A stretch of 64,000 bases of DNA, taken from the NCBI RefSeq assembly GCF_016097555.1, contig NC_054704.1, positions 91,620,502 to 91,684,501 on the forward strand, read 5' to 3'. The translations under genes and the position numbers were made by a program. Below, one piece after another: positions 1-64,000 of the stretch; the stretch's first letter is position 1; every line of letters starts with the position of its first letter. Source of the stretch: Gigantopelta aegis. Lineage: Eukaryota; Mollusca; Gastropoda; Neomphalida; Peltospiridae. The notes under the pieces were generated by a model. The model was not told where the DNA came from, did not search any database, and saw only the letters and a list, made by a program, of their open reading frames with translations.

Positions 1-284
1 TGTTATTGGTAGTTAATACGCTGAGGTGGGCTGTAAACAGGGAGTCTGTTGTAGGACTACAAATTGCCTTGTTGTGGTTGGCAGTTAATACGCTATTATC
101 GGAATAACATGAGTTTACCGAGCAATTTCATGGTGACCCTTGGTTTTTTTATTTATTTGATATACTAGTACCTGTATTTTCATGATCAAGTATCCAAGTA
201 ATGTTAGGTCATTTTCAGATGATCATAAGCTAGTAACATAAGAAATTCACAGACTTTGGTGATCTTTCAATTAACTATGACTGG
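1..284. other. Intergenic, nothing recognised
   Basis: No open frame or repeat family is recognised. A short phrase ending AGTTAATACGCT occurs twice about 72 bases apart near the window start, which may be the edge of a repeat running out of the window. Confidence 0.4.
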
Positions 285-405
285 GCCCGTGCTTATAAAA
301 CTTAGTCTAGACTTTAATAACGTGATGTTATTTGAATGGCGTTGCCATGATGTTAAAGTCTGCACTTTATTAAAGTCTAGACTTTAAGGTTTATAAGCAC
401 GGGGC
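285..405. mobile_element. Short fold-back MITE-like element
   Basis: The two ends are inverted copies of each other: GCCCGTGCTTATAAAAC on the left and the reverse complement of GTTTATAAGCACGGGG on the right. Both arms continue inward through AGTCTAGACTTTAATAA. About 35-40 bases per arm pair with a few mismatches around a short centre. There is no coding capacity. This fits a small non-autonomous DNA element. I could not fix a target duplication, so the superfamily is unknown. Confidence 0.6.
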
Positions 406-790
406 TTGGTGTTTAACAAAAAAACAAAAAAAAAAAAAAAAAAACAAAAAAAACACAAAAAAAAAAAAAAAACAATCTTATGTAACGTCAGTCACAATGA
501 AATAAATGGTCATCAAAGACCATTTAATATATTCATGCTTGGACACAATGACCACAATACAGGTATTTGAATTTTAAAAATGTGTGAACATGTAACGTGA
601 ATCATTATGGAATTGTCCTACCGTCATGGTTCTAATTACGGTGCCATTCGATTTAATATATATTGGAGTACAGGATTCGTATTCCAATGTCGGTTCGGAG
701 CACGATCAGTGTTGTTGTTTAGTTTTGTTTTGTTTTGTTTGTAAAATTTACACACAGAAGTTGCCATGTTATTTTATTACGTCGCCGGAG

Positions 791-852
<62 letters not shown>

Positions 853-1100
853 GTACATAAGTTATGGGTTTTTTAATTGTATTTCTTGTAAATACAGAAC
901 GTTTTTAATATTTCTGATAGTCTTTTAAAAGTTCTAAAGTCTCGCATAACTCCATAGAAGTGGCGTGTGTATTTTATTGCTGTATTATTATATAATCGTT
1001 GTTGAACTATTCTTAAACTAGGGAGAATAAATAAACAAAACCCAAAAGGTTCTCTACCACCTGAACCTACAAGGACGGAAATTCAGTAATGTGGTTGACT
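406..1100. other. Spacer with poly-A and (TA)n
   Basis: It contains an A-rich tract at about 418-472 and a pure (TA)n microsatellite at about 795-850. No gene is recognised. Confidence 0.7.
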
Positions 1101-1380
1101 TCATTTATTTTCGTGTTCATTCATTACTTTATTTCAAGTTATTTTCATGTTTATATCCAATTACGGTTCAATCACGCTGTCATGGGCACACACTTCAGCT
1201 ATCTGGGCTGTCTGTCCATTAGTGGTTAGTGACCGAAAAGTCCGTGTAGTGAGTGGCCTTACATCTATCTACCCATTGAGTAGTTAAAATCGCTCTGGGT
1301 GGCAGCCGGTACCGGGTTGCGAACACAGCACCTGTCAGCCTTATGTCCGATGGCTTAACCACTACACTTCCGAGGTCGGT
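1101..1380 (-). mobile_element. SINE, family C (tRNA-like head)
   Basis: Read on the minus strand it begins with a tRNA-like head (CTCGGAAGTGTAGTGGTTAA) and a degraded B-box. It continues through CCACCCAGAGCG, the CACTAACCACTAAT phrase and the AGACAGCCCAGATAGCTGA phrase, and ends in a tail near GGATATAAACATGAAAATAA. Copies of the same family lie at 9112-9380, 42321-42478, 48743-48845 and 51074-51255. Family C is a local label. Confidence 0.75.
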
Positions 1381-2476
1381 TTTTCGTGTTTATATAAAAT
1401 TCCATGGCATTGCAGATCTTGTCATCAACTGGTCTAATTACTCGTTGATCGTCCAAATAATTATCACATCCGGTCATTTGTCTTGGAGAAGAGCGCTAGC
1501 TAAAAGTCTTGTATACAAGTTGAACATTTTTGTTTAAATTTCATCCTTTTAGGAAGCTTCAGGGCGAGTACACCTGCGGGCGGAATTACCCTACAAAAAT
1601 AATTTATGGTTAGGACAGTGCCACTAAGGAGAAGAAAGCTTTCGCCAAAGTGTTTAGAAATGTGAGACATCTCTGTAAATATATACAATATACTGGGTAT
1701 TTCCCATCAGTAGGCTACTGTTTGTGGTTGTTTTTAACATTCGAAGGGTGTTCTTGGAAATTCTGGTTTTTTGATATTAACTTTGTCACTGTTGAAACAT
1801 CCATCTCTGTAGACATGTTTTCTTTTTATTATATTATTTTTCGTCGAAATTATTCGTGTAATCAGACAATCAAGGCAACAGTTTTGCAAAACCTTAAACA
1901 TAGAGAATCTGACTGAGTAATAACATATTACATATCTAACATATACTCGTCAACAAAATAGGGGAACCTGAAATATTAATGCTAATATCAACTATTAGAC
2001 AGAATATACGTTTTGACCACAGACATCCTTGTAAAGAACGTTCAGGTCTGTTTATCAACACACCGAAACACATTCCATAGTTTGCACGTGCATCACGCAG
2101 TTGCCCCGTACACGTGCGTGTGGTGTCATTCTCGATTATGACAATTTCTAGGAAGGTCCATTAATCACTGTGAAACATTATTTCTGTCAATCTTTTTCAT
2201 TCTGTTGATCATACATTTGTTATTGTTTTGTTTTTAGTCATTTGTATTGTTTGAAATTGCGATTTACTGATCAAAAACCCGTCAACTTTCAAATTTCACT
2301 TCTGACCCCAATCGTCCTTCAAGATCTTTTGTGGTCATAACACCTACTGTAATACTGAACTACCGGTTGTAATGTTTGCCCAATTAATTCACTATTATCA
2401 TAAAACCATTCCCCACAGCTAATATACCTTACAATTTTGGCAATTGTAAATTCTTATTAGAGTTTCCCTACTTTAT

Positions 2477-2480
<4 letters not shown>
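1381..2480. other. Intergenic, no gene recognised
   Basis: Only short unsupported open frames are present. The sequence is non-repetitive apart from AT-rich stretches. Confidence 0.5.

Positions 2481-2532
<52 letters not shown>
2481..2532. repeat. (TA)n microsatellite
   Basis: An uninterrupted TA dinucleotide run of about 50 bases lies just upstream of the duplicated first-exon module. Confidence 0.95.
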
Positions 2533-2534
<2 letters not shown>

Positions 2535-2564
2535 AAATTAGGCCTAATCTAATTCAACGTGTAT

Positions 2565-2850
2565 AATCTTCCACAATCAAGGGGTCCAACCTAAACCGTA
2601 TGACACGTGCTTGAACTTCGTATACCACTGCCAAAATGGCGGATAAAGCTCGCTTCGACACACGACGGTGAGTACATTTTGTCTTACAACTGAGCTAAAT
2701 GCCTTTCTGATTAAAATAATATTGCAATACGGCTCTAGAATGAATACTCTATCCATCTGTTTACGTAATTTTCGATTTTGTTCAACCGAAAAAAAGCTAT
2801 TGAAAAAAAAAACTTTTTTTTTTGACGGTCAAAACAAACATGATAAAAAT
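2565..2850 (+). repeat. Duplicated 5' gene module, copy A
   Basis: About 285 bases match the reverse complement of about 4660-4950 at roughly 85 percent by eye. The block covers a putative 5' leader (GGGGTCCAACCTAAACCGTA), a short start exon and the first part of an intron. Similarity fades near 2850, before the downstream exons, so the two genes share a beginning but not a body. The copies are inverted and convergent. Confidence 0.8.
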
Positions 2851-3226
2851 GTAATCTTCGCACCTCAGACTTTGCAAATTGTGATTACTCAGTCCATTTG
2901 AGAAAGCATCTTCCATATCAACACCTATAGATGTATATCCTACATCCAACAAGGAATTTCCAACACCACCACAGCAGATAGCATCACAAAAGAAAGGAGA
3001 AAAGCGATTTAGGAAGAGGTTGTCATTCGTAACTCTGAGTGTAAATGACGGTGATGATAATCATACATTTCAAGTGTTAATTAAACCGTCCCTTGACGCA
3101 GACATGTATACTGATGATATAACAGAAACAATGTCACGTTTCAGAAGCAGTGTTGAAAATGGCGTTTTTTTCCACACACACAAAAAACACACAAAAAAAC
3201 AACAACATTTCCTATGTATTATTTAA
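2636..3226 (+). CDS. Putative two-exon gene A, unknown product
   Basis: Exon 1 (2636-2667) starts with ATG in a good context (CAAAATGGCGG) and encodes MADKARFDTRR, ending at a strong donor (CG followed by GTGAGTAC). An acceptor at 2891-2892 (TTACTCAG) opens exon 2 at 2893 in the compatible phase. The frame then runs to a stop at 3224-3226, about 121 residues in all. Exon 2 reads as a plausible soluble charged protein (PFEKASSIST, RFRKRLSFVTLSVNDGDDNH, SLDADMYTDDITETM) until it enters a CACA/A-rich stretch. The last 25 or so residues are therefore probably not native, and the real exon may end earlier. I do not recognise the family. The start exon is shared with the zinc-finger gene at 4253-4884, so a relationship is likely. 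It may be a truncated copy. Confidence 0.4.
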
Positions 3227-4252
3227 AGATACTCTAAAACGGCACTGTCGTGGTAATTCATCCTGCATGGGGTATTCTGACGCCAACAAGGACATATTTT
3301 GGACAGGGAACGTTTTTTTGGAGGTCAGTTTATCAGATTCATGAGAGTGTTTTCTCACCGGTATATATTCTGGACCACCTCAAGGAGTTTAATCTGCACG
3401 TACCAACTACAAGGTGGATGAAGGGAAGATACTTCCTTCATTATGACTTGGAATCAAGGACAATATGCTCATGTGTTCAGATGTTACATGCAATTAAATT
3501 GTACACATAAACTAAGTTTCAACTATTCAAATGCGTCCTTATTTCTAAATAAAAACCAACCCATGTATTGTTCGAGACCTGTAAATGCTTATATATAATT
3601 GCTTATGCTTTGATTGCTTTTACATTTATATTCAAAGGCAGCCTGCATAGTCTGTTTATCCTATAACTGCTCGTGTTACATCTCTGACACTGTGATACCA
3701 CTGGCAGCAGTAATGAAACATAAATTATAGGTTATCACACTCCAGATGAGAAACATCTCAGAGGCTTTGGATTGGATAAAACCGCATTGTGATGCAATAT
3801 TTTTAATGTGACGTCACAATTGTAATTCCTAATTTTTCTCTGATCAGCTTGAGCAATTAAAAACAAAATTTAGTAGAATGGCTACAGAAATGTAATATAA
3901 ATCCCCTCATTTATGAAATAAGTTTCTCAATTCGTGAAGTTTGACTATCTTACATATGTCACTCACGTTAGTTAATTTTTAAAATGTCGCCTAAGACTAT
4001 AACCCATGTCTTAACTAACGAGTGTGAAATAAATACAAAAATCAACCGTCATTCGTTGTGGAACCTTTATGTACACAATACAACGTACGTGACATTGTCA
4101 TTAAATTTTGTCTAAACACATCTGAAAACCCCCAGATGTAGGTCAAGGGTAAGAGTCAAGGTCACGGTGACCTATTCGAGGTACACGGCATGTATCCATA
4201 TACTAGGATTGGTGTTTTAGATGTCCTGTGGGGGACTAATGACAAACTAATG
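3227..4252. other. Spacer between convergent gene models
   Basis: A plus-strand open frame at about 3250-3510 could be a further exon of gene A or a decayed remnant. Its translation (YFGQGTFFWRSVYQIHESVF and onward) matches nothing I recognise. The rest is AT-rich and without recognisable features. Confidence 0.4.
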
Positions 4253-4884
4253 CTACATTGCATTATAATGTCGATTTATTAAACAATATATAAAAACTAG
4301 ATCATTTATCCCAATGAAACCGGAAACGCGGTGTCCTTTGAGATGACTTCGAGTTGAAAACACTCGTCCACAGTCAGTGCACTGGTGCCCGCCTGGTCTG
4401 TCGTGATGAACAACCACATGTCTGCGAATGGCAGACCTTCCAGAGTATAGTTGGTCGCAGTCTTCACAAACTGTTCTGAAAAAAAGAAATTTGGAACATA
4501 CGATTAGGACGAACATATGCCTAAACTAGAAGAAAATTCTTGGATGGATAATTATAAAATAATTTTCCAAAACGTATTTGCTTAATTTAGCTTCCAGGGT
4601 ATACAAACTTTCATCATGACACTTTTTAAGTATATAAATATAACTCGTTCCCTTAAAATGACACCAAAAACGTTCATCATGTTTGTTTTGGCCTTCAAAA
4701 TAACGAGGTTTTTCTTCAATAGCTTTTTTGTGGTTGAACAAAATCGGGAATTAAGTAAACAGTTGGACAGAGTATTCATTCTAGAGCGTATCACAATATT
4801 ATTTTAATCAGAAAGGCATTTAGCATGCAGCTGTAAGACAAAATTTAATCACCGTCGTGTGTCGAAGCGAGCTTTATCCGCCAT
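4253..4884 (-). CDS. Small C2H2 zinc-finger gene B, two exons
   Basis: Exon 1 (4853-4884) starts with ATG in the context CAAAATGGCGG and encodes MADKARFDTRR. It ends at a GTGATT donor, weaker than the GTGAGT in copy A. Exon 2 begins at 4475 after a polypyrimidine acceptor (TTTTTTTCAG) and joins in frame, giving an 84-residue product. Finger 1 is complete: CEDC, twelve residues, then H-x3-H (HVVVH). Finger 2 (CTDCGRVFSTRSHLKGH) keeps C, C and the first H, but its second H is missing because the frame runs on as RVSGFIGIND before a stop. Either a further exon completes the finger or the gene is truncated. C2H2 fingers usually bind DNA in the nucleus. Splice joins are inferred from consensus and phase. 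Confidence 0.5.
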
Positions 4885-4950
4885 TTTGGTTGTGGTATAC
4901 GAAGTTCAAGCACGTGTCATACGGTTTAGGTTGGACCCCTTGACAATGGA
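4660..4950 (-). repeat. Duplicated 5' gene module, copy B
   Basis: This is the inverted partner of the block at 2565-2850. It contains the start exon of the zinc-finger model and the first part of its intron, including the phrases CTAAATGCCTTTCTGATTAA and GAATGAATACTCT. Confidence 0.8.
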
Positions 4951-6014
4951 AGATAAGAAACACATGACTATCATACTGAAAAGATGAACCCCTATATACT
5001 GTAGTTACAATATTTATATACATTGGTTTTCGTAAACTTCCTGACTTTGTGGCCACTGTAACATATTTTAGACCAAATCCTTTTTAACAGGTTGAAATGA
5101 TATAAATATATGTCTGCATATCAAATGAATTTTTGGTCGACCTAATGTGTGTAGTAGCTAAGATTAGAGTTTATGTATTATTAATGTCCGTATGTATTAA
5201 AAAACATAAGACAAAAATTCCTCTTTAAAGTTAAACAAATCTCTGTTTTTATTATTATTATTATTTTAACATCCTTGGTTACTTGGAATCAAAACTATAT
5301 TGTGTCCCCTCTTTTGGGGAAGGCTACATTTTCTTTATGATAAGTAGAAAAGTAGAAAGGATACGTTATGATAAGTAGAAAATGTACATCTCTATTTTCT
5401 AAACCTTTCTTTCTTCATTTATTTCTTGCACTTTTTTCCTTTGAACACGGGATGGAATAGTGGGGAGTTGTATAAAAATAAATACAAAACAATCACTATT
5501 TGACTTTATGGGGTTAAAACGACAAACAAAATGAATTGGCAACAATTCTCTGGGATCTCCTCACACGAGTGATAAAATGCCATCACAAAGATTAGTCCGT
5601 ACGTCTTTCTCTTATCCCCCTGCACAAGGCTCGGCGACCGACAGTCTACTGGTATCGCCTGGCTATCTATAGACCGGTCTTTCTCGGGGCAGTCCGCTTG
5701 CTGCGCTCTTCTTCGCGTAAAGTTTACTCCAGTGCCCAAGATGATTTACTCTAGGGAGAAACCCGACCGCCAAATGGCAACTGGAGTCAAGAGGTAGCAT
5801 CGACATCGTTTATAACTCGAAATAAGCGTTGAATAATGGGCTTTGATTTAAAAAGAAGAGTAAATTATTCCGTTTTTGTTTATCTTCAACTTTTGGAGAT
5901 TCCGGAGGATTATTTTAAGTGCGGAGTAATTCGTTTTTGCTGAATACTAGTACATATGTAAAGATTTTCCGGAATTCTTGTTCGAATGTCAAAGTTGAGA
6001 CTATTATATATATA
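4951..6014. other. Intergenic, no gene recognised
   Basis: A minus-strand open frame at 5506-5739 is short and matches nothing known. The segment at about 5570-5800 is less AT-rich than its surroundings but gives no recognisable protein. Confidence 0.45.
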
Positions 6015-7597
6015 CTACTCAAAAGAATTTAAGGGTCAGACGATATTTTCGACATTATTTTCTGAATGTCAATTATATTAGCTAGACCATAATGTCACGC
6101 ATGGTATTGTTCCATTTTGACGAAAGTGGGTCTAAGCAACCCATAAATGAATTAAAATCCACTGTCACTGACACTGTCGACTAGTTCTAATGGCGAAAAC
6201 ATGCTTACATTTGCACGTAAATTAGGGCGAAAGCGAAAGGTCTGCTAAGTGCCCATAACTTGCTTTTTCACAAAGCGCTTCATTTGCACGCTTTGCACGT
6301 GTATTCCATGTTCCCAATGCTGAATTTCCGTATAATTGGAGCTTGCGTTCGTGTACGGTGCACACTCCAAATTCGACAATGGTACGACTTCAACTGACTA
6401 TCGAAGATCGAGGAAGGGCTATTGCTTGGCTTCAGGATGGCAAAACGCAAAGAAATGTTGCTCTGAGACTTGGTGTCAGTCACAGTGTCGTTGGCCGACT
6501 GTGGCAACGGTACCAAGCAACGAATTCTGTTCGAAATCGTCCACGTTCGGGAAGACCCCGAAGCACTACAAATAGAGAGGACCGCTACATCACCAATATG
6601 GCTCTACGTCAACGCACAACCACTGCACGCCGATTACGTGACAATCTGCGGACTGCGACTGGAACTCGAGTGTCTGATCAAACCATACGCAATCGTCTGA
6701 GAGCCAATAATCTACGCTGCCGTCGCCAGGCTGTTCGACCACCACTCCTACCACGTCACAGAACGGCCAGACATCACTGGTGCACGCTTCATCTGCGGTG
6801 GCAACGTGTTCAGTGGGGTCGAGTGATGTTCACTGATGAGTCCAGGTTTAGTCTCCAGTTCAACGACGGTCGGGTTCGTGTCTACAGACGTCCTGGGGAG
6901 CGCTTCGCTGAAGTTAACGTTAGACAAAGTCACCGGTTCGGTGGTGGCAGCGTCATGGTGTGGGGCGGCATCTCTATCCACCACAGGACCCTCCTCTATG
7001 TGGTGGATGGCAATCTGAATGGAATCCGCTATCTGAATGAGATTATCCGGCCGTTGGTTCTCCCAGGCCTTCAGCAGATTGGCGGCGGGGCAGTTCTGCA
7101 GGATGACAATGCCAGACCCCACCGCGCCAGGGTGGTAACGGACTTTCTCAGACAACATGGTATCGCCAGGATGGATTGGCCAGCATATTCGCCTGACTTG
7201 GCCCCAATGGAGCACGCCTGGGACGAATTAGGCAGGAGAGTTCGGGATAACCATGCCCCTCCGGCCAACCTTCATGATCTGGGTCAACTTCTTATGGCAG
7301 AGTGGCAGGCCATTCCCCAAGAGTTCTTCAAACGTCTGATCAACAGCATGAGGCAACGATGTGTCGAGTGTATTCGCGCCAGGGGTGGATTCACACACTA
7401 TTAAACGAATGTTCTAATGTGTAAAATCCATGTTTGACAACCTTCAACTTTGACAGCATGTCATGTGACTTTCTTGTATACAGTGACGTTTATTTGTGGT
7501 TTTTTGTAAATGTGGAACAATAGTTTACATCATCAATCTAATACACTCTGAAACTTATTTGGTTATAAATTTTTGACCCTTAAATTCTTTTGAGTAG
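6015..7597 (+). mobile_element. Tc1/mariner-type DNA transposon, apparently whole
   Basis: Both ends carry the same inverted repeat, starting CTACTCAAAAGAATTTAAGG and running about 24 bases with no mismatch. The left end follows a TA dinucleotide at 6013-6014; the right end is followed by TTATA, so its TA is off by one base. The element is about 1.58 kb and holds one transposase gene on the same strand. A second copy in the opposite orientation lies at 55003-56590. Intact ends plus an intact gene suggest recent arrival. Confidence 0.92.
6379..7404 (+). CDS. Tc1-like DDE transposase
   Basis: Cut-and-paste transposase of the Tc1/mariner superfamily, 341 residues counted from the first ATG (MVRLQLTIEDRG); the open frame extends 12 codons further upstream without an ATG. 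An N-terminal paired-type helix-turn-helix occupies about residues 8-110 (RAIAWLQDGKTQRNVALRLG, then a basic GRPRSTTNRED linker). The catalytic triad is visible: D153 in MFTDESRF, D243 in LQDDNARPH and E278 in SPDLAPMEH, with 34 residues between the last two, the DD34E spacing of Tc1. The WGGISIHHR and WDELGRRV motifs are also typical. No stop or frameshift is seen, and the length is normal for the family. The gene lies alone between the terminal inverted repeats. Activity is inferred as possible but not shown. Confidence 0.95.
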   Translation: MVRLQLTIEDRGRAIAWLQDGKTQRNVALRLGVSHSVVGRLWQRYQATNSVRNRPRSGRPRSTTNREDRYITNMALRQRTTTARRLRDNLRTATGTRVSDQTIRNRLRANNLRCRRQAVRPPLLPRHRTARHHWCTLHLRWQRVQWGRVMFTDESRFSLQFNDGRVRVYRRPGERFAEVNVRQSHRFGGGSVMVWGGISIHHRTLLYVVDGNLNGIRYLNEIIRPLVLPGLQQIGGGAVLQDDNARPHRARVVTDFLRQHGIARMDWPAYSPDLAPMEHAWDELGRRVRDNHAPPANLHDLGQLLMAEWQAIPQEFFKRLINSMRQRCVECIRARGGFTHY

Positions 7598-9111
7598 TTA
7601 TATATGTGTTCTTGTATTTTAATGCACAAATTTAAAATAGTAATGCAAAAAGAAAATCACATTGAACAATGATTATAAGTTTATTTAATTTCTGGGGAAA
7701 GTGTTCAAAATTGCTTCTTTTGTTTAGAAAATTTGAAGACGTGTAATGTTACCGCCGTTTGATAGAATGGGAAGGTACACACTTGTCGTGCCAACAGTCT
7801 TCCACATTGCGCACTAATAACTATAACTAGAATATTACTATGAGAGAGTAAAACACTTGCCACCATTTAATAGACTTAATAATAGTTTCCATTACATGAC
7901 CTGGGAAGGGGGTGGGTGTTTCCTTTGTGGGTTGGTTCTTTTGTGGGGTCTAATTGGGGTGGGTTTGTTTGTTTGTTTCTGTGTTTGTTGGTTGGGGGTT
8001 GTTGATGTTGTTGTTTTTGTTATTGTTTTATTGGGTAGTGGTTGTTTGTTTCTATTACATGCACTTTTCTATAGACGGGTACTCGGGTCAAGTGAGGCGG
8101 ATCGATCTTCCGACCTCTTGTACACGAGACCCTTTGACAAATCCTTCAACTCTGAGTTGTTGGACCTCTGTACTGGTCCAATCTAAAGTCCCACGTTGTT
8201 TTTCTTTCTCCGTCCATTTTGGTACACAAATTTCTGAAATTTGACATTTCTGAAGGTACGTTGAAAGACATTGCCGCCTTATCGGTGTCTAATGGAACAG
8301 ACTAATTCGCCGATAGACATGATGACAAACACGTTATGTTCGGGGCAACATCACCTGACAAGAAAAAAAGAAACAACTATGTGAAATCACTGATTCAATT
8401 TTCATACAAAATGGAATAGACCAATCCGCGGGCTTGTAACAAATGGGAAAATATATTCGCGTTGTCAAAAGTGACGACAGGGCGCGCTAGGGAGGCGATA
8501 AACCGTGTGTTTACGACGAGAGTTATGTGAGATATTATTAGTTCTTTAAACGATTCTTGTTTTGTGTTGATTGACTTCATAGTGCCTGGTGCGTCATGGT
8601 TTCTTCCATCTGCAGGTTTTTTTTAATTGCTTGTTTATTTGTTGTTTCGTTTTTTCTTTCTTTGTTCGTTTATTTTATTGTTTGTCTGTCTGTTTGTCTG
8701 TCTGTTTGTTTGTTTGTTTTAAAAATCATAAGCAAGATTTTGTCGCCCCCTAAAATTTGGCGCCCTAGGTAGATTTTCTGCCAGAGGATAAAATTACGTA
8801 CCCTAAAATCTTGGAAATCTTCTTCTTTTCGTTCCTCACAGTGACACAGAGGGATTCCTGGTCTCCATAAAGTTTTTCTTCTGTATTATTAATAGATATA
8901 ATTTTTATAAGTGTTAGATAGTAAGAGAACTACTGTTTAAAATTTGCAAAGCCCATGGAATGCAGTGTCCAATTGCAAAATATTTCAAACCCATAACCAC
9001 CTAGTAGGGGTACTTATTGTCTAGTTTGTTTCTATTACGTACCCTTTAAATTATATTCAGGCAAAACACCTTCTTAGTCGGCCTGTGCATTAATACGGCT
9101 CTGGAGATACA
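7598..9111. other. Spacer with G/T-rich low complexity
   Basis: T- and G-rich low-complexity stretches at about 7905-8060 and 8617-8720 generate spurious open frames. No gene is recognised. Confidence 0.6.
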
Positions 9112-9380
9112 ACCGGCCTTGGTGGTGTCGTGGTTAAACCATCGGACATAAGGCTGGTAGGTACAGGGTTCTCAGCCTGGTGTCGGCTCCCACCCAGAGC
9201 GAGTTTTAAGTGGGTAGGTGTAAGGCCACTACACCCTCTTCTCTCTCACTAACCACTAATAATTAACAACTAACCCACTGTCCTAGACAGACAGCCCAGA
9301 TAGCTGAGGTGTGTGCCAAGGACAGCGTGCTTGAACCTTAATTGGATATAAGCACGGAAATAAGTTGAAATGAAAATGAA
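9112..9380 (+). mobile_element. SINE, family C, near full length
   Basis: The tRNA-like head (CCTTGGTGGTGTCGTGGTTAA, box A region) is followed by a weak box B (GGGTTCTCAGCC). The family body follows (CTCCCACCCAGAGCGAG, AGACAGCCCAGATAGCTGAG), then the tail TAAGCACGGAAATAAGTTGAA and an AATG-rich end. Confidence 0.8.
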
Positions 9381-9573
9381 TCTGGAGATACCCCTATAGT
9401 CACACCCGTGACGTGAGTGAAATTCAGTGTATGTGGCCTTACAACTTCTCATTGAGCGGTGCACTGTACACTCACTCTGGTTTGGAGCTGGTATGTAGCG
9501 CTCACTTAGATAAGGTCTTCTGTTCAGATGAGACGAAGTCGACATTTTCCATCACGATACCGTACCTAGGTTA

Positions 9574-9820
9574 GTTAAAGTTTGTTTTGTTTAACGACAC
9601 CACTAGAGCACATTTATTTACTAATCATCGGCTGGTGGATGTCACACATTTAGTAATTTGACATATAGTCGTAGAGAAGAAACCCGCTACATTTTTTTTA
9701 TTAGTAGCAAGGTACCTAGTTTAGAGTTATTACTGGAATGAAAAAGCCTCACTGCCTCATATGGGATACGAACCTAGTACCTACCAGAATTAAGTCTCAT
9801 GGCTTAACCACTACATCACA
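9574..9820 (-). mobile_element. SINE, family V tail with decayed head
   Basis: On the plus strand it begins AAAGTTTGTTTTGTTTAACG, the reverse complement of the family V tail. It continues with ATCATCGGCT and AACCCGCTACAT and ends in a diverged tRNA-like head (TACGAACCTAGTACCTACC). Confidence 0.75.
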
Positions 9821-9831
9821 GTCAAAAATGT

Positions 9832-10226
9832 AAAGTTTGTTTTATTTAACGATGCCACTACAGCACATTGATTTTTTTATTTTATCATCGGCTATTGGAC
9901 GTCAAACATATTGTCATTCTGACACTGTGGGTTTTTTAGAGAAAACACGCTGTCGCCACATAGGCTACACTTTTACGACAGGCAGTAAGGGATCTTTTAT
10001 TTGCGCTTCCCACAGCCAGGATAGTACAAACCATGGCCTTCGTTGAACCAGTTATGGATCACTGGTCGATGCAAGTGGTTTACGCCTACCCATTGAGCCT
10101 TGCGGAGCACTCACTCAGGGTTTGGAGTCGGTATCTGGATTAAAAACCCCATGCCTCGACTGGGATCCTAATCCAGTACCTACCAGCCTGTAGACCGATG
10201 GCCTAACCACGACGCCACCGAGGCCA
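9832..10226 (-). mobile_element. SINE, family W, near full length
   Basis: Read on the minus strand: tRNA-like head GGCCTCGGTGGCGTCGTGGT with box B-like GGATTAGGATCCC, the middle phrase ACTCCAAACCCTGAGTGAGT, then CTATCCTGGCTGTGGGAAGC and a tail near GTTAAATAAAAC. Family W shares its 3' half with family V but has a different head. Better copy at 24599-24996. Confidence 0.8.
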
Positions 10227-10383
10227 GTACTTACACCACAGAGGCAACCGGCTGTGGATTTCGTATTTGATTAATCCTGGTTTGATTAACGACATATTTT
10301 ATTGCTGGTAATAAATGCACATGCAAAATGATTGGATACTGGTTGATTGGTTCGTTGGTTGGGGGCTGTCTAGGCTATAGGTT

Positions 10384-10435
10384 ATGGGAGGTGGGGGGGG
10401 GGGGGGGGGTGTTGTTGTTTTTGTTTGTTTGATTT
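10384..10435. repeat. Poly-G tract with GT-rich flank
   Basis: A run of about 20 G residues is followed by TGTTGTTGTTTTTG. One of many G or C homopolymers in the window. Confidence 0.9.
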
Positions 10436-10540
10436 TAAAAATATAAAACATCGTAATATTTGACACACACATACTGCTATAGTATGCAAGCGTACGTATT
10501 CGGGCAAGTATTTCGTCTTGGATAATCCTTGCACTGAAAA

Positions 10541-10706
10541 AGGTTGTTTAACGACACCACTACGCCACATGTGTGGTAATGTTTTACACGAAGTTTTAGA
10601 GGAAATCCGTTATGTTATATGCACTGTTCCCATAGACAAGACAAGACAACACATACAACGGCCTTTAATATACCAGTCGTGGGGCAAAGGCTGGGACGAA
10701 AAACCC
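10541..10706 (-). mobile_element. SINE, family V, truncated
   Basis: It keeps the tail (GTTTAACGACACCACTACGC on the plus strand), the CCCATAGACAAGACAAGAC region and CAGTCGTGGGGC. The tRNA-like head is missing. Confidence 0.7.
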
Positions 10707-11425
10707 AAACACATATTTCTTCAGTTTTATACATATTAACTTTTACACAAAAATTATTTTACATTTAAAATATTATTATTTCATGTGGCTTGCGTAAGTT
10801 TTTAAACATCGGTATGTTTTTAACTATTGTCGTTATTTAGGCGTGGCGGTCTTTCTTTTTACATCCCTCCCTGGGTTCGGCGGACCAATTGCTAATTGAA
10901 TATGTCGGTTGTGTAGCGTCGTCTTCCTGTAATGATTTATTCTGAAATGAGACGCTGCTAAGGGACGAATTATCGTATTTGCTTCACAATTCTCGATGGT
11001 AGCCCGTGCAAATTGTGTCACGTCAAAGATAATTTGCGCGGAGCGGCAGCATACACAAACCACATGTTTTATAATTTAATATCGAAGGCTGGAATTAGCC
11101 AGGCAGACTGAATGATGGGTGGCCGCAGTTCTTTAAGCGGCATCAAGTGAACAGCAGCTAATTTTCGAAATAATCTTTATTCAATAAGAATGTAATGTTT
11201 CATTCGTGGCTGTCTGACGCCACGGACAAATTTTCGAAAAACAAGGTTTAATGTACAGGACGGGAAAATGCACACGCACTAAAGTGTAGCTTTTTACTCG
11301 TGTTACATTAATGAAATGACGATGATGATGATGATGAAGATGAAGAAAACATTTTGGGTTTTTTACTTATGGCTGGTATGTCAAAGTATGTAGTGTGTCA
11401 TGTCCTGACAATTGAGAAAAGTAAT
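10707..11425. other. Non-repetitive spacer 3' of the HAND gene
   Basis: About 10840-11160 is less AT-rich than its surroundings and carries no SINE. No convincing coding frame was found. It lies about 4.5 kb beyond the end of the HAND-type gene and could be regulatory, but that is only a guess. Confidence 0.35.
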
Positions 11426-11700
11426 AGTTAAATTTTGTTTTGTATAACGACATCACTAGAGCACATTGATTTAGTAATCATCGGCTCTTGGATGTGAAAC
11501 ATTTGGTAATTTCTGACTCGTAGTCTTAGAGGAAACCTTCTATATTTTTTCCATTAGCAGCAATGGCACTTTCCCACAGGCAGGACATCACATACCATGG
11601 CCTTTGATATACCAATAGAGAAAAATCAGAGAATGGATGCACTGAGGTGATTCGATACTACGACGCAAGCATCTCAGGTAAGCACTCTACAGACAGTAGA
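11426..11700 (-). mobile_element. SINE, family V, diverged
   Basis: Tail TTTTGTATAACGACATCACT, then ATCATCGGCTCTTGGATGTG, then CCCACAGGCAGGACATCACA on the plus strand. The head is diverged. Confidence 0.7.
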
Positions 11701-12139
11701 GACGTGCACATAAAAGATGTCTTGCTGTTAATCAAGAAAATTAGTATGTGGCGGCGGCGGCGGCGGTTTTCTCCTCTCATACTAACAATACAGCTTCCTG
11801 GATTGCATGTTTTAGACCAGTTCAAACTGATACAATCTGATATACTGCTACAGAATATCTATACTGATGAAACGAAATAAGGGACCACGTGGAATTGTAG
11901 ACTAAATTTATTTAACTATTTCCATACTATTTACTAACGTAGTACTTAATGTCTTTATTTCATACAAAGGTGTAATGTCAGAAGTGTCGACTGTTAGTAA
12001 CAGAGTTGGGTTCTGACACTTTGGATTGAGGGTTTTGGCTGTAGTAACTACAGTTGCTGTTATTATTTGTGTGATCTCTAATTTCTTTCCGTCAGTATAT
12101 ATCAGAAATATATTTATATAAATGTTATGATGCCTTCGT
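11701..12139. other. Spacer
   Basis: It contains a short (GGC)n run at about 11751-11766. No gene is recognised. Confidence 0.5.
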
Positions 12140-12335
12140 GCATTGACTAGCGGTATCTCACTCAGTCGAACACTCGCCTGCGGTGTTTTATCCTAGGATC
12201 GATCCCCTTCAGTGCACCCATTCTGTGGTTGGGTTTTACTCCCATTCCAACCAGTGTACCACGATTGGAAAATCGAAGGTGTTGTCCTGTATGTTGGAAA
12301 GTACATATAAAATATCCCTTACTATTGTTTTGCGA
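12140..12335 (+). mobile_element. SINE, family T-like, degenerate
   Basis: A tRNA-like head (CTAGCGGTATCTCACTCAGT) and box B-like GGATCGATCCC are followed by the CAACCAGTGTACCACGATTG phrase. It breaks off into G/T low complexity at about 12340. Confidence 0.6.
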
Positions 12336-12480
12336 TGTGGGTTTTTTGGTTTGGTTGGGGGGGTTTTTTTGGGTGTGTTTTTTGGTTTGTTTGTGGAGGG
12401 TTTTTTTCTTTGTTTGTTGTTATTTGGAATTTTTTTTTTTTTTTTTTTTTTGGGGGGGGGGGTGTGTTTGTCGGGGTTAT
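12336..12480. repeat. G/T-rich low complexity with poly-T and poly-G
   Basis: Alternating T and G homopolymers include about 22 T and about 10 G. Open frames on both strands here are composition artefacts. Confidence 0.9.
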
Positions 12481-12563
12481 TTTTACATAATATAGCTATG
12501 AAAAATAAATATACATATATGTGAATTATTTCTAGTATTTTTGCTTTTTTAAACTTCACGTAT

Positions 12564-12625
12564 CATTTAATAAAATAATGTACCACAGTCGTCTTGACTA
12601 CTGTGACACATTATTTTATTAAATG
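12564..12625. repeat. Near-perfect 26-bp hairpin
   Basis: The left arm CATTTAATAAAATAATGT plus CCACAGT and the right arm (reverse complement) pair over 26 bases with two mismatches around a 10-base loop. The origin is unknown; it may be a minimal MITE or a fold-back duplication. Confidence 0.8.
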
Positions 12626-12710
12626 CCTCTGCGTGTACTGTAACCTCGCCAATACAGCACAAATTGAAATTTGGAGTAAAAGTCAGTATCTATCTGTGAT
12701 ATTTGTATTT

Positions 12711-12860
12711 TTGCACAGTTCTTTACACTGTTTTTATAAATCTTGAATTTATATATTGATGTTGATCATCACCTTATTTGTTTACATTATCATAGTGTGA
12801 CATCCAATAGCCGATGTATGTTTCGTGCCGGGGTGTCGTTAAACATTCATTCATTCATTT
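12711..12860 (+). mobile_element. ATTC-tailed retroelement 3' end
   Basis: It shares with 31664-31850 and 62240-62372 the phrases CACAGTTCTTTACACTGTTT, ATTGATGTTGATCATCA, CCAATAGCCGATGTA and GGGGTGTCGTTAAACATTC, ending in (ATTC)n. It looks like the 3' end of a LINE or a SINE borrowing that end. The coding part is absent. Confidence 0.7.
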
Positions 12861-13772
12861 ATTAAATGCTACGAGAGAAAAAAGCATCTTATTATTTTGT
12901 ATTGTGTTTATTTAATTTTTAAACAAATAACATAAAACCTAACAAACTGCTTATAATGTAGGTTATAAATCAAAATCATTGGTTGACCGTGACTGTGTGT
13001 AGTGATACGATTTCTCTATGCATCTCCACATTAAGGTAACACTCCTTGATATTTTGATGAAATATCACGCCCTCCTCCTAAGGCTGAGAAATTGAGAAAC
13101 ACTCTTGTTACATGTTTGCAGTTTTGGAATTAGTGTTCCATTTTATAACGTGGTGCACAGAAAAACAGCTGTAGTTATTGTTTTTAATGTTAGTTTGAAA
13201 ATCCATTGTGAGGCCCAAAATAATATGTAATTATATTGTTCCTAAATCCATCACCGCATATAATAGTAGGATTCGTCCTGGTCCTAGAGAGGAGTGGATG
13301 GGGAGACAGAAACATTAAGAATAGTTTTAAACTAGAACAAATATAGTCTTCCATCTTTAAAATATTTAAATAACAAAAATAAATTAATAAATTAAATACA
13401 TTTTAAACAAAATTTTAAAAGAAACACGGAACAGTTTAATTTTCAAACAAAAATTTATTTTCGTACTTTCAAAATTATTTTTTGAAACAATAATATCAAC
13501 ATCATAAGAACAGTTCGAGTGAGATAGGAATCAAATCCGATGAAAACAGATGCAAACAAGTGTTTATCTGAGTCTATGCACCACACACTCACACAATGGC
13601 ACGCAGTGAAAAACACAAAACAAACAAAACACACATATGAATAGTGACTACACAAACTAGCAAACCAAGTTATGCAAGTAAATGCACTCTGTCGTTTTCA
13701 TTCTGTTGTACTTTCCTCCGCATGGTTGCTGCTCCATCCTGGACGTACAAACACTTTTTAACACAGATATAT
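12861..13772. other. Spacer, AT-rich
   Basis: No gene or repeat family is recognised. Confidence 0.5.
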
Positions 13773-13788
13773 GTTTTGTCTTTGAAGG

Positions 13789-13813
13789 AAGGAAATGTTT
13801 TATTTAACGACAC
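13789..13813 (-). mobile_element. 25-nt SINE family W tail insertion with perfect TSD
   Basis: The insert is the last 25 bases of family W in reverse complement (CCTT repeat plus AAATGTTTTATTTAACGACAC in plus-strand order). It is flanked by identical 16-base direct repeats GTTTTGTCTTTGAAGG at 13773-13788 and 13814-13829, the signature of target-primed reverse transcription. It is therefore an almost complete 5' truncation. Confidence 0.85.
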
Positions 13814-13986
13814 GTTTTGTCTTTGAAGGTGAACAATAAATGTACAGTCGTTTTATTATATTACTTCATATTTTCCAGTTTCGTGTATTTCAACAATTTT
13901 AATGAAGATTTGTTTTGTCTTTACACAGTTACGTAGTATTAGTCTCGGTTAACCAACACCTGCGGGAACAAGAGTTTGGGAGTATT

Positions 13987-13997
13987 GTCTCAAATCC

Positions 13998-14028
<31 letters not shown>

Positions 14029-14040
14029 AGAAGAAGAAAG
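13987..14040. repeat. Poly-C / poly-A / GAA tract
   Basis: About 26 C residues are followed by about 10 A residues and an AAG-rich stretch. Confidence 0.95.
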
Positions 14041-15588
14041 AAGAAAAGCCCACAAAACATGCCATGTTAAGAGGTAACGGTTCTGATTGGCTGGGAGTCA
14101 AACTGATCGAGACAGGCTATCACAGTTGTTGTTAGATAATACTAACAGTGTTTGGTGACCAAGACTAATGCAATAATAATTTTTTAATAAAACCATTATA
14201 TGGTTACTGTCCTTTTAATTCGGTTGAAATATGAAATTAGTTCTAATTAATTGCTGAACCAGTTCAAGAGTCTCCAAAATATATCGTGCATCAGATGGGA
14301 AGAAACCAGAAAACATTCAAACTGGTATTTGAATATTTTTAAAAATATATATATTTAAAAAAAAACCCAAGCCAGATCACAAGTTGTATTTTCAGTTCAC
14401 TGAATACCTACATACTAATACTGCTAATTGTAACAAATGGTCCCAGCCAAGCTTATTATTCAGTTTTCTGTATAACATATATTCAGATGCAAAACAACAA
14501 CTCCACACAACTAATTGATAGCAATATCTATTCTTCCGACAGTGAATGTGTGTGTGTTGTTTTCTCACAGTATTTCGTCCATAAACAATTGGACGCGGAT
14601 TATTGTGCCCACCCCACAGCAGTCTGTCTCTGCAAGGGAGATAATGGTGACCTTAAGCCGTGACAAGGGAGATAAGAGCTGACCCCGGCGATTCGGTCTG
14701 TCTAAGGTTTTTTGAGACTACCACATTATTAGCGTTAGTAATCACACACACAAGAGCAGTCTGTTAATGTCTTCATGTGAATGGGTGGGTTTTTTACACA
14801 CATTTTAACATTAAAAATATAGCACACAACAGCTATCTGTGCTGTCTACCCAGGAGAAAGGTTAAAAGTTAAATATTAATTAGAGCCGGTATTGGGATAT
14901 GAACCCCTGAACCCAATACCTATATGAATTAAACCTGATGACTTAATCACCAAGTCATCATCGATGAGCACTATTTAATATTCAAATATATGTGTGAATC
15001 AAAAGGTGTCTATTTATTTCCTGTAAACACACTAAACAGAAGAAATACACAATCTCCTCACAAAATGTCTTTGTATGTTTATATACTGAAATGCATTTCG
15101 AAAATTGGCACTATAAAACAAATGTCTAATATTTTACTTGACATCTTGGCAGCTGTGTACATTGCAAATTTGGCACAATAAAAATAAATGGATACTATTT
15201 TGCTAGCCATCTCAAATAAATACTACAGGAGATTTGAAATGGCATTGTCAAAATATATGAACAGGATACATTACATAACAGTAACGCTATTTCGAGATCA
15301 CAATTTCAAAATGAGGTCATGTACTATTGGATAATAAATAGTTTTCAGTCATACGTCATACACAACACACACGCACAAAATAAGGGTTTCCAATTCAGTA
15401 GGTCTGTCATACTAGACAGAACGCATAAGCTACACTGCTTGTTCCAAGATGTACCGCTGAGTAATGAAACAAATCGAACATAAATTATCGACTGTGCAGT
15501 GGGTGGTATGGTCACGCAGTGAAGATTTGTGCCAGTGTCATCACAAATTGTTCAGAATATGTGCACTATGTTTTTGAGTACTACGTCA
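14041..15588. other. Downstream region and probable 3' UTR of the HAND gene
   Basis: The minus-strand stop of HAND exon 2 is at 15589-15591, so its 3' UTR extends leftward here. A TTTATT (AATAAA on the minus strand) near 15013 is one possible polyadenylation signal. At 14637-14672 there are two GGAGATAA/GGGAGATAAG motifs, the GATA-factor consensus. A decayed family C-type head lies at 14820-14965. Confidence 0.4.
14820..14965 (-). mobile_element. SINE family C remnant
   Basis: It keeps the AGCTATCTGTGCTGTCTACC phrase and a box B-like GGATATGAACCCC followed by a decayed head. Confidence 0.5.
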
Positions 15589-15708
15589 TCAATTCTTGAG
15601 TTCTGAAGCCCAGACGTGCTGCGGCCACCCCGTCCTTCCCTTCCCTTTTTCTTTCTTCTCGGATATGGAACTGTTGTCGCTTTCATTGGATGAAGTAGGT
15701 GATGTGTC
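15589..15708 (-). CDS. HAND: HAND-type bHLH factor, exon 2 (C-terminus)
   Basis: The exon opens after a polypyrimidine acceptor (TTTTTTCCCCCAG) and runs 40 codons including TGA. It encodes a Ser-rich stretch (DTSPTSSNESDNSSISEKK) followed by KGKGRTGWPQHVWASELKN. In HAND1/HAND2 proteins the C-terminus reads GRTGWPQHVWALELKQ, so the match is specific. The exon starts in phase 0, which fits the phase-0 donor at 37005. Joined to exon 1 it gives a 209-residue protein, close to the vertebrate lengths of about 215-217. The long distance to exon 1 and the small size make it easy to miss. No other feature in the window competes for this assignment. Confidence 0.93.
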   Translation of the reverse strand, partial: DTSPTSSNESDNSSISEKKEKGKGRTGWPQHVWASELKN

Positions 15709-15794
15709 CTGGGGGAAAAAATTAAATAGTATAAACATCGTTTTATTAAAACTTTGAAGTTTCATAAATATTCAACAACAAATTCTAGTGTTCA

Positions 15795-15796
<2 letters not shown>

Positions 15797-15864
<68 letters not shown>
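15797..15864. repeat. (TA)n(TG)n microsatellite
   Basis: About 28 bases of TA are followed by about 34 bases of TG, just inside the 3' end of the HAND intron. Confidence 0.95.
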
Positions 15865-15869
<5 letters not shown>

Positions 15870-17330
15870 GAGCGCCTATATACAAACATTTTAAAATAGT
15901 TCTGAAGGTAGTCATACTTGTATTAATGCAGTGGTTAGAAATGACGTTTTAATTTAATTTTAAACAAATTAAGTTTTCGCATGGGTTTTTTAATAGATTC
16001 TTATGACTTGTTTTAAAGTTTTGTTTGAACAACTTGATAATGTCAACAAATTTAAGGAGACAGTTTAACGAGGTATCTGTTGCGCCCGGCTTGCGAGTCG
16101 GAGTCAGTCTATCGGTAACACAGTGTGCAACAGAAGAGAATTCTAGGGCGTCACTTGGCATTTCAAGAGTCTGACGTTTTCATGGCACCGTGAACAGTTT
16201 GCACACAATCTTAAGTTTCCGTTTTTTGACACGCATGCACGTGCAAAGCCGTCAAAAACTTCCTTGCCACACGCACGTAAAACACGACTGTGGTTCTACG
16301 CTTCGCTACGCTTCATTTAAGCGTTAGCCACAACGAGGCGAGATTTGGGAGAAGTGCCAAAAAGACACTTGCACGTGTTAGGCGGGAAAACGGGTTTTGG
16401 TGCGACGAAATCAACTAACCGAGCTGAAGGTTTCCCCCAGAACGTCAGTGCCCCCCATGCATGTGCATCGCAATCCCAACCCCGGTGCCCCCAGTTCGTG
16501 ATTAGAATTTCCTGTTCAATTAACGTGGCAAGCCTTCTCCCGTTGTTTCGACAGACTGGTCGGCACCGAGTTACGTACAAAGTTTGTATGTCGAACAAAC
16601 GCGGTATCTCGAATCGTTAAACACAGAAATGTTCCATGGGGTAAGACAAATTGTATATCGCGTAAATAGATGCATTTTACAGCATGTTCGTCGACATTTC
16701 TCCGCTAAAACATGGTAATTGGTTTAAAACTCCATGCGAGACGCCCCGAGGGGTAAATCAAGACACCGAAGAAAGAATTCCAGCGTTAATATGTCTAGAA
16801 AAGAGCGTCCGGCATCTTGCACGTCTACCAATCCGAAAAATACAGAGCGGTACCAAATAGTTAACACCGTCGACAAGTAGACTGGTTACCTAACTAATGA
16901 TGTCTGACTTGATGTCAGGACCTTTGTTTATTAGTATCAGCGGAATAAATAAACAGGGCCCGGTATAGCGACCCTATAGCCGATTCCAGTTACAGGATTG
17001 TTTGCGCGTCTTTTGATTATTATTATTCTACACGTTTTGTCTTATTTATCAAGTTTTTCGTCGTCCAAGCGTGGGAACATCCACGGTGAAGTCACCCTGT
17101 AATTAATACGGCGCAGAGATTTGTCCAAGAAGACATACGAAGTAAACAAATCGGTCCGGCTACTCCAGAATGAATTGTAAAAAGGTCAACGTAAGACTAG
17201 TCCCTAAAATCTTAATACAAAGATAACCAGAAGAACAAGAAAAAGAGTCTGGTAATTGTCGTACATCCATCTAACATACTTGTCCCTGAAAGAATTAACA
17301 AATACGCATTACCCGATAGATAGATTATTC
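15865..17330. other. Non-repetitive block near the HAND intron 3' end
   Basis: The stretch at 16050-17230 has balanced composition with many CpG and no SINE or simple repeat. Open frames on both strands at 16317-16620 look random. This is the largest repeat-free block in the intron, so it is a candidate conserved regulatory region. That is inference from composition only. Confidence 0.35.
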
Positions 17331-17368
17331 AATGAATTAATGAATGATTGTTTGACGACCCCAGCAGG

Positions 17369-17458
17369 AAAAATACATCGGCTATTGGGTGTCAAATGAA
17401 AAATACATCGGCTATTGGGTGTCAAATGAAAAATACATCGGCTATTGGGTGTCAAATG
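17369..17458 (-). repeat. Three tandem 30-bp units in an ATTC-tailed element
   Basis: Three identical 30-base units contain CATCGGCTATTGGGTGTCAA, a phrase from the 3' end of the ATTC-tailed retroelement on the minus strand. The flank (AATGAATGATTGTTTGACGA) is the rest of that tail, so a small tandem expansion occurred inside a retroelement end. Confidence 0.85.
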
Positions 17459-17602
17459 AAAAATGTATTGCGTCATTTTGCGCACCCTACAAGTCTGAAA
17501 AACAAAAAGAAAAGAAAAAAGTCTCAAGACCAAAACAACAAATGTTTATTATATAAATGCGTAAATTGTGTCCTGCATTTAGCGATGGTGATTATTCACG
17601 TT

Positions 17603-17862
17603 AAAGTTAAATTTTGGTTTTTGTTTAACGACACCACTAATCATCGGCTATTGGATGTTAAACATTTAATAATTCTGACTTACAGTTTTGCATTAGCAGC
17701 AAGGCGTATTTTATATGCACTATCCCACAGACAGGACAGCACATACAACGGTCTTCAACGGGGTTCTGGTTGGGACGGGAAGAAATATCAGAGAATGGGT
17801 CCACCAGTGGGATTCAATCCTACAAACCAAAGCTTCCATGATTCACTAGCAGGTGCTCATCC
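17603..17862 (-). mobile_element. SINE, family V or T hybrid
   Basis: It carries the V tail (GTTTAACGACACCACTAATC), ATCCCACAGACAGGACAGCA in diverged form, and a head with GGTTGGGACGGG and ATTCAATCC, as in family T. Confidence 0.7.
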
Positions 17863-17916
17863 TTAGGAGGACCGCCACTCTCATAGGATATTAGATGTTT
17901 CATCCCTCCGGCACCT
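17863..17916. repeat. Single unit related to the 28.9-kb minisatellite
   Basis: AGGAGGACCGCCACTCTCAT followed by TTTCATCCCTCC matches the unit repeated at 28907-29572. A second partial unit (GGAGGACTGCCACTCCCAAG) lies at 18157-18176. Confidence 0.7.
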
Positions 17917-18136
17917 CGTTCCAGCTAGTGCACCACGACTGGCATATCAAAAGGCAGTGGTATGTGCTATCCTGTCTGTCGGATGGTGCATATAAAAGAT
18001 CCCTTTCCACTAATGGAACAATGTAGCGGGTTTCCTCTCTAAGACTATATGTCCATATTACCAAATGTTTGACATTCAGTAGCCGATGATTAATAAATCA
18101 ATGTGGTCTAGCGGTGTCGTTAAACAAACAAAACCC
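17917..18136 (+). mobile_element. SINE, family V, head-truncated
   Basis: It begins at CTCGTTCCAGCTAGTGCACC and runs through CTATCCTGTCTGT, GTAGCGGGTTTCCTCTC and CAGTAGCCGATGATTAATAA to the tail GGTGTCGTTAAACAAAC. Confidence 0.85.
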
Positions 18137-18439
18137 TCATGCACCTCCCATATGGAGGACTGCCACTCCCAAGACTAGTTTAGAAAACACAAACTTGTAC
18201 AGGATAGAGCTCAATGGACATTGCATATTGCATCTCAAAACTATTTACCAATATTGCATATTGAAGAACGCCTGCCCGTGGTGAAGTTGTTGCTTCAATA
18301 GTATATTCCACTTCGTTTTGTTTTGTTTTTTAAATTAAAACCCTCCCGCCCACATTTTGTTTCTGAAAAAAAAACAAGAACGTCTCAACAATAATTTTTT
18401 ATATGAAAAAGTTGCTGATGTAATAAGGACATTACATCC

Positions 18440-18556
18440 TCAACCATAACCAGGTGTGTACTGAGTATTGATTGCAGCCGGTACTGGCCAGGGATACGAA
18501 CCCAGGACCCGCCAATTTGAAACACGGCGTTTTAACCACTGCGCCACCGAGGTCGA
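18440..18556 (-). mobile_element. tRNA-like SINE head fragment
   Basis: On the minus strand: ACCTCGGTGGCGCAGTGGTTAA (box A-like, first part) followed by GGGTTCGTATCCC, a good box B. The rest of the SINE is missing. Confidence 0.65.
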
Positions 18557-18819
18557 TTGTTTCCGGATTAGATTAGCGGTCGCTGATGTTTTGGTTTGAC
18601 ATGTATTTTAACCACATGTAGCAGGTATAAAACAGGTCTCCGTATTTCTTTTCCACAAGACGGGTCTGTTCAATATCGAAAGTTAGAGCCACGTGGCTGG
18701 TGAAATTGGCTGATCGTAAGAGAAGACAGAACCCAGATGTCCGCGTTCCGTGTCAGATATAATACTACACGCTAGTCATAGTAACACGTGTGCTTGTGAT
18801 TTTGGCATGTCATCATTTT

Positions 18820-19000
18820 CGCAAAGGTCGTGGTATATGCTGTCCCGTCTGTGGGGAAAATACATATAAAATACCCCTTGCTGATAAGGGAAACATGTAG
18901 CGTGGTTCCTCTGAGGAGAACGTGTTAGAATTATCAAATGTTTGATATGCAACAGCCGATGATTCATAAATCAATGTGCTCTAGTGGTGTCGTTAAATTT
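18820..19000 (+). mobile_element. SINE, family V, 3' part
   Basis: From AAGGTCGTGGTATATGCTGT through AACAGCCGATGATTCATAAA to GTGGTGTCGTTAAATTTTT. Confidence 0.8.
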
Positions 19001-19327
19001 TTTTAACCCTCACCATTTTTTAAAAATAGAGTTTTATTGTTTTGTTGTTGATGAACTGTTTAAAACGTATAAATGTGTCTTTTACAATTAACGTTTTTAC
19101 TACGTCAATTCAATTTACTTTATTTTCGTATGCCTTTCGGCACACAAGAATAAAACAATATACTATATAATATGTTAAAACAATATACTATATAATATAT
19201 TAAACAAACTCGTGAACTATATACAAATTATAAAACTAATTTGCAATACATTAAATAACAATAAATATAAATAATAAAAATTATTTGAATAGGGTATATA
19301 GCTATTCTAAAGATTGATGTTCTGTTG
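19001..19327. other. AT-rich intronic spacer
   Basis: Very AT-rich, with a small direct repeat (AAACAATATACTATATAATA, twice, near 19152 and 19176). No gene. Confidence 0.6.
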
Positions 19328-19887
19328 CAATCTAATTAAAATGAGCTCCACTGGTTAATTACTATTACCTGTGGATCTAACAGCACCCCTTTGGAGCTCA
19401 TGTCCAGTTGACCTTTCATTCGAACAAACAAAACCTTACTTGCAAAATCATGCCAGTGATTTGAAAAGAATATGAAAACATTCGGAATTATGCCGAGGGT
19501 ATACAAAATGATTTAGGTGAATTACGAAGTATGCCGGAAACTAATTGCAATATAAAATGTTATATAAAATTCGTTTCAAGACCAAAAAAAACCGTGATGG
19601 TATAGCCATAACATCTATTTATACTAATATACAATCCAGAGTTTATTACTGCACTTTTCTCCCTGTGTTTAAATGTTGAAATAGACCAATAAGTTCGCCT
19701 ATTGCATAAATAGTCTCCCCCGATATTTTTAGAATTTGTATGCTCCCGAATAGCGCCATAAAAGGCGAAGTGTTATTGGTCGAGATTTAAATTGTTATTT
19801 TTAGATGAACTGTCACCTGGACGTGGGAGTCCACGCAATGCTGTTAGATCTACTAGTAGACCAGTAAAGCTAATTTTAATCAGATTG
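19328..19887 (+). mobile_element. MITE-like DNA element, copy 1
   Basis: About 560 bases with inverted ends of roughly 75-80 bases. Both start CAATCTRATTAAAAT and run through GATCTAACAGCA, with scattered mismatches. The interior (GAATTATGCCGAGGGTATAC, TTTATTACTGCACTTTTCTC) is shared with copy 2 at 20849-21346 in the opposite orientation. It has no coding frame. The flanking target duplication is not clear here. Confidence 0.8.
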
Positions 19888-20179
19888 GTTTTTCTGTAGC
19901 AACACAGAGACATTTTACAAAATTAAATTTAATTATTAATTATTAATTTAATGTTAGTAATAATTCTCAATCTTGGGTTACGTAATAACTGAATTAGTTT
20001 AAAAACCGATGTAGTTGGGTTTTTTTTATGTATTGAACATGAATTTCACTGAATTCTTCTTTGATACCTCCTCGTTCATAGGATTAAAAATACACTGGTT
20101 TCTATCCAAACCAGAGGATCTTTCTGTTTTGACATTTCCGCTACTTTTATTCAGAAGTCTTTGAAGATATGAAAAACAC

Positions 20180-20795
20180 CTTTAAACCTTTGTCCCCGTA
20201 AATTGGGCACGGAACTGTACTATTTCGCCTCTACTATTTAAACAATGAGAGTGTAAACGATATTGTGTTAGGATGCGTCTATATTTTGCTAATAATGGGT
20301 TTAAAAAAAATAGATATGGCTGATGATGAAAAATACCAACAATGTATTTGTACAGAATACATTTTGAGGAATTGTTAAATACAGGAAGATGTTTTTGTAT
20401 GAAATTGTCTTGAGTACACTGTTTAAATTGACGGAGAAACGTTTGGATTTTTTTCATCTGAAAGATATAGTCATTCCCATAATGATTTCGAATTCCTCAC
20501 ATATTAAACCCAATTTAATTTACTAGGCTGACGTTGTAACAAATCGAGGAGTGCCGTGTAACATGATTATAATATATACTGATAGTTTTCAGATTATAAG
20601 AGCAACCAATAGTTCACGATATTTAAAGAACGTAATACCATCTGATGCAGTCGTCCAAGTTTGAAATAAATCATAGCACTAGTTGTAGATTTTCTAACAC
20701 AAATCAACTTTTTCAAAAATTCAGTATGATTTTATTCCCTATATCAGGTGCATCAATAAAAACCCAAATCTCACTACAGTAGTTCCTAAGTATCG
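20180..20795 (-). pseudogene. LINE ORF2 remnant, C-terminal part
   Basis: Minus-strand translation in one frame gives the post-RT C-terminal region of a non-LTR retrotransposon polymerase: EIWVFIDAPDIGNKIILNF, KKLICVRKSTTSAMIYFKLG, then KYRRILTQYRLHSHCLN. It is interrupted by at least five in-frame stops and ends before the usual Cys-rich tail. The family assignment rests on remembered similarity to mollusc LINE ORF2 proteins (the CVRKSTPSAMIYFELGR-type block). Confidence 0.65.
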
Positions 20796-20848
20796 AACAA
20801 TGATAACTTTTGTCTCAGATTTTAGCATTAGTTCGTTATTTGTTTTAG

Positions 20849-21346
20849 CAATCTGATTAAAATTAGCTCTACTGGTCTACCAGTAGATCTAACAGCATTG
20901 CGTGGACTCCCATGTCCAGGTGACATTTTATTTATAAATAACAATTTAAATATCAACCAATTACACTTCGCCTTTTATAGCGTTATTCAGGAGCATACAA
21001 ATTCTAAAAATATCGGGAGAGACTATTTATGTAATAGGCGAACTTGTTGGTCTATTTCAACATTAAAAAACAGGGGGAAAAGTGCAGTAATAAACTCTGG
21101 AATTGTATACTAATATAAACAGATTTTATGGCTATACCATCACGGGTTTTTTTTCCGTCTGGAAACGAATTTTGTATAAACAAATTAAATTGAAATTAGT
21201 TTCTGGCATACTTCGTAATTCACCCGAACCATTTCGTATACCCTCGGCATAATCCCGAATGTTTTCACATTCTTGAGCTCCAACGGGGTGCTGTTAGATC
21301 CACAGGTAATAGTAATTAACCAGTGAAGCTAATTTTAATTAGATTG
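20849..21346 (-). mobile_element. MITE-like DNA element, copy 2, with 9-bp TSD
   Basis: It is inverted relative to copy 1, about 498 bases, with ends CAATCTGATTAAAATTAGC and the reverse complement of CTAATTTTAATTAGATTG. It is flanked by identical 9-base repeats TTGTTTTAG at 20840-20848 and 21347-21355. Long inverted ends and a 9-bp duplication fit a Mutator-like non-autonomous element; that class is inferred. Confidence 0.85.
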
Positions 21347-21355
21347 TTGTTTTAG

Positions 21356-23505
21356 TATAGTCTTACTATACGCTGGGTACGTTGGGCCTGTACCTAAAAA
21401 AATACGAAAAATACGATAAATGCTCTGTTGGGCATACTTCAAAAGTGGTCAACATCAGACCCAAAAATTCAAATTAGCAGCTCAAACTGGATTTTGCTTT
21501 TAATAATTTCTTTAAGCTATCATAAACATTAGGAATACCAGAAACACATGGTGTGCACACATTAATATTCTAAAGAAAAAAAATGTAATTAATATCCAAT
21601 TTTATTCATTAACAGCCTTGTTAGCCGAGGGTCGTGACAGTCATTTCTTAATGAAGTATAATGATGAAGAAAGCACTTTAAAATATATATCTAGGTGTGG
21701 TATAACGTATTCATTAAAATTGTATTGACAAAATGTATGACTTCTTTCTTCTTCTTTTTTTGGCATCCGACACCAAAATGTACTTTCCATCGGACACCAA
21801 AACTAAAGTGTCCATAGATGACAAATGGTTAATCAAAGAGGTAAGTTAGTTAATCTAGATTACAAAAGTTTTTTGGTTATGAAAAAATATTGGTTAATCA
21901 AAGATTCCTCATATACTTTTGATAGAATGTGGCATTGATTCTGTTACGTTGACATCTTTGACTTCTGTCACAATGTCCAACACCAATACTATTTAAACTT
22001 CACTAAGTCAAAGTGGGTTAATGGAGGAATTTGTTAGGCATGGTATTAATGCAGCTCCTCCTGCCTCCTACAAAACTGTATTGCTTTACTTCCTAATGTG
22101 AATACAAGGGCAAAGTTTCAAGTTCCATCATGCATCAAAACTTGTATTTTGAAATATGGCCTGTTTAATTAAAAGTGGCTAGAGAATAAACTTTATTAAT
22201 GTGTTCTGATTCCTTTTCTACTGACCCCTAGTTGGCTGGGTATGGCCTTGTGTTTTAGTATTTTGTTTCACGTATTTACCATATTGTAATCCTTTTAGTT
22301 ACATAAAAAAATAAGTTTACTATTCATGACAAATAGCCAGTAAAACGGTTATTGAATTAAAAATAGTCTAAGAGAATACGCCTTTGCAAAATTATGTTGT
22401 TGTTATTGTTTGCCATGGAACATTATATTCACTATTAATACATTTTATGTAACTGATGATTGGTAAACAAATGACAAATCGTGTAAATTAAAATTCAGGA
22501 CCGAATATATAAGTTATATGTAAAACTACAAATCAGTAAAACTATGTTTTGAGCTTATTTTGTGCACACTTCCAAATGTGGAATGTAAATTTTATTTCAC
22601 CTGATCTTAAATATCTTCAACTGAAAATACCTTTTTTAAAATATTGTTAACAAGACAAAACCCCAAACTACATGTATATCATTTTAAAACATCTACCTTT
22701 AACAAAACTTTTGAAACTAAAATACTTAATATAAATGCATGCTTTCGTGTACATTACGGGCGGTATCGATATGAAATTGCCACATAAAATAGCGGAAGTT
22801 TAACATTAAGGTGTACCATCAAAAAGATGGTAAACCGTAAATCGTTTTCTTTTAATGTCTGTAAAATAAATATCGAAGTGCTTCTCAGCCACATGGCGGA
22901 ATAAAGCTTGTTTAACTCTTGTAAAACGTGCAATAACGCACAATATCTTATATATACAAGTTATAGAAATTGCAACAGATGTAAGGTTTACAGCTCTCAG
23001 AATGTCAAATGTGCAGCGATCAAAGTGGGGCTACAAATTACAATGTCGCTTGCTTCTTTCTGATGTTCGTTCTAGGTTTGTTTACAACTCAGTAGACTAT
23101 CCTAATTCTGTAGCCATTGTAACATAGTTCTGGATTTTAAAAAATATTTTTCAATGAGTAGATTTACGAGTTCAATTTATTAGAATATCAGGCAATGTGC
23201 TTGTAGTTATTGTAATGTGTGTAGTGGTTCAAACGGCGCTGTACTTCATACTCATTATATTTTTATATGAAATTATTATGAGATAGATCTACTAGCAATC
23301 TCAATGTTCGGTTACTATAAAAAAATTAAGAAAACCAAAGACAGTTTAGATATACGGACACTGATATTGTAAACAAAACAATATGATAATATGTTATTTT
23401 AAAAATGTTGAATCCGCCTTTAGTCTAGCTCTAAGAATTACTAACATAATGTAAAGCAGAGAATTGCGATAGTTTTCTTTAAATCCAAAACAAAACACAC
23501 AAAGA
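21356..23505. other. AT-rich intronic DNA
   Basis: No gene is recognised. At 23270-23385 a fragment resembles the right part of the repeat at 39538-39800 (ACGGACACTGATATTGTAAA versus ACAGACACTGATATTCGAAA). Confidence 0.5.
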
Positions 23506-23516
23506 CACACACACAA

Positions 23517-23565
<49 letters not shown>
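23506..23565. repeat. (AC)n microsatellite
   Basis: AC repeats with a short CGCGCG interruption. Confidence 0.95.
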
Positions 23566-23566
<1 letters not shown>

Positions 23567-23612
23567 TAACAAATATATACCTCAGAAAACCCCACATAAA
23601 AAACAAAACCAA

Positions 23613-24585
23613 TAAAACAAAACTATCCTATTAAAAATGGAAACCAAATAATAACCCATCCTACCCTCTGTTATAACGTTATAGCGTTATAACTGACCAT
23701 ATTTCTGTCTAGCTCTCTTACCATCAGAGTACTCGGGCTACCCCACAGCCACCCCCACCCGCACCCGCACCCCTGCTTGACGATTCCCTCTGAATAATAC
23801 AAATTGTATATGTATACATACATACCTGGGTTAAAAAGTCTAAAAATTATTAAAAGAGTAGGCCATTGTTCAGTGGACTATTGTTCACTGGGCAGTTGTT
23901 CGTTCGATGGACAAAAAAAGAAAAACATTAAAATTCTTCACTGTGTTGTGCATGTCCAGTTTCCTTGTTATCTCTTCCAACTTCTACAGTGACTATTAGA
24001 GACACTTAAATTCCGCTCCAGATTAGAGGAGCACCAGCTATTTTGGCGTCTCTTGACCTCCCTCAGAGTTTACAAAGAATCAATTAATAATGTGTAAAGA
24101 AACTTCTTTGGAGTAACTTCTCTGAACTCGTGTTCTACCCATGAGCGGAGATAAGAGAGATAGAATTTCCCCGGCTTCACGTCTCGCCACGTCCGCGGCT
24201 ATACGCCTTAAATATAAACAATAAAGCTAGATGTATATTGAAACGATATTTTCGTTTTGCGGAATAACCTTTGAACTCGAAAGAACTATATTAAATTTGT
24301 ACTTTTTATTTTTAACCCCAGCGTGTTGGCGGGCGATGACAAATGCTTGATCGTAGAAAAGGAGTCGTATTTCTTACACACCCGTTAGTGAGAACATCAT
24401 GGGTTATTTATGATATCATACGGCAATAACATATAGCATGCTGCTCCAAGGCGATGACCAGGTCGCCACAGCCATACCACCCAATGAACTGAACACCATC
24501 AAAATAGATTGCTCTGTGACTTATTTGGTAACTTAAAACTCATTGTTCTGTGACGTATAAGTTAACTGCAAGCGCAGTAAGTAAG
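23613..24585. other. Intronic DNA with GATA-like motifs
   Basis: No gene. At about 24143-24165 the phrase GCGGAGATAAGAGAGATAGA contains two GATA motifs in a less AT-rich block (23990-24210) that carries no repeat. Confidence 0.4.
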
Positions 24586-24598
24586 TTTTAATTGAAAA

Positions 24599-24996
24599 GA
24601 AAGAAAGAAAGAAAGAAAGAAATGTTTTATTTAACGACGCACTCAACAAATTTTATTTACGGTTATATGGCGTCAGACATATGGTTAAGGACCACACAGA
24701 TTTTGAGAGGAAACCCGCTGTCGCCACTACATGGGCTACTCTTCCGATTAGCAGCACGGGATCTTTTATTTGCGCTTCCCACAGGCAGGATAGCACAAAC
24801 CATGGTTTTTGTTGAACCAGTTATGGATCACTGGTCGGTACAAGTGGTTTACACCTGCCCATTGAGCCTTGCGGAGGACTCACTCAGGGTTTGGAGTCGG
24901 TATCCGGATTAAAAATCCCATGCCTCGACTGGGATCCGAACCCAGTACCTACCAGCCTGTAGACCGATGGCCTGCCACGACGCCACCGAGGCCGGT
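24599..24996 (-). mobile_element. SINE, family W, full length with TSD
   Basis: The reference copy of family W. The minus strand reads head CCGGCCTCGGTGGCGTCGTG, box B GGGTTCGGATCCC, body GACTCCAAACCCTGAGTGAG and CTATCCTGCCTGTGGGAAGC, and tail TGCGTCGTTAAATAAAACAT with a (TTTC)n end. Flanking direct repeats TTTTAATTGAAAA lie at 24586-24598 and 24997-25009. Confidence 0.92.
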
Positions 24997-25009
24997 TTTT
25001 AATTGAAAA

Positions 25010-25669
25010 AGACGTATATGTTTATTTTAAATTTTAAACCTGGTTTTTGATGATATTCAAGAAATACCATATTATATTCGTATCCATTAGATACTATTTC
25101 CGGTATTGTAGATATTTAAAAACGAATCAAACACGCTTTGGGTCACGAGTTACGTTTTAAAACAACTCGTTGTAAAACATATGTCCCAAGTTCAGCCAGC
25201 AAAAGTTTCGCTAACGTTCGCGAACTATTTGATTATTCACGACGTGGCCATTTGGTTTATCGTGAAGCGCATAAACTAGACTAGCGGACGTTTTTTTATG
25301 CTCGGTCTGGCTGGCCATGGTATCTATCGGCCTCTCATGTGGTATCCTCTATATCTAATTAGCTAATGAAAACGATTCTTGCTTTGACTATTAATTATTA
25401 ATATGTGCATGCCCGATGTTTTTAGTATTGTAATGTTTGTAATATAACATGTCAAACCCTAATATTGAGTGCCTTTTTATTAATTTATTTATTTATGTGG
25501 GTGTCAAACGTGATAACAATATTATTATTTGTGTTGTACATGACAGTAACATATTGTAAACTTCATATTATTAATCAATAATTTTTTAGAATGGTTTTCT
25601 TTTATGTGTGGCGTTGGTTAATCTTAATTTATTTTATCACATATATATGTGCAAATAACAAAATACAGG
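25010..25669. other. AT-rich intronic spacer
   Basis: Nothing recognised. Confidence 0.5.
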
Positions 25670-25686
25670 GGGGGGGGGGGGGGGGG
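25670..25686. repeat. Poly-G tract
   Basis: About 17 consecutive G. Confidence 0.95.
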
Positions 25687-25708
25687 AAGGGATGTCAGAA
25701 TTAAACAC

Positions 25709-25957
25709 CGAACCTGGATAACAACATTTATTCATATTAGCTATATAGGGTTGCAAACGAATCACTGCGCAATTTTATATGGATTTACATCTGATATTGA
25801 GTAGAATGATGGAAATACATGGTGAAGAGGATTCAGGCAATCTCATTTTGCCCGAATGTGAAGATGTGCACAGCACGATAGTTCTGTTGACACTCCCCCC
25901 CCCCCCCAACACACACACACACACACCGAAACCCCACCCCATCTCGTACGCTTACGA
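25709..25957 (+). repeat. Dispersed repeat D, copy 1
   Basis: It shares ACATTTATTCATATTAGC, CTATATAGGGTTGC, AATGATGGAAATACATGGT and a C-run ending CCCATCTCGTACG with 61845-62108, and in inverted form with 39890-40080. The family is not recognised. Each fuller copy has a long poly-C near its end. Confidence 0.75.
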
Positions 25958-27545
25958 CAAAATATGACAGTTGCAAGATTGAGGGGGAAACTTAAAAACA
26001 CGCTGCACTAACAATATTAATACACAATATATGTTGATTTTGGGAAGTCTGTAATAATGTTAAAACAATAAAGCAAACACACTACGGAGATAAACGTAAT
26101 GAAAACATTGTCTGTATCACTTAGATAATTCGTCCACTGGATTTCATTCAGAAGCCAGATTGAACAGACCTCGCGCCACGTGGCCGATCAGCTGATACAA
26201 TCTAATGAGTGAAACCGACACCGGGTTCTGATCCGCCGACACAAACACAATCAACCGCCATATGCACAGCGGTTGCATAAATTATCCAATTTAGTTATCA
26301 CTCTTTTGTTTCGTCTTCAAAAATTATCTACAATTTGTTTTATGCTCTGCCGACAGATTTTCTGCATCCTTCCTGCCCCGCGGGAAGATTTACTCAACCA
26401 ACCCCCTCTTACACCAGAAATCTTTTAAAACTGCGCGTTTCGAAACATGTGCGAATGCGCGATCGGTGGAAAAATAATCGGTGGTAACAGTATTCACAAC
26501 AATAACTGACAGTCGTTTGCAATTTACAAGCGCGTGCAAGCTGCGCGCCTTGCATGTGGTGCGCAGACGCGCGCGGTCCGATTTACGATAACAACGCGGA
26601 AACAGTAGCGGTTCCTGCAACTGATAATTTTCTTGCAGGGAAGATGACTTTGTGTGTATCGATGTAATCAAATCAAACAGGAATGCGAGGGCCTTTATTG
26701 GTCAGATACACACAAACTGACGATCATATCGCTTTAATGAGCGGATCCCTTTACATCGAAAAGCCGAAGCGAAATTACTGTGAAACCATTTTCGCGGCCA
26801 TATTTTCAATTAGTATTATTAAGGCGGAACTCTGAATCGTCAGTGGAATTCTAGTCCGTCCGGGGATATTAGAAGTGGACTAAGTAGAAAGTAATCACAT
26901 TAGCTGGAGACCTGCGTTTTAGATAACGAATCATTGATTAATTAGTAGCGAAAAAACGGACCGAATGCTGTCAAAATAAATTGAAACAAAAGACTGTACA
27001 GAAAATTAGCCACGAACAAGCGACTGATGTGTGAATATGATATGCTACGTTACATGAGATCGACAGCTTTTCTGTTTGTTATGTTTAATTTTTAGAATAG
27101 AGGATTTGGTTAAAACAACATAATTATTATTATAATATTAAGCGACAAACCCGCGCCAAATCAATGTGGTTTTGAATTTAAATAAGAACGTATCTAAAAA
27201 AAAAAAAAAAAAAAAAAGTCTGGGATGGGAATGCTATAAACCTGTGCTCCAAGGTTTATGTTTGTCTTGCTACATAGTCATCCATATACATTCACATACA
27301 GAAATTAATACACTCACAAACATATAACCTTTAAAATTAAAACATTTGGCAGTTTAAACATTGCTATTTTCTTCTCCTTGTGCTAAGAAATTACGTTTGA
27401 GGCCACCCAAAGATAAACATTTCGCAGAAGAGCATTCCCATGTACTCTTTTAAATAGCGTACCCCTCTTTCAAATATTCAATCAAACGGTCCCACGTATG
27501 ATATGCATATTATAAAATTATATTATTTAAAATTTTTTATTTAAA
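25958..27545. other. Repeat-poor intronic block
   Basis: 26100-26900 is relatively GC-rich with many CpG and no SINE. An open frame at 26390-26671 (minus) is not recognised. Poly-A of about 22 lies at 27197-27219. It is a candidate for conserved non-coding DNA. Confidence 0.35.
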
Positions 27546-27760
27546 AGTTAAAGTTTATTTTATTTAACGACATTGATTTATTAATCATCGGCTATTGGAT
27601 GTCAAACATTTGGTAATTCTGACAGAGAAAACCCGCTACATTTTTCTATTAGCAGCAAGGTATCTTTAATATGCACCATCCCACAGACAGGATAGCATAT
27701 ACCACGGCATTTGATATATCAGTCGTGGTGCACTGGCTGGAACAAGAAATAGCCCATTAG
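27546..27760 (-). mobile_element. SINE, family V, head-truncated
   Basis: On the plus strand: AAGTTTATTTTATTTAACGA, ATCATCGGCTATTGGATGTC, CATCCCACAGACAGGATAGC, CAGTCGTGGTGCACTGGCTG. Confidence 0.85.
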
Positions 27761-28518
27761 GCAAAAAGTGTATTTATGCTTGGTATGTTAGTGTACATAA
27801 TATTAAATGTTGTAGAAACGTCTCCGAAATGTTCGTCACATTTTTGCTATGTCTTCAAAAGCATTTACCTGCTGTTCTACAATCAGAAGCAGTGCAATGT
27901 AACGCTTACAGACGCGTGTGCTTCCCGTCGTAATAATTATACACATCGTAGGCTTCATGCAGTTAAATGCTTTTATTTTTTCAGTACAGTAACATGTATT
28001 AACTATTAAAAAATGTATTTGTTAAGAATGTTACATGTGGTGTCATTCGTAACCACGCATTTTAATACAAATACCAACACCCATCTGAATGAATGATGAA
28101 TATTTATCGACGCAGGGCTATCAGAAACACATTGGATTTGCCAAATTACAAGTTGTATTTAATGTGTAATTTATTTATTTAAAAAAGCTGTAACAATCGA
28201 AAATATATTATACCGCATAATTACTAAGATAAACTGCCTTTAAACAGGCAAAACTGTTATTTTATAATATTTAATTTCGTATCTCTAATTAAAATGCTGT
28301 ATGAAATTTCGGTGTGATTTTATTTGAGAATGCAAAGTGAAATTAAAATTTCCTTAGCGGAAAAAAAAGCAATAAATACGCCGATTCTCGAAATTGACTT
28401 TTGTCTTTATTATGACATAGTCTCGACAGTTCGTCAACTTTGTGACAACGTAAAGACAATGTTAAAAATAATAAGAATAATACCAAATTTATGATGAAAA
28501 ATTACAGGATACATTATT
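27761..28518. other. AT-rich intronic spacer
   Basis: Nothing recognised. Confidence 0.5.
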
Positions 28519-28529
28519 TGACTAACAAA

Positions 28530-28819
28530 AGGAAGGAAGGAAGGAAATATTTTATTTAACGACGCACTCAACACGTTTTATTTACGGTTATATGGCGTCA
28601 GACATATGGTTAAGGACCACATAGATATTGAGAGAGGAAACTCGCTGTCGCCACTTCATGGGCTACTCTGTTCGATTAGCAGCAAGGAACCTTTTATATG
28701 CACCATCCTACAGACAGGATAGCACATACCACGGCCTTTGGTATACCAGTCGTGGTGCACTGTTTGGAGCGAGAAATAGCCCAATGGGCCCACCGACGGG
28801 GATGATCGATCGATCCCGG
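28530..28819 (-). mobile_element. Hybrid SINE: W tail with V head, TSD present
   Basis: The 3' half is family W (AACGACGCACTCAACACG, GTTATATGGCGTCAGACATA, TGTCGCCACTTCATGGGC). The 5' half is family V (TACCAGTCGTGGTGCACTG, GAAATAGCCCAATGGGCCC, ending near the box B). It is flanked by direct repeats TGACTAACAAA at 28519-28529 and 28820-28830, so it moved as one unit. The (CCTT)n tail is intact; the head is 5'-truncated before box A. Confidence 0.85.
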
Positions 28820-28906
28820 TGACTAACAAAGAGTCAAAAGGATGTTTTAGGCATGTTTATGTTTTTGTGATTGCTTCCATAATCCACTATTAGGAGTTCG
28901 CCCTTA

Positions 28907-29572
28907 CGAGGACTGCCACTTCCCTACAAAATACGTATCAGGATGTCTCATCCCTCCTGGAGGAAGACTGCCACTTCCCTAGGAGATACGTATCAGGATG
29001 TCTCATCCCTCCTGGAGGAAGACTGCCACTTCCCTAGGAGATACGTATCAGGATGTCTCATCCCTCCTGTACCGCTTGAAGGAATATTGCCACTTCCCTA
29101 AGAGATACGTATCAGGATGTTTCATCCCTCCCAGAGGAAGACTGCCACTCCCCTAGGAGATACGTATCAAGATGTCTCACCCCTCCTGTACCGCTTGAAG
29201 GAATATTGCCACTTCCCTAGGAGATACATATCAGGATGTCTCATCCCTCCTGAAGGAAGACTGCCACTCCCCTAGGAGATAAGTATCAGGATGTCTCACC
29301 CCTCCTGTACCGTTTGAAGGAATACTGCCACTTCCCTAGGAGATACGTATCAGGATGTCTCATCCCTCCTGTGCCGCCTGAAGGAAGACTGCCACTCCCT
29401 AGGAGATACGTATCAGGATGTCTCATCCCTCCTATGCCGCTTGAAGGAATACTGCCACTCTCCTAGGAGATACGTATCAGGATGTTTCATCCCTCCTGGA
29501 AGAAGACTGCCACCCCTAGGAGATACCTATCAATATGTTCCATCCCTCCTACATAGACTGATACCACTTTCA
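28907..29572. repeat. Minisatellite, about 11-12 units of 53-66 bp
   Basis: Each unit contains GAAGACTGCCACTTCCCTAG, GAGATACGTATCAGGATGTC and TCATCCCTCC. Some units carry an extra GTACCGCTTGA block. Short and long units alternate through much of the array, giving a higher-order dimer of about 115-120 bases. Single related units occur at 17863-17916 and 18157-18176. Confidence 0.9.
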
Positions 29573-29988
29573 GTACGAACTTGCTGGTTTTTATCATTGT
29601 TATTATTTTAGTTTGTTTTTTGTTTTGTTTTGTTTGTTTGGGGGTGGGGGTGGTTTGTTGTTTTGGGTTTTTTGTTACGTTCTTATGCATTCTAATTCTA
29701 ACTTCGACAGAGAGTTGATTATTAACACAGTGTTATGACAAAAAATTTATAATGCGTGACAAATCTATGGTCCGTTCCATCCTCCTACAAGCATGTTTTT
29801 TGTAAATAATTTTAGTTTCGTTTGACGTAAGAAGAAAAGTAAAAGTGCTTTGGAAATAAAATAAAAATACTATTTTTCTGTGCAATTTAAAAAAAACAAT
29901 TGACTAAAAAATAAATTAACTAATAGTAAATTCCATTGTATGAAAAAACCCCATAAAATCATACATACAGTGTGGGTTTCCCCTCTTC

Positions 29989-30032
<44 letters not shown>

Positions 30033-30633
30033 ACACCAATATAAAATCCAGGCTACGCCAGTGGAGAAGGACTATAAACAGTTCATTATTTTAACATCAT
30101 GTCTGAAATATTTAGTTTTTATAAATAGCAAACAAATAATTAATGACTTTTGCATTTTCGAAATGATACAAGAATTCCAAGAATTAGTGACCAGACAAGG
30201 CTACGTGCGTAAATTCTCGTGAGATTTTTCGAGATGTTGCTGGAAGTTTTCGTAGAGTGACTACCCCGCTAACAAGTTGTCGTCTGCTGTGACTGAAGCG
30301 TTGCGAGAATCAACGAGAATTCATTTAAACGTGGCCAGTATCGCCCACGTCGAACGCCGGATACAAAACGGATATACGTGAACTTTGATTATGCGAAACT
30401 GCACGGTATTTTATACATCTGACGGTTTGTTTACAGATCTGAAGAAAAAAAAAGTGGGTGTTAAATTAAGATATCTCCAGTGATAGCATTCTTTCTCTGT
30501 GAGTTTCGGTTTACATCTGATTAAACTTACTACGTAGTCAACGATTGTCTGCACTGTGCTCTTTTAAGAACACCGGACGTCCTGTGATCTGCTTCCGACT
30601 AATAGAGCCGTGTTAATGACTAAAACTATATAA
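29573..30633. other. Intronic spacer with poly-C
   Basis: It contains a T/G-rich stretch at 29610-29680 and about 43 C residues at 29990-30032. 30170-30600 is repeat-poor with many CpG. No gene. Confidence 0.55.
29990..30032. repeat. Poly-C tract, longest in the window
   Basis: More than 40 consecutive C. Confidence 0.95.
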
Positions 30634-30890
30634 TGAAATTTGTCTAATGACACCACTAGAGCACAATGATTTATTAATCATTGGCTATTTGGATGTCAAA
30701 CATTTAGTCATTCTACACGTAGTCTTCAGAGGAAACTTTCTACATTTTTCCATTAGCAAATGATTAGTAGTATATGCACTCGCCAACACAGACATAACAC
30801 ATACCATGACCGTTGATATATATTAGTCGTGGGTCACTGGTTGGAACGGGGAAAAATAATCAGAAAATGAATCCATTAAGAGGGTTAAAT
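30634..30890 (-). mobile_element. SINE, family V/T, diverged
   Basis: GTCTAATGACACCACTAGAG, ATCATTGGCTATTTGGATGT, CATACCATGACCGTTGATAT, then GGTTGGAACGGGG on the plus strand. Confidence 0.7.
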
Positions 30891-31010
30891 TCGGCTATAT
30901 GTCAAAAACATCTCAATATCAAACTCAGGACGCTTTTTAATTTGCAAAGAAAATAAGGGTTGAGAAGTCTGGACTAAAAGTCTAAACTTACATATTATAG
31001 TGCAGACGGA

Positions 31011-31313
31011 CGGCGGGACATAGCCCAGTGGTAAAACGCTCGCTTGATGAGTGATCGATCCAGGATCGATCCCCGTCGGTGGGGCCACTGGGCTATTTCT
31101 CGTTCCAGTCAGTGCACCACGACTGATATATCAACGGCCGTGGTATGTGCTATCCTGTCTATGGGCTGGTATATATAAAAGATCACTTGATACTAATGGA
31201 TAATGTAGCGGGTTTCCTCTCTAAGACTATATGTCAGAATTACCAAATATTTGACACCCAATAGCCAATGATAAATAAATCAATGTGCTCTAGTGGTGTC
31301 GTTAAACTAAGTC
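31011..31313 (+). mobile_element. SINE, family V, full length
   Basis: The reference copy of family V. Head GGCGGGACATAGCCCAGTGG (box A), box B-like GGATCGATCCCC, CGTTCCAGTCAGTGCACCAC, CTATCCTGTCTATGG, GTAGCGGGTTTCCTCTCTAA, and tail CTAGTGGTGTCGTTAAACTA. Confidence 0.92.
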
Positions 31314-31663
31314 TTTTTAACTAAGTTAATACGTGGGGTTTTTCTCTATCTCCTTTTTGGTACTATTATCCCAACGGATTTGGTACTAAACAGAATACTT
31401 AATAAATACAATTAAATGTATTGAGGTATTTATTGAGTCGGAGTTAGGGTGAACGGGGTGCGTTCACATTAAATATTAATATTAAATCTTGGATGCTCAA
31501 TTTGGGAGTCTCTTGATTACTGGAAAGGCTCCTAAATTATAATTAGCAGTATTATACAGAATTATAATATATCAAACTAGTAGATTTAAGTGGATAATTA
31601 GTATAAAAATACACTTTAAATAAATTACGTTTGTGCAGTTACAGTTTTAATCAAAATATTACA

Positions 31664-31850
31664 AGTGCACAGTTCTTTACACTGTTTTATTTTAACTGTT
31701 GAATGTTTATATTGATGATGTTCATCACTTATTTGTTTGCATTTACTGTAGTTTGACACCCTATAGCTGGTGTAATTTTCGTGCTGGTGTGTCGTTAAAC
31801 ATTCATTTATTTATTCATTTATTCATTCATTCATTCATTCATTCATTCAT
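31664..31850 (+). mobile_element. ATTC-tailed retroelement 3' end
   Basis: Same family as 12711-12860, ending in about nine ATTC/ATTT units. Confidence 0.8.
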
Positions 31851-35506
<3,656 letters not shown>

Positions 35507-35566
<60 letters not shown>

Positions 35567-35682
35567 CACTTTGGTCCTACGCTATTATTCAGAGTTTCAC
35601 GCCCTTCGACGATCTTCAGAGTATTGAGCACCTTTCAAGCCTTTAACGATAACCACCAGTATTCTATATATATATATATACA

Positions 35683-35735
<53 letters not shown>
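35507..35735. repeat. Two (TA)n microsatellites around a unique centre
   Basis: TA runs at 35507-35563 and 35662-35732 flank about 100 bases of unique sequence. Confidence 0.93.
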
Positions 35736-35736
<1 letters not shown>

Positions 35737-36790
35737 TTGCTTAAATGTTACATTCATAGTTGTTTAATTATACATTTCGCTATAAATATGATATACCGGT
35801 AAACTACAGTACATTATCGGCTGAACTAAAGTAAAACATGTTTATTTGTATGTCTCCACTCATTTGTAGATACTTAGATTTTAAATATCTCCACAAATAT
35901 TGTCTGACAACTATTTAATTCTTAGAACATAATTTCGTTTAGATATATATGTTCATTATTTGTTATCTTAAATTATAAATTTTAACATTTGTAGTTTAGT
36001 GATATTTTGAATACACTAATTCATGATAATATTATTATTAAATAAAGTAAAACATTTATAATTATAACCTGCAAAATTACAAGATATACTTAACAGACAT
36101 TTTAATGTTTTCTGTTACATGCGCGATTCATGTGCATGCGTTTTATATATTTTATTGTTAGTATGTATTATGTTCACATAATGGAATCGGTTTAGAAATG
36201 ATACAAATATACTGTGTATAATTTACTAAAACATCCATATTTTTTATATATCAATATATTTTAATATCATTTTCAATAGACAAAATTAAACATTTGATGT
36301 TAAAATATTGCAAAACTGTATTTATATTATGTAAAGTATTTTAATAGTTCTAAAATCTCTTCCAGCAGCGGCTTGTGTATTACTATATTATTATTGTTGA
36401 TACATAAATAAAGAATTTCTCTGTCTATATTGAATTTGATTATGTATATTTGCATATTTAGTGTTATACAATAACTATTCTAGACTTAAAATTTAATAAT
36501 ATAATATATATTTAGGTATTTAAAAAGAAAATGTAAATACATCTTCCGTTTTTCTTTCGAGCCATTTCGTATTCGCCTGTTCACGAGCGTATGTCTGCGT
36601 ATCTTTAGAGGAATGACTGTGAATTTTTATTAGCGAATTAATTGTTGAAATCCAAGCCAAGATACTTAACATTATAGCTCGTTTTACAACCGGGTTCGTA
36701 GTAAAATAAATATCATGGCATTTACTGCAAAATAACATGTTGCTTTAAATCAAGATTATCAGAACTATCTCAAGAGTAAAGACGAAAGCG
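35736..36790. other. AT-rich intronic DNA
   Basis: An open frame at 36520-36738 (minus) matches no part of a HAND protein. Nothing else is recognised. Confidence 0.5.
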
Positions 36791-36998
36791 TATGTTAAAA
36801 AAGGAAAGAAAGAAAAAGAGTACTTATATGTCAAAAAAGAAAGAGAAAAAGACAGCATATGTCAGAAAAGAAAGAAAGAAAAAGACAGCATATGTCAAAA
36901 AGGAAAGAAAGAAAAAGACGGGATATGTCTAAAAAGGACAGACAAAAATTGACATCACATGTCAAAATAGGAAAGAATGAAAAAAGAACAGAAAAATG
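36791..36998 (-). repeat. Intronic minisatellite abutting the HAND splice donor
   Basis: About six units of 32-37 bases, each marked by ATATGTC followed by A/G-rich sequence (AAAAAGAAAGAAAGAAAAAG). On the minus strand the first GACAT of the array follows directly on the exon 1 donor (GTGAGACAT), so the repeat begins at the splice site. Confidence 0.8.
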
Positions 36999-37004
36999 TC
37001 TCAC

Positions 37005-37514
37005 CGTCTCTTTCTTCTTTTCATCTGCTGTCGTTTTTCGTTCGTTCTTTTTCGTTAGTTCTGCTTTGAAACCGGGCTCGCTAACAGAAGGATCGTCTTT
37101 TTGCAGAATGTCCATGAGGTAAGCGATATAACTGGTAGCGAGGCGTAACGTTTTGATTTTCGACAGTTTGGTGTCTGACGGAACGTTCGGGATACAACCC
37201 CGCAATGACGCGAAGGCGTTATTAATACTCATTGTTCTCCGTCTCTCCTTCTTGTTTGCGGTTATCCTTCTTTTCACGCACCTCACCCCGTTCTCGTAGT
37301 GTACAGTATACTCCAGGGGGTTCGTGTGGGCCAGATCCAGTTGCATGTACTGATCCGGGGGCGTCAATTCCTGGGGGTTCAGCATCCAGTTCTGGTAGTA
37401 GCCCGGATGCTCGGTGTGATCCGGGTACCGGACCTGGGGGTACTGGTAAAACTCGTGGGTCATAGGTCCCGGATGAGCGTAACCCTGAGCGTAGCCGCCT
37501 ACACTCAAACTCAT
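37005..37514 (-). CDS. HAND: HAND-type bHLH factor, exon 1
   Basis: Encodes residues 1-170 of a heart- and neural-crest-derivatives-expressed (HAND) type transcription factor, which acts in the nucleus and binds E-box DNA as a bHLH dimer. The start is the ATG at 37514 (TTCAACATGAGT); the frame is open three codons upstream but begins with GTG. The N-terminus MSLSVGGY resembles HAND MSLVGG, and QNWMLNPQELTPPDQYM matches the family's W-x-PEMSPPDYSM block. The basic region is KRRITANKKERRRTMSINNA (about residues 81-100). Helix-loop-helix follows to about residue 138, including CIPNVPSDTKLSKIKTLRLA and TSYIAYLMDIL. The charged tail FKAELTKKNERK leads to a phase-0 donor (GAGACG, then GTGAGA). Beyond it the open frame runs on only as intron. 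Confidence 0.95.
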
Positions 37515-38060
37515 GTTGAACACTTTTCGGTTATTTTCTTTTCAATTCAAATTTTGTAATATTTCAAAAATAAATATTACTATGAATTGAAATAAATCAT
37601 TTGGTTGCGTCGTTTGATATAATCACAGTTTTCAACAATTCTTTCCAGTAATAACACTCTTTTTTCTCTTTCTCTAACTCTTTCTGTCTGTTATATTTCC
37701 AGAAAAAGTACTAAAATTTCAGATGTTTCATTCACCAGTGGAACAAACGGAGAAATGTACAACATAAATAAGCAAATAACACAATCTCCGAGCCGCGGTT
37801 ACGAATGAAGAGTCTTTCCGTGATCAGCACTGTCATATGCACTCAATTTCAGTGTGAAAGAGATACCCACGGAGAGAATTCTTAACAGATCTCTTGTAGG
37901 TCATCAACCAATCAGATGGCGCCTTTGAAGCTCCTATACTTCATTAATGAAATTGGCCCCACCCACTGCGCGGACTCCGCCTCCAGTTGCCCCCTGTCAG
38001 TCAACTTTGTAAACACGTGAAATTGGACCACGTGTTTAGGGATTAAGTTGTATATTGCCA
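37515..38060 (-). promoter_or_regulatory. HAND: HAND 5' UTR and proximal promoter (putative)
   Basis: 37515-37800 is AT-rich leader. At 37890-38040 the composition changes. On the minus strand there are two CCAAT-type motifs (GATTGG at about 37908 and GGGGCCAATTTC near 37950), a CACCC/GC-type box (GTGGGTGGGG, near 37960), a CATCTG E-box and two CACGTG sites (38015-38035). No convincing TATA box is seen. The role is inferred from motif clustering 400-500 bases upstream of the start codon. Confidence 0.45.
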
Positions 38061-39534
38061 GAAGAAACTGATTTGACATTTGTGTAGGTTTTGTTCATTC
38101 TTGCGTTTATGTACTAGTTGCACTTTAGACGGAGATAATTTCGGATTGTTTTGTTTAACTTTCGACATGGTAACGCAGTAAAAAAGACAACTTGCACGAT
38201 GTCATAATAATTCATTTGATAAATACTGATGATTTACATATACTGTATGTAATAATACTATGGGATACATATGTAATTACAACATATGAAACTATAAAAA
38301 ATGCTATCGCTAATTACAAATATTTAGATTATTTTTGCGAAATTTAACATTTAAATGATAGTCACTAGCTATTAATTGTATTCTATAGGAAGTTAACTTT
38401 GTATAAAACTTTCATACCCCCCCCCCCCCCCCCCCCCCATGTATTCCATAATGTATTATATAAAACTGTTGCCAGGATAGTAGCATAATTCAAAAAGGAA
38501 ATCGCTTTAACATGTGTACTAATGACGACTGCTGTATAAATATTAAATTAATAATGTAAATACTAGTATTAAACCCATTTACTTATAGTCCAAGACAATA
38601 CGTGAATATAATATTTTGTTTGTATATGAAATTTGTTTTGGTTTTTTTTTCTACTGTTATATATGATGTTGTAACTTTTCATTTACCCCTTACTTTATTC
38701 GAGCACAAGGCAAATTAGGCATAAAGGTAGTTAGTTATCCATTTCGAACCTAGAGCAATTAGAAAATTGGACAACCTTTCCTGAATTTGTGAAAAGTGGA
38801 TAAACTGACACCAAACTTGCCAAAAGGTATTTGTCTTTAAATTATTGAATCCCACAAAAAGAAATCATACTTAAAAAAAATAAGAATAATAAATATAATT
38901 CTTATAAAACTGTTTGCCGTTCATTAGATTTTCTGAACTGCTTACTTCGTCACACCTGATACCTTGTGTTGTGTCGTTAGGTATGGCTGCGCCTTAAAAA
39001 TGTTTAGTTATCATAACTTATCAACCGTGTCACAGCATCAGCTTATCGTCAAACACAAACATTAATTTATTTCTGTATATAAATTATCTGATTGGATTTT
39101 CTTATTCCTTTTTACTACCCCGCCACCCCAATCCGCACTAGTTACTTTAGTTGTTTTTTTCTTGGGTTTTTGTTTTTATCCCACTACCCCCTTTCATTTT
39201 ACTCCTTTGAATTCCATCTCATTTCTTCCCGATCTTGCAAGTCCTCCTATCTTTCAACCTTTTTTCCTGTCCACCTCCACATCCCAGTCCGCGACAGGTG
39301 CTTGTCTATTGTGGCTATCCGTGACAAACACCTATCATTCCCCATCAGCTTTTAGCTATGGGCTTAGTCTGACCACTTCGGAGAGTGTTAAGTAGTTACT
39401 TCTGGGATTGTTAAGAGGCACTTGTAACTACCTACTATGCTCCCCTATTACCGGGGTACTTTAGGCTTTGTATGGCCTGACCAGTCGTGGGGGGGGGGGG
39501 GGGCATTTCGTCGGGATGGGGAAACCCGGATCCA
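38061..39534. other. Spacer with poly-C and poly-G
   Basis: Poly-C at 38418-38438 and poly-G at 39489-39503. The open frames at 39092-39395 are C/T-rich and unsupported. Confidence 0.5.
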
Positions 39535-39828
39535 CTAAAGAGACCGTCTTGAGTTTGCTGCTATGGTAACACGTTTCCGATAGATTATTTTTAATCACTA
39601 AAATTACCTATAAAATGCAGGGGGGGGGGGGGGGTGGGTCTAGAATATCAATAGTTGTGATCAAGGTGATTCAGATAGCTTGAATGTATTTAGCGCCGAT
39701 ACTGGACAGTACCGTCTACTATTAGTAATAATTTCTATATTAGAAAGTAAAATAAAGTTTTAGCTTTTTTAAACATTAGTACGACCAGAAAGGTATTGAC
39801 TATACAGACACTGATATTCGAAACAATG
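39535..39828 (+). mobile_element. TTAA-type MITE, partial copy
   Basis: Left end AAAGAGACCGTCTTGAGTTT, then TTGCTGCTATGGTAACACGT and GTCTAGAATATCAAT, parallel to the copy at 47886-48237. It is interrupted by about 14 G at 39620-39634. The right end is missing; a family W tail lies there instead. Confidence 0.75.
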
Positions 39829-39831
39829 AAG

Positions 39832-39890
39832 GAAATGTTTTATTTAACAACGCACTCAACACATTTTATTTACGGTTATATGACTTCGAA
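39832..39890 (-). mobile_element. SINE family W tail fragment
   Basis: GGAAATGTTTTATTTAACAA, CGCACTCAACACATTTTATT and ACGGTTATATGAC only. Confidence 0.75.
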
Positions 39891-40080
39891 TATATGGTAT
39901 TTCCATCATTAGTTAATCCATGTAAAAATGCTTTGTGATTCGTTTGCAACCCTATATGGCTGTTTGGTAGTAATGCTAATATGAATAAATGTGGTTATCT
40001 AGACATGGTCATTTTCGTTACATTCAGGCAAAAGACAACCTGTCACTCTACAAAAATGGGAGCCCGTACGCCTATGGTAA
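39890..40080 (-). repeat. Dispersed repeat D, inverted fragment
   Basis: Reverse-complement match to 25709-25957: TTTCCATCATTAG, GATTCGTTTGCAACCCTATA and GCTAATATGAATAAATG. It ends near GTACGCCTATGG. Confidence 0.7.
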
Positions 40081-42320
40081 AGTGGAACGTGGTTTCTGTT
40101 TAGAGAGCTTCAAAAGGTGTTAACAAAATACGACGTTACGGACAGCTCATATTGTTTGAAAATCGTTGTCCTTTCTGGGGGTTGGTGGCAAATTATACGC
40201 ATACTGGTCAACCCTTTGTTCGCTGGAAATTATGAAAACAACATCGGCTGGCGTGCGCATGTTTGCATGTTCGGGTTCAATAGCTACAACAATGGAAAAA
40301 CAAAATAATCTACTTAGCTAATTTTATAATCAAATTTAGCGACGAAACTAGTCATTCATTCCTCGCTTCAGACCAATTTTCGCTACTGCCTGTAGCTTTA
40401 GCGCGTGGCGAGCGCCATTTGCGCGTGGCCGCGTGCAGAACAACGTTGACGTCACGTGGAGAAATGCAATCAATTTCTAATTTTTCATTACAAAGATAAA
40501 ATAGTCTTCTTTTATCAAAACGAACCACTCTGTCATAGATGTCGACTGAAAATCTACAAATTCCTCGAGAAATCAGTCGTACAATCGAAAGATCTCATTC
40601 ATGAATTCACCGTGGGGGGAGCTTCAACAGGAAGGAATGGGAGCAAAGAGTAAACGCGTAGATAAAAAAGAAATATTATATTGCGATATTGCAGATAAAA
40701 CTAGCTACAGCATGGGGTCGGTTTCAACGTTGTGGTCTTGGTTTTTCATGATCAGTTTCAGGCGCGGAGCTTGGGAGGGGGATTAGAAGGGAGGGTCGTA
40801 ACATCAATGTATCGTGGTGACGTTGAAAAACAAGACTTCTCGCCATATAGTCGACAAAATTCAATTCCGTATACCTTACTTCATATTATAACAAAGCAGC
40901 TTACAACATTTTATAAACAAAATGTTGAACTACATTTGTATATATACAAGCTATGAAACCAGTTGGTAATACAACATGACATAATAGTAAATGTCAGTTA
41001 TGAAACGAGTACTATTCTGTTTGGGATACAGCTAGTCTGATGTTTGACGTTTTGCTACAACAACATAGAGGAATTTACATATAACAGTAAAAGAAATCTC
41101 TTACTTAGATTTGGTATTAATTTAATTAAATATAGTTTTAAAATAGATGGTTTACACTAGTAATGTTTTTAATGAAGCTAATTACTAGTATTTGACCACT
41201 GAGCCACGCCTGAATTTCATTAGATTATATTAAGTCTTGTTCGAAAAATTGTTTTAAAGATTGTAATACTGGTGATGGACAGGACGATAAAAGAAAACAT
41301 ACCGGTACCAATATATTATTATAATCTGTCACGATGCATCGATTTAAAGCAACTGTATCATGATATATAAATTTGAGGGTTTTTTTTAAAATGTATTAAA
41401 ATGTACTAATTTTGCGAACATTTCCTAAGACAGAAATTATACTTTTTACGAACAATCCCGAAGATTGAAATTTCAATTCCCACGTTCAGTTGCAGGAAAT
41501 GATCTCTAGATTTGAGGTGAGGTCAGGGTAATCTTTGGACCATGGGTCGGGTTTCTGACATTGCCAGCCACTGGATCCGGGGTGGGGTAGATTGGTGGCG
41601 TCTGTATCGCTATAAATTTCACTCGGCGTTGCCATGACATTATGAACAAAACGGGGTCTTTAGTGGAATTTACTCAAAACATAAACACATGTATTTGCAT
41701 TACTCAACCAAACAAGTTTGAAAAGCTAAAACGTACATATCGAGATATGTATCTTGTATCTTAGACCTGTAGTTTATATAATTATATATTTTTAGTACAA
41801 TGTATACTTATTAAATAATTAATTTTGGTAAGTATACAGGCTTTGTTTTTTGTGGGGGTTTTTTGTGTTTTTTTGTTTGTTTGTTTTTTGGGGGTTTTTT
41901 CTTTGTTGTTGTTTTTGTTGGGGGGGGGTTCGGGAGGGGGGCATGAATCAATATACAACAGTGACAAGCAACTAATATATAAATAACCATTTCTCAAACT
42001 ACTAGCATTGTAATATACAAATTGTTTCGGGGTAACAGAAATTAACCAGTTATTTCTGAAGAACATGCCTTCCATTCCATTAAGACAATCAACACGTTAA
42101 TTACAGCAAGGCCCTGTAATATGCCATTATACACACCTCGCTATGTCACAGACGGCAAATTGCGAACACGGTAGCCGTCCAATTCACTAAGTGCGATAGT
42201 TCCAGTGTGGCAATATACAAATTGATTAACGTGCGTCATTCACCGCGATTAGGGTCGTCACAGAATGAGTGCTAATCATTTGGGAAGTTGTTTACTAGTA
42301 TTGATATAGTTGATTAATTC
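40081..42320. other. Spacer, no gene recognised
   Basis: 40375-40460 is CpG-rich and contains TGACGTCACGTGG (a palindromic CRE overlapping a CACGTG-type site) at about 40447-40460. The open frames at 40117-40956 are short and unmatched. 41840-41945 is T/G-rich with G-runs. Confidence 0.4.
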
Positions 42321-42478
42321 ATTGTAATTCATTTTCGTGCTTAGATCCAGTTAAGGTTCAAGCACGCTGTCTTGGCTACACACCTCAGTTACTAAGGTTG
42401 TCTGTCCATGACAGTGGGTTAATGGTTTGTGAGAGAAAAGTGGGAGTAGTGGCTTACATCTATCCACTGACTCGTTAC
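42321..42478 (-). mobile_element. SINE, family C, head-truncated
   Basis: TTTTCGTGCTTAGATCCAGT, AAGCACGCTGTCTTGGC, CACTGACTCGTTA on the plus strand. Confidence 0.75.
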
Positions 42479-42907
42479 AACTTTGTTTTCTCTTTCAAAT
42501 AGACCACTTTTATAAAGGTGGGGTTGTTTTTTTGTGTTTTTTTCAAAGTTGAAAGGGGAAGGACCCCCAAAGGCTTCTAAAGTGAAAGCAAATCTGTCGG
42601 TTTAATGCAAACAGCTTGCGACCACTTACACCCACACCATATAGCAATCCAAGCCACGAAACTCAAACACTTAGCTAGAGTAGCCTATAGTAAAATTTAA
42701 TTTTTACATGTTCATATAAATAAAGATCCCATTTTTTAATAGCTTATTAATCACTTGTCGTGGACGTCAGTATAAAGTTTCGATATGGATTTGTTTTAGT
42801 AATGAACTAGTGCATTTTATGGCTAATATTGTTTTAAAGAAGAAGAAACAAGTATCCTGTAAAATAAGAATAAATAAATAAATAAAACTGCAGAACGAGG
42901 TTTCGTT

Positions 42908-43290
<383 letters not shown>

Positions 43291-43766
43291 TCCACTAACA
43301 GAAACAACATGATGGGGATGGAGGGAGATGGAGGGGATGAGACAAAAAAAACCTAGAACTAGAATAATTTACACAGGCTTGGCATTCCTTTTGTCTTGTC
43401 ATTCACGGTTGGGCTACCCCAGTGGCGACATCCAATCAGAGTTCTTGTCTCAACCGATAACCCGGCCACGCTAATGGACCGGGGTTACCTTGTAATCGCG
43501 GACACAGGCGACAAGTGAAAAATACGACAGCAGAACTGTTTTCCTGACATTTTATTGCTCGATCACACAAGTCGTTTTATCTGAAGGGCTGTTCCAAAAT
43601 TCATCACAAAGGGGGTGGGAAAACTAAGATATATTTTTATTCCATTAGAACAGAAAAATCTTTCAACATTATAGCTTTATGTGCATTTCAAAAAATGAAA
43701 ATGAAAAAGAAAAAAAAAAATCAAAAAAAAGAAAGAAAAAAAAAAAGAAGTGGACCCATAAAATAA
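43291..43766. other. Spacer with A-rich end
   Basis: No gene; A-rich 43688-43748. Confidence 0.55.
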
Positions 43767-44160
43767 GTGGACCCAGTGGTAAAGCGCTCGCTTGATGCGC
43801 AGTAGGTCTGGGATCGATCCCCGTTTGTGGTCCCATTGGGGTATTTTTAAGGCCGTGGTATGTGCTATCCTGTACGGGATGGTGCATATAAAATATATTT
43901 AGTTACTATTGGAAAAATTCCTGTCATGGACAAAACTCTCCGACAAAGTCAGAGGTTGTGCCCACGACAGGCGTGCTTGAACAGTTCTCTGATGGAAGCA
44001 TACCAAAAATTACCCACACTCAAACACATACTGGAAACATTTAGCGGGTTTCCTTTCTAAGACTATATGTGAAAATTATCACATGTTTGACATCCAACAG
44101 CCAATGATTATTAAATAAATGTGCACTGGTGGTGTCGTTAAACAAAACAACTTTAACTTT
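43767..44160 (+). mobile_element. SINE, family V, with about 120-bp foreign insert
   Basis: The head (GGACCCAGTGGTAAAGCGCT, GGATCGATCCCC) and the tail (GTGGTGTCGTTAAACAAAAC) are intact. About 43919-44040 is unrelated to family V and carries GTGCCCACGACAGGCGTGCT, which looks like a piece of another SINE. Confidence 0.8.
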
Positions 44161-45601
44161 CTTCCATTCCTCAATATTGTGATAGATTCTGGATTTGCTC
44201 TAAAAGAACTTACTTATTAGGTTTTTATTTCAGTGTTTGTTTCGATGATTTTTTTATACTTGGTTTCGTTCTTATTTTTGTTTGTTTAAGGGTTTTTTTG
44301 TGTGTTTTTGAGGGGGGGGGGGTGTGTTGTTGTTGTTTTAAATACTAGTAGCATCCCAATATGTTTAACCAGCTGTAGTGGTTTTCTGGTATTTTGTTTG
44401 TTGCTTGTTTCTCTTGAGCTTTTTACCTGTTGACTATCATCCCAATCTTGATGTAGTTCGCGATTTTTTGGCAGCTTCAAATTCTGATTACACTGCGATT
44501 TCCGTAGGAAATCATATAAATGTACATTTCAAAACGACGATTAATTTAACTAGGCGTGTTGCTTTCATTGAAACAGACAGCGCCAGATACACCCTGGCAA
44601 TTAACAACGTTCATCCCTTCTAATTGTACGCCGATAACTACGATCGCTGGACCTCACAACGTAATTTGGTATGTTAGGTATACACCGGTGTAAATTCATT
44701 TCTCTTGAATCTCAGTTGTAAGTTGTCATGCCATGAGGCTAGTATTTCAGTATCGGCGTCTATAATTTTTGTAAACTTTTACGCCACATATAATGCTTAT
44801 GGTAATTTGAAAATAATGGGGTAGACAAAAAATATATAGGCATGCCTATATACGTTTTTTGTTTTTTTTATTCATGCAATATCTAGTTATTTGAAAAACA
44901 CAATTATAAAAGAAAGTAATAAAATTAAGACCTGGTTCATATTACGTAACAAAATTCAGGGATCGTTAAAAGTTGAGATAACATCGCCAGCTTTTTAACA
45001 AAGTTAGTTAATTCTTTGATCAATTCCCATCAGGCAATGGCACGATACTTCCCAGCATGCATCATGATCACTCACACTGAAACACTAACCGTGCATGAAA
45101 TCAGGAAAACTGATCTTATCTGAAATTCGAACCCGAGAGAGTTACGTATACGTTGATAAAGACTGTGCAAGCGCGTGTGCAGAGTGTGAGCTTCATGGGT
45201 CCAATACCCCTCCTGTTATAACGAATTTGCACTCTTTATTCAATACATTTTCTGGGGAAGCCTGTCTCGGACCCCCATCACCCATCACCCCTATAAAGTT
45301 TGCTCGCCAGTCTAGTCCTCCTCCCACCTTTTAAAATTCCTGTCAACGCCCGTTAAGCTTTGGATTGAAAACATCAAACAAACAAAAAACAAAAAAATAT
45401 ATACAGATAAAAAAGTATTTTGGAAGCATGACTGTGGTAAAAATATTGTTATCATACATGTGTATGATATAAACGTAATAATTATATACCCGGTTAATTT
45501 AAACATTTTAAATTTTACAATAATATTTACAATACGAAGACATCAATGCAAGATACAAACATATCTTCGTAGCAACAATAATTTAGAAACCTCGAAGTTT
45601 G

Positions 45602-45603
<2 letters not shown>
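44161..45603. other. Spacer, no gene recognised
   Basis: G-run at 44310-44321. A plus-strand frame at 44378-44623 is unmatched. A G/C-run is absent at 45200-45340 but C-rich text occurs. Confidence 0.45.
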
Positions 45604-45644
<41 letters not shown>

Positions 45645-45663
45645 TCTTATATATATATATATA
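45604..45663. repeat. (GT)n-(TA)n microsatellite
   Basis: About 40 bases of GT, then CTTA and about 14 of TA. Confidence 0.95.
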
Positions 45664-45927
45664 TTGTGCGGTTGTCCAAATGCAGCAGGATATTCAGTTT
45701 CAAGACGACATTTAAAATATCATTTTAAAAATTCCATTTCATTACATGAGTTATTTTCTTCTAACATTTTAGGTGAGGCCCAAATTGTTTTAATTACTAA
45801 GTCTATTCCAAAGAAAAAGTTCCAAGTTCGACACATTATTGTCAACTTTTTGTGATGTAGCAAATACAATTCTGAACATATTTTTAAATTTGAAACCAGA
45901 GCCAAGGGATTTTGAAAATATTTTCTC

Positions 45928-45959
<32 letters not shown>

Positions 45960-47458
45960 GGGTGTGTGTGTGTGTGTGTAAATAAACATGTTTATTAAAA
46001 TACTTTAACATGAAAATATATCATAATATTCACAAGTAGATTATCATTGATTGGTATATACAGACATTGGTAACATAATTATTGAAATGAGGTAAATTAT
46101 AAGAAAATGAAAATGAAAATGCATCGTTAATAAATTGTTTTGTTTTGGTATCATTATTCTAAAGCAAAATTGTTTTATAAACATCAAGACCTACCACGAT
46201 TTAGCATACATGTATTATACTGATCAATTCGTAATCTTATCAATTCCCTACACAATATATATTTCACGGATATGGAAGAAACGTTAGATGACTTGTGGCG
46301 TTGACATCACCACTGATAACCACAAAGAACCATACTGCGGCTCCCCGCCAAGAACGACAAACAACCATGCTGCGAAGTTAACCAAGCGAGCGAAGTGAGT
46401 CCGTTAGAGAGCGGACCCATGGGTGTCGTCAAAGTGATCAAGAACGCTTTTCATTTCATTTGATGTTACTATTAGAATATTTAAACTTTGAATCTGCACA
46501 GCCACGAGGACGAAAATGTAATTTTTTTGTGTTTTTCGTTTGTTTGTTTGTTTGTTTGTCTGGTTTGTTTGTTTGTTGTTTTGTTTTGTTTTGTTTCTTT
46601 GTTGTTGTTATTTGTAGGGTGCTACTCTTTATATACAGAGAATAACTGGTTACTGTTTTAATATATTGGCTTTATACATTGGACCTTAGCGGTATAAAGA
46701 CGATATTAGGTATCTCACGACAGTAACCAGGTATTTTATTTATTCTGCAATTCACATGAAACGAAATATTAATATAATAATAATATTAATTTTATTTCAC
46801 AACTTGAAGGCCTTGTCACCTACAATATCCATACACCAAAATAAACTAGTTCTTAAATACGGTAACAACAATTTATTTTTTATTTTTAAGTTTTATCTAG
46901 TTATCATACCTTGACAATACATATAGGATAAAAATAAATATATAAAAATCGGGCTCGTAAAATGGGTTCTGAATACTTCCAACATACCAATACAGACATC
47001 GACAATAATAATAGCTAAATGAACATATCAACAATATAACTTTGTTCCCTAAACAATCGCACATTCCGTAATATATTACAATGCGTATCGCAATACACAT
47101 GCACATATATAACGCAATATATCACCATAAGAAAAATTACTGGCAGTACCCAAACACTATCAACAACTGCTGGATGACTGGGAACAAACCAAGTTAGGTT
47201 ATAGATGTGTAATGTTAGAAGGTTAGTAGTTGGATATCATGATGTAGATGTTCCAGAATTTCGGAATTAATGTCTTCAGAAATGGCAAGGAGCCATTAGC
47301 ATCAATTAGACAAAGTCATTTAGAAGTGAGTTTGATGAACAGCCTCTAACTACAACGGCAGGTTGGGTCGCGCTGGTCAACTGGTCACGTGATCGTGTTT
47401 GGCACCAAGTCTTCCAGAACTGGTAGCTGTTTTAGTCCGGGTACTTCTGGAACGGTGT
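45664..47458. other. Spacer with poly-T and T/G-rich tracts
   Basis: Poly-T (about 29) at 45931-45959 is followed by GT repeats. A T/G-rich tract lies at 46520-46615. 46280-46440 and 47160-47450 are non-repetitive and less AT-rich, with no protein recognised. Confidence 0.5.
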
Positions 47459-47690
47459 AAAGTTAAAGTATGTTTGTTTAACGACAATACTAGAGCATAT
47501 CGACTATTGGATGTCAAACATTTGGTAATTTTGACATATAGTCTTTAGAGGAAACCCGCTATATTTTACCATTAGTAGCAAGGGATCTTTTATATACACT
47601 TTCTCCACAGACAGGGCAGCACATACCACGGCCTTTGATATACCATCGTGGGGCATTGGTTGGGACGGGGAAAACAATCAGATAATGTAA
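47459..47690 (-). mobile_element. SINE, family V/T, head-truncated
   Basis: TTTGTTTAACGACAATACTA, GACTATTGGATGTCAAACAT, CATACCACGGCCTTTGATAT, GGTTGGGACGGGG on the plus strand. Confidence 0.8.
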
Positions 47691-47885
47691 CTGTTTTAAC
47701 GGTTCGGAGATTTCTTCAAGCCAACAAAGAGACTAGGCCTACTTCTAAACAAATACAGTTAATAAGGCCTTTTAGTAAAATATCGCAAAATACTCAATAA
47801 GGAAAGATGATTTTCTAGAAATAATTACTATAAACCTGTATATGAAAAAAATTGGCTGATATGTAAATAAGATCAAATTATTTAA

Positions 47886-48237
47886 AGAGACGGTCCTGAG
47901 TTTGCTGCCATTGTAAGATGTTTCCGACTAATAAAATGTTGTAACAACTAAAATTACATACCGTACTAAATATAGTTTCTTGTTTAGAATATCAATGTCT
48001 GTATATTCAAGGTGTGTCTGGTCATCCTAATGTTTGTAAGTACCCCAAACTGGATTTCGACTCCCAATAATGTATTAGAAAATAACATGAAGTTTCACGT
48101 AGTATAAAATCTAGGACGACCAAAAACACATTTAATATACAGCCACTAGTATGTTATGTAGAAAAATATATATTTAATGTGTTATTATCGTTGTTAAAAA
48201 GTTTCTGTTAGTTGGCAGCAAACTCGGGACAGTCCCT
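47886..48237. mobile_element. MITE with TTAA target duplication
   Basis: The left end AGAGACGGTCCTGAGTTTGC and the reverse complement of the right end (AGGGACTGTCCCGAGTTTGC) match with three differences over the first 20 bases and continue TGCCA. TTAA flanks both sides (47882-47885 and 48238-48241). At 352 bases with no coding frame, it fits a piggyBac- or Kolobok-type non-autonomous element. Confidence 0.85.
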
Positions 48238-48241
48238 TTAA

Positions 48242-48695
48242 TGTTACTATGTGCGTGGGTGGTGGTTGTGAAAACACTCCGCCAAAGGTAATTATTCCTG
48301 GAGCCTACCTACCACACAGCCATTCACGAACGTAGACTTCTAAATATAGAACATGCATGCTATATCGGTTTTATGTAGAGTTTAATAACTGGATCTTCTA
48401 CTTTTATTTTATATATTTATATATAAAGCTGTGGAAATTGTTTATAAAATTTTACTCCTAAGTGTGTAGAATTAACTTTTGTTTAAAACTGACATTTAAT
48501 CGTTTACCATTCGATGGCTTCTATTTCTCTATTCGCTAAACAAAATGTCTTTTATTTGGATTTTATTGTAGAAAGCTGAAGGCTATCAGCGAGCTAGCGT
48601 AAAAGAAAACTCGACTATGACCACACATCAAGAAAACTGAACGACCTTTGGTGAAATCCTAAACAAATGTACCGAGGCATCGTCGACCTAGTTCA

Positions 48696-48698
<3 letters not shown>
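48242..48698. other. Spacer
   Basis: Nothing recognised. Confidence 0.5.

Positions 48699-48744
<46 letters not shown>
48699..48744. repeat. (AC)n microsatellite
   Basis: About 23 AC units, growing at the edge of a family C SINE fragment. Confidence 0.95.
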
Positions 48745-48746
<2 letters not shown>

Positions 48747-48845
48747 CAGCTATCTGCCCAGGACAGTGGGTAAGTGGTTAGTTGTTATAGTGAGAGAGAA
48801 GACGGTGTAGTGATCTTACATCTACCTATTGTGTCGTTAAAATTC
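48743..48845 (-). mobile_element. SINE, family C fragment
   Basis: CACCTCAGCTATCTGCCCAG, GACAGTGGGTAAGTGGTTAG on the plus strand. Confidence 0.75.
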
Positions 48846-50309
48846 GCTTGCGGTTACTGTAGAGGCCAGAGTTGTTCCTAGCCTAAAATAACAACTCTGG
48901 GAAGAGGGACGGTGGGGGTGGTGGTGGTGGTGGTGGGGGGGGGGGGGGTTTGGGGGGGTGGTAGTCAAAACAGAAAAGAAATTGGGAACAATGAATAATA
49001 TAGGGACTTTTCCACATAGACAAAAAGCGTACATTTCATAATCTTTAGAGGTGGACTGCTCCTCCACCGTCGTCTCTTGCTAGGCACCGCTTGGCAACTA
49101 CTTACCAAGTATTACGTATATTATAGTTACGTGTATAAGAATGACAATTACAAACTTCAGATCGTTGATTTTTGTTTCGTGCCGGTGTGTCACTAAACGT
49201 TCGTAATATACTAATTACTAAACATTTCATATTCGTTTTGATCTCACTGTTTTATGGATGAAAGAATGTATATATGTTTCTATAGGAATTTATAATATTG
49301 AATGTTATACGCTGATTTTTTTTTAAAAAGAAGATTTATTATTATTATTATTATCATCATCATCATCATCATCGTCATTTATATGTTGTTGTTGTTGTTG
49401 TTGTGTTGTAAAGCAATTATTGAATTGTGTTTTTATTGGCGGTAGCGCTTAAATTAAATTAAATTAAATTAAACTTTAAAATTGCACTTATTAAAACTGT
49501 TTTTGCTAAATCTGAGACAGCATAAAAACATTAATATACATGTATTATAATTAAAAATATATGTACACATAAAATACTCAATCAGTAATAAGTTAATTCT
49601 ATTTATCAGTAAGTATATCTTAATATATTTTGCGATAACTCTAAAAGCGATCAATCATAATACATTTACACTCCGCGCATGTCACTTTCCAATTATTTAT
49701 ATGTACAGCAAATTGAGATAGCAATCGGTAAATACAGACCAATGTTGGAGGAAGGAATATTTTAAAATGCTATATAATGCTATATCTGTTCCGCTTAGTT
49801 TACTAAAGTACCCGATGTGCGCCGTGTTTACAACACAAGCTCAATTAGCAGTGCTGATGCTGATGCGTTTTAAATTAAGAAATTTACTTGGACGGCATCG
49901 GGAGGTCTATATAGATGGCCATCTGGCAGCGGATCGCTTTATTAATGTAAATATATAATTCGACAGGGTGTTCCGCTACCGCCCATGCGTTTAGTGCGGG
50001 GCGTCCGTCAGTTAACTGGTTACCTGCAAGTCTCAAGTGTATCACGGTCTTTCCTGTCGCTTATTTCATTATTTCACTTCCTTTCTTCGTGTTCATTTTT
50101 GGGGTGGGTTTTTTCGTTCGTTCTGCCTTCGTTTGTTTGGGTTTTTCTTCTTTTTTTCTTCAAAATTTCTTTTATCTTTTTTGTTTTTCGTTTTTCTTTC
50201 TACTTTCCTTTATATTACAAGCACAGCGGAAGCAAGTAGACATGTGGTGGTGGTGGTGGTGGTGGTGGTGGTGGTGGGGTTGACTGAGATCGAGGGTAAA
50301 AAGTAAAGT
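48846..50309. other. Spacer with many simple repeats
   Basis: (GGT)n and poly-G at 48915-48960; a short V/ATTC-type tail (CGTGCCGGTGTGTCACTAAA) at 49175-49200; (TTA)n, (ATC)n and (GTT)n at 49336-49405; AAATT repeats at 49450-49475; T/C-rich sequence at 50050-50215; (GGT)n at 50243-50278. No gene. Confidence 0.6.
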
Positions 50310-50515
50310 TTCTAGAGTGTTCAGGGGATATGTTTCCCTATAAATTTTGAAAACTAGATGTCCTGAAATGCAATTTCCTGCATTCTACAAGAAAATGCAT
50401 TTCTGCCTTAATATTTACTACCAATAATATTTTTTATTCAGAATTATTGGGGGAGGGCTAGAGCCCCTCCAGCGCCCCCCCCCCCCCCCCCCCCCTCTTC
50501 GCCGTGCCTGTATTA
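50310..50515 (+). repeat. Unclassified dispersed repeat ending in poly-C
   Basis: It ends GGGAGGGCTAGAGCCCCTCC, then about 22 C, then CTCTTCGCCGTGCCTG, similar in style to the poly-C end of repeat D. The family was recognised only from style. Confidence 0.45.
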
Positions 50516-51073
50516 AAATGTTTATAGTTATAGTTTTGCTAAAGATTATATTCCCAAGAAGAATTTATATTAACATTCCGGTCGTTGCGCAACGACATAT
50601 AATAGGAGAAATTTTTTCCTAAACATAATATTTTACTTATACACGTAACAAAATTAACTGGATATAAACAGGAACGTATTTCAAGTAAAAATTAAACGAA
50701 TCAAAGAATAGTCTATATTGCGGGGGGTTAACTCATATTGGGGGGGGGGGGGGGGGCAACCCACACTATGTATGTCACTGTAGTTAGAAATCTGTCAGTA
50801 AACCACCTTAATCGTGACGTAACGCACCTGATACGATTCATTAATGTACATATCCATTTGGTTCCATTGATGAAATCCCAAGCCATTCGTATATCTTGAC
50901 ATCACTAATCTCCCGTCATGCACCATCTTCCAAGCTGCAACGCCAGCCGAACATCACAGACGGGGCAACTAGTGTCCGTTAGAAGTGGACCCTTGGGGAT
51001 ATTCTTTAATTGAAGGATTTGTCTCCCGATAGACAGGGCCCTCTATATATGGACATGCAGTTCATGAATAAGT
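50516..51073. other. Spacer with poly-G
   Basis: About 16 G at 50739-50755. No gene. Confidence 0.5.
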
Positions 51074-51255
51074 ACTGGCCTCGGTAGTGAAGTGGTTAAG
51101 CCATCGGACAATAGGCTGGTAGGTACTGGGTTCACATCCCGATACCGGCTCCCACCCAAAGCGAGTTTAACGACTCATTGGCCAGATGTAAGGCCACTAC
51201 ACCGACTTCTCTCTCACTAACCTTAATTTGGTATAAGCAAGAAAAATAAGTACAA
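51074..51255 (+). mobile_element. SINE, family C, internally deleted
   Basis: Head GGCCTCGGTAGTGAAGTGGT and box B-like GGGTTCACATCCC; the body to TCTCTCACTAACC is then joined directly to the TTAATTTGGTATAAGC tail. Confidence 0.8.
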
Positions 51256-52059
51256 AAAGAAGAAGTCAACATGAAGTATCTGATAATATTCCATAGTATA
51301 CCGTGTCCAGGCCTTTAAAGCTGTTTCAAAATTGATCACATGGTGGGGAGGTTCAATCTGACAATTTCTAGAACAGTCCTTAGTCTGTTATCAATAGCCA
51401 TTAAAGACGATTGCTACCTAACAATTATACTGATGGAAAGAAATAAGGCAATATATAAAAGTGTATGCCACATTTAATTCCCTACTTTCGTAGTAATGTC
51501 TGTATTGTATACCAAGTTGTAATTTGGCACTCAATGTCAATCTCAGTAGTGTCGAAGTGGCTGCCAGTGTGTTTTATGTGTTTTGTTATGTGTTTTGTTT
51601 TGTGTTTTGTTATGTGTTTTGTGTTTTGTTATGTTTAGCGGCACCACTAGAGCACATTGGTTAATTAATTATTGACTAGTAGATGCCTTAATGTGTGTAC
51701 CCAGGACTCGAGAACGGAAACAAATTATAATGTACTGCGCTATCTACGTTACTTTCTTTGATCAGCCAAGACCCGCTGGAGGCTTGATGGTGGACGCTGT
51801 GGTGCAGTCACCGTGGACGTCACAACGGGATCGTCCCTGTCGATGATGCTGTGATGTTAATGTCGTGTGAGATGACGACGATGCTGTGATGTTAATGTCG
51901 TGTTAGATTACTTCACCAAGCTGCCTGCGTGTAACGACTGTTAGGAATGCCTACTTACAGCGTTTATGGACTAGTGATCATTTCATGTTGGCGGGGAGTC
52001 TTACCTGTGAGAAAGATCATTTGATATAAAATAATTGGACTGAATTGATATTGTTGAAT
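51256..52059. other. Spacer
   Basis: Repeats of TGTGTTTTGTTA at 51575-51635; a family V tail fragment at 51637-51690; a two-unit 50-bp direct repeat (GATGCTGTGATGTTAATGTC) at 51847-51905. No gene. Confidence 0.55.
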
Positions 52060-52312
52060 GACGGAATCTAGCTCAGTTGGTAGAGCGCTTGCCTGGGGAA
52101 TGTGTGTGTGTGTGGGGGGGGGGGGGGGGTGACTCGAAGGACCTCAGTGGACCCATTCTCTTATGTTTGTGTTGGGATTGGGTGGGTTTTTTTTTTTTTG
52201 GGGGGGGGGGAGAATGTTAGGATTTTTCGGAGTGCGTGGGATCGATTCCCATCCAACGCCCCACGACAGGTATATCAAAGGCCGTGGTATGTGTTGATCG
52301 GGGTTTCAACGA
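52060..52312 (+). mobile_element. SINE, family T, split by simple repeats
   Basis: The head GGAATCTAGCTCAGTTGGTA is close to a real tRNA 5' half (box A TAGCTCAGTTGGTAGAG). It is followed by GT/G-run and T/G-run expansions, then box B-like GGGATCGATTCCC and CCCCACGACAGGTATATCAA. Confidence 0.7.
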
Positions 52313-52537
52313 ACATGAAATCCGAGTGTATCGGAACAGATGAGGTGTATCGTAATACGTATTAGTTACCATTTGAATCATAATATACCAGTATTCCGAT
52401 AATACCGCGTATCCCTAATTTATACTAATTCAGTACAGCGTATACGCATTTTAATGACAGGCTAAGTCATATATGTGTAACAGTTAAAATTTACCTGCAC
52501 TAAGGGGATTTGAACCAAAGACTCTTAGCACATACGA

Positions 52538-52850
52538 GGGGCGGGACGCAGCCTAGTAGTAAAGCGCTTGCTTGATGCGCGGTCGGTCTAGGATCGATCC
52601 TGTTGGTGGAACCATTGGACTATTTCTCGTTCCAGCTTGTGCACCACGATTGGTATATGAAAGGTCGTGGTATGTGCTATCCTGCCTGTGGAATGGTGCA
52701 TATAAAAGATCCCTTGCTACTAATGGGAAAATGTATCGGATTTCCTCTCTATGACTATATGTCAGAATTATTAAATGTTTTACATCCAATAGCCGATTAT
52801 TAATAATCAGTGTGCTCTAGTGGTGTCGTTAAAAAAAACAAATAAACAAA
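52538..52850 (+). mobile_element. SINE, family V, full length
   Basis: Head GGGGCGGGACGCAGCCTAGT, GGATCGATCCTG, CGTTCCAGCTTGTGCACCAC, CTATCCTGCCTGTGG, tail CTAGTGGTGTCGTTAAAAA. Confidence 0.9.
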
Positions 52851-53160
52851 TTCAGTACATATGAAGCAACAGAATAAAAAATAACTAAATACGATAAAAA
52901 AAATTACTTTAACTTTGAAACTTCTTCAAGGAAAATGGCGGTTTTGTTTAGCTGAACATTGAACTTTTGATACGGTATTATAAAATTGAGGGAAAACAAT
53001 ACTAGTACATTCAGTATATTCAGTATCATTTTTATTCAGTCCCATTTTCGACTTTTTGTTACGTTATAACAAAGATTGTGAAAATCACAATACTCCGTGC
53101 ATGTTGCTTGTCTGTATATGTTTGTGTATACAGCTAGCTTTCGAGAGTTCGAGATTGGTA
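52851..53160. other. Spacer
   Basis: Nothing recognised. Confidence 0.5.
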
Positions 53161-53400
53161 TTAGGTTGCACACCACAAGAACAATCTGGACGTTTGTATT
53201 AAGGACGCACTGAATAATTCGTCTATGCCTATGCCATGGCAGTCATTCATTTTAAACGTATCATTAACAAACAAGGAATATAACAAAGGGGATAAATGTT
53301 CACCTTTTCTAACACCAACACAGCAGGGGAAATAATCTGTCAAGGAGTTATGTGCGCTGGCACAACATTTAATATTCTGATACATATTATGAATTACTGG
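53161..53400 (-). pseudogene. LINE reverse-transcriptase fragment
   Basis: The minus-strand frame reads NSLTDYFPCCVGVRKGEHLS then PLLYSLFVND. This is the RT block before the catalytic YADD of non-LTR retrotransposons (family form GV(K/R)QGE-LSP-LF-LF-ND). The YADD motif is not present. The fragment is about 80 codons, preceded by VIHNMYQNIKCCAS, and stops at the edge of the minisatellite. Confidence 0.75.
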
Positions 53401-53412
53401 AAAAGACTTAGT

Positions 53413-54888
53413 GGTACAGAGTTGTACAAGAATACGTGGTCGGTACTTACAGAGTTCTACAAGAACACGTGGTCGGTACTTACACAGTTGTCCAAGAACA
53501 CGTGGTCGGCACTTACACAGCTGTACAATAACACGTGGTCGGTACTTACACAGTTGTCCAAGAACACGTGGTCGGCACTTACACAGGTGTACAATAACAC
53601 GTGGTCGGTACTTACACAGTTGTACAATAACACGTCGTCGGTACTTACGCAGCTGTACAATAAGACGTGGTTGGTACTTACGCAGCTGTCGTCGGCACTT
53701 ACACAGCTGTACAATAACACGTGGTCGGTACTTACGCAGTTGTATAATAACACGTCGTCGGTACTTACGCAGTTGTACAATAACACGTCGTCGGCACTTA
53801 CGCAGCTGTACAATAACACGTGGTCGGCACTTACGCAGCTGTACAATAACACGTGGTCGGTACTTACGCAGCTGTACAATAACACGTGGTCGGCACTTAC
53901 GCAGCTGTACAATAACACGTCGTCGGCACTTACGCAGCTGTACAATAACACATGGTCGGCACTTACGCAGCTGTACAATAACACGTCGTCGGCACTTACG
54001 CAGCTGTAAAATAACACGTCGTCGGTACTTATGCAGCTGTACAATAACACGTCGTCGGCACTTACGCAGCTGTACAATAACACGTGGTCGGTACTTACAC
54101 AGCTGTACAATAACACGTCGTCGGTATTAACACAGCTGTACAATAACACGTGGTCGGTATTTACGCAGCTGTACAATAACACGTGGTCGGTACTTACGCA
54201 GTTGTACAATAACACGTGGTCGGTCCTTACGCAGTTGTACAAGAACACGTGATCGGTACTTACACAGTTGTACAAGAACACGTGATCGGTACTTACACAG
54301 TTGTCCAAGAACACGTCGTCGATACTTACACAGTTGGACAAGAACACGTGGTCGATACTTACACAGTTGGAAAAGAACACGTGGTCGATACTTACACAGT
54401 TGGAAAAGAACACGTGGTCGGTACTTACACAGTTGGACAAGAACACGTGGTCGATACACAGTTGGACAAGAACACGTGGTCGGTACTTATACAGTTTTAC
54501 ACAGTTGGACAAGAACACGTTGTCGATACTTACACAGTTGGACAAGAACACGTGGCCGGTACTTACACAGTTGGACAAGAACACGTGGTCGATACTTACA
54601 CATTTGGACAAGAACACGTGGCCGGTACTTACACAGTTGGACAAGAACACGTGGTCGGTACTTACACAGTTGGACAAGAACACGTGGTCGGTACTTACAC
54701 AGTTGGACAAGAACACGTGGCTGGTACTTACACAGTTGGACAAGAACACGTGGTCGGTACTTACACAGTTGGACAAGAACACGTGGTCGATACTTACACA
54801 CGTGGTCGATACTTACACAGTTGGACAAGAACACGTGGTCGATACTTACATAGTTGGACAAGAACACGTGGTCGATACTTACACAGTT
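53413..54888 (-). repeat. 33-bp minisatellite of splice-donor units, about 45 copies
   Basis: On the minus strand the unit begins GTAAGTACCGACCACGTG and ends TTCTTGTCCAACTGT. Two blocks are visible: 53413-54240, mostly TACAATAACACG (plus strand), and 54241-54888, mostly GGACAAGAACACG. A few units are shortened (near 53690, 54455 and 54790). About 30 units keep CACGTG. Because 33 is a multiple of three and the unit lacks stops in several frames, both strands show long false open frames (VFLSNCVSTDH repeats on the minus strand). The seed copy is at 58594-58623, next to the TRIM exon. Confidence 0.95.
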
Positions 54889-55002
54889 CTCCCGTGAAAA
54901 GCCAGAACCTAGTAACTCACTTTTTGCTTGTTTTGAGAAAACCAAAGAAAACATCATTTGTGAATATTAAAATCTAGTCTATTCATGGAGATGTACTTAC
55001 TG

Positions 55003-56590
55003 TTTACGGGTCAAAAATTTATAACCAAATAAGTTTCAGAGTGTATTAGATTGATGATGTAAACTACACCAATTTTTTTTTTTATTGTTCCATATTTACA
55101 AAAAACCACAAATAAACGTCACTGTATACAAGAAAGTTACATGACATGCTGTCAAAGTTGAAGGTTGTCAAACATGGATTTTACACATTAGAACATTCGT
55201 TTAATAGTGTGTGAATCCACCCCTGGCGCGAATACACTCGACACATCGTTGCCTCATGCTGTTGATCAGACGTCTGAAGAACTCTTGGGGAATGGCCTGC
55301 CACTCTGCCATAAGAAGTTGACCCAGATCATGAAGGTTGGCCGGAGGGGCATGGTTATCCCGAACTCTCCTGCCTAATTCGTCCCAGGCATGCTCTATTG
55401 GGGCCAAGTGAGGCGAATATGCTGGCCAATCCATCCTGGCGATACCTTGTTGTCTGAGAAAGTCCGTTACCACCCTGGCGCGGTGGGGTCTGGCATTGTC
55501 ATCCTGCAGAACTGCCCCGCCGCCAATCTGCTGAAGGCCTGGGAGAACCAACGGCCGGATAATCTCATTCAGATAGCGGATTCCATTCAGATTGCCATCC
55601 ACCACATAGAGGGGGGTCCTGTGGTGGATAGAGATGCCGCCCCACACCATGACGCTGCCACCATCGAACCGGTGACGTTGTCTAACGTTAACGTCAGCGA
55701 AGCGCTCCCCAGGACGTCTGTAGACACGAACCCGACCGTCGTTGAACTGGAGACTAAACCTGGACTCATCAGTGAACATCACTCGATCCCATTGAACACG
55801 TTGCCACCGCAGATGAAGCGTGCACCAGTGACGTCTGGCCGTTCTGTGACGTGGTAGGAGTGGTGGTCAAACAGCCTGGCGATGGCAGCGTAGATTACTG
55901 GTTCTCAGACGATTACGTATGGTTTGATCAGACACTCGAGTTCCAGTCGCAGTCCGCAGATTGTCACGTAATCGGCGTGCAGTGGTTGTGCATTGACGTA
56001 GAGCCATATTGGTGATGTAGCGGTCCTCTCTATTTGTAGTGCTTCGGGGTCTTCCCGAACGTGGACAATTTCGAACAGAATTCGTTGCTTGGTACCGTTG
56101 CCACAGTCGGCCAACGACACTCTGACTGACACCAAGTCTCAGAGCAACATTTCTTTGCGTATTGCCATCCTGAAGCCAAGCAATAGCCCTTCCTCGATCT
56201 TCGATAGTCAGTTGAAGTCGTACCATTGTCGAATTTGGAGTGTGCACCGTACACGAACGCAAGCTCCAATTATACAGAAATTCAGCATTGGGAACATGAA
56301 ATACACGTACAAAGCGTGCAAATGAAGCGTTTTGTGAAAAAGCAAGTTATTGGCACTTAGCAGACCTTTCGCTTTCGCCCTAATTTACGTGCAAATGTAA
56401 GCATGTTTTCGCCATTAGAACTAGTCGACAGTGTCAATGACAGTGGATTTTAATTCATTTATGGGTTGCTTAGACCCACTTTCGTCAAAATGGAACAATA
56501 CCATGCGTGACATTATGGTCTAGCTAATATAATTGACATTCAGAAAATAATGTCGAAAATATCGTCTGACCCTTAAATTCTTTTGAGTAG
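55003..56590 (-). mobile_element. Tc1/mariner-type transposon, second copy, nested
   Basis: Nearly identical to 6015-7597 and inserted in the larger transposon. Its right-hand end is complete (TTTTGAGTAG followed by TA at 56591-56592). Its left-hand end has lost about 13 terminal bases, leaving TTTACGGGTCA, so this copy could not be mobilised by the normal end recognition. Confidence 0.93.
55201..56226 (-). pseudogene. Tc1-like transposase with one nonsense codon
   Basis: The same 341-codon gene as at 6379-7404, with full length and frame kept. The only break seen is at 55867-55869, where codon 120 is TGA in place of the CGA (Arg) of the intact copy. This is a CpG-type C to T change between the DNA-binding and catalytic parts. 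The catalytic D, D and E residues and DD34E spacing remain. Other differences are scattered missense changes (for example APMEH to APIEH). Confidence 0.93.
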
Positions 56591-57089
56591 TATATATCCA
56601 CTAAGGTTCACAATTCTCACCAATAATTAATCGGACTTAATTACCATTATTTTGGCGGGAAAATTAGTTACTAGGTTTTGGCATAGCAAATGCTAAAGAA
56701 CTACATATATATTACCAAGGCAAAACCTAGTTTGAAAATTACTCATTTATTTTCCAATAAATGTGTGTACAAATGGCAGGAAAATACGACATAGCTTCAA
56801 TAAGGCATTGAGACCTGCAAGAAAATGCACTTGTCTCATGAATTGGAATGTTGTTTGAAGTTAACGACCGAAGTACTAGCCCTGTATCTAGTACAATCAA
56901 ATTTAATGACATATAATCATGATTTAATGTTTAACTTTCTCACTAGGCCATTCTTTCTTACAGTACATGTAATAGTAAGTTTTTAAATCTACAATAGCTG
57001 AAAAGTGGTCAAGTGGTTTATAAACCCCACAGACAACAAAGATGCCTCTGCCCGGACTAGTTCAAATGTGAGGTCTATTAATTGCTATT

Positions 57090-58040
57090 TTAGCGTATGG
57101 AATTTGCCAGGTCACTGACGTCTCTCTCGGGTATGTCCAACCAGAAGAGTTTCTTTGTGGCGGGTCAACACGTAACAAATTGAGTATTCCAGTCTTCTTG
57201 GATTTGGGAATGCCACGTGGTTCTGCCCGTTTGGATGGAAATTGACCTGTCACATCAAACTTCGCCTTCAGGAAGTCAATTTCTGTGTATGGGTCATCGA
57301 AGTCCTCCTTGTACATCATTGTACACCTACCCTTGGAGAATTTGACCTCACATACCTTTCCCAACAGCGGCATCTTTGTCTTCTTCCCACTACGGGCGCG
57401 TTGTTCCCCGCTGAATTCATAGAAATCAATGTACTCCAAAAGAATGGGCATTATTATCTTGGAGGATGTTTGGCATAGCTCCACGAAGTCGTCAAAGGTA
57501 AATATATTCTCATCCTGTTTCATTTTTCCCCCAATAGACCCATGAATGGAATCTGTCTTCATGTAAGTGTGCCTCTTTTGTAGGTATTTGATAACCACTT
57601 GCTGAGAGCCCCAAACTGCATTCACACATTGTGCGAGAGCTGTGTATAATGTCCAGTTCTTATTTTGACCCCCACAATTATTAACATAGAATAGGAGGTT
57701 AGGGGATGCATCCTTAATAATGCACTTGATATACGCACTTGCAACATCTTGGGCAAATCTACCAACGTTCCCTCATGCCACAACACCACATAATCTGGTT
57801 CATGATCAGCTCCCATTCGGGCAAAGGTCTCATTAAAAACAATGCGGTGGCTCACAAAGAAGCTCTATTTAGTGGAAAGTTTAGGTATTACCCTCTGCAT
57901 GTCAACGGCATACATATTAAAACCATCGGGAAACTCCTTCTGGTATTCAATTCGAGCTTTTGTGTAAGCTATCTTATGTTATGGCCATCAATACATTCCT
58001 CACATGTATCGGCATCATGATCACCAAAAATTATGTTTTA
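57090..58040 (-). pseudogene. DUF7869-like transposase remnant
   Basis: In minus-strand order: a HDADTCEECIDGH Cys block, RIEYQKEFPDGFNMYAVDMQ, VFNETFARMG, PDYVVLWHEG, GRFAQDVASAYIKCIIKD, FYVNNCGGQNKNWTLYTALA, VVIKYLQKRHTYMKTDSIHG, and a C-terminus ending LDIPERDVSDLANSIR. These blocks match the widespread invertebrate protein family labelled DUF7869. Candidate catalytic acids are D in YAVDMQ, D/N in V(N)NC (N here) and D in TDSIHG, an RNase H-like DDD guess. Breaks include a TAG at 57865-57867, a one-base loss in GGG at about 57775 (after LWHEG), and a frameshift about 15 codons before the C-terminus. The N-terminal part is not resolved. It is the only gene of the 54889-58593 element. Confidence 0.7.
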
Positions 58041-58623
58041 AAACCAATCCCGATCCAGCAAACCATCGAATAAACCTCACTAAGCCTTCATTGGGTGATT
58101 ATTAATTGTTTATATACTAAAACGCTATTAGAATGGTCAAAGATGGGGTCTAGTGTCTAGTGTGCCACTCGGAAGTCGAAGCAACACTGCAATAAACTGA
58201 GTTGATTTGGTCATTTTCTCCTACATGTCATAGTATTTGCTTACTCACCTAACGTTTTTCAGGGCCATGGTCGGTAATTGCTTTCCTCTACTTGTCCAGG
58301 CCATACTTTATTGTGATTAAAAACACTGGTAAATGATTTATTTACTGAAATGTTATCACTTTCATGGGCGCAACCATCTTGTTTTGGGCTTCAAAGCTGG
58401 CATCTGATTGGTTGGTTGAGATACTAGGTATTACTGTGGTATCCTAGAACAATGGTGGAGTTGCTAGGTTTTGCCATGCTAATAACTTCGTAATGAAGGA
58501 AAATATTGCCATACACAATACACTAAAGGGAAGTCATATACTCAAACATGATAAAAACAAAATGAGTTACTAGGTTCTGGCTTTGCACGGGAGAGTTGGA
58601 CAAGAACACGTGGCGGTACTTAC

Positions 58624-58851
58624 AGAGGGGTGTTCTGTACTGTCCTGACTTATCATCAACACTGAAGAGGATTTTTCTCATCACATCCTCGTCTGAAAAA
58701 AATATCAATAAACTGTGTTTATATATCATACGTCAATAAATAAACGGAAATGTTCTCATAAGATATGACATATTAATTACGAATTTATTAATATTAACAT
58801 CATTTCGTTCCATTCTGTCTGTGTTACTTAGTTAATTATTATCCCTTCCAC

Positions 58852-58885
<34 letters not shown>

Positions 58886-60381
58886 TACACACACGCACAG
58901 ATTTTGCTTCTAATGAATATATATTTTGCAAAAATATTTACATTTTTAATGCATATTTGCAAACAACAAAAACACTTACCCTTATCTTTACTGTGAAATA
59001 CAATTCCATCAGTAGTCAACTGATGCCCATTGAGACTGATGAAACACGTGTGAGGTCCCGCGCTTGTCGGTCTGTACTCAACGCTTCCCACTCCAAACGA
59101 AATCAGTTCTGACTTCGTCTTCACCTCACTCATCATTTCGGTGGCTGGTTCAACCGTTGCCTTTAACATCTGTCTGATCCTCGGCTTTGGGGTTTTTTGT
59201 TTGGAAGCAGTGTAACTTGAATCACATGGGAACCATGTCCTCTGTTGGCATCCATCACCTCAATGCATGGTTTTATCTGTGACACGAAAGCTACCACCAT
59301 TGGAGTGTTGTCCACGGTTTTACACACCTGACCAAAGGTATCCAGATCTACGCTCACCTCTTCTACCTTCATGTCCAACAGTTCTGGTATTTCTAACACT
59401 GGTTTCCTTCTCCAGATCCTCACACATTATTATAAACCGGACAGCTCGTGCATACGGCAAAGCTTGCTGGCAGTAAAGATAATGTTCGGTCTTACTGTCA
59501 TTTGACTGAGTTAGCATCGCTAATTAATCATTTCTGACAGTCTGTTGGTTGGCTATATTCGAAATGACATTTCCTTGAAGCTGTTTCCTTTTATCAGAGA
59601 GTACAGAGATGCATTGTTTATATGAACCTTCAATATCCTTCAAAAGACGTTCCTTCACGATGCCTAGTGATTCATTCTAATCGGTCAGCCTGCATTTGTA
59701 AACTTCTGTCTTCTGTTTAAACGTTTCTAAATTACGTAAAGTTGCTCTGACGTGGTCTTTCTTTGCTCGATAAACATCTTTGACGTCTAGTATATCATGG
59801 TCTCTGTGGGAGATAAGAGCGCAAGATGAACACATAGCAATCAAACAAGCCTTGCAGAAGAGATTTAACTTTACATTTTCGTGGTTTTTAATAATGTTTT
59901 TCTATTGAAAAAAGTCTTCTTGGGGCATGTTGATAAAGTCTGAAATAGGAATACATGCAGTTGTATGGTGTTTTGACATTGCAAATTTGTTGTGACATGC
60001 TGTACATAATTTACACATGAATTCTTGACAGTATACACAACGCATTGCTGCCTTTGAACCGTTCGGACACTCATGGCACATAATTTCATCCAGCGTATTT
60101 TTCATGGTAAGATATTCAACTAAACTGCTCAACACCTTGTTTTATGGAGATGTTCCTAGTATGTTATCACTCTGAACAGGCCAAACCCGCCGGCAGTTCG
60201 GACATTTCATTCCAGATGGTGACTTCTCTCAAATCGACTCCAGACAGCGGCAGCAGAAGCTGTGGAAGCGCAGTAAGATACGTGGAGATTTGTTCTGATT
60301 GTCGAAATGATCTAAACAAATCTCACACGTGACGAATTCGTCCTGTATTTCCAGGAGTGGAACAACACTGCATTCAGCCAT
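58624..60381 (-). pseudogene. TRIM-family gene (RING, two B-boxes, coiled coil, filamin), decayed
   Basis: The start ATG at 60381 is followed by a RING (CEICLDHFDN, RFHSFCCRC; the third ligand Cys of the family's PCLHSFC is Arg here, then CPNCRRVW). B-box 1 is CHECPNGSKAAMRCVYCQEF with MCKLCTACH; B-box 2 is CKACLIAMCSSC with HRDHD; a coiled coil follows (HVRATLRNLETFKQKTEVYK). The filamin-like repeat reads SVEYRPTSAGPHTCFISLNG. Exons are 58981ff-60381 (donor GTAAGT at 58979) and 58624-58692 (TTTTTTCAG acceptor), joined in phase (AAGG with AC). In-frame stops at 60229-60231, 60142-60144, 59902-59904, 59677-59679 and 59524-59526, plus about three frameshifts, indicate a pseudogene. Functional relatives are E3 ubiquitin ligases. 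The layout recalls TRIM45; the orthology is uncertain. Further 3' exons were not found. Confidence 0.85.
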
Positions 60382-60785
60382 CTTGGAGCAAGTTGGTTAA
60401 TCCTTTGAGTTGTGAAATGAAATTCCTGTTAGCTATCTGGCAGTCACTAAGGCAATATCTGGTACGCTAAAATTTGAAGTTCAATGCCTAAAATTGAAAA
60501 GAAAATACTTCAATAAACAAAACTCTGTTTTCTTGTGTAAAGCAAATCTGTTGACCTCATATCGCCTTCCCTCGTCAATCCATAATACAAACCAAATTTG
60601 GGAATGATAAACCAACGTTTAGGAAACTAATTTTGTTTCAGATTTAAAAACAATTTACCAAATGAAATAAAATCAGGACTATTAATGTGCTTGTGAGTTA
60701 AAAAGTTGCACAGGATAATTCGGAATGTTTTCAAATTATTTTTAAATCACTGGCATGATTCTGCAAGTAAGGTTTTGATTGGTGG
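60382..60785. other. Spacer upstream of the TRIM pseudogene
   Basis: No promoter elements could be assigned. Confidence 0.4.
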
Positions 60786-60850
60786 ACATGAGCTCCAACT
60801 GGCTTCTGTTAGATCCACATGTAATAGTGGAACTAATTTTAATTAGATTG
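60786..60850. mobile_element. End fragment of the 19.3/20.8-kb MITE family
   Basis: GAGCTCCAACTGGCTTCTGT, TTAGATCCACATGTAATAGT and CTAATTTTAATTAGATTG match the right end of copy 2, then the sequence switches directly to a SINE. Confidence 0.8.
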
Positions 60851-61097
60851 AACATTTGGTAATTCTGACATATAGTCTTAGAGAGGAAACCCGCTACATG
60901 TTTCCATTAGTAGAAAAGGGATATTTTTTTATATGCACCATCCCACAGAAAGAATTACACATACCATGGCCTTTGATATACTAATCGTGGTGCACTGGCT
61001 GGAATGAAAAATAGCCCACTGGACCTACCGACGGGAGTCGATCCAAGACCGACCGTGCATCAGACGAGTGCTTTACCACTGGACTACATCCCGCCCC
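60851..61097 (-). mobile_element. SINE, family V, tail missing
   Basis: From AACATTTGGTAATTCTGACA through CATCCCACAGAAAGAATTAC and AATAGCCCACTGGACC to a complete head ending ACTACATCCCGCCCC on the plus strand. Confidence 0.88.
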
Positions 61098-61635
61098 ATT
61101 ACATCAGTCATTAACAGTAATGTCACTGTTTTATTTTATAAAATAAATAATTTGTAATGTAAAACTGAAGACTGATTTAGTTGGGGGTTTTTTTTATAAA
61201 TAAATAAATACTTTTTAATGTAAAATTGAAGACTGATAACCCATCCTGTACGTATTGGTATGGTTCCTCCAGTTTTATGTAAATATGTTGGGGATGATGT
61301 TTCTTTTTATGTGTGTATAAAATAAAAACAAGAAGATATTAAATACTAGTAGTTATTAAAGGTAAACTTAGCGAGTTGTAGCGAATCTTGGTGAACACGA
61401 CAATACGTGCATTGTACTTAGAACTTAAATCCTTCTTATGAACACACAATTGTAATCGATTGTGTAATTGAGAGTTGTAACACTAAAAAACTATACAAAA
61501 AAAACCCTAACATGCCCACCTTTAACATAGTGAATGATCAGACTTTCTCACCGCCGCCCACCGTTATATCATAAAAGCTAAGATATCATCTTCGTTGGTG
61601 TGAAACTTGAGTAAAATAATATTTGAGATCGTACT
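61098..61635. other. Spacer
   Basis: A local direct repeat (AATGTAAAACTGAAGACTGA and AATGTAAAATTGAAGACTGA) lies near 61155 and 61218. No gene. Confidence 0.5.
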
Positions 61636-62140
61636 CTATACAGAGTGAAACCTGCTCTAAGGAACCACCTGTGTTAAAAGGCCATATATTTATTCTCCAA
61701 AATAATATAATGTAGAACAGATTGGCCTAAAGCAGTTACCTGTCTTAAAAAGGCAACATGTTGATACTCCCTTTGGTCACAGGCGTAAGGGCTCCAATTT
61801 TTGAAGAGCGGCGAGCTGGCTTTTGCCCGAATTGAACGAAACTGCCCGAATCTGGATAGCAACATTTATTCATATTAGCATTACTACAAAATAGCTATAT
61901 AGGGTTGCGAACGAATTCCTACACATGTTTATATGGATTACAGCTAATTTTGATAGCAGAATGATGGAAATACATGGTAACAAGGTCTCAGGTTAACACA
62001 TTTTGCCCGAATATCTGTATAATTTTTGCTCGAATTTGATATTTTGCTCCAGCAGAAGAGGGGATAGCGCCCCCCCCCCCCCCCCCATCTCGTACGTTTA
62101 TGCCTTTGGTGGCTGTTTAACAGAGGTTTGACTGTAGTAT
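61636..62140. repeat. Repeat with CCTGTCTTAA subunits, split by repeat D
   Basis: Left part: GAGTGAAACCTGCTCTAAGG with internal ACCTGTGTTAAAAGGCC and ACCTGTCTTAAAAAGGC. Right part: GGCTGTTTAACAGAGGTTTG. Between them lies repeat D copy 2 (61845-62108), which apparently inserted into it. Confidence 0.55.
61845..62108 (+). repeat. Dispersed repeat D, copy 2
   Basis: ACATTTATTCATATTAGCAT, CTATATAGGGTTGC, AATGATGGAAATACATGGTA, TTTTGCCCGAATAT, and a C-run of about 17 ending CCATCTCGTACG. Confidence 0.75.
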
Positions 62141-62239
62141 TACTATATTACGATGGACTTCGACCATCGACTGTCATTGTATCGCCTTTGTTTTCTAGCT
62201 AGGGTCGTTGACGTTACCTGGGTGGGGTTTTCTATGAAA

Positions 62240-62372
62240 TTGAATTTTTATATTGATGTTGATCATCACTTTATTTATTTGCATTACCATAGTTTGACAC
62301 CCAATAGCCGATGTATTTTTTGTGCTGGGGTGTCGTTAAACATTCATTCATTCGTTAAACATTCATTCATTC
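62240..62372 (+). mobile_element. ATTC-tailed retroelement 3' end
   Basis: ATTGATGTTGATCATCACTT, CACCCAATAGCCGATGTA, GGGGTGTCGTTAAACATTCA, ending in ATTC repeats with one duplicated GTTAAACATTCATTC. Confidence 0.82.
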
Positions 62373-62704
62373 TATGAAAGGTGGAACATAGTGCACGTGT
62401 ATAAGTGTTTTTAAAAATCCTTGTCATTGTACATGTGCTTATCTGAAATCTATTCCACTTCTGTTGGTAAATTAATATAAAAGTATGATAAAATAATTGA
62501 ACGAAAAAAAAATAAGCAAAGAAATAAATGGACAAATGAATGAATAAGTGAATGAATGAATGAATGAATACATTCGGATTGAGACAAGCTAAGTAGGTCT
62601 GTAATCAGGTTTTAATTATAGACCAGATGAGATGATTTCAAAATGTAAATACATAGATAAACAAAATTATACACACACAAACAAAAAAAAGCAAACAAAA
62701 GGAA
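62373..62704. other. Spacer with (GAAT)n
   Basis: Repeats of GAAT at 62537-62572. No gene. Confidence 0.55.
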
Positions 62705-62935
62705 ACTTTAAAGTTTGTTTTGTTTAACGGCACCACTTGAGCACATTGATTTATTAATCATCGGCTATTGGATGTCAAACATGTGGAAATTCTAACAGTC
62801 TCAAAGGAAATTCGCTACATTTTTTTTTATTAGAAGCAAATGATTTTTATATGCACCATCCCACAGACAGGATAACACATACCACGACCTTTGAAATACC
62901 AGTCATGGTGCGCTGGCTGGAACGAGAAATATGTT
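62705..62935 (-). mobile_element. SINE, family V, head-truncated
   Basis: AAAGTTTGTTTTGTTTAACG, ATCATCGGCTATTGGATGTC, CATCCCACAGACAGGATAAC, CTGGCTGGAACGAGAAATA on the plus strand. Confidence 0.88.
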
Positions 62936-63245
62936 GTAATGATATTCTATAAGTACGTTTTATACATTAGGAAACATTTATGAACCTTGAAAGCGCATTA
63001 TCATTTAAAACGACCACCAACTCACCTCGTACAAAACTAAACAACATACACAAAACCCACAATGAGATCTCACTACCAACAAAGGACGACTTCATTAAAT
63101 TAAATCATTAAGCAGTGTTTTTATAAAGAATGTTGGTGTCTAGAGATTTTCCGGAATCTGAAGTGTATCGTGATTGCCTGAGATCGAAAGATCGAATACC
63201 CTCGGTGGACCCATTCTCATACCATCATATCTGATATATTAGTCG
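62936..63245. other. Spacer with family T SINE fragment
   Basis: At 63165-63245 the phrases GATCGAATACCCTCGGTGGA, CCCATTCTCAT and ATATTAGTCGTGGTG are pieces of a family T SINE on the plus strand. Confidence 0.5.
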
Positions 63246-63249
63246 TGGT

Positions 63250-64000
63250 GGTTGTTGACGTTGCTGAAAGGTCAGGGGACATTGCTGCCCAAGGCAAGGT
63301 CTGGATTAATGCCTTTGTGTAGATGATCTGTGACAACAGTGCACGATGAGCTCTGGCATTGTCATCCTGGAACACAAACCCAGTGCCATGACGATTGATA
63401 ATGTTATCTATGTAATACAGACCTGTGGATATCACTTGACATATGTGGAGATCTGTTCTGCGTATCATTGTGAAGCCACGTGCATCCACACCATTACTGA
63501 CCCACTTCCGTAACGATCCTGAGGTACCATAGCAGCCTATTTGTAACATTCACATAGCCTGCACCAAATCCTAGTACGAACGTCATTGAAGTCCAAATTA
63601 AACCTGCTTTGTCACTAAACATGATTTGACCAAAGAGTATTTATCCATCAGAGATGACGCTGACAGACGAGTTTGACGATGTCTTGCAGTTAAAGGTAAA
63701 GGAACGTACGGTCTACGGGCTCGTAACAATGCAGCATGCAGGCTGTTACAGACGGTCTGTGTGCAAAGTCGGGGCCACGTTGCCTGTTAGAGTTGCTGTT
63801 GTATCTGCGTTGCATTCATTTGACGATTACACAGGGCTCTGGTACTAAAGAGTCTGTCTTTGCGTCTGTCTTGCACTCTACTGGTTGTTCTGTGTCGTTC
63901 CCATAGTCTGCCGATGACTGACTGTATATGAGCTGAGTAAATCTAGTCTGTGTTTGTCCAGCCTGGAGAATCTCTGTGACTCTAGGACATTCCTCCAATG
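63250..64000 (-). pseudogene. Decayed Tc1-like transposase, a second lineage
   Basis: Minus-strand pieces read ILQAGQTQTRFTQ (N-terminal helix-turn-helix start), DARGFTMIRRTDLHICQ, YYIDNIINRHGTGFVF, QDDNARAHRALL and IQTLPWAAMSPDLSA. The QDDNARAHRA and PW-AMSPDL blocks are the second catalytic D region and the motif before the catalytic E; the (N)PIEH block itself is lost. Frames shift several times and the middle part has many stops. It is clearly different in sequence from the two copies at 6.4 and 55.2 kb and runs off the window end. Confidence 0.85.

Follow-up and report, generated by a model that had tools for sequence, protein, structure and literature searches.

A minisatellite apparently derived from an exon–intron junction of a broken TRIM-type gene copy in Gigantopelta aegis

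Introduction

Ordinary minisatellites begin by slippage between short flanking repeats. A minisatellite reported by Turri in 1995 is, going by the title, one that gives multiple splice donors; it reportedly lies in an expressed vertebrate gene, 6-16/IFI6, and has a shorter unit than the one described here. In lancelets, tandem repeats spanning the exon–intron boundaries of Adh3, globins and TnC have been named mirages, and PGBD5 has been likened to them, according to the portions of two reports on which we draw (PMC3087553, PMC3902484). Human paralogues in segmental duplications carry variable internal tandem repeats, as described in the portion of a further report used here (PMC2812944). The first-pass annotation of the present locus recognized tandem 5' splice sites behind an exon of a TRIM pseudogene and knew of no named class for such an arrangement; as far as the portions of the lancelet reports used here go, mirages are such a class (PMC3087553, PMC3902484).

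Results

The window, that is, the whole 64,000-nt stretch of DNA analysed, contains on its minus strand a copy of a TRIM-type gene with the following recognizable parts:

58981..60381, minus strand: exon 1, with RING-like, B-box-like and filamin-like pieces (Pfam, ORFs of paralogues)
58624..58692, minus strand: exon 2, ending in CCCCTCT, with a CAG acceptor before it and a GT donor after it
58618..58623, minus strand: putative ancestral splice donor GTAAGT (conservation among paralogues, in-frame exon 3)

All Pfam matches of exon 1 were below the gathering scores (zf-RING_UBOX, E = 0.0043; zf-B_box, E = 0.0064; Filamin, E = 0.032); the domain scan covered the broken copy of the window, and the first ATG of exon 1 is our own reading. 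This exon is split into separate ORFs by stops or frame breaks; stop-to-stop ORFs of 478–481 aa represent it in 5 paralogous loci (L040, L041, L043, L044 and L045). No exon 3 was found within the window. A SPRY identity for exon 3 of the paralogues, suggested by its look, gained no Pfam match at E 0.1 and was set aside. No Rfam family reached its gathering score within the window.

The region behind exon 2 comprises the following elements:

58594..58627, minus strand: exon-adjacent unit copy (sequence, BLAST with the unit, alignment with paralogue introns)
54889..58593, minus strand: DNA transposon separating the first unit from the remaining ones, with inverted ends and flanking AACT
57062-57772: DUF7869-like ORF in the transposon (DUF7869, E = 1.2e-4, below its cut-off)
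55201-56346: nested Tc1/mariner-like transposase in the transposon (DDE_3, E = 2.4e-15)
53411..54888, minus strand: minisatellite of ~45 units of 33 bp, with 39 exact GTAAGT
53171..53410, minus strand: interior piece of a LINE-type reverse transcriptase, truncated on both sides, that abuts the array (RVT_1, E = 0.0048, below the cut-off)

Tandem Repeats Finder and wrap-around alignment confirmed the 33-bp array at approximately 53411–54888 on the minus strand, in agreement with the roughly 45-fold repeat originally placed at 53413–54888; the alignment comprises 47 rows, including partial ones, with 41 ungapped full units. The remaining 62.5 kb of the window contain 11 GTAAGT on the strand of the array, among them the native donor and the donor of intron 1, and 10 on the opposite strand. 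Alignment with the paralogues defines the unit as the terminal CTCT of the exon (four bases) followed by 29 bases of the intron, and the unit therefore spans the exon/intron junction instead of beginning exactly at the first intron base, as had been assumed. Nor is the copy at the intron start identical to the repeat unit, being one base shorter than the units of the array. Because the copied 33-base stretch sits at the junction, most array copies carry a splice-donor motif.

The inverted ends of the transposon match at 34 of 36 bases, and AACT flanks it on both sides (a shorter flank when the terminal T/A pair is assigned to the inverted ends). With the array flanks in register and a unit copy beside the exon, this bears out the earlier suggestion that the array adjoins the exon once the transposon is removed.

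The genome contains many tandem arrays, and the unit might belong to a widespread satellite family lying beside the exon by chance, a reading to which we assign a negligible probability. In the assembly (1.149 Gb), an exact 20-nt core of the unit occurs 11 times, all 11 in the array, while inexact copies below the reach of this search could remain elsewhere; of 167 candidates, 40 were scored, and among these array-derived matches fell only at this locus; the seed is common to the paralogues. Within the reach of these searches, confinement of the core and the candidate scoring thus contradict the widespread satellite that the first-pass annotation had named as a possible refutation.

Equally negligible is the chance that the unit derived from the abutting LINE and spread up to the TRIM exon, as the start of the LINE fragment where the array stops might suggest. 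Upstream of the array junction, all 29 genomic LINE copies read differ, carrying unrelated sequence, which contradicts seeding in the LINE; all 6 copies looked at continue where the fragment in the window stops, and TRIM paralogues carry the unit once.

The paralogues reveal the single-copy state. Exon 2 was found in 17 paralogous loci, every one of which has GTAAGT at the corresponding position; in what was read of 4 close C1/C709 relatives, exon 2 was not found. Nine paralogues in the 1.15-Gb genome have the homologous intron start once, behind the same donor. In the 7 C12 paralogues, in which exon 2 and the intron start are 83–86% identical, exon 2 is followed once by CTCT/GTAAGTAACGTCCACGTGTACCTGTACAA (the slash marking the splice boundary), with small variants, the first 400 nt of each intron contain a single GTAAGT, and the frame spliced from this donor opens a 217-aa exon 3 in all 7 copies followed. 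The 2 C1 paralogues carry GTAAGTAATGACCACGTGTTTCTGTA and GTAAGTAAGACCACGGGTTTCTGTA, once in the 242 and at least 300 nt read, respectively. In register with the C12 intron start, array units agree with it at as many as 24 of 29 bases, and at 17 of 22 beyond GTAAGTA, compared with 15 of 22, at 2 places, for the best match elsewhere in the window on both strands. For the C1 introns, the corresponding match is 15/19 against a best chance match of 14/19 in the window; as this is only one base above chance, our case for the origin draws on position and the C12 copies.

By this comparison, the boundary within the unit appears to be a real splice site. Because nine paralogues are single-copy and exon 3 is in frame in 7 of 7, position 58623 most probably is the ancestral donor and the array a later local amplification. 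Seeding from the start of a TRIM-gene intron, as initially proposed, is thereby supported, and the copy at 58594–58623 is unlikely to be a later insertion, since nine paralogues carry the seed once.

The 33-bp period is a multiple of three and, in 5 of 6 frames, long ORFs cross parts of the array (the longest of 451 aa), so that exon 2 could be thought to continue into an 11-residue repeat protein. However, failure to use the donor brings the C12 paralogues to TAA two codons on (LCK*), whereas its use yields an in-frame exon 3 (7/7), and some array units contain frame-breaking indels. These three observations make a coding repeat very improbable.

CTCTGTA is intact at only 3 places. One is the exon junction (58627); the other two, exactly 33 bp apart at the array's distal end, are the final full unit (53454) and the stub that follows (53421). 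Elsewhere in the array, this position reads mostly CTGT or CTGC. Unit subtypes are clustered in the one haplotype available, and CTCTGTA is restricted there to the exon junction and the far end of the array.

The array had been proposed to act on the TRIM transcript, shaping its splicing or suppressing its early polyadenylation, through decoy 5' splice sites or as a U1 platform. Pointing in this direction are 39 exact GTAAGT in sense orientation behind the ancestral donor and the human minisatellite titled, by Turri in 1995, as multiple splice donors in an interferon-induced transcript (title only). In addition, the donor hexamer ranks third in conservation among 33 six-column windows across the array and its columns vary less between adjacent units than the remaining columns (mean 1.3 versus 3.1), so that mild constraint on it is conceivable. 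However, two windows within ACGTGTT outrank the hexamer, and the conservation analysis gave no demonstration of specific selection on GTAAGT, ACGTGTT being at least as conserved. The description of each unit as a near-perfect U1 site was overstated: the six intronic bases pair, but position −1 is T or C, and the pairing predicted for the units (−6.5 to −7.3 kcal/mol) resembles that of the native donor (−6.8), both weak next to the consensus (−14.0). Furthermore, the TRIM copy is broken and no third exon was found for it within the window; a 3.7-kb transposon now separates the donor from the array, and a 40-bp array behind the same donor in a paralogue (L083) has a unit without GTAAGT. Tandem GTAAGT triplets have ~25,000 matches genome-wide; we claim only that such arrays are common, because the reversed-hexamer control for this count is probably inflated by TGAA-type microsatellites. 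The lancelet mirages do not disturb splicing, according to the portions of the reports used here (PMC3087553, PMC3902484). An effect on splicing or U1 protection is therefore unsupported and highly unlikely; nothing found suggests that the array has a job.

Discussion

We favour, with a probability of roughly 90%, an account in which a 33-bp segment across the junction of exon 2 and intron 2 (4 exon and 29 intron bases) was duplicated in tandem, with two short copies of CTCTGTA as the probable substrate for an initial slippage or unequal exchange. Expansion and partial homogenization would have produced the ~45 units, and we infer that the TRIM-family gene copy then decayed, that insertion of the transposon split off the exon-side unit from the other units, and that the distal array end was fused to the LINE fragment by a rearrangement. 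The GTAAGT motifs would be passengers.

The 7-base repeat on which the slippage step rests lies at the array's own end, where a partial last unit would give the same pattern.

In the same intron, paralogues have three further, unrelated minisatellites: 63 bp × 26 (L070) and 30 bp × ~32 (L071), further into the intron in two C12 copies, and 40 bp × 7 (L083), the 40-bp array being present in three C7 copies. One of the three begins 20 nt behind the same donor, where sister copies are still single. Because unrelated arrays arose in the same intron while sister copies stayed single, a local feature near the donor might promote tandem duplication, making the TRIM-family intron start a recurrent birthplace of minisatellites, a tentative and rather unlikely idea. 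Rarely can the origin of a minisatellite be observed alongside its ancestral single-copy state in the same genome. This gene family affords that view in at least two cases behind a single donor (33 bp and 40 bp) and could therefore be used to study how arrays begin and what becomes of multiplied splice sites. The significance of a regulatory role would depend on the locus being transcribed.

Among known systems, ordinary slippage minisatellites share a period equal to the spacing of a short repeat, here CTCTGTA, whereas the present unit happens to straddle a splice donor. The minisatellite of Turri, judged by title, likewise offers splice donors in its units but differs in residing in a gene that is reportedly expressed and in a vertebrate. 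The repeats in human segmental duplications are also ~30-bp minisatellites altering gene structure in recent paralogues, some of them at exon–intron boundaries, but in the portion of the report used here they average 4 repeats and half are coding (PMC2812944). As in mirages, according to the portions of the reports used, the repeats take in the exon–intron boundary of the host gene, many units bear splice signals and turnover is minisatellite-like (PMC3087553, PMC3902484). The differences lie in unit number, the lancelet globin BflGb6 having, in the same portions, 6 and 3 units in two haplotypes compared to ~45 here, in the inclusion here of only 4 exon bases per unit, in the broken state of the host gene copy and probably in the host, the 1.149-Gb assembly being about twice the size of a lancelet genome. 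With a unit of 4 exon and 29 intron bases that spans the host exon–intron boundary, the array appears, from its sequence, to belong clearly to an already described type of repeat, the mirages.

Layout of the locus and composition of the array

The window corresponds to C6:91620502-91684501 of the 1.149-Gb assembly. Along its minus strand, the broken TRIM-type gene copy and the 33-bp array are arranged as follows:

about 60381-58981, minus strand: exon 1, TRIM-type, split
287 bp, minus strand: intron between exon 1 and exon 2
58692-58624, minus strand: exon 2
58627-58594, minus strand: single exon-side copy of the unit, its first four bases being exon
58593-54889: DNA transposon, in minus-strand order between the exon-side copy and the array
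54888-53411, minus strand: 33-bp array (wrap-around alignment)
53410-53171: LINE reverse transcriptase fragment, in minus-strand order after the array

The inverted ends of the transposon match at 34 of 36 bases, and AACT flanks the element on either side. Nested inside it is a Tc1/mariner-like element (55003-56346), 248 bases of whose tail recur near 7.4 kb of the window (7355-7584) with 92% identity. Upstream of the junction, all 29 LINE copies read have sequence of the ...AAAATGGTATAAATGG type, unlike the unit, before TAAATG, and in 6 of 6 copies examined the LINE continues at the other end where that of the window stops; the window fragment is therefore internal.

The array comprises 47 alignment rows including partial units, 41 of them ungapped, consistent with the approximately 45 units counted by the first-pass annotation. 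It contains 39 exact GTAAGT hexamers, and the remaining 62.5 kb of the window carries 11 on the array's strand and 10 on the other. Alignment with paralogues resolves the unit into CTCT, the last four exon bases, and 29 intron bases ending in TACAA. The annotation had placed the start of the unit at the first base of the intron, which holds for these 29 bases but leaves out the exonic CTCT, and had considered the exon-side stretch an exact unit, from which it differs by one missing base. CTCTGTA occurs in the region at the exon junction (58627), in the last full unit (53454) and in the stub after it (53421), the latter 2 being 33 bp apart. Slippage between short repeats would leave such a pattern, and a partial last unit would give the same one. 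A second complex tandem array, with periods of 55, 64 and 119 and GATACGTATC in its unit, is located at 28911-29550.

Single-copy intron starts in paralogues

The first-pass annotation derived the array from the intron start and suggested searching the genome for the unit and for TRIM paralogues, and both searches support this origin. All 11 occurrences of the exact 20-nt core in the whole assembly fall inside this array (11/11). The TRIM-region search, in which 40 of 59 candidates were scored, yielded at least 41 matches, located on contigs C1, C7 and C12 and on small contigs. Seven C12 copies (L069-L075) carry GTAAGTAACGTCCACGTGTACCTGTACAAACATGG after exon 2, L072-L075 with minor variants, and each of the seven has a single GTAAGT within the first 400 intron nucleotides (7/7). 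Two C1 copies likewise carry the intron start once, L045 as GTAAGTAATGACCACGTGTTTCTGTA (242 nt read beyond) and L082 as GTAAGTAAGACCACGGGTTTCTGTA (300 nt read). L076 has GTAAGTAAC in common and diverges afterwards, and seven C7 loci (L060-L064, L067 and L068) combine GTAAGT at this position with a different intron start, the GTAAGT of L067 lying on the strand opposite to the locus's own match and probably belonging to the neighbouring copy. L066 and L067 probably share one and the same exon 2 copy. Overall, GTAAGT occupies the donor place in 17 of 17 loci where exon 2 was found. No exon 2 was detected in the sequence read for four close relatives (L040+L077, L042+L079, L043+L080 and L044+L081), in L065 or in the 1.5-kb flanks of most remaining exon-1 loci.

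The paralogue intron start agrees in register with 24 of 29 bases of array units at most. With GTAAGTA removed, units match at up to 17 of 22 bases; both strands of the remaining window reach 15 of 22 at best, in 2 places. Treated in the same way, the C1 intron gives 15 of 19 in units versus 14 of 19 elsewhere, and because this difference is so small, the C1 case rests on position.

The donor and its copies

Paralogue comparison supports the GTAAGT after exon 2 as a real splice donor. All seven C12 copies have an acceptor, (C/A)ACAG before the cut and TGCCAA after it, 919-2737 bp further on; splicing to it would stay in frame and lead into an uninterrupted exon whose length is exactly 217 aa in every copy (7/7), and with the donor skipped the same frame stops two codons later (LCK*). 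This third exon was not recognized by Pfam, and tblastn revealed no counterpart of it in the window (best E 3). Stop-to-stop ORFs of exon 1 span 478-481 aa in five paralogue loci and 375-408 aa in four others; the ORF of the window's copy is split.

The six donor columns have a mean conservation of 0.98, third of 33 windows, two within ACGTGTT being higher, and vary less between adjacent units than other columns (mean 1.3 versus 3.1). These statistics leave room for mild constraint without singling out the donor. For pairing with U1, the predicted duplex energy is -6.5 to -7.3 kcal/mol in the units and -6.8 in the native donor, compared with -11.9 in the intron 1 donor and -14.0 in the consensus.

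Other tandem repeats in the intron and the genome

Further minisatellites are present in the same TRIM intron. In L083 (C7, extending L062), seven copies of a 40-bp sequence, unrelated to the 33-bp array, start about 20 nt downstream of the same donor; L060 and L063 (C7) also carry this array, and the sequence is single in L061, L064, L067 and L068. On C12, the intron contains 26 copies of a 63-bp unit in L070 (1492-3133) and about 32 of a 30-bp unit in L071 (reverse strand, 1420-2388). Upstream of TRIM exon 1, L043 has a 39-bp repeat (1-112) with GTAAGT in 2 of 3 units, which runs off the locus edge.

Genome-wide, spaced GTAAGT triplets gave 25,181 matches (13,007 + 12,174), overlapping matches within one array being counted separately; GTAAGT arrays are therefore common in this genome, with the reversed-hexamer triplets (63,046 matches) an imperfect control. 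A long array of this kind, one of many, has a 29-bp GTAAGTGGTGTGTT-type unit (C1:136505-139652 of G000). Arrays with a period of at least 10 make up 8.4% of the 160 kb sampled at TRIM loci, 1.8% of the 94 kb surrounding LINE copies and 4.4% of the window, these samples being small, partly overlapping and not matched.

Relationship to mirages

The first-pass annotation knew of no named class for such an array, but passages of two reports on lancelets already apply the name mirages to tandem repeats across exon-intron boundaries, in Adh3, globins and TnC, liken PGBD5 to these cases, and describe mirages as leaving splicing undisturbed (PMC3087553, PMC3902484). Variable minisatellites, some at exon-intron boundaries, are also reported for human paralogues (PMC2812944). 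As in mirages, the unit studied here spans the exon-intron boundary (CTCT plus 29 intron bases). Unlike the mirage of the globin BflGb6, for which the same lancelet passages give 6 units in one haplotype and 3 in the other, each of 150-160 bp (PMC3087553, PMC3902484), the array consists of 33-bp units in 47 rows. The locus is a new, long member of the mirage kind and, judging by the size of the genome, probably one outside the lancelets.
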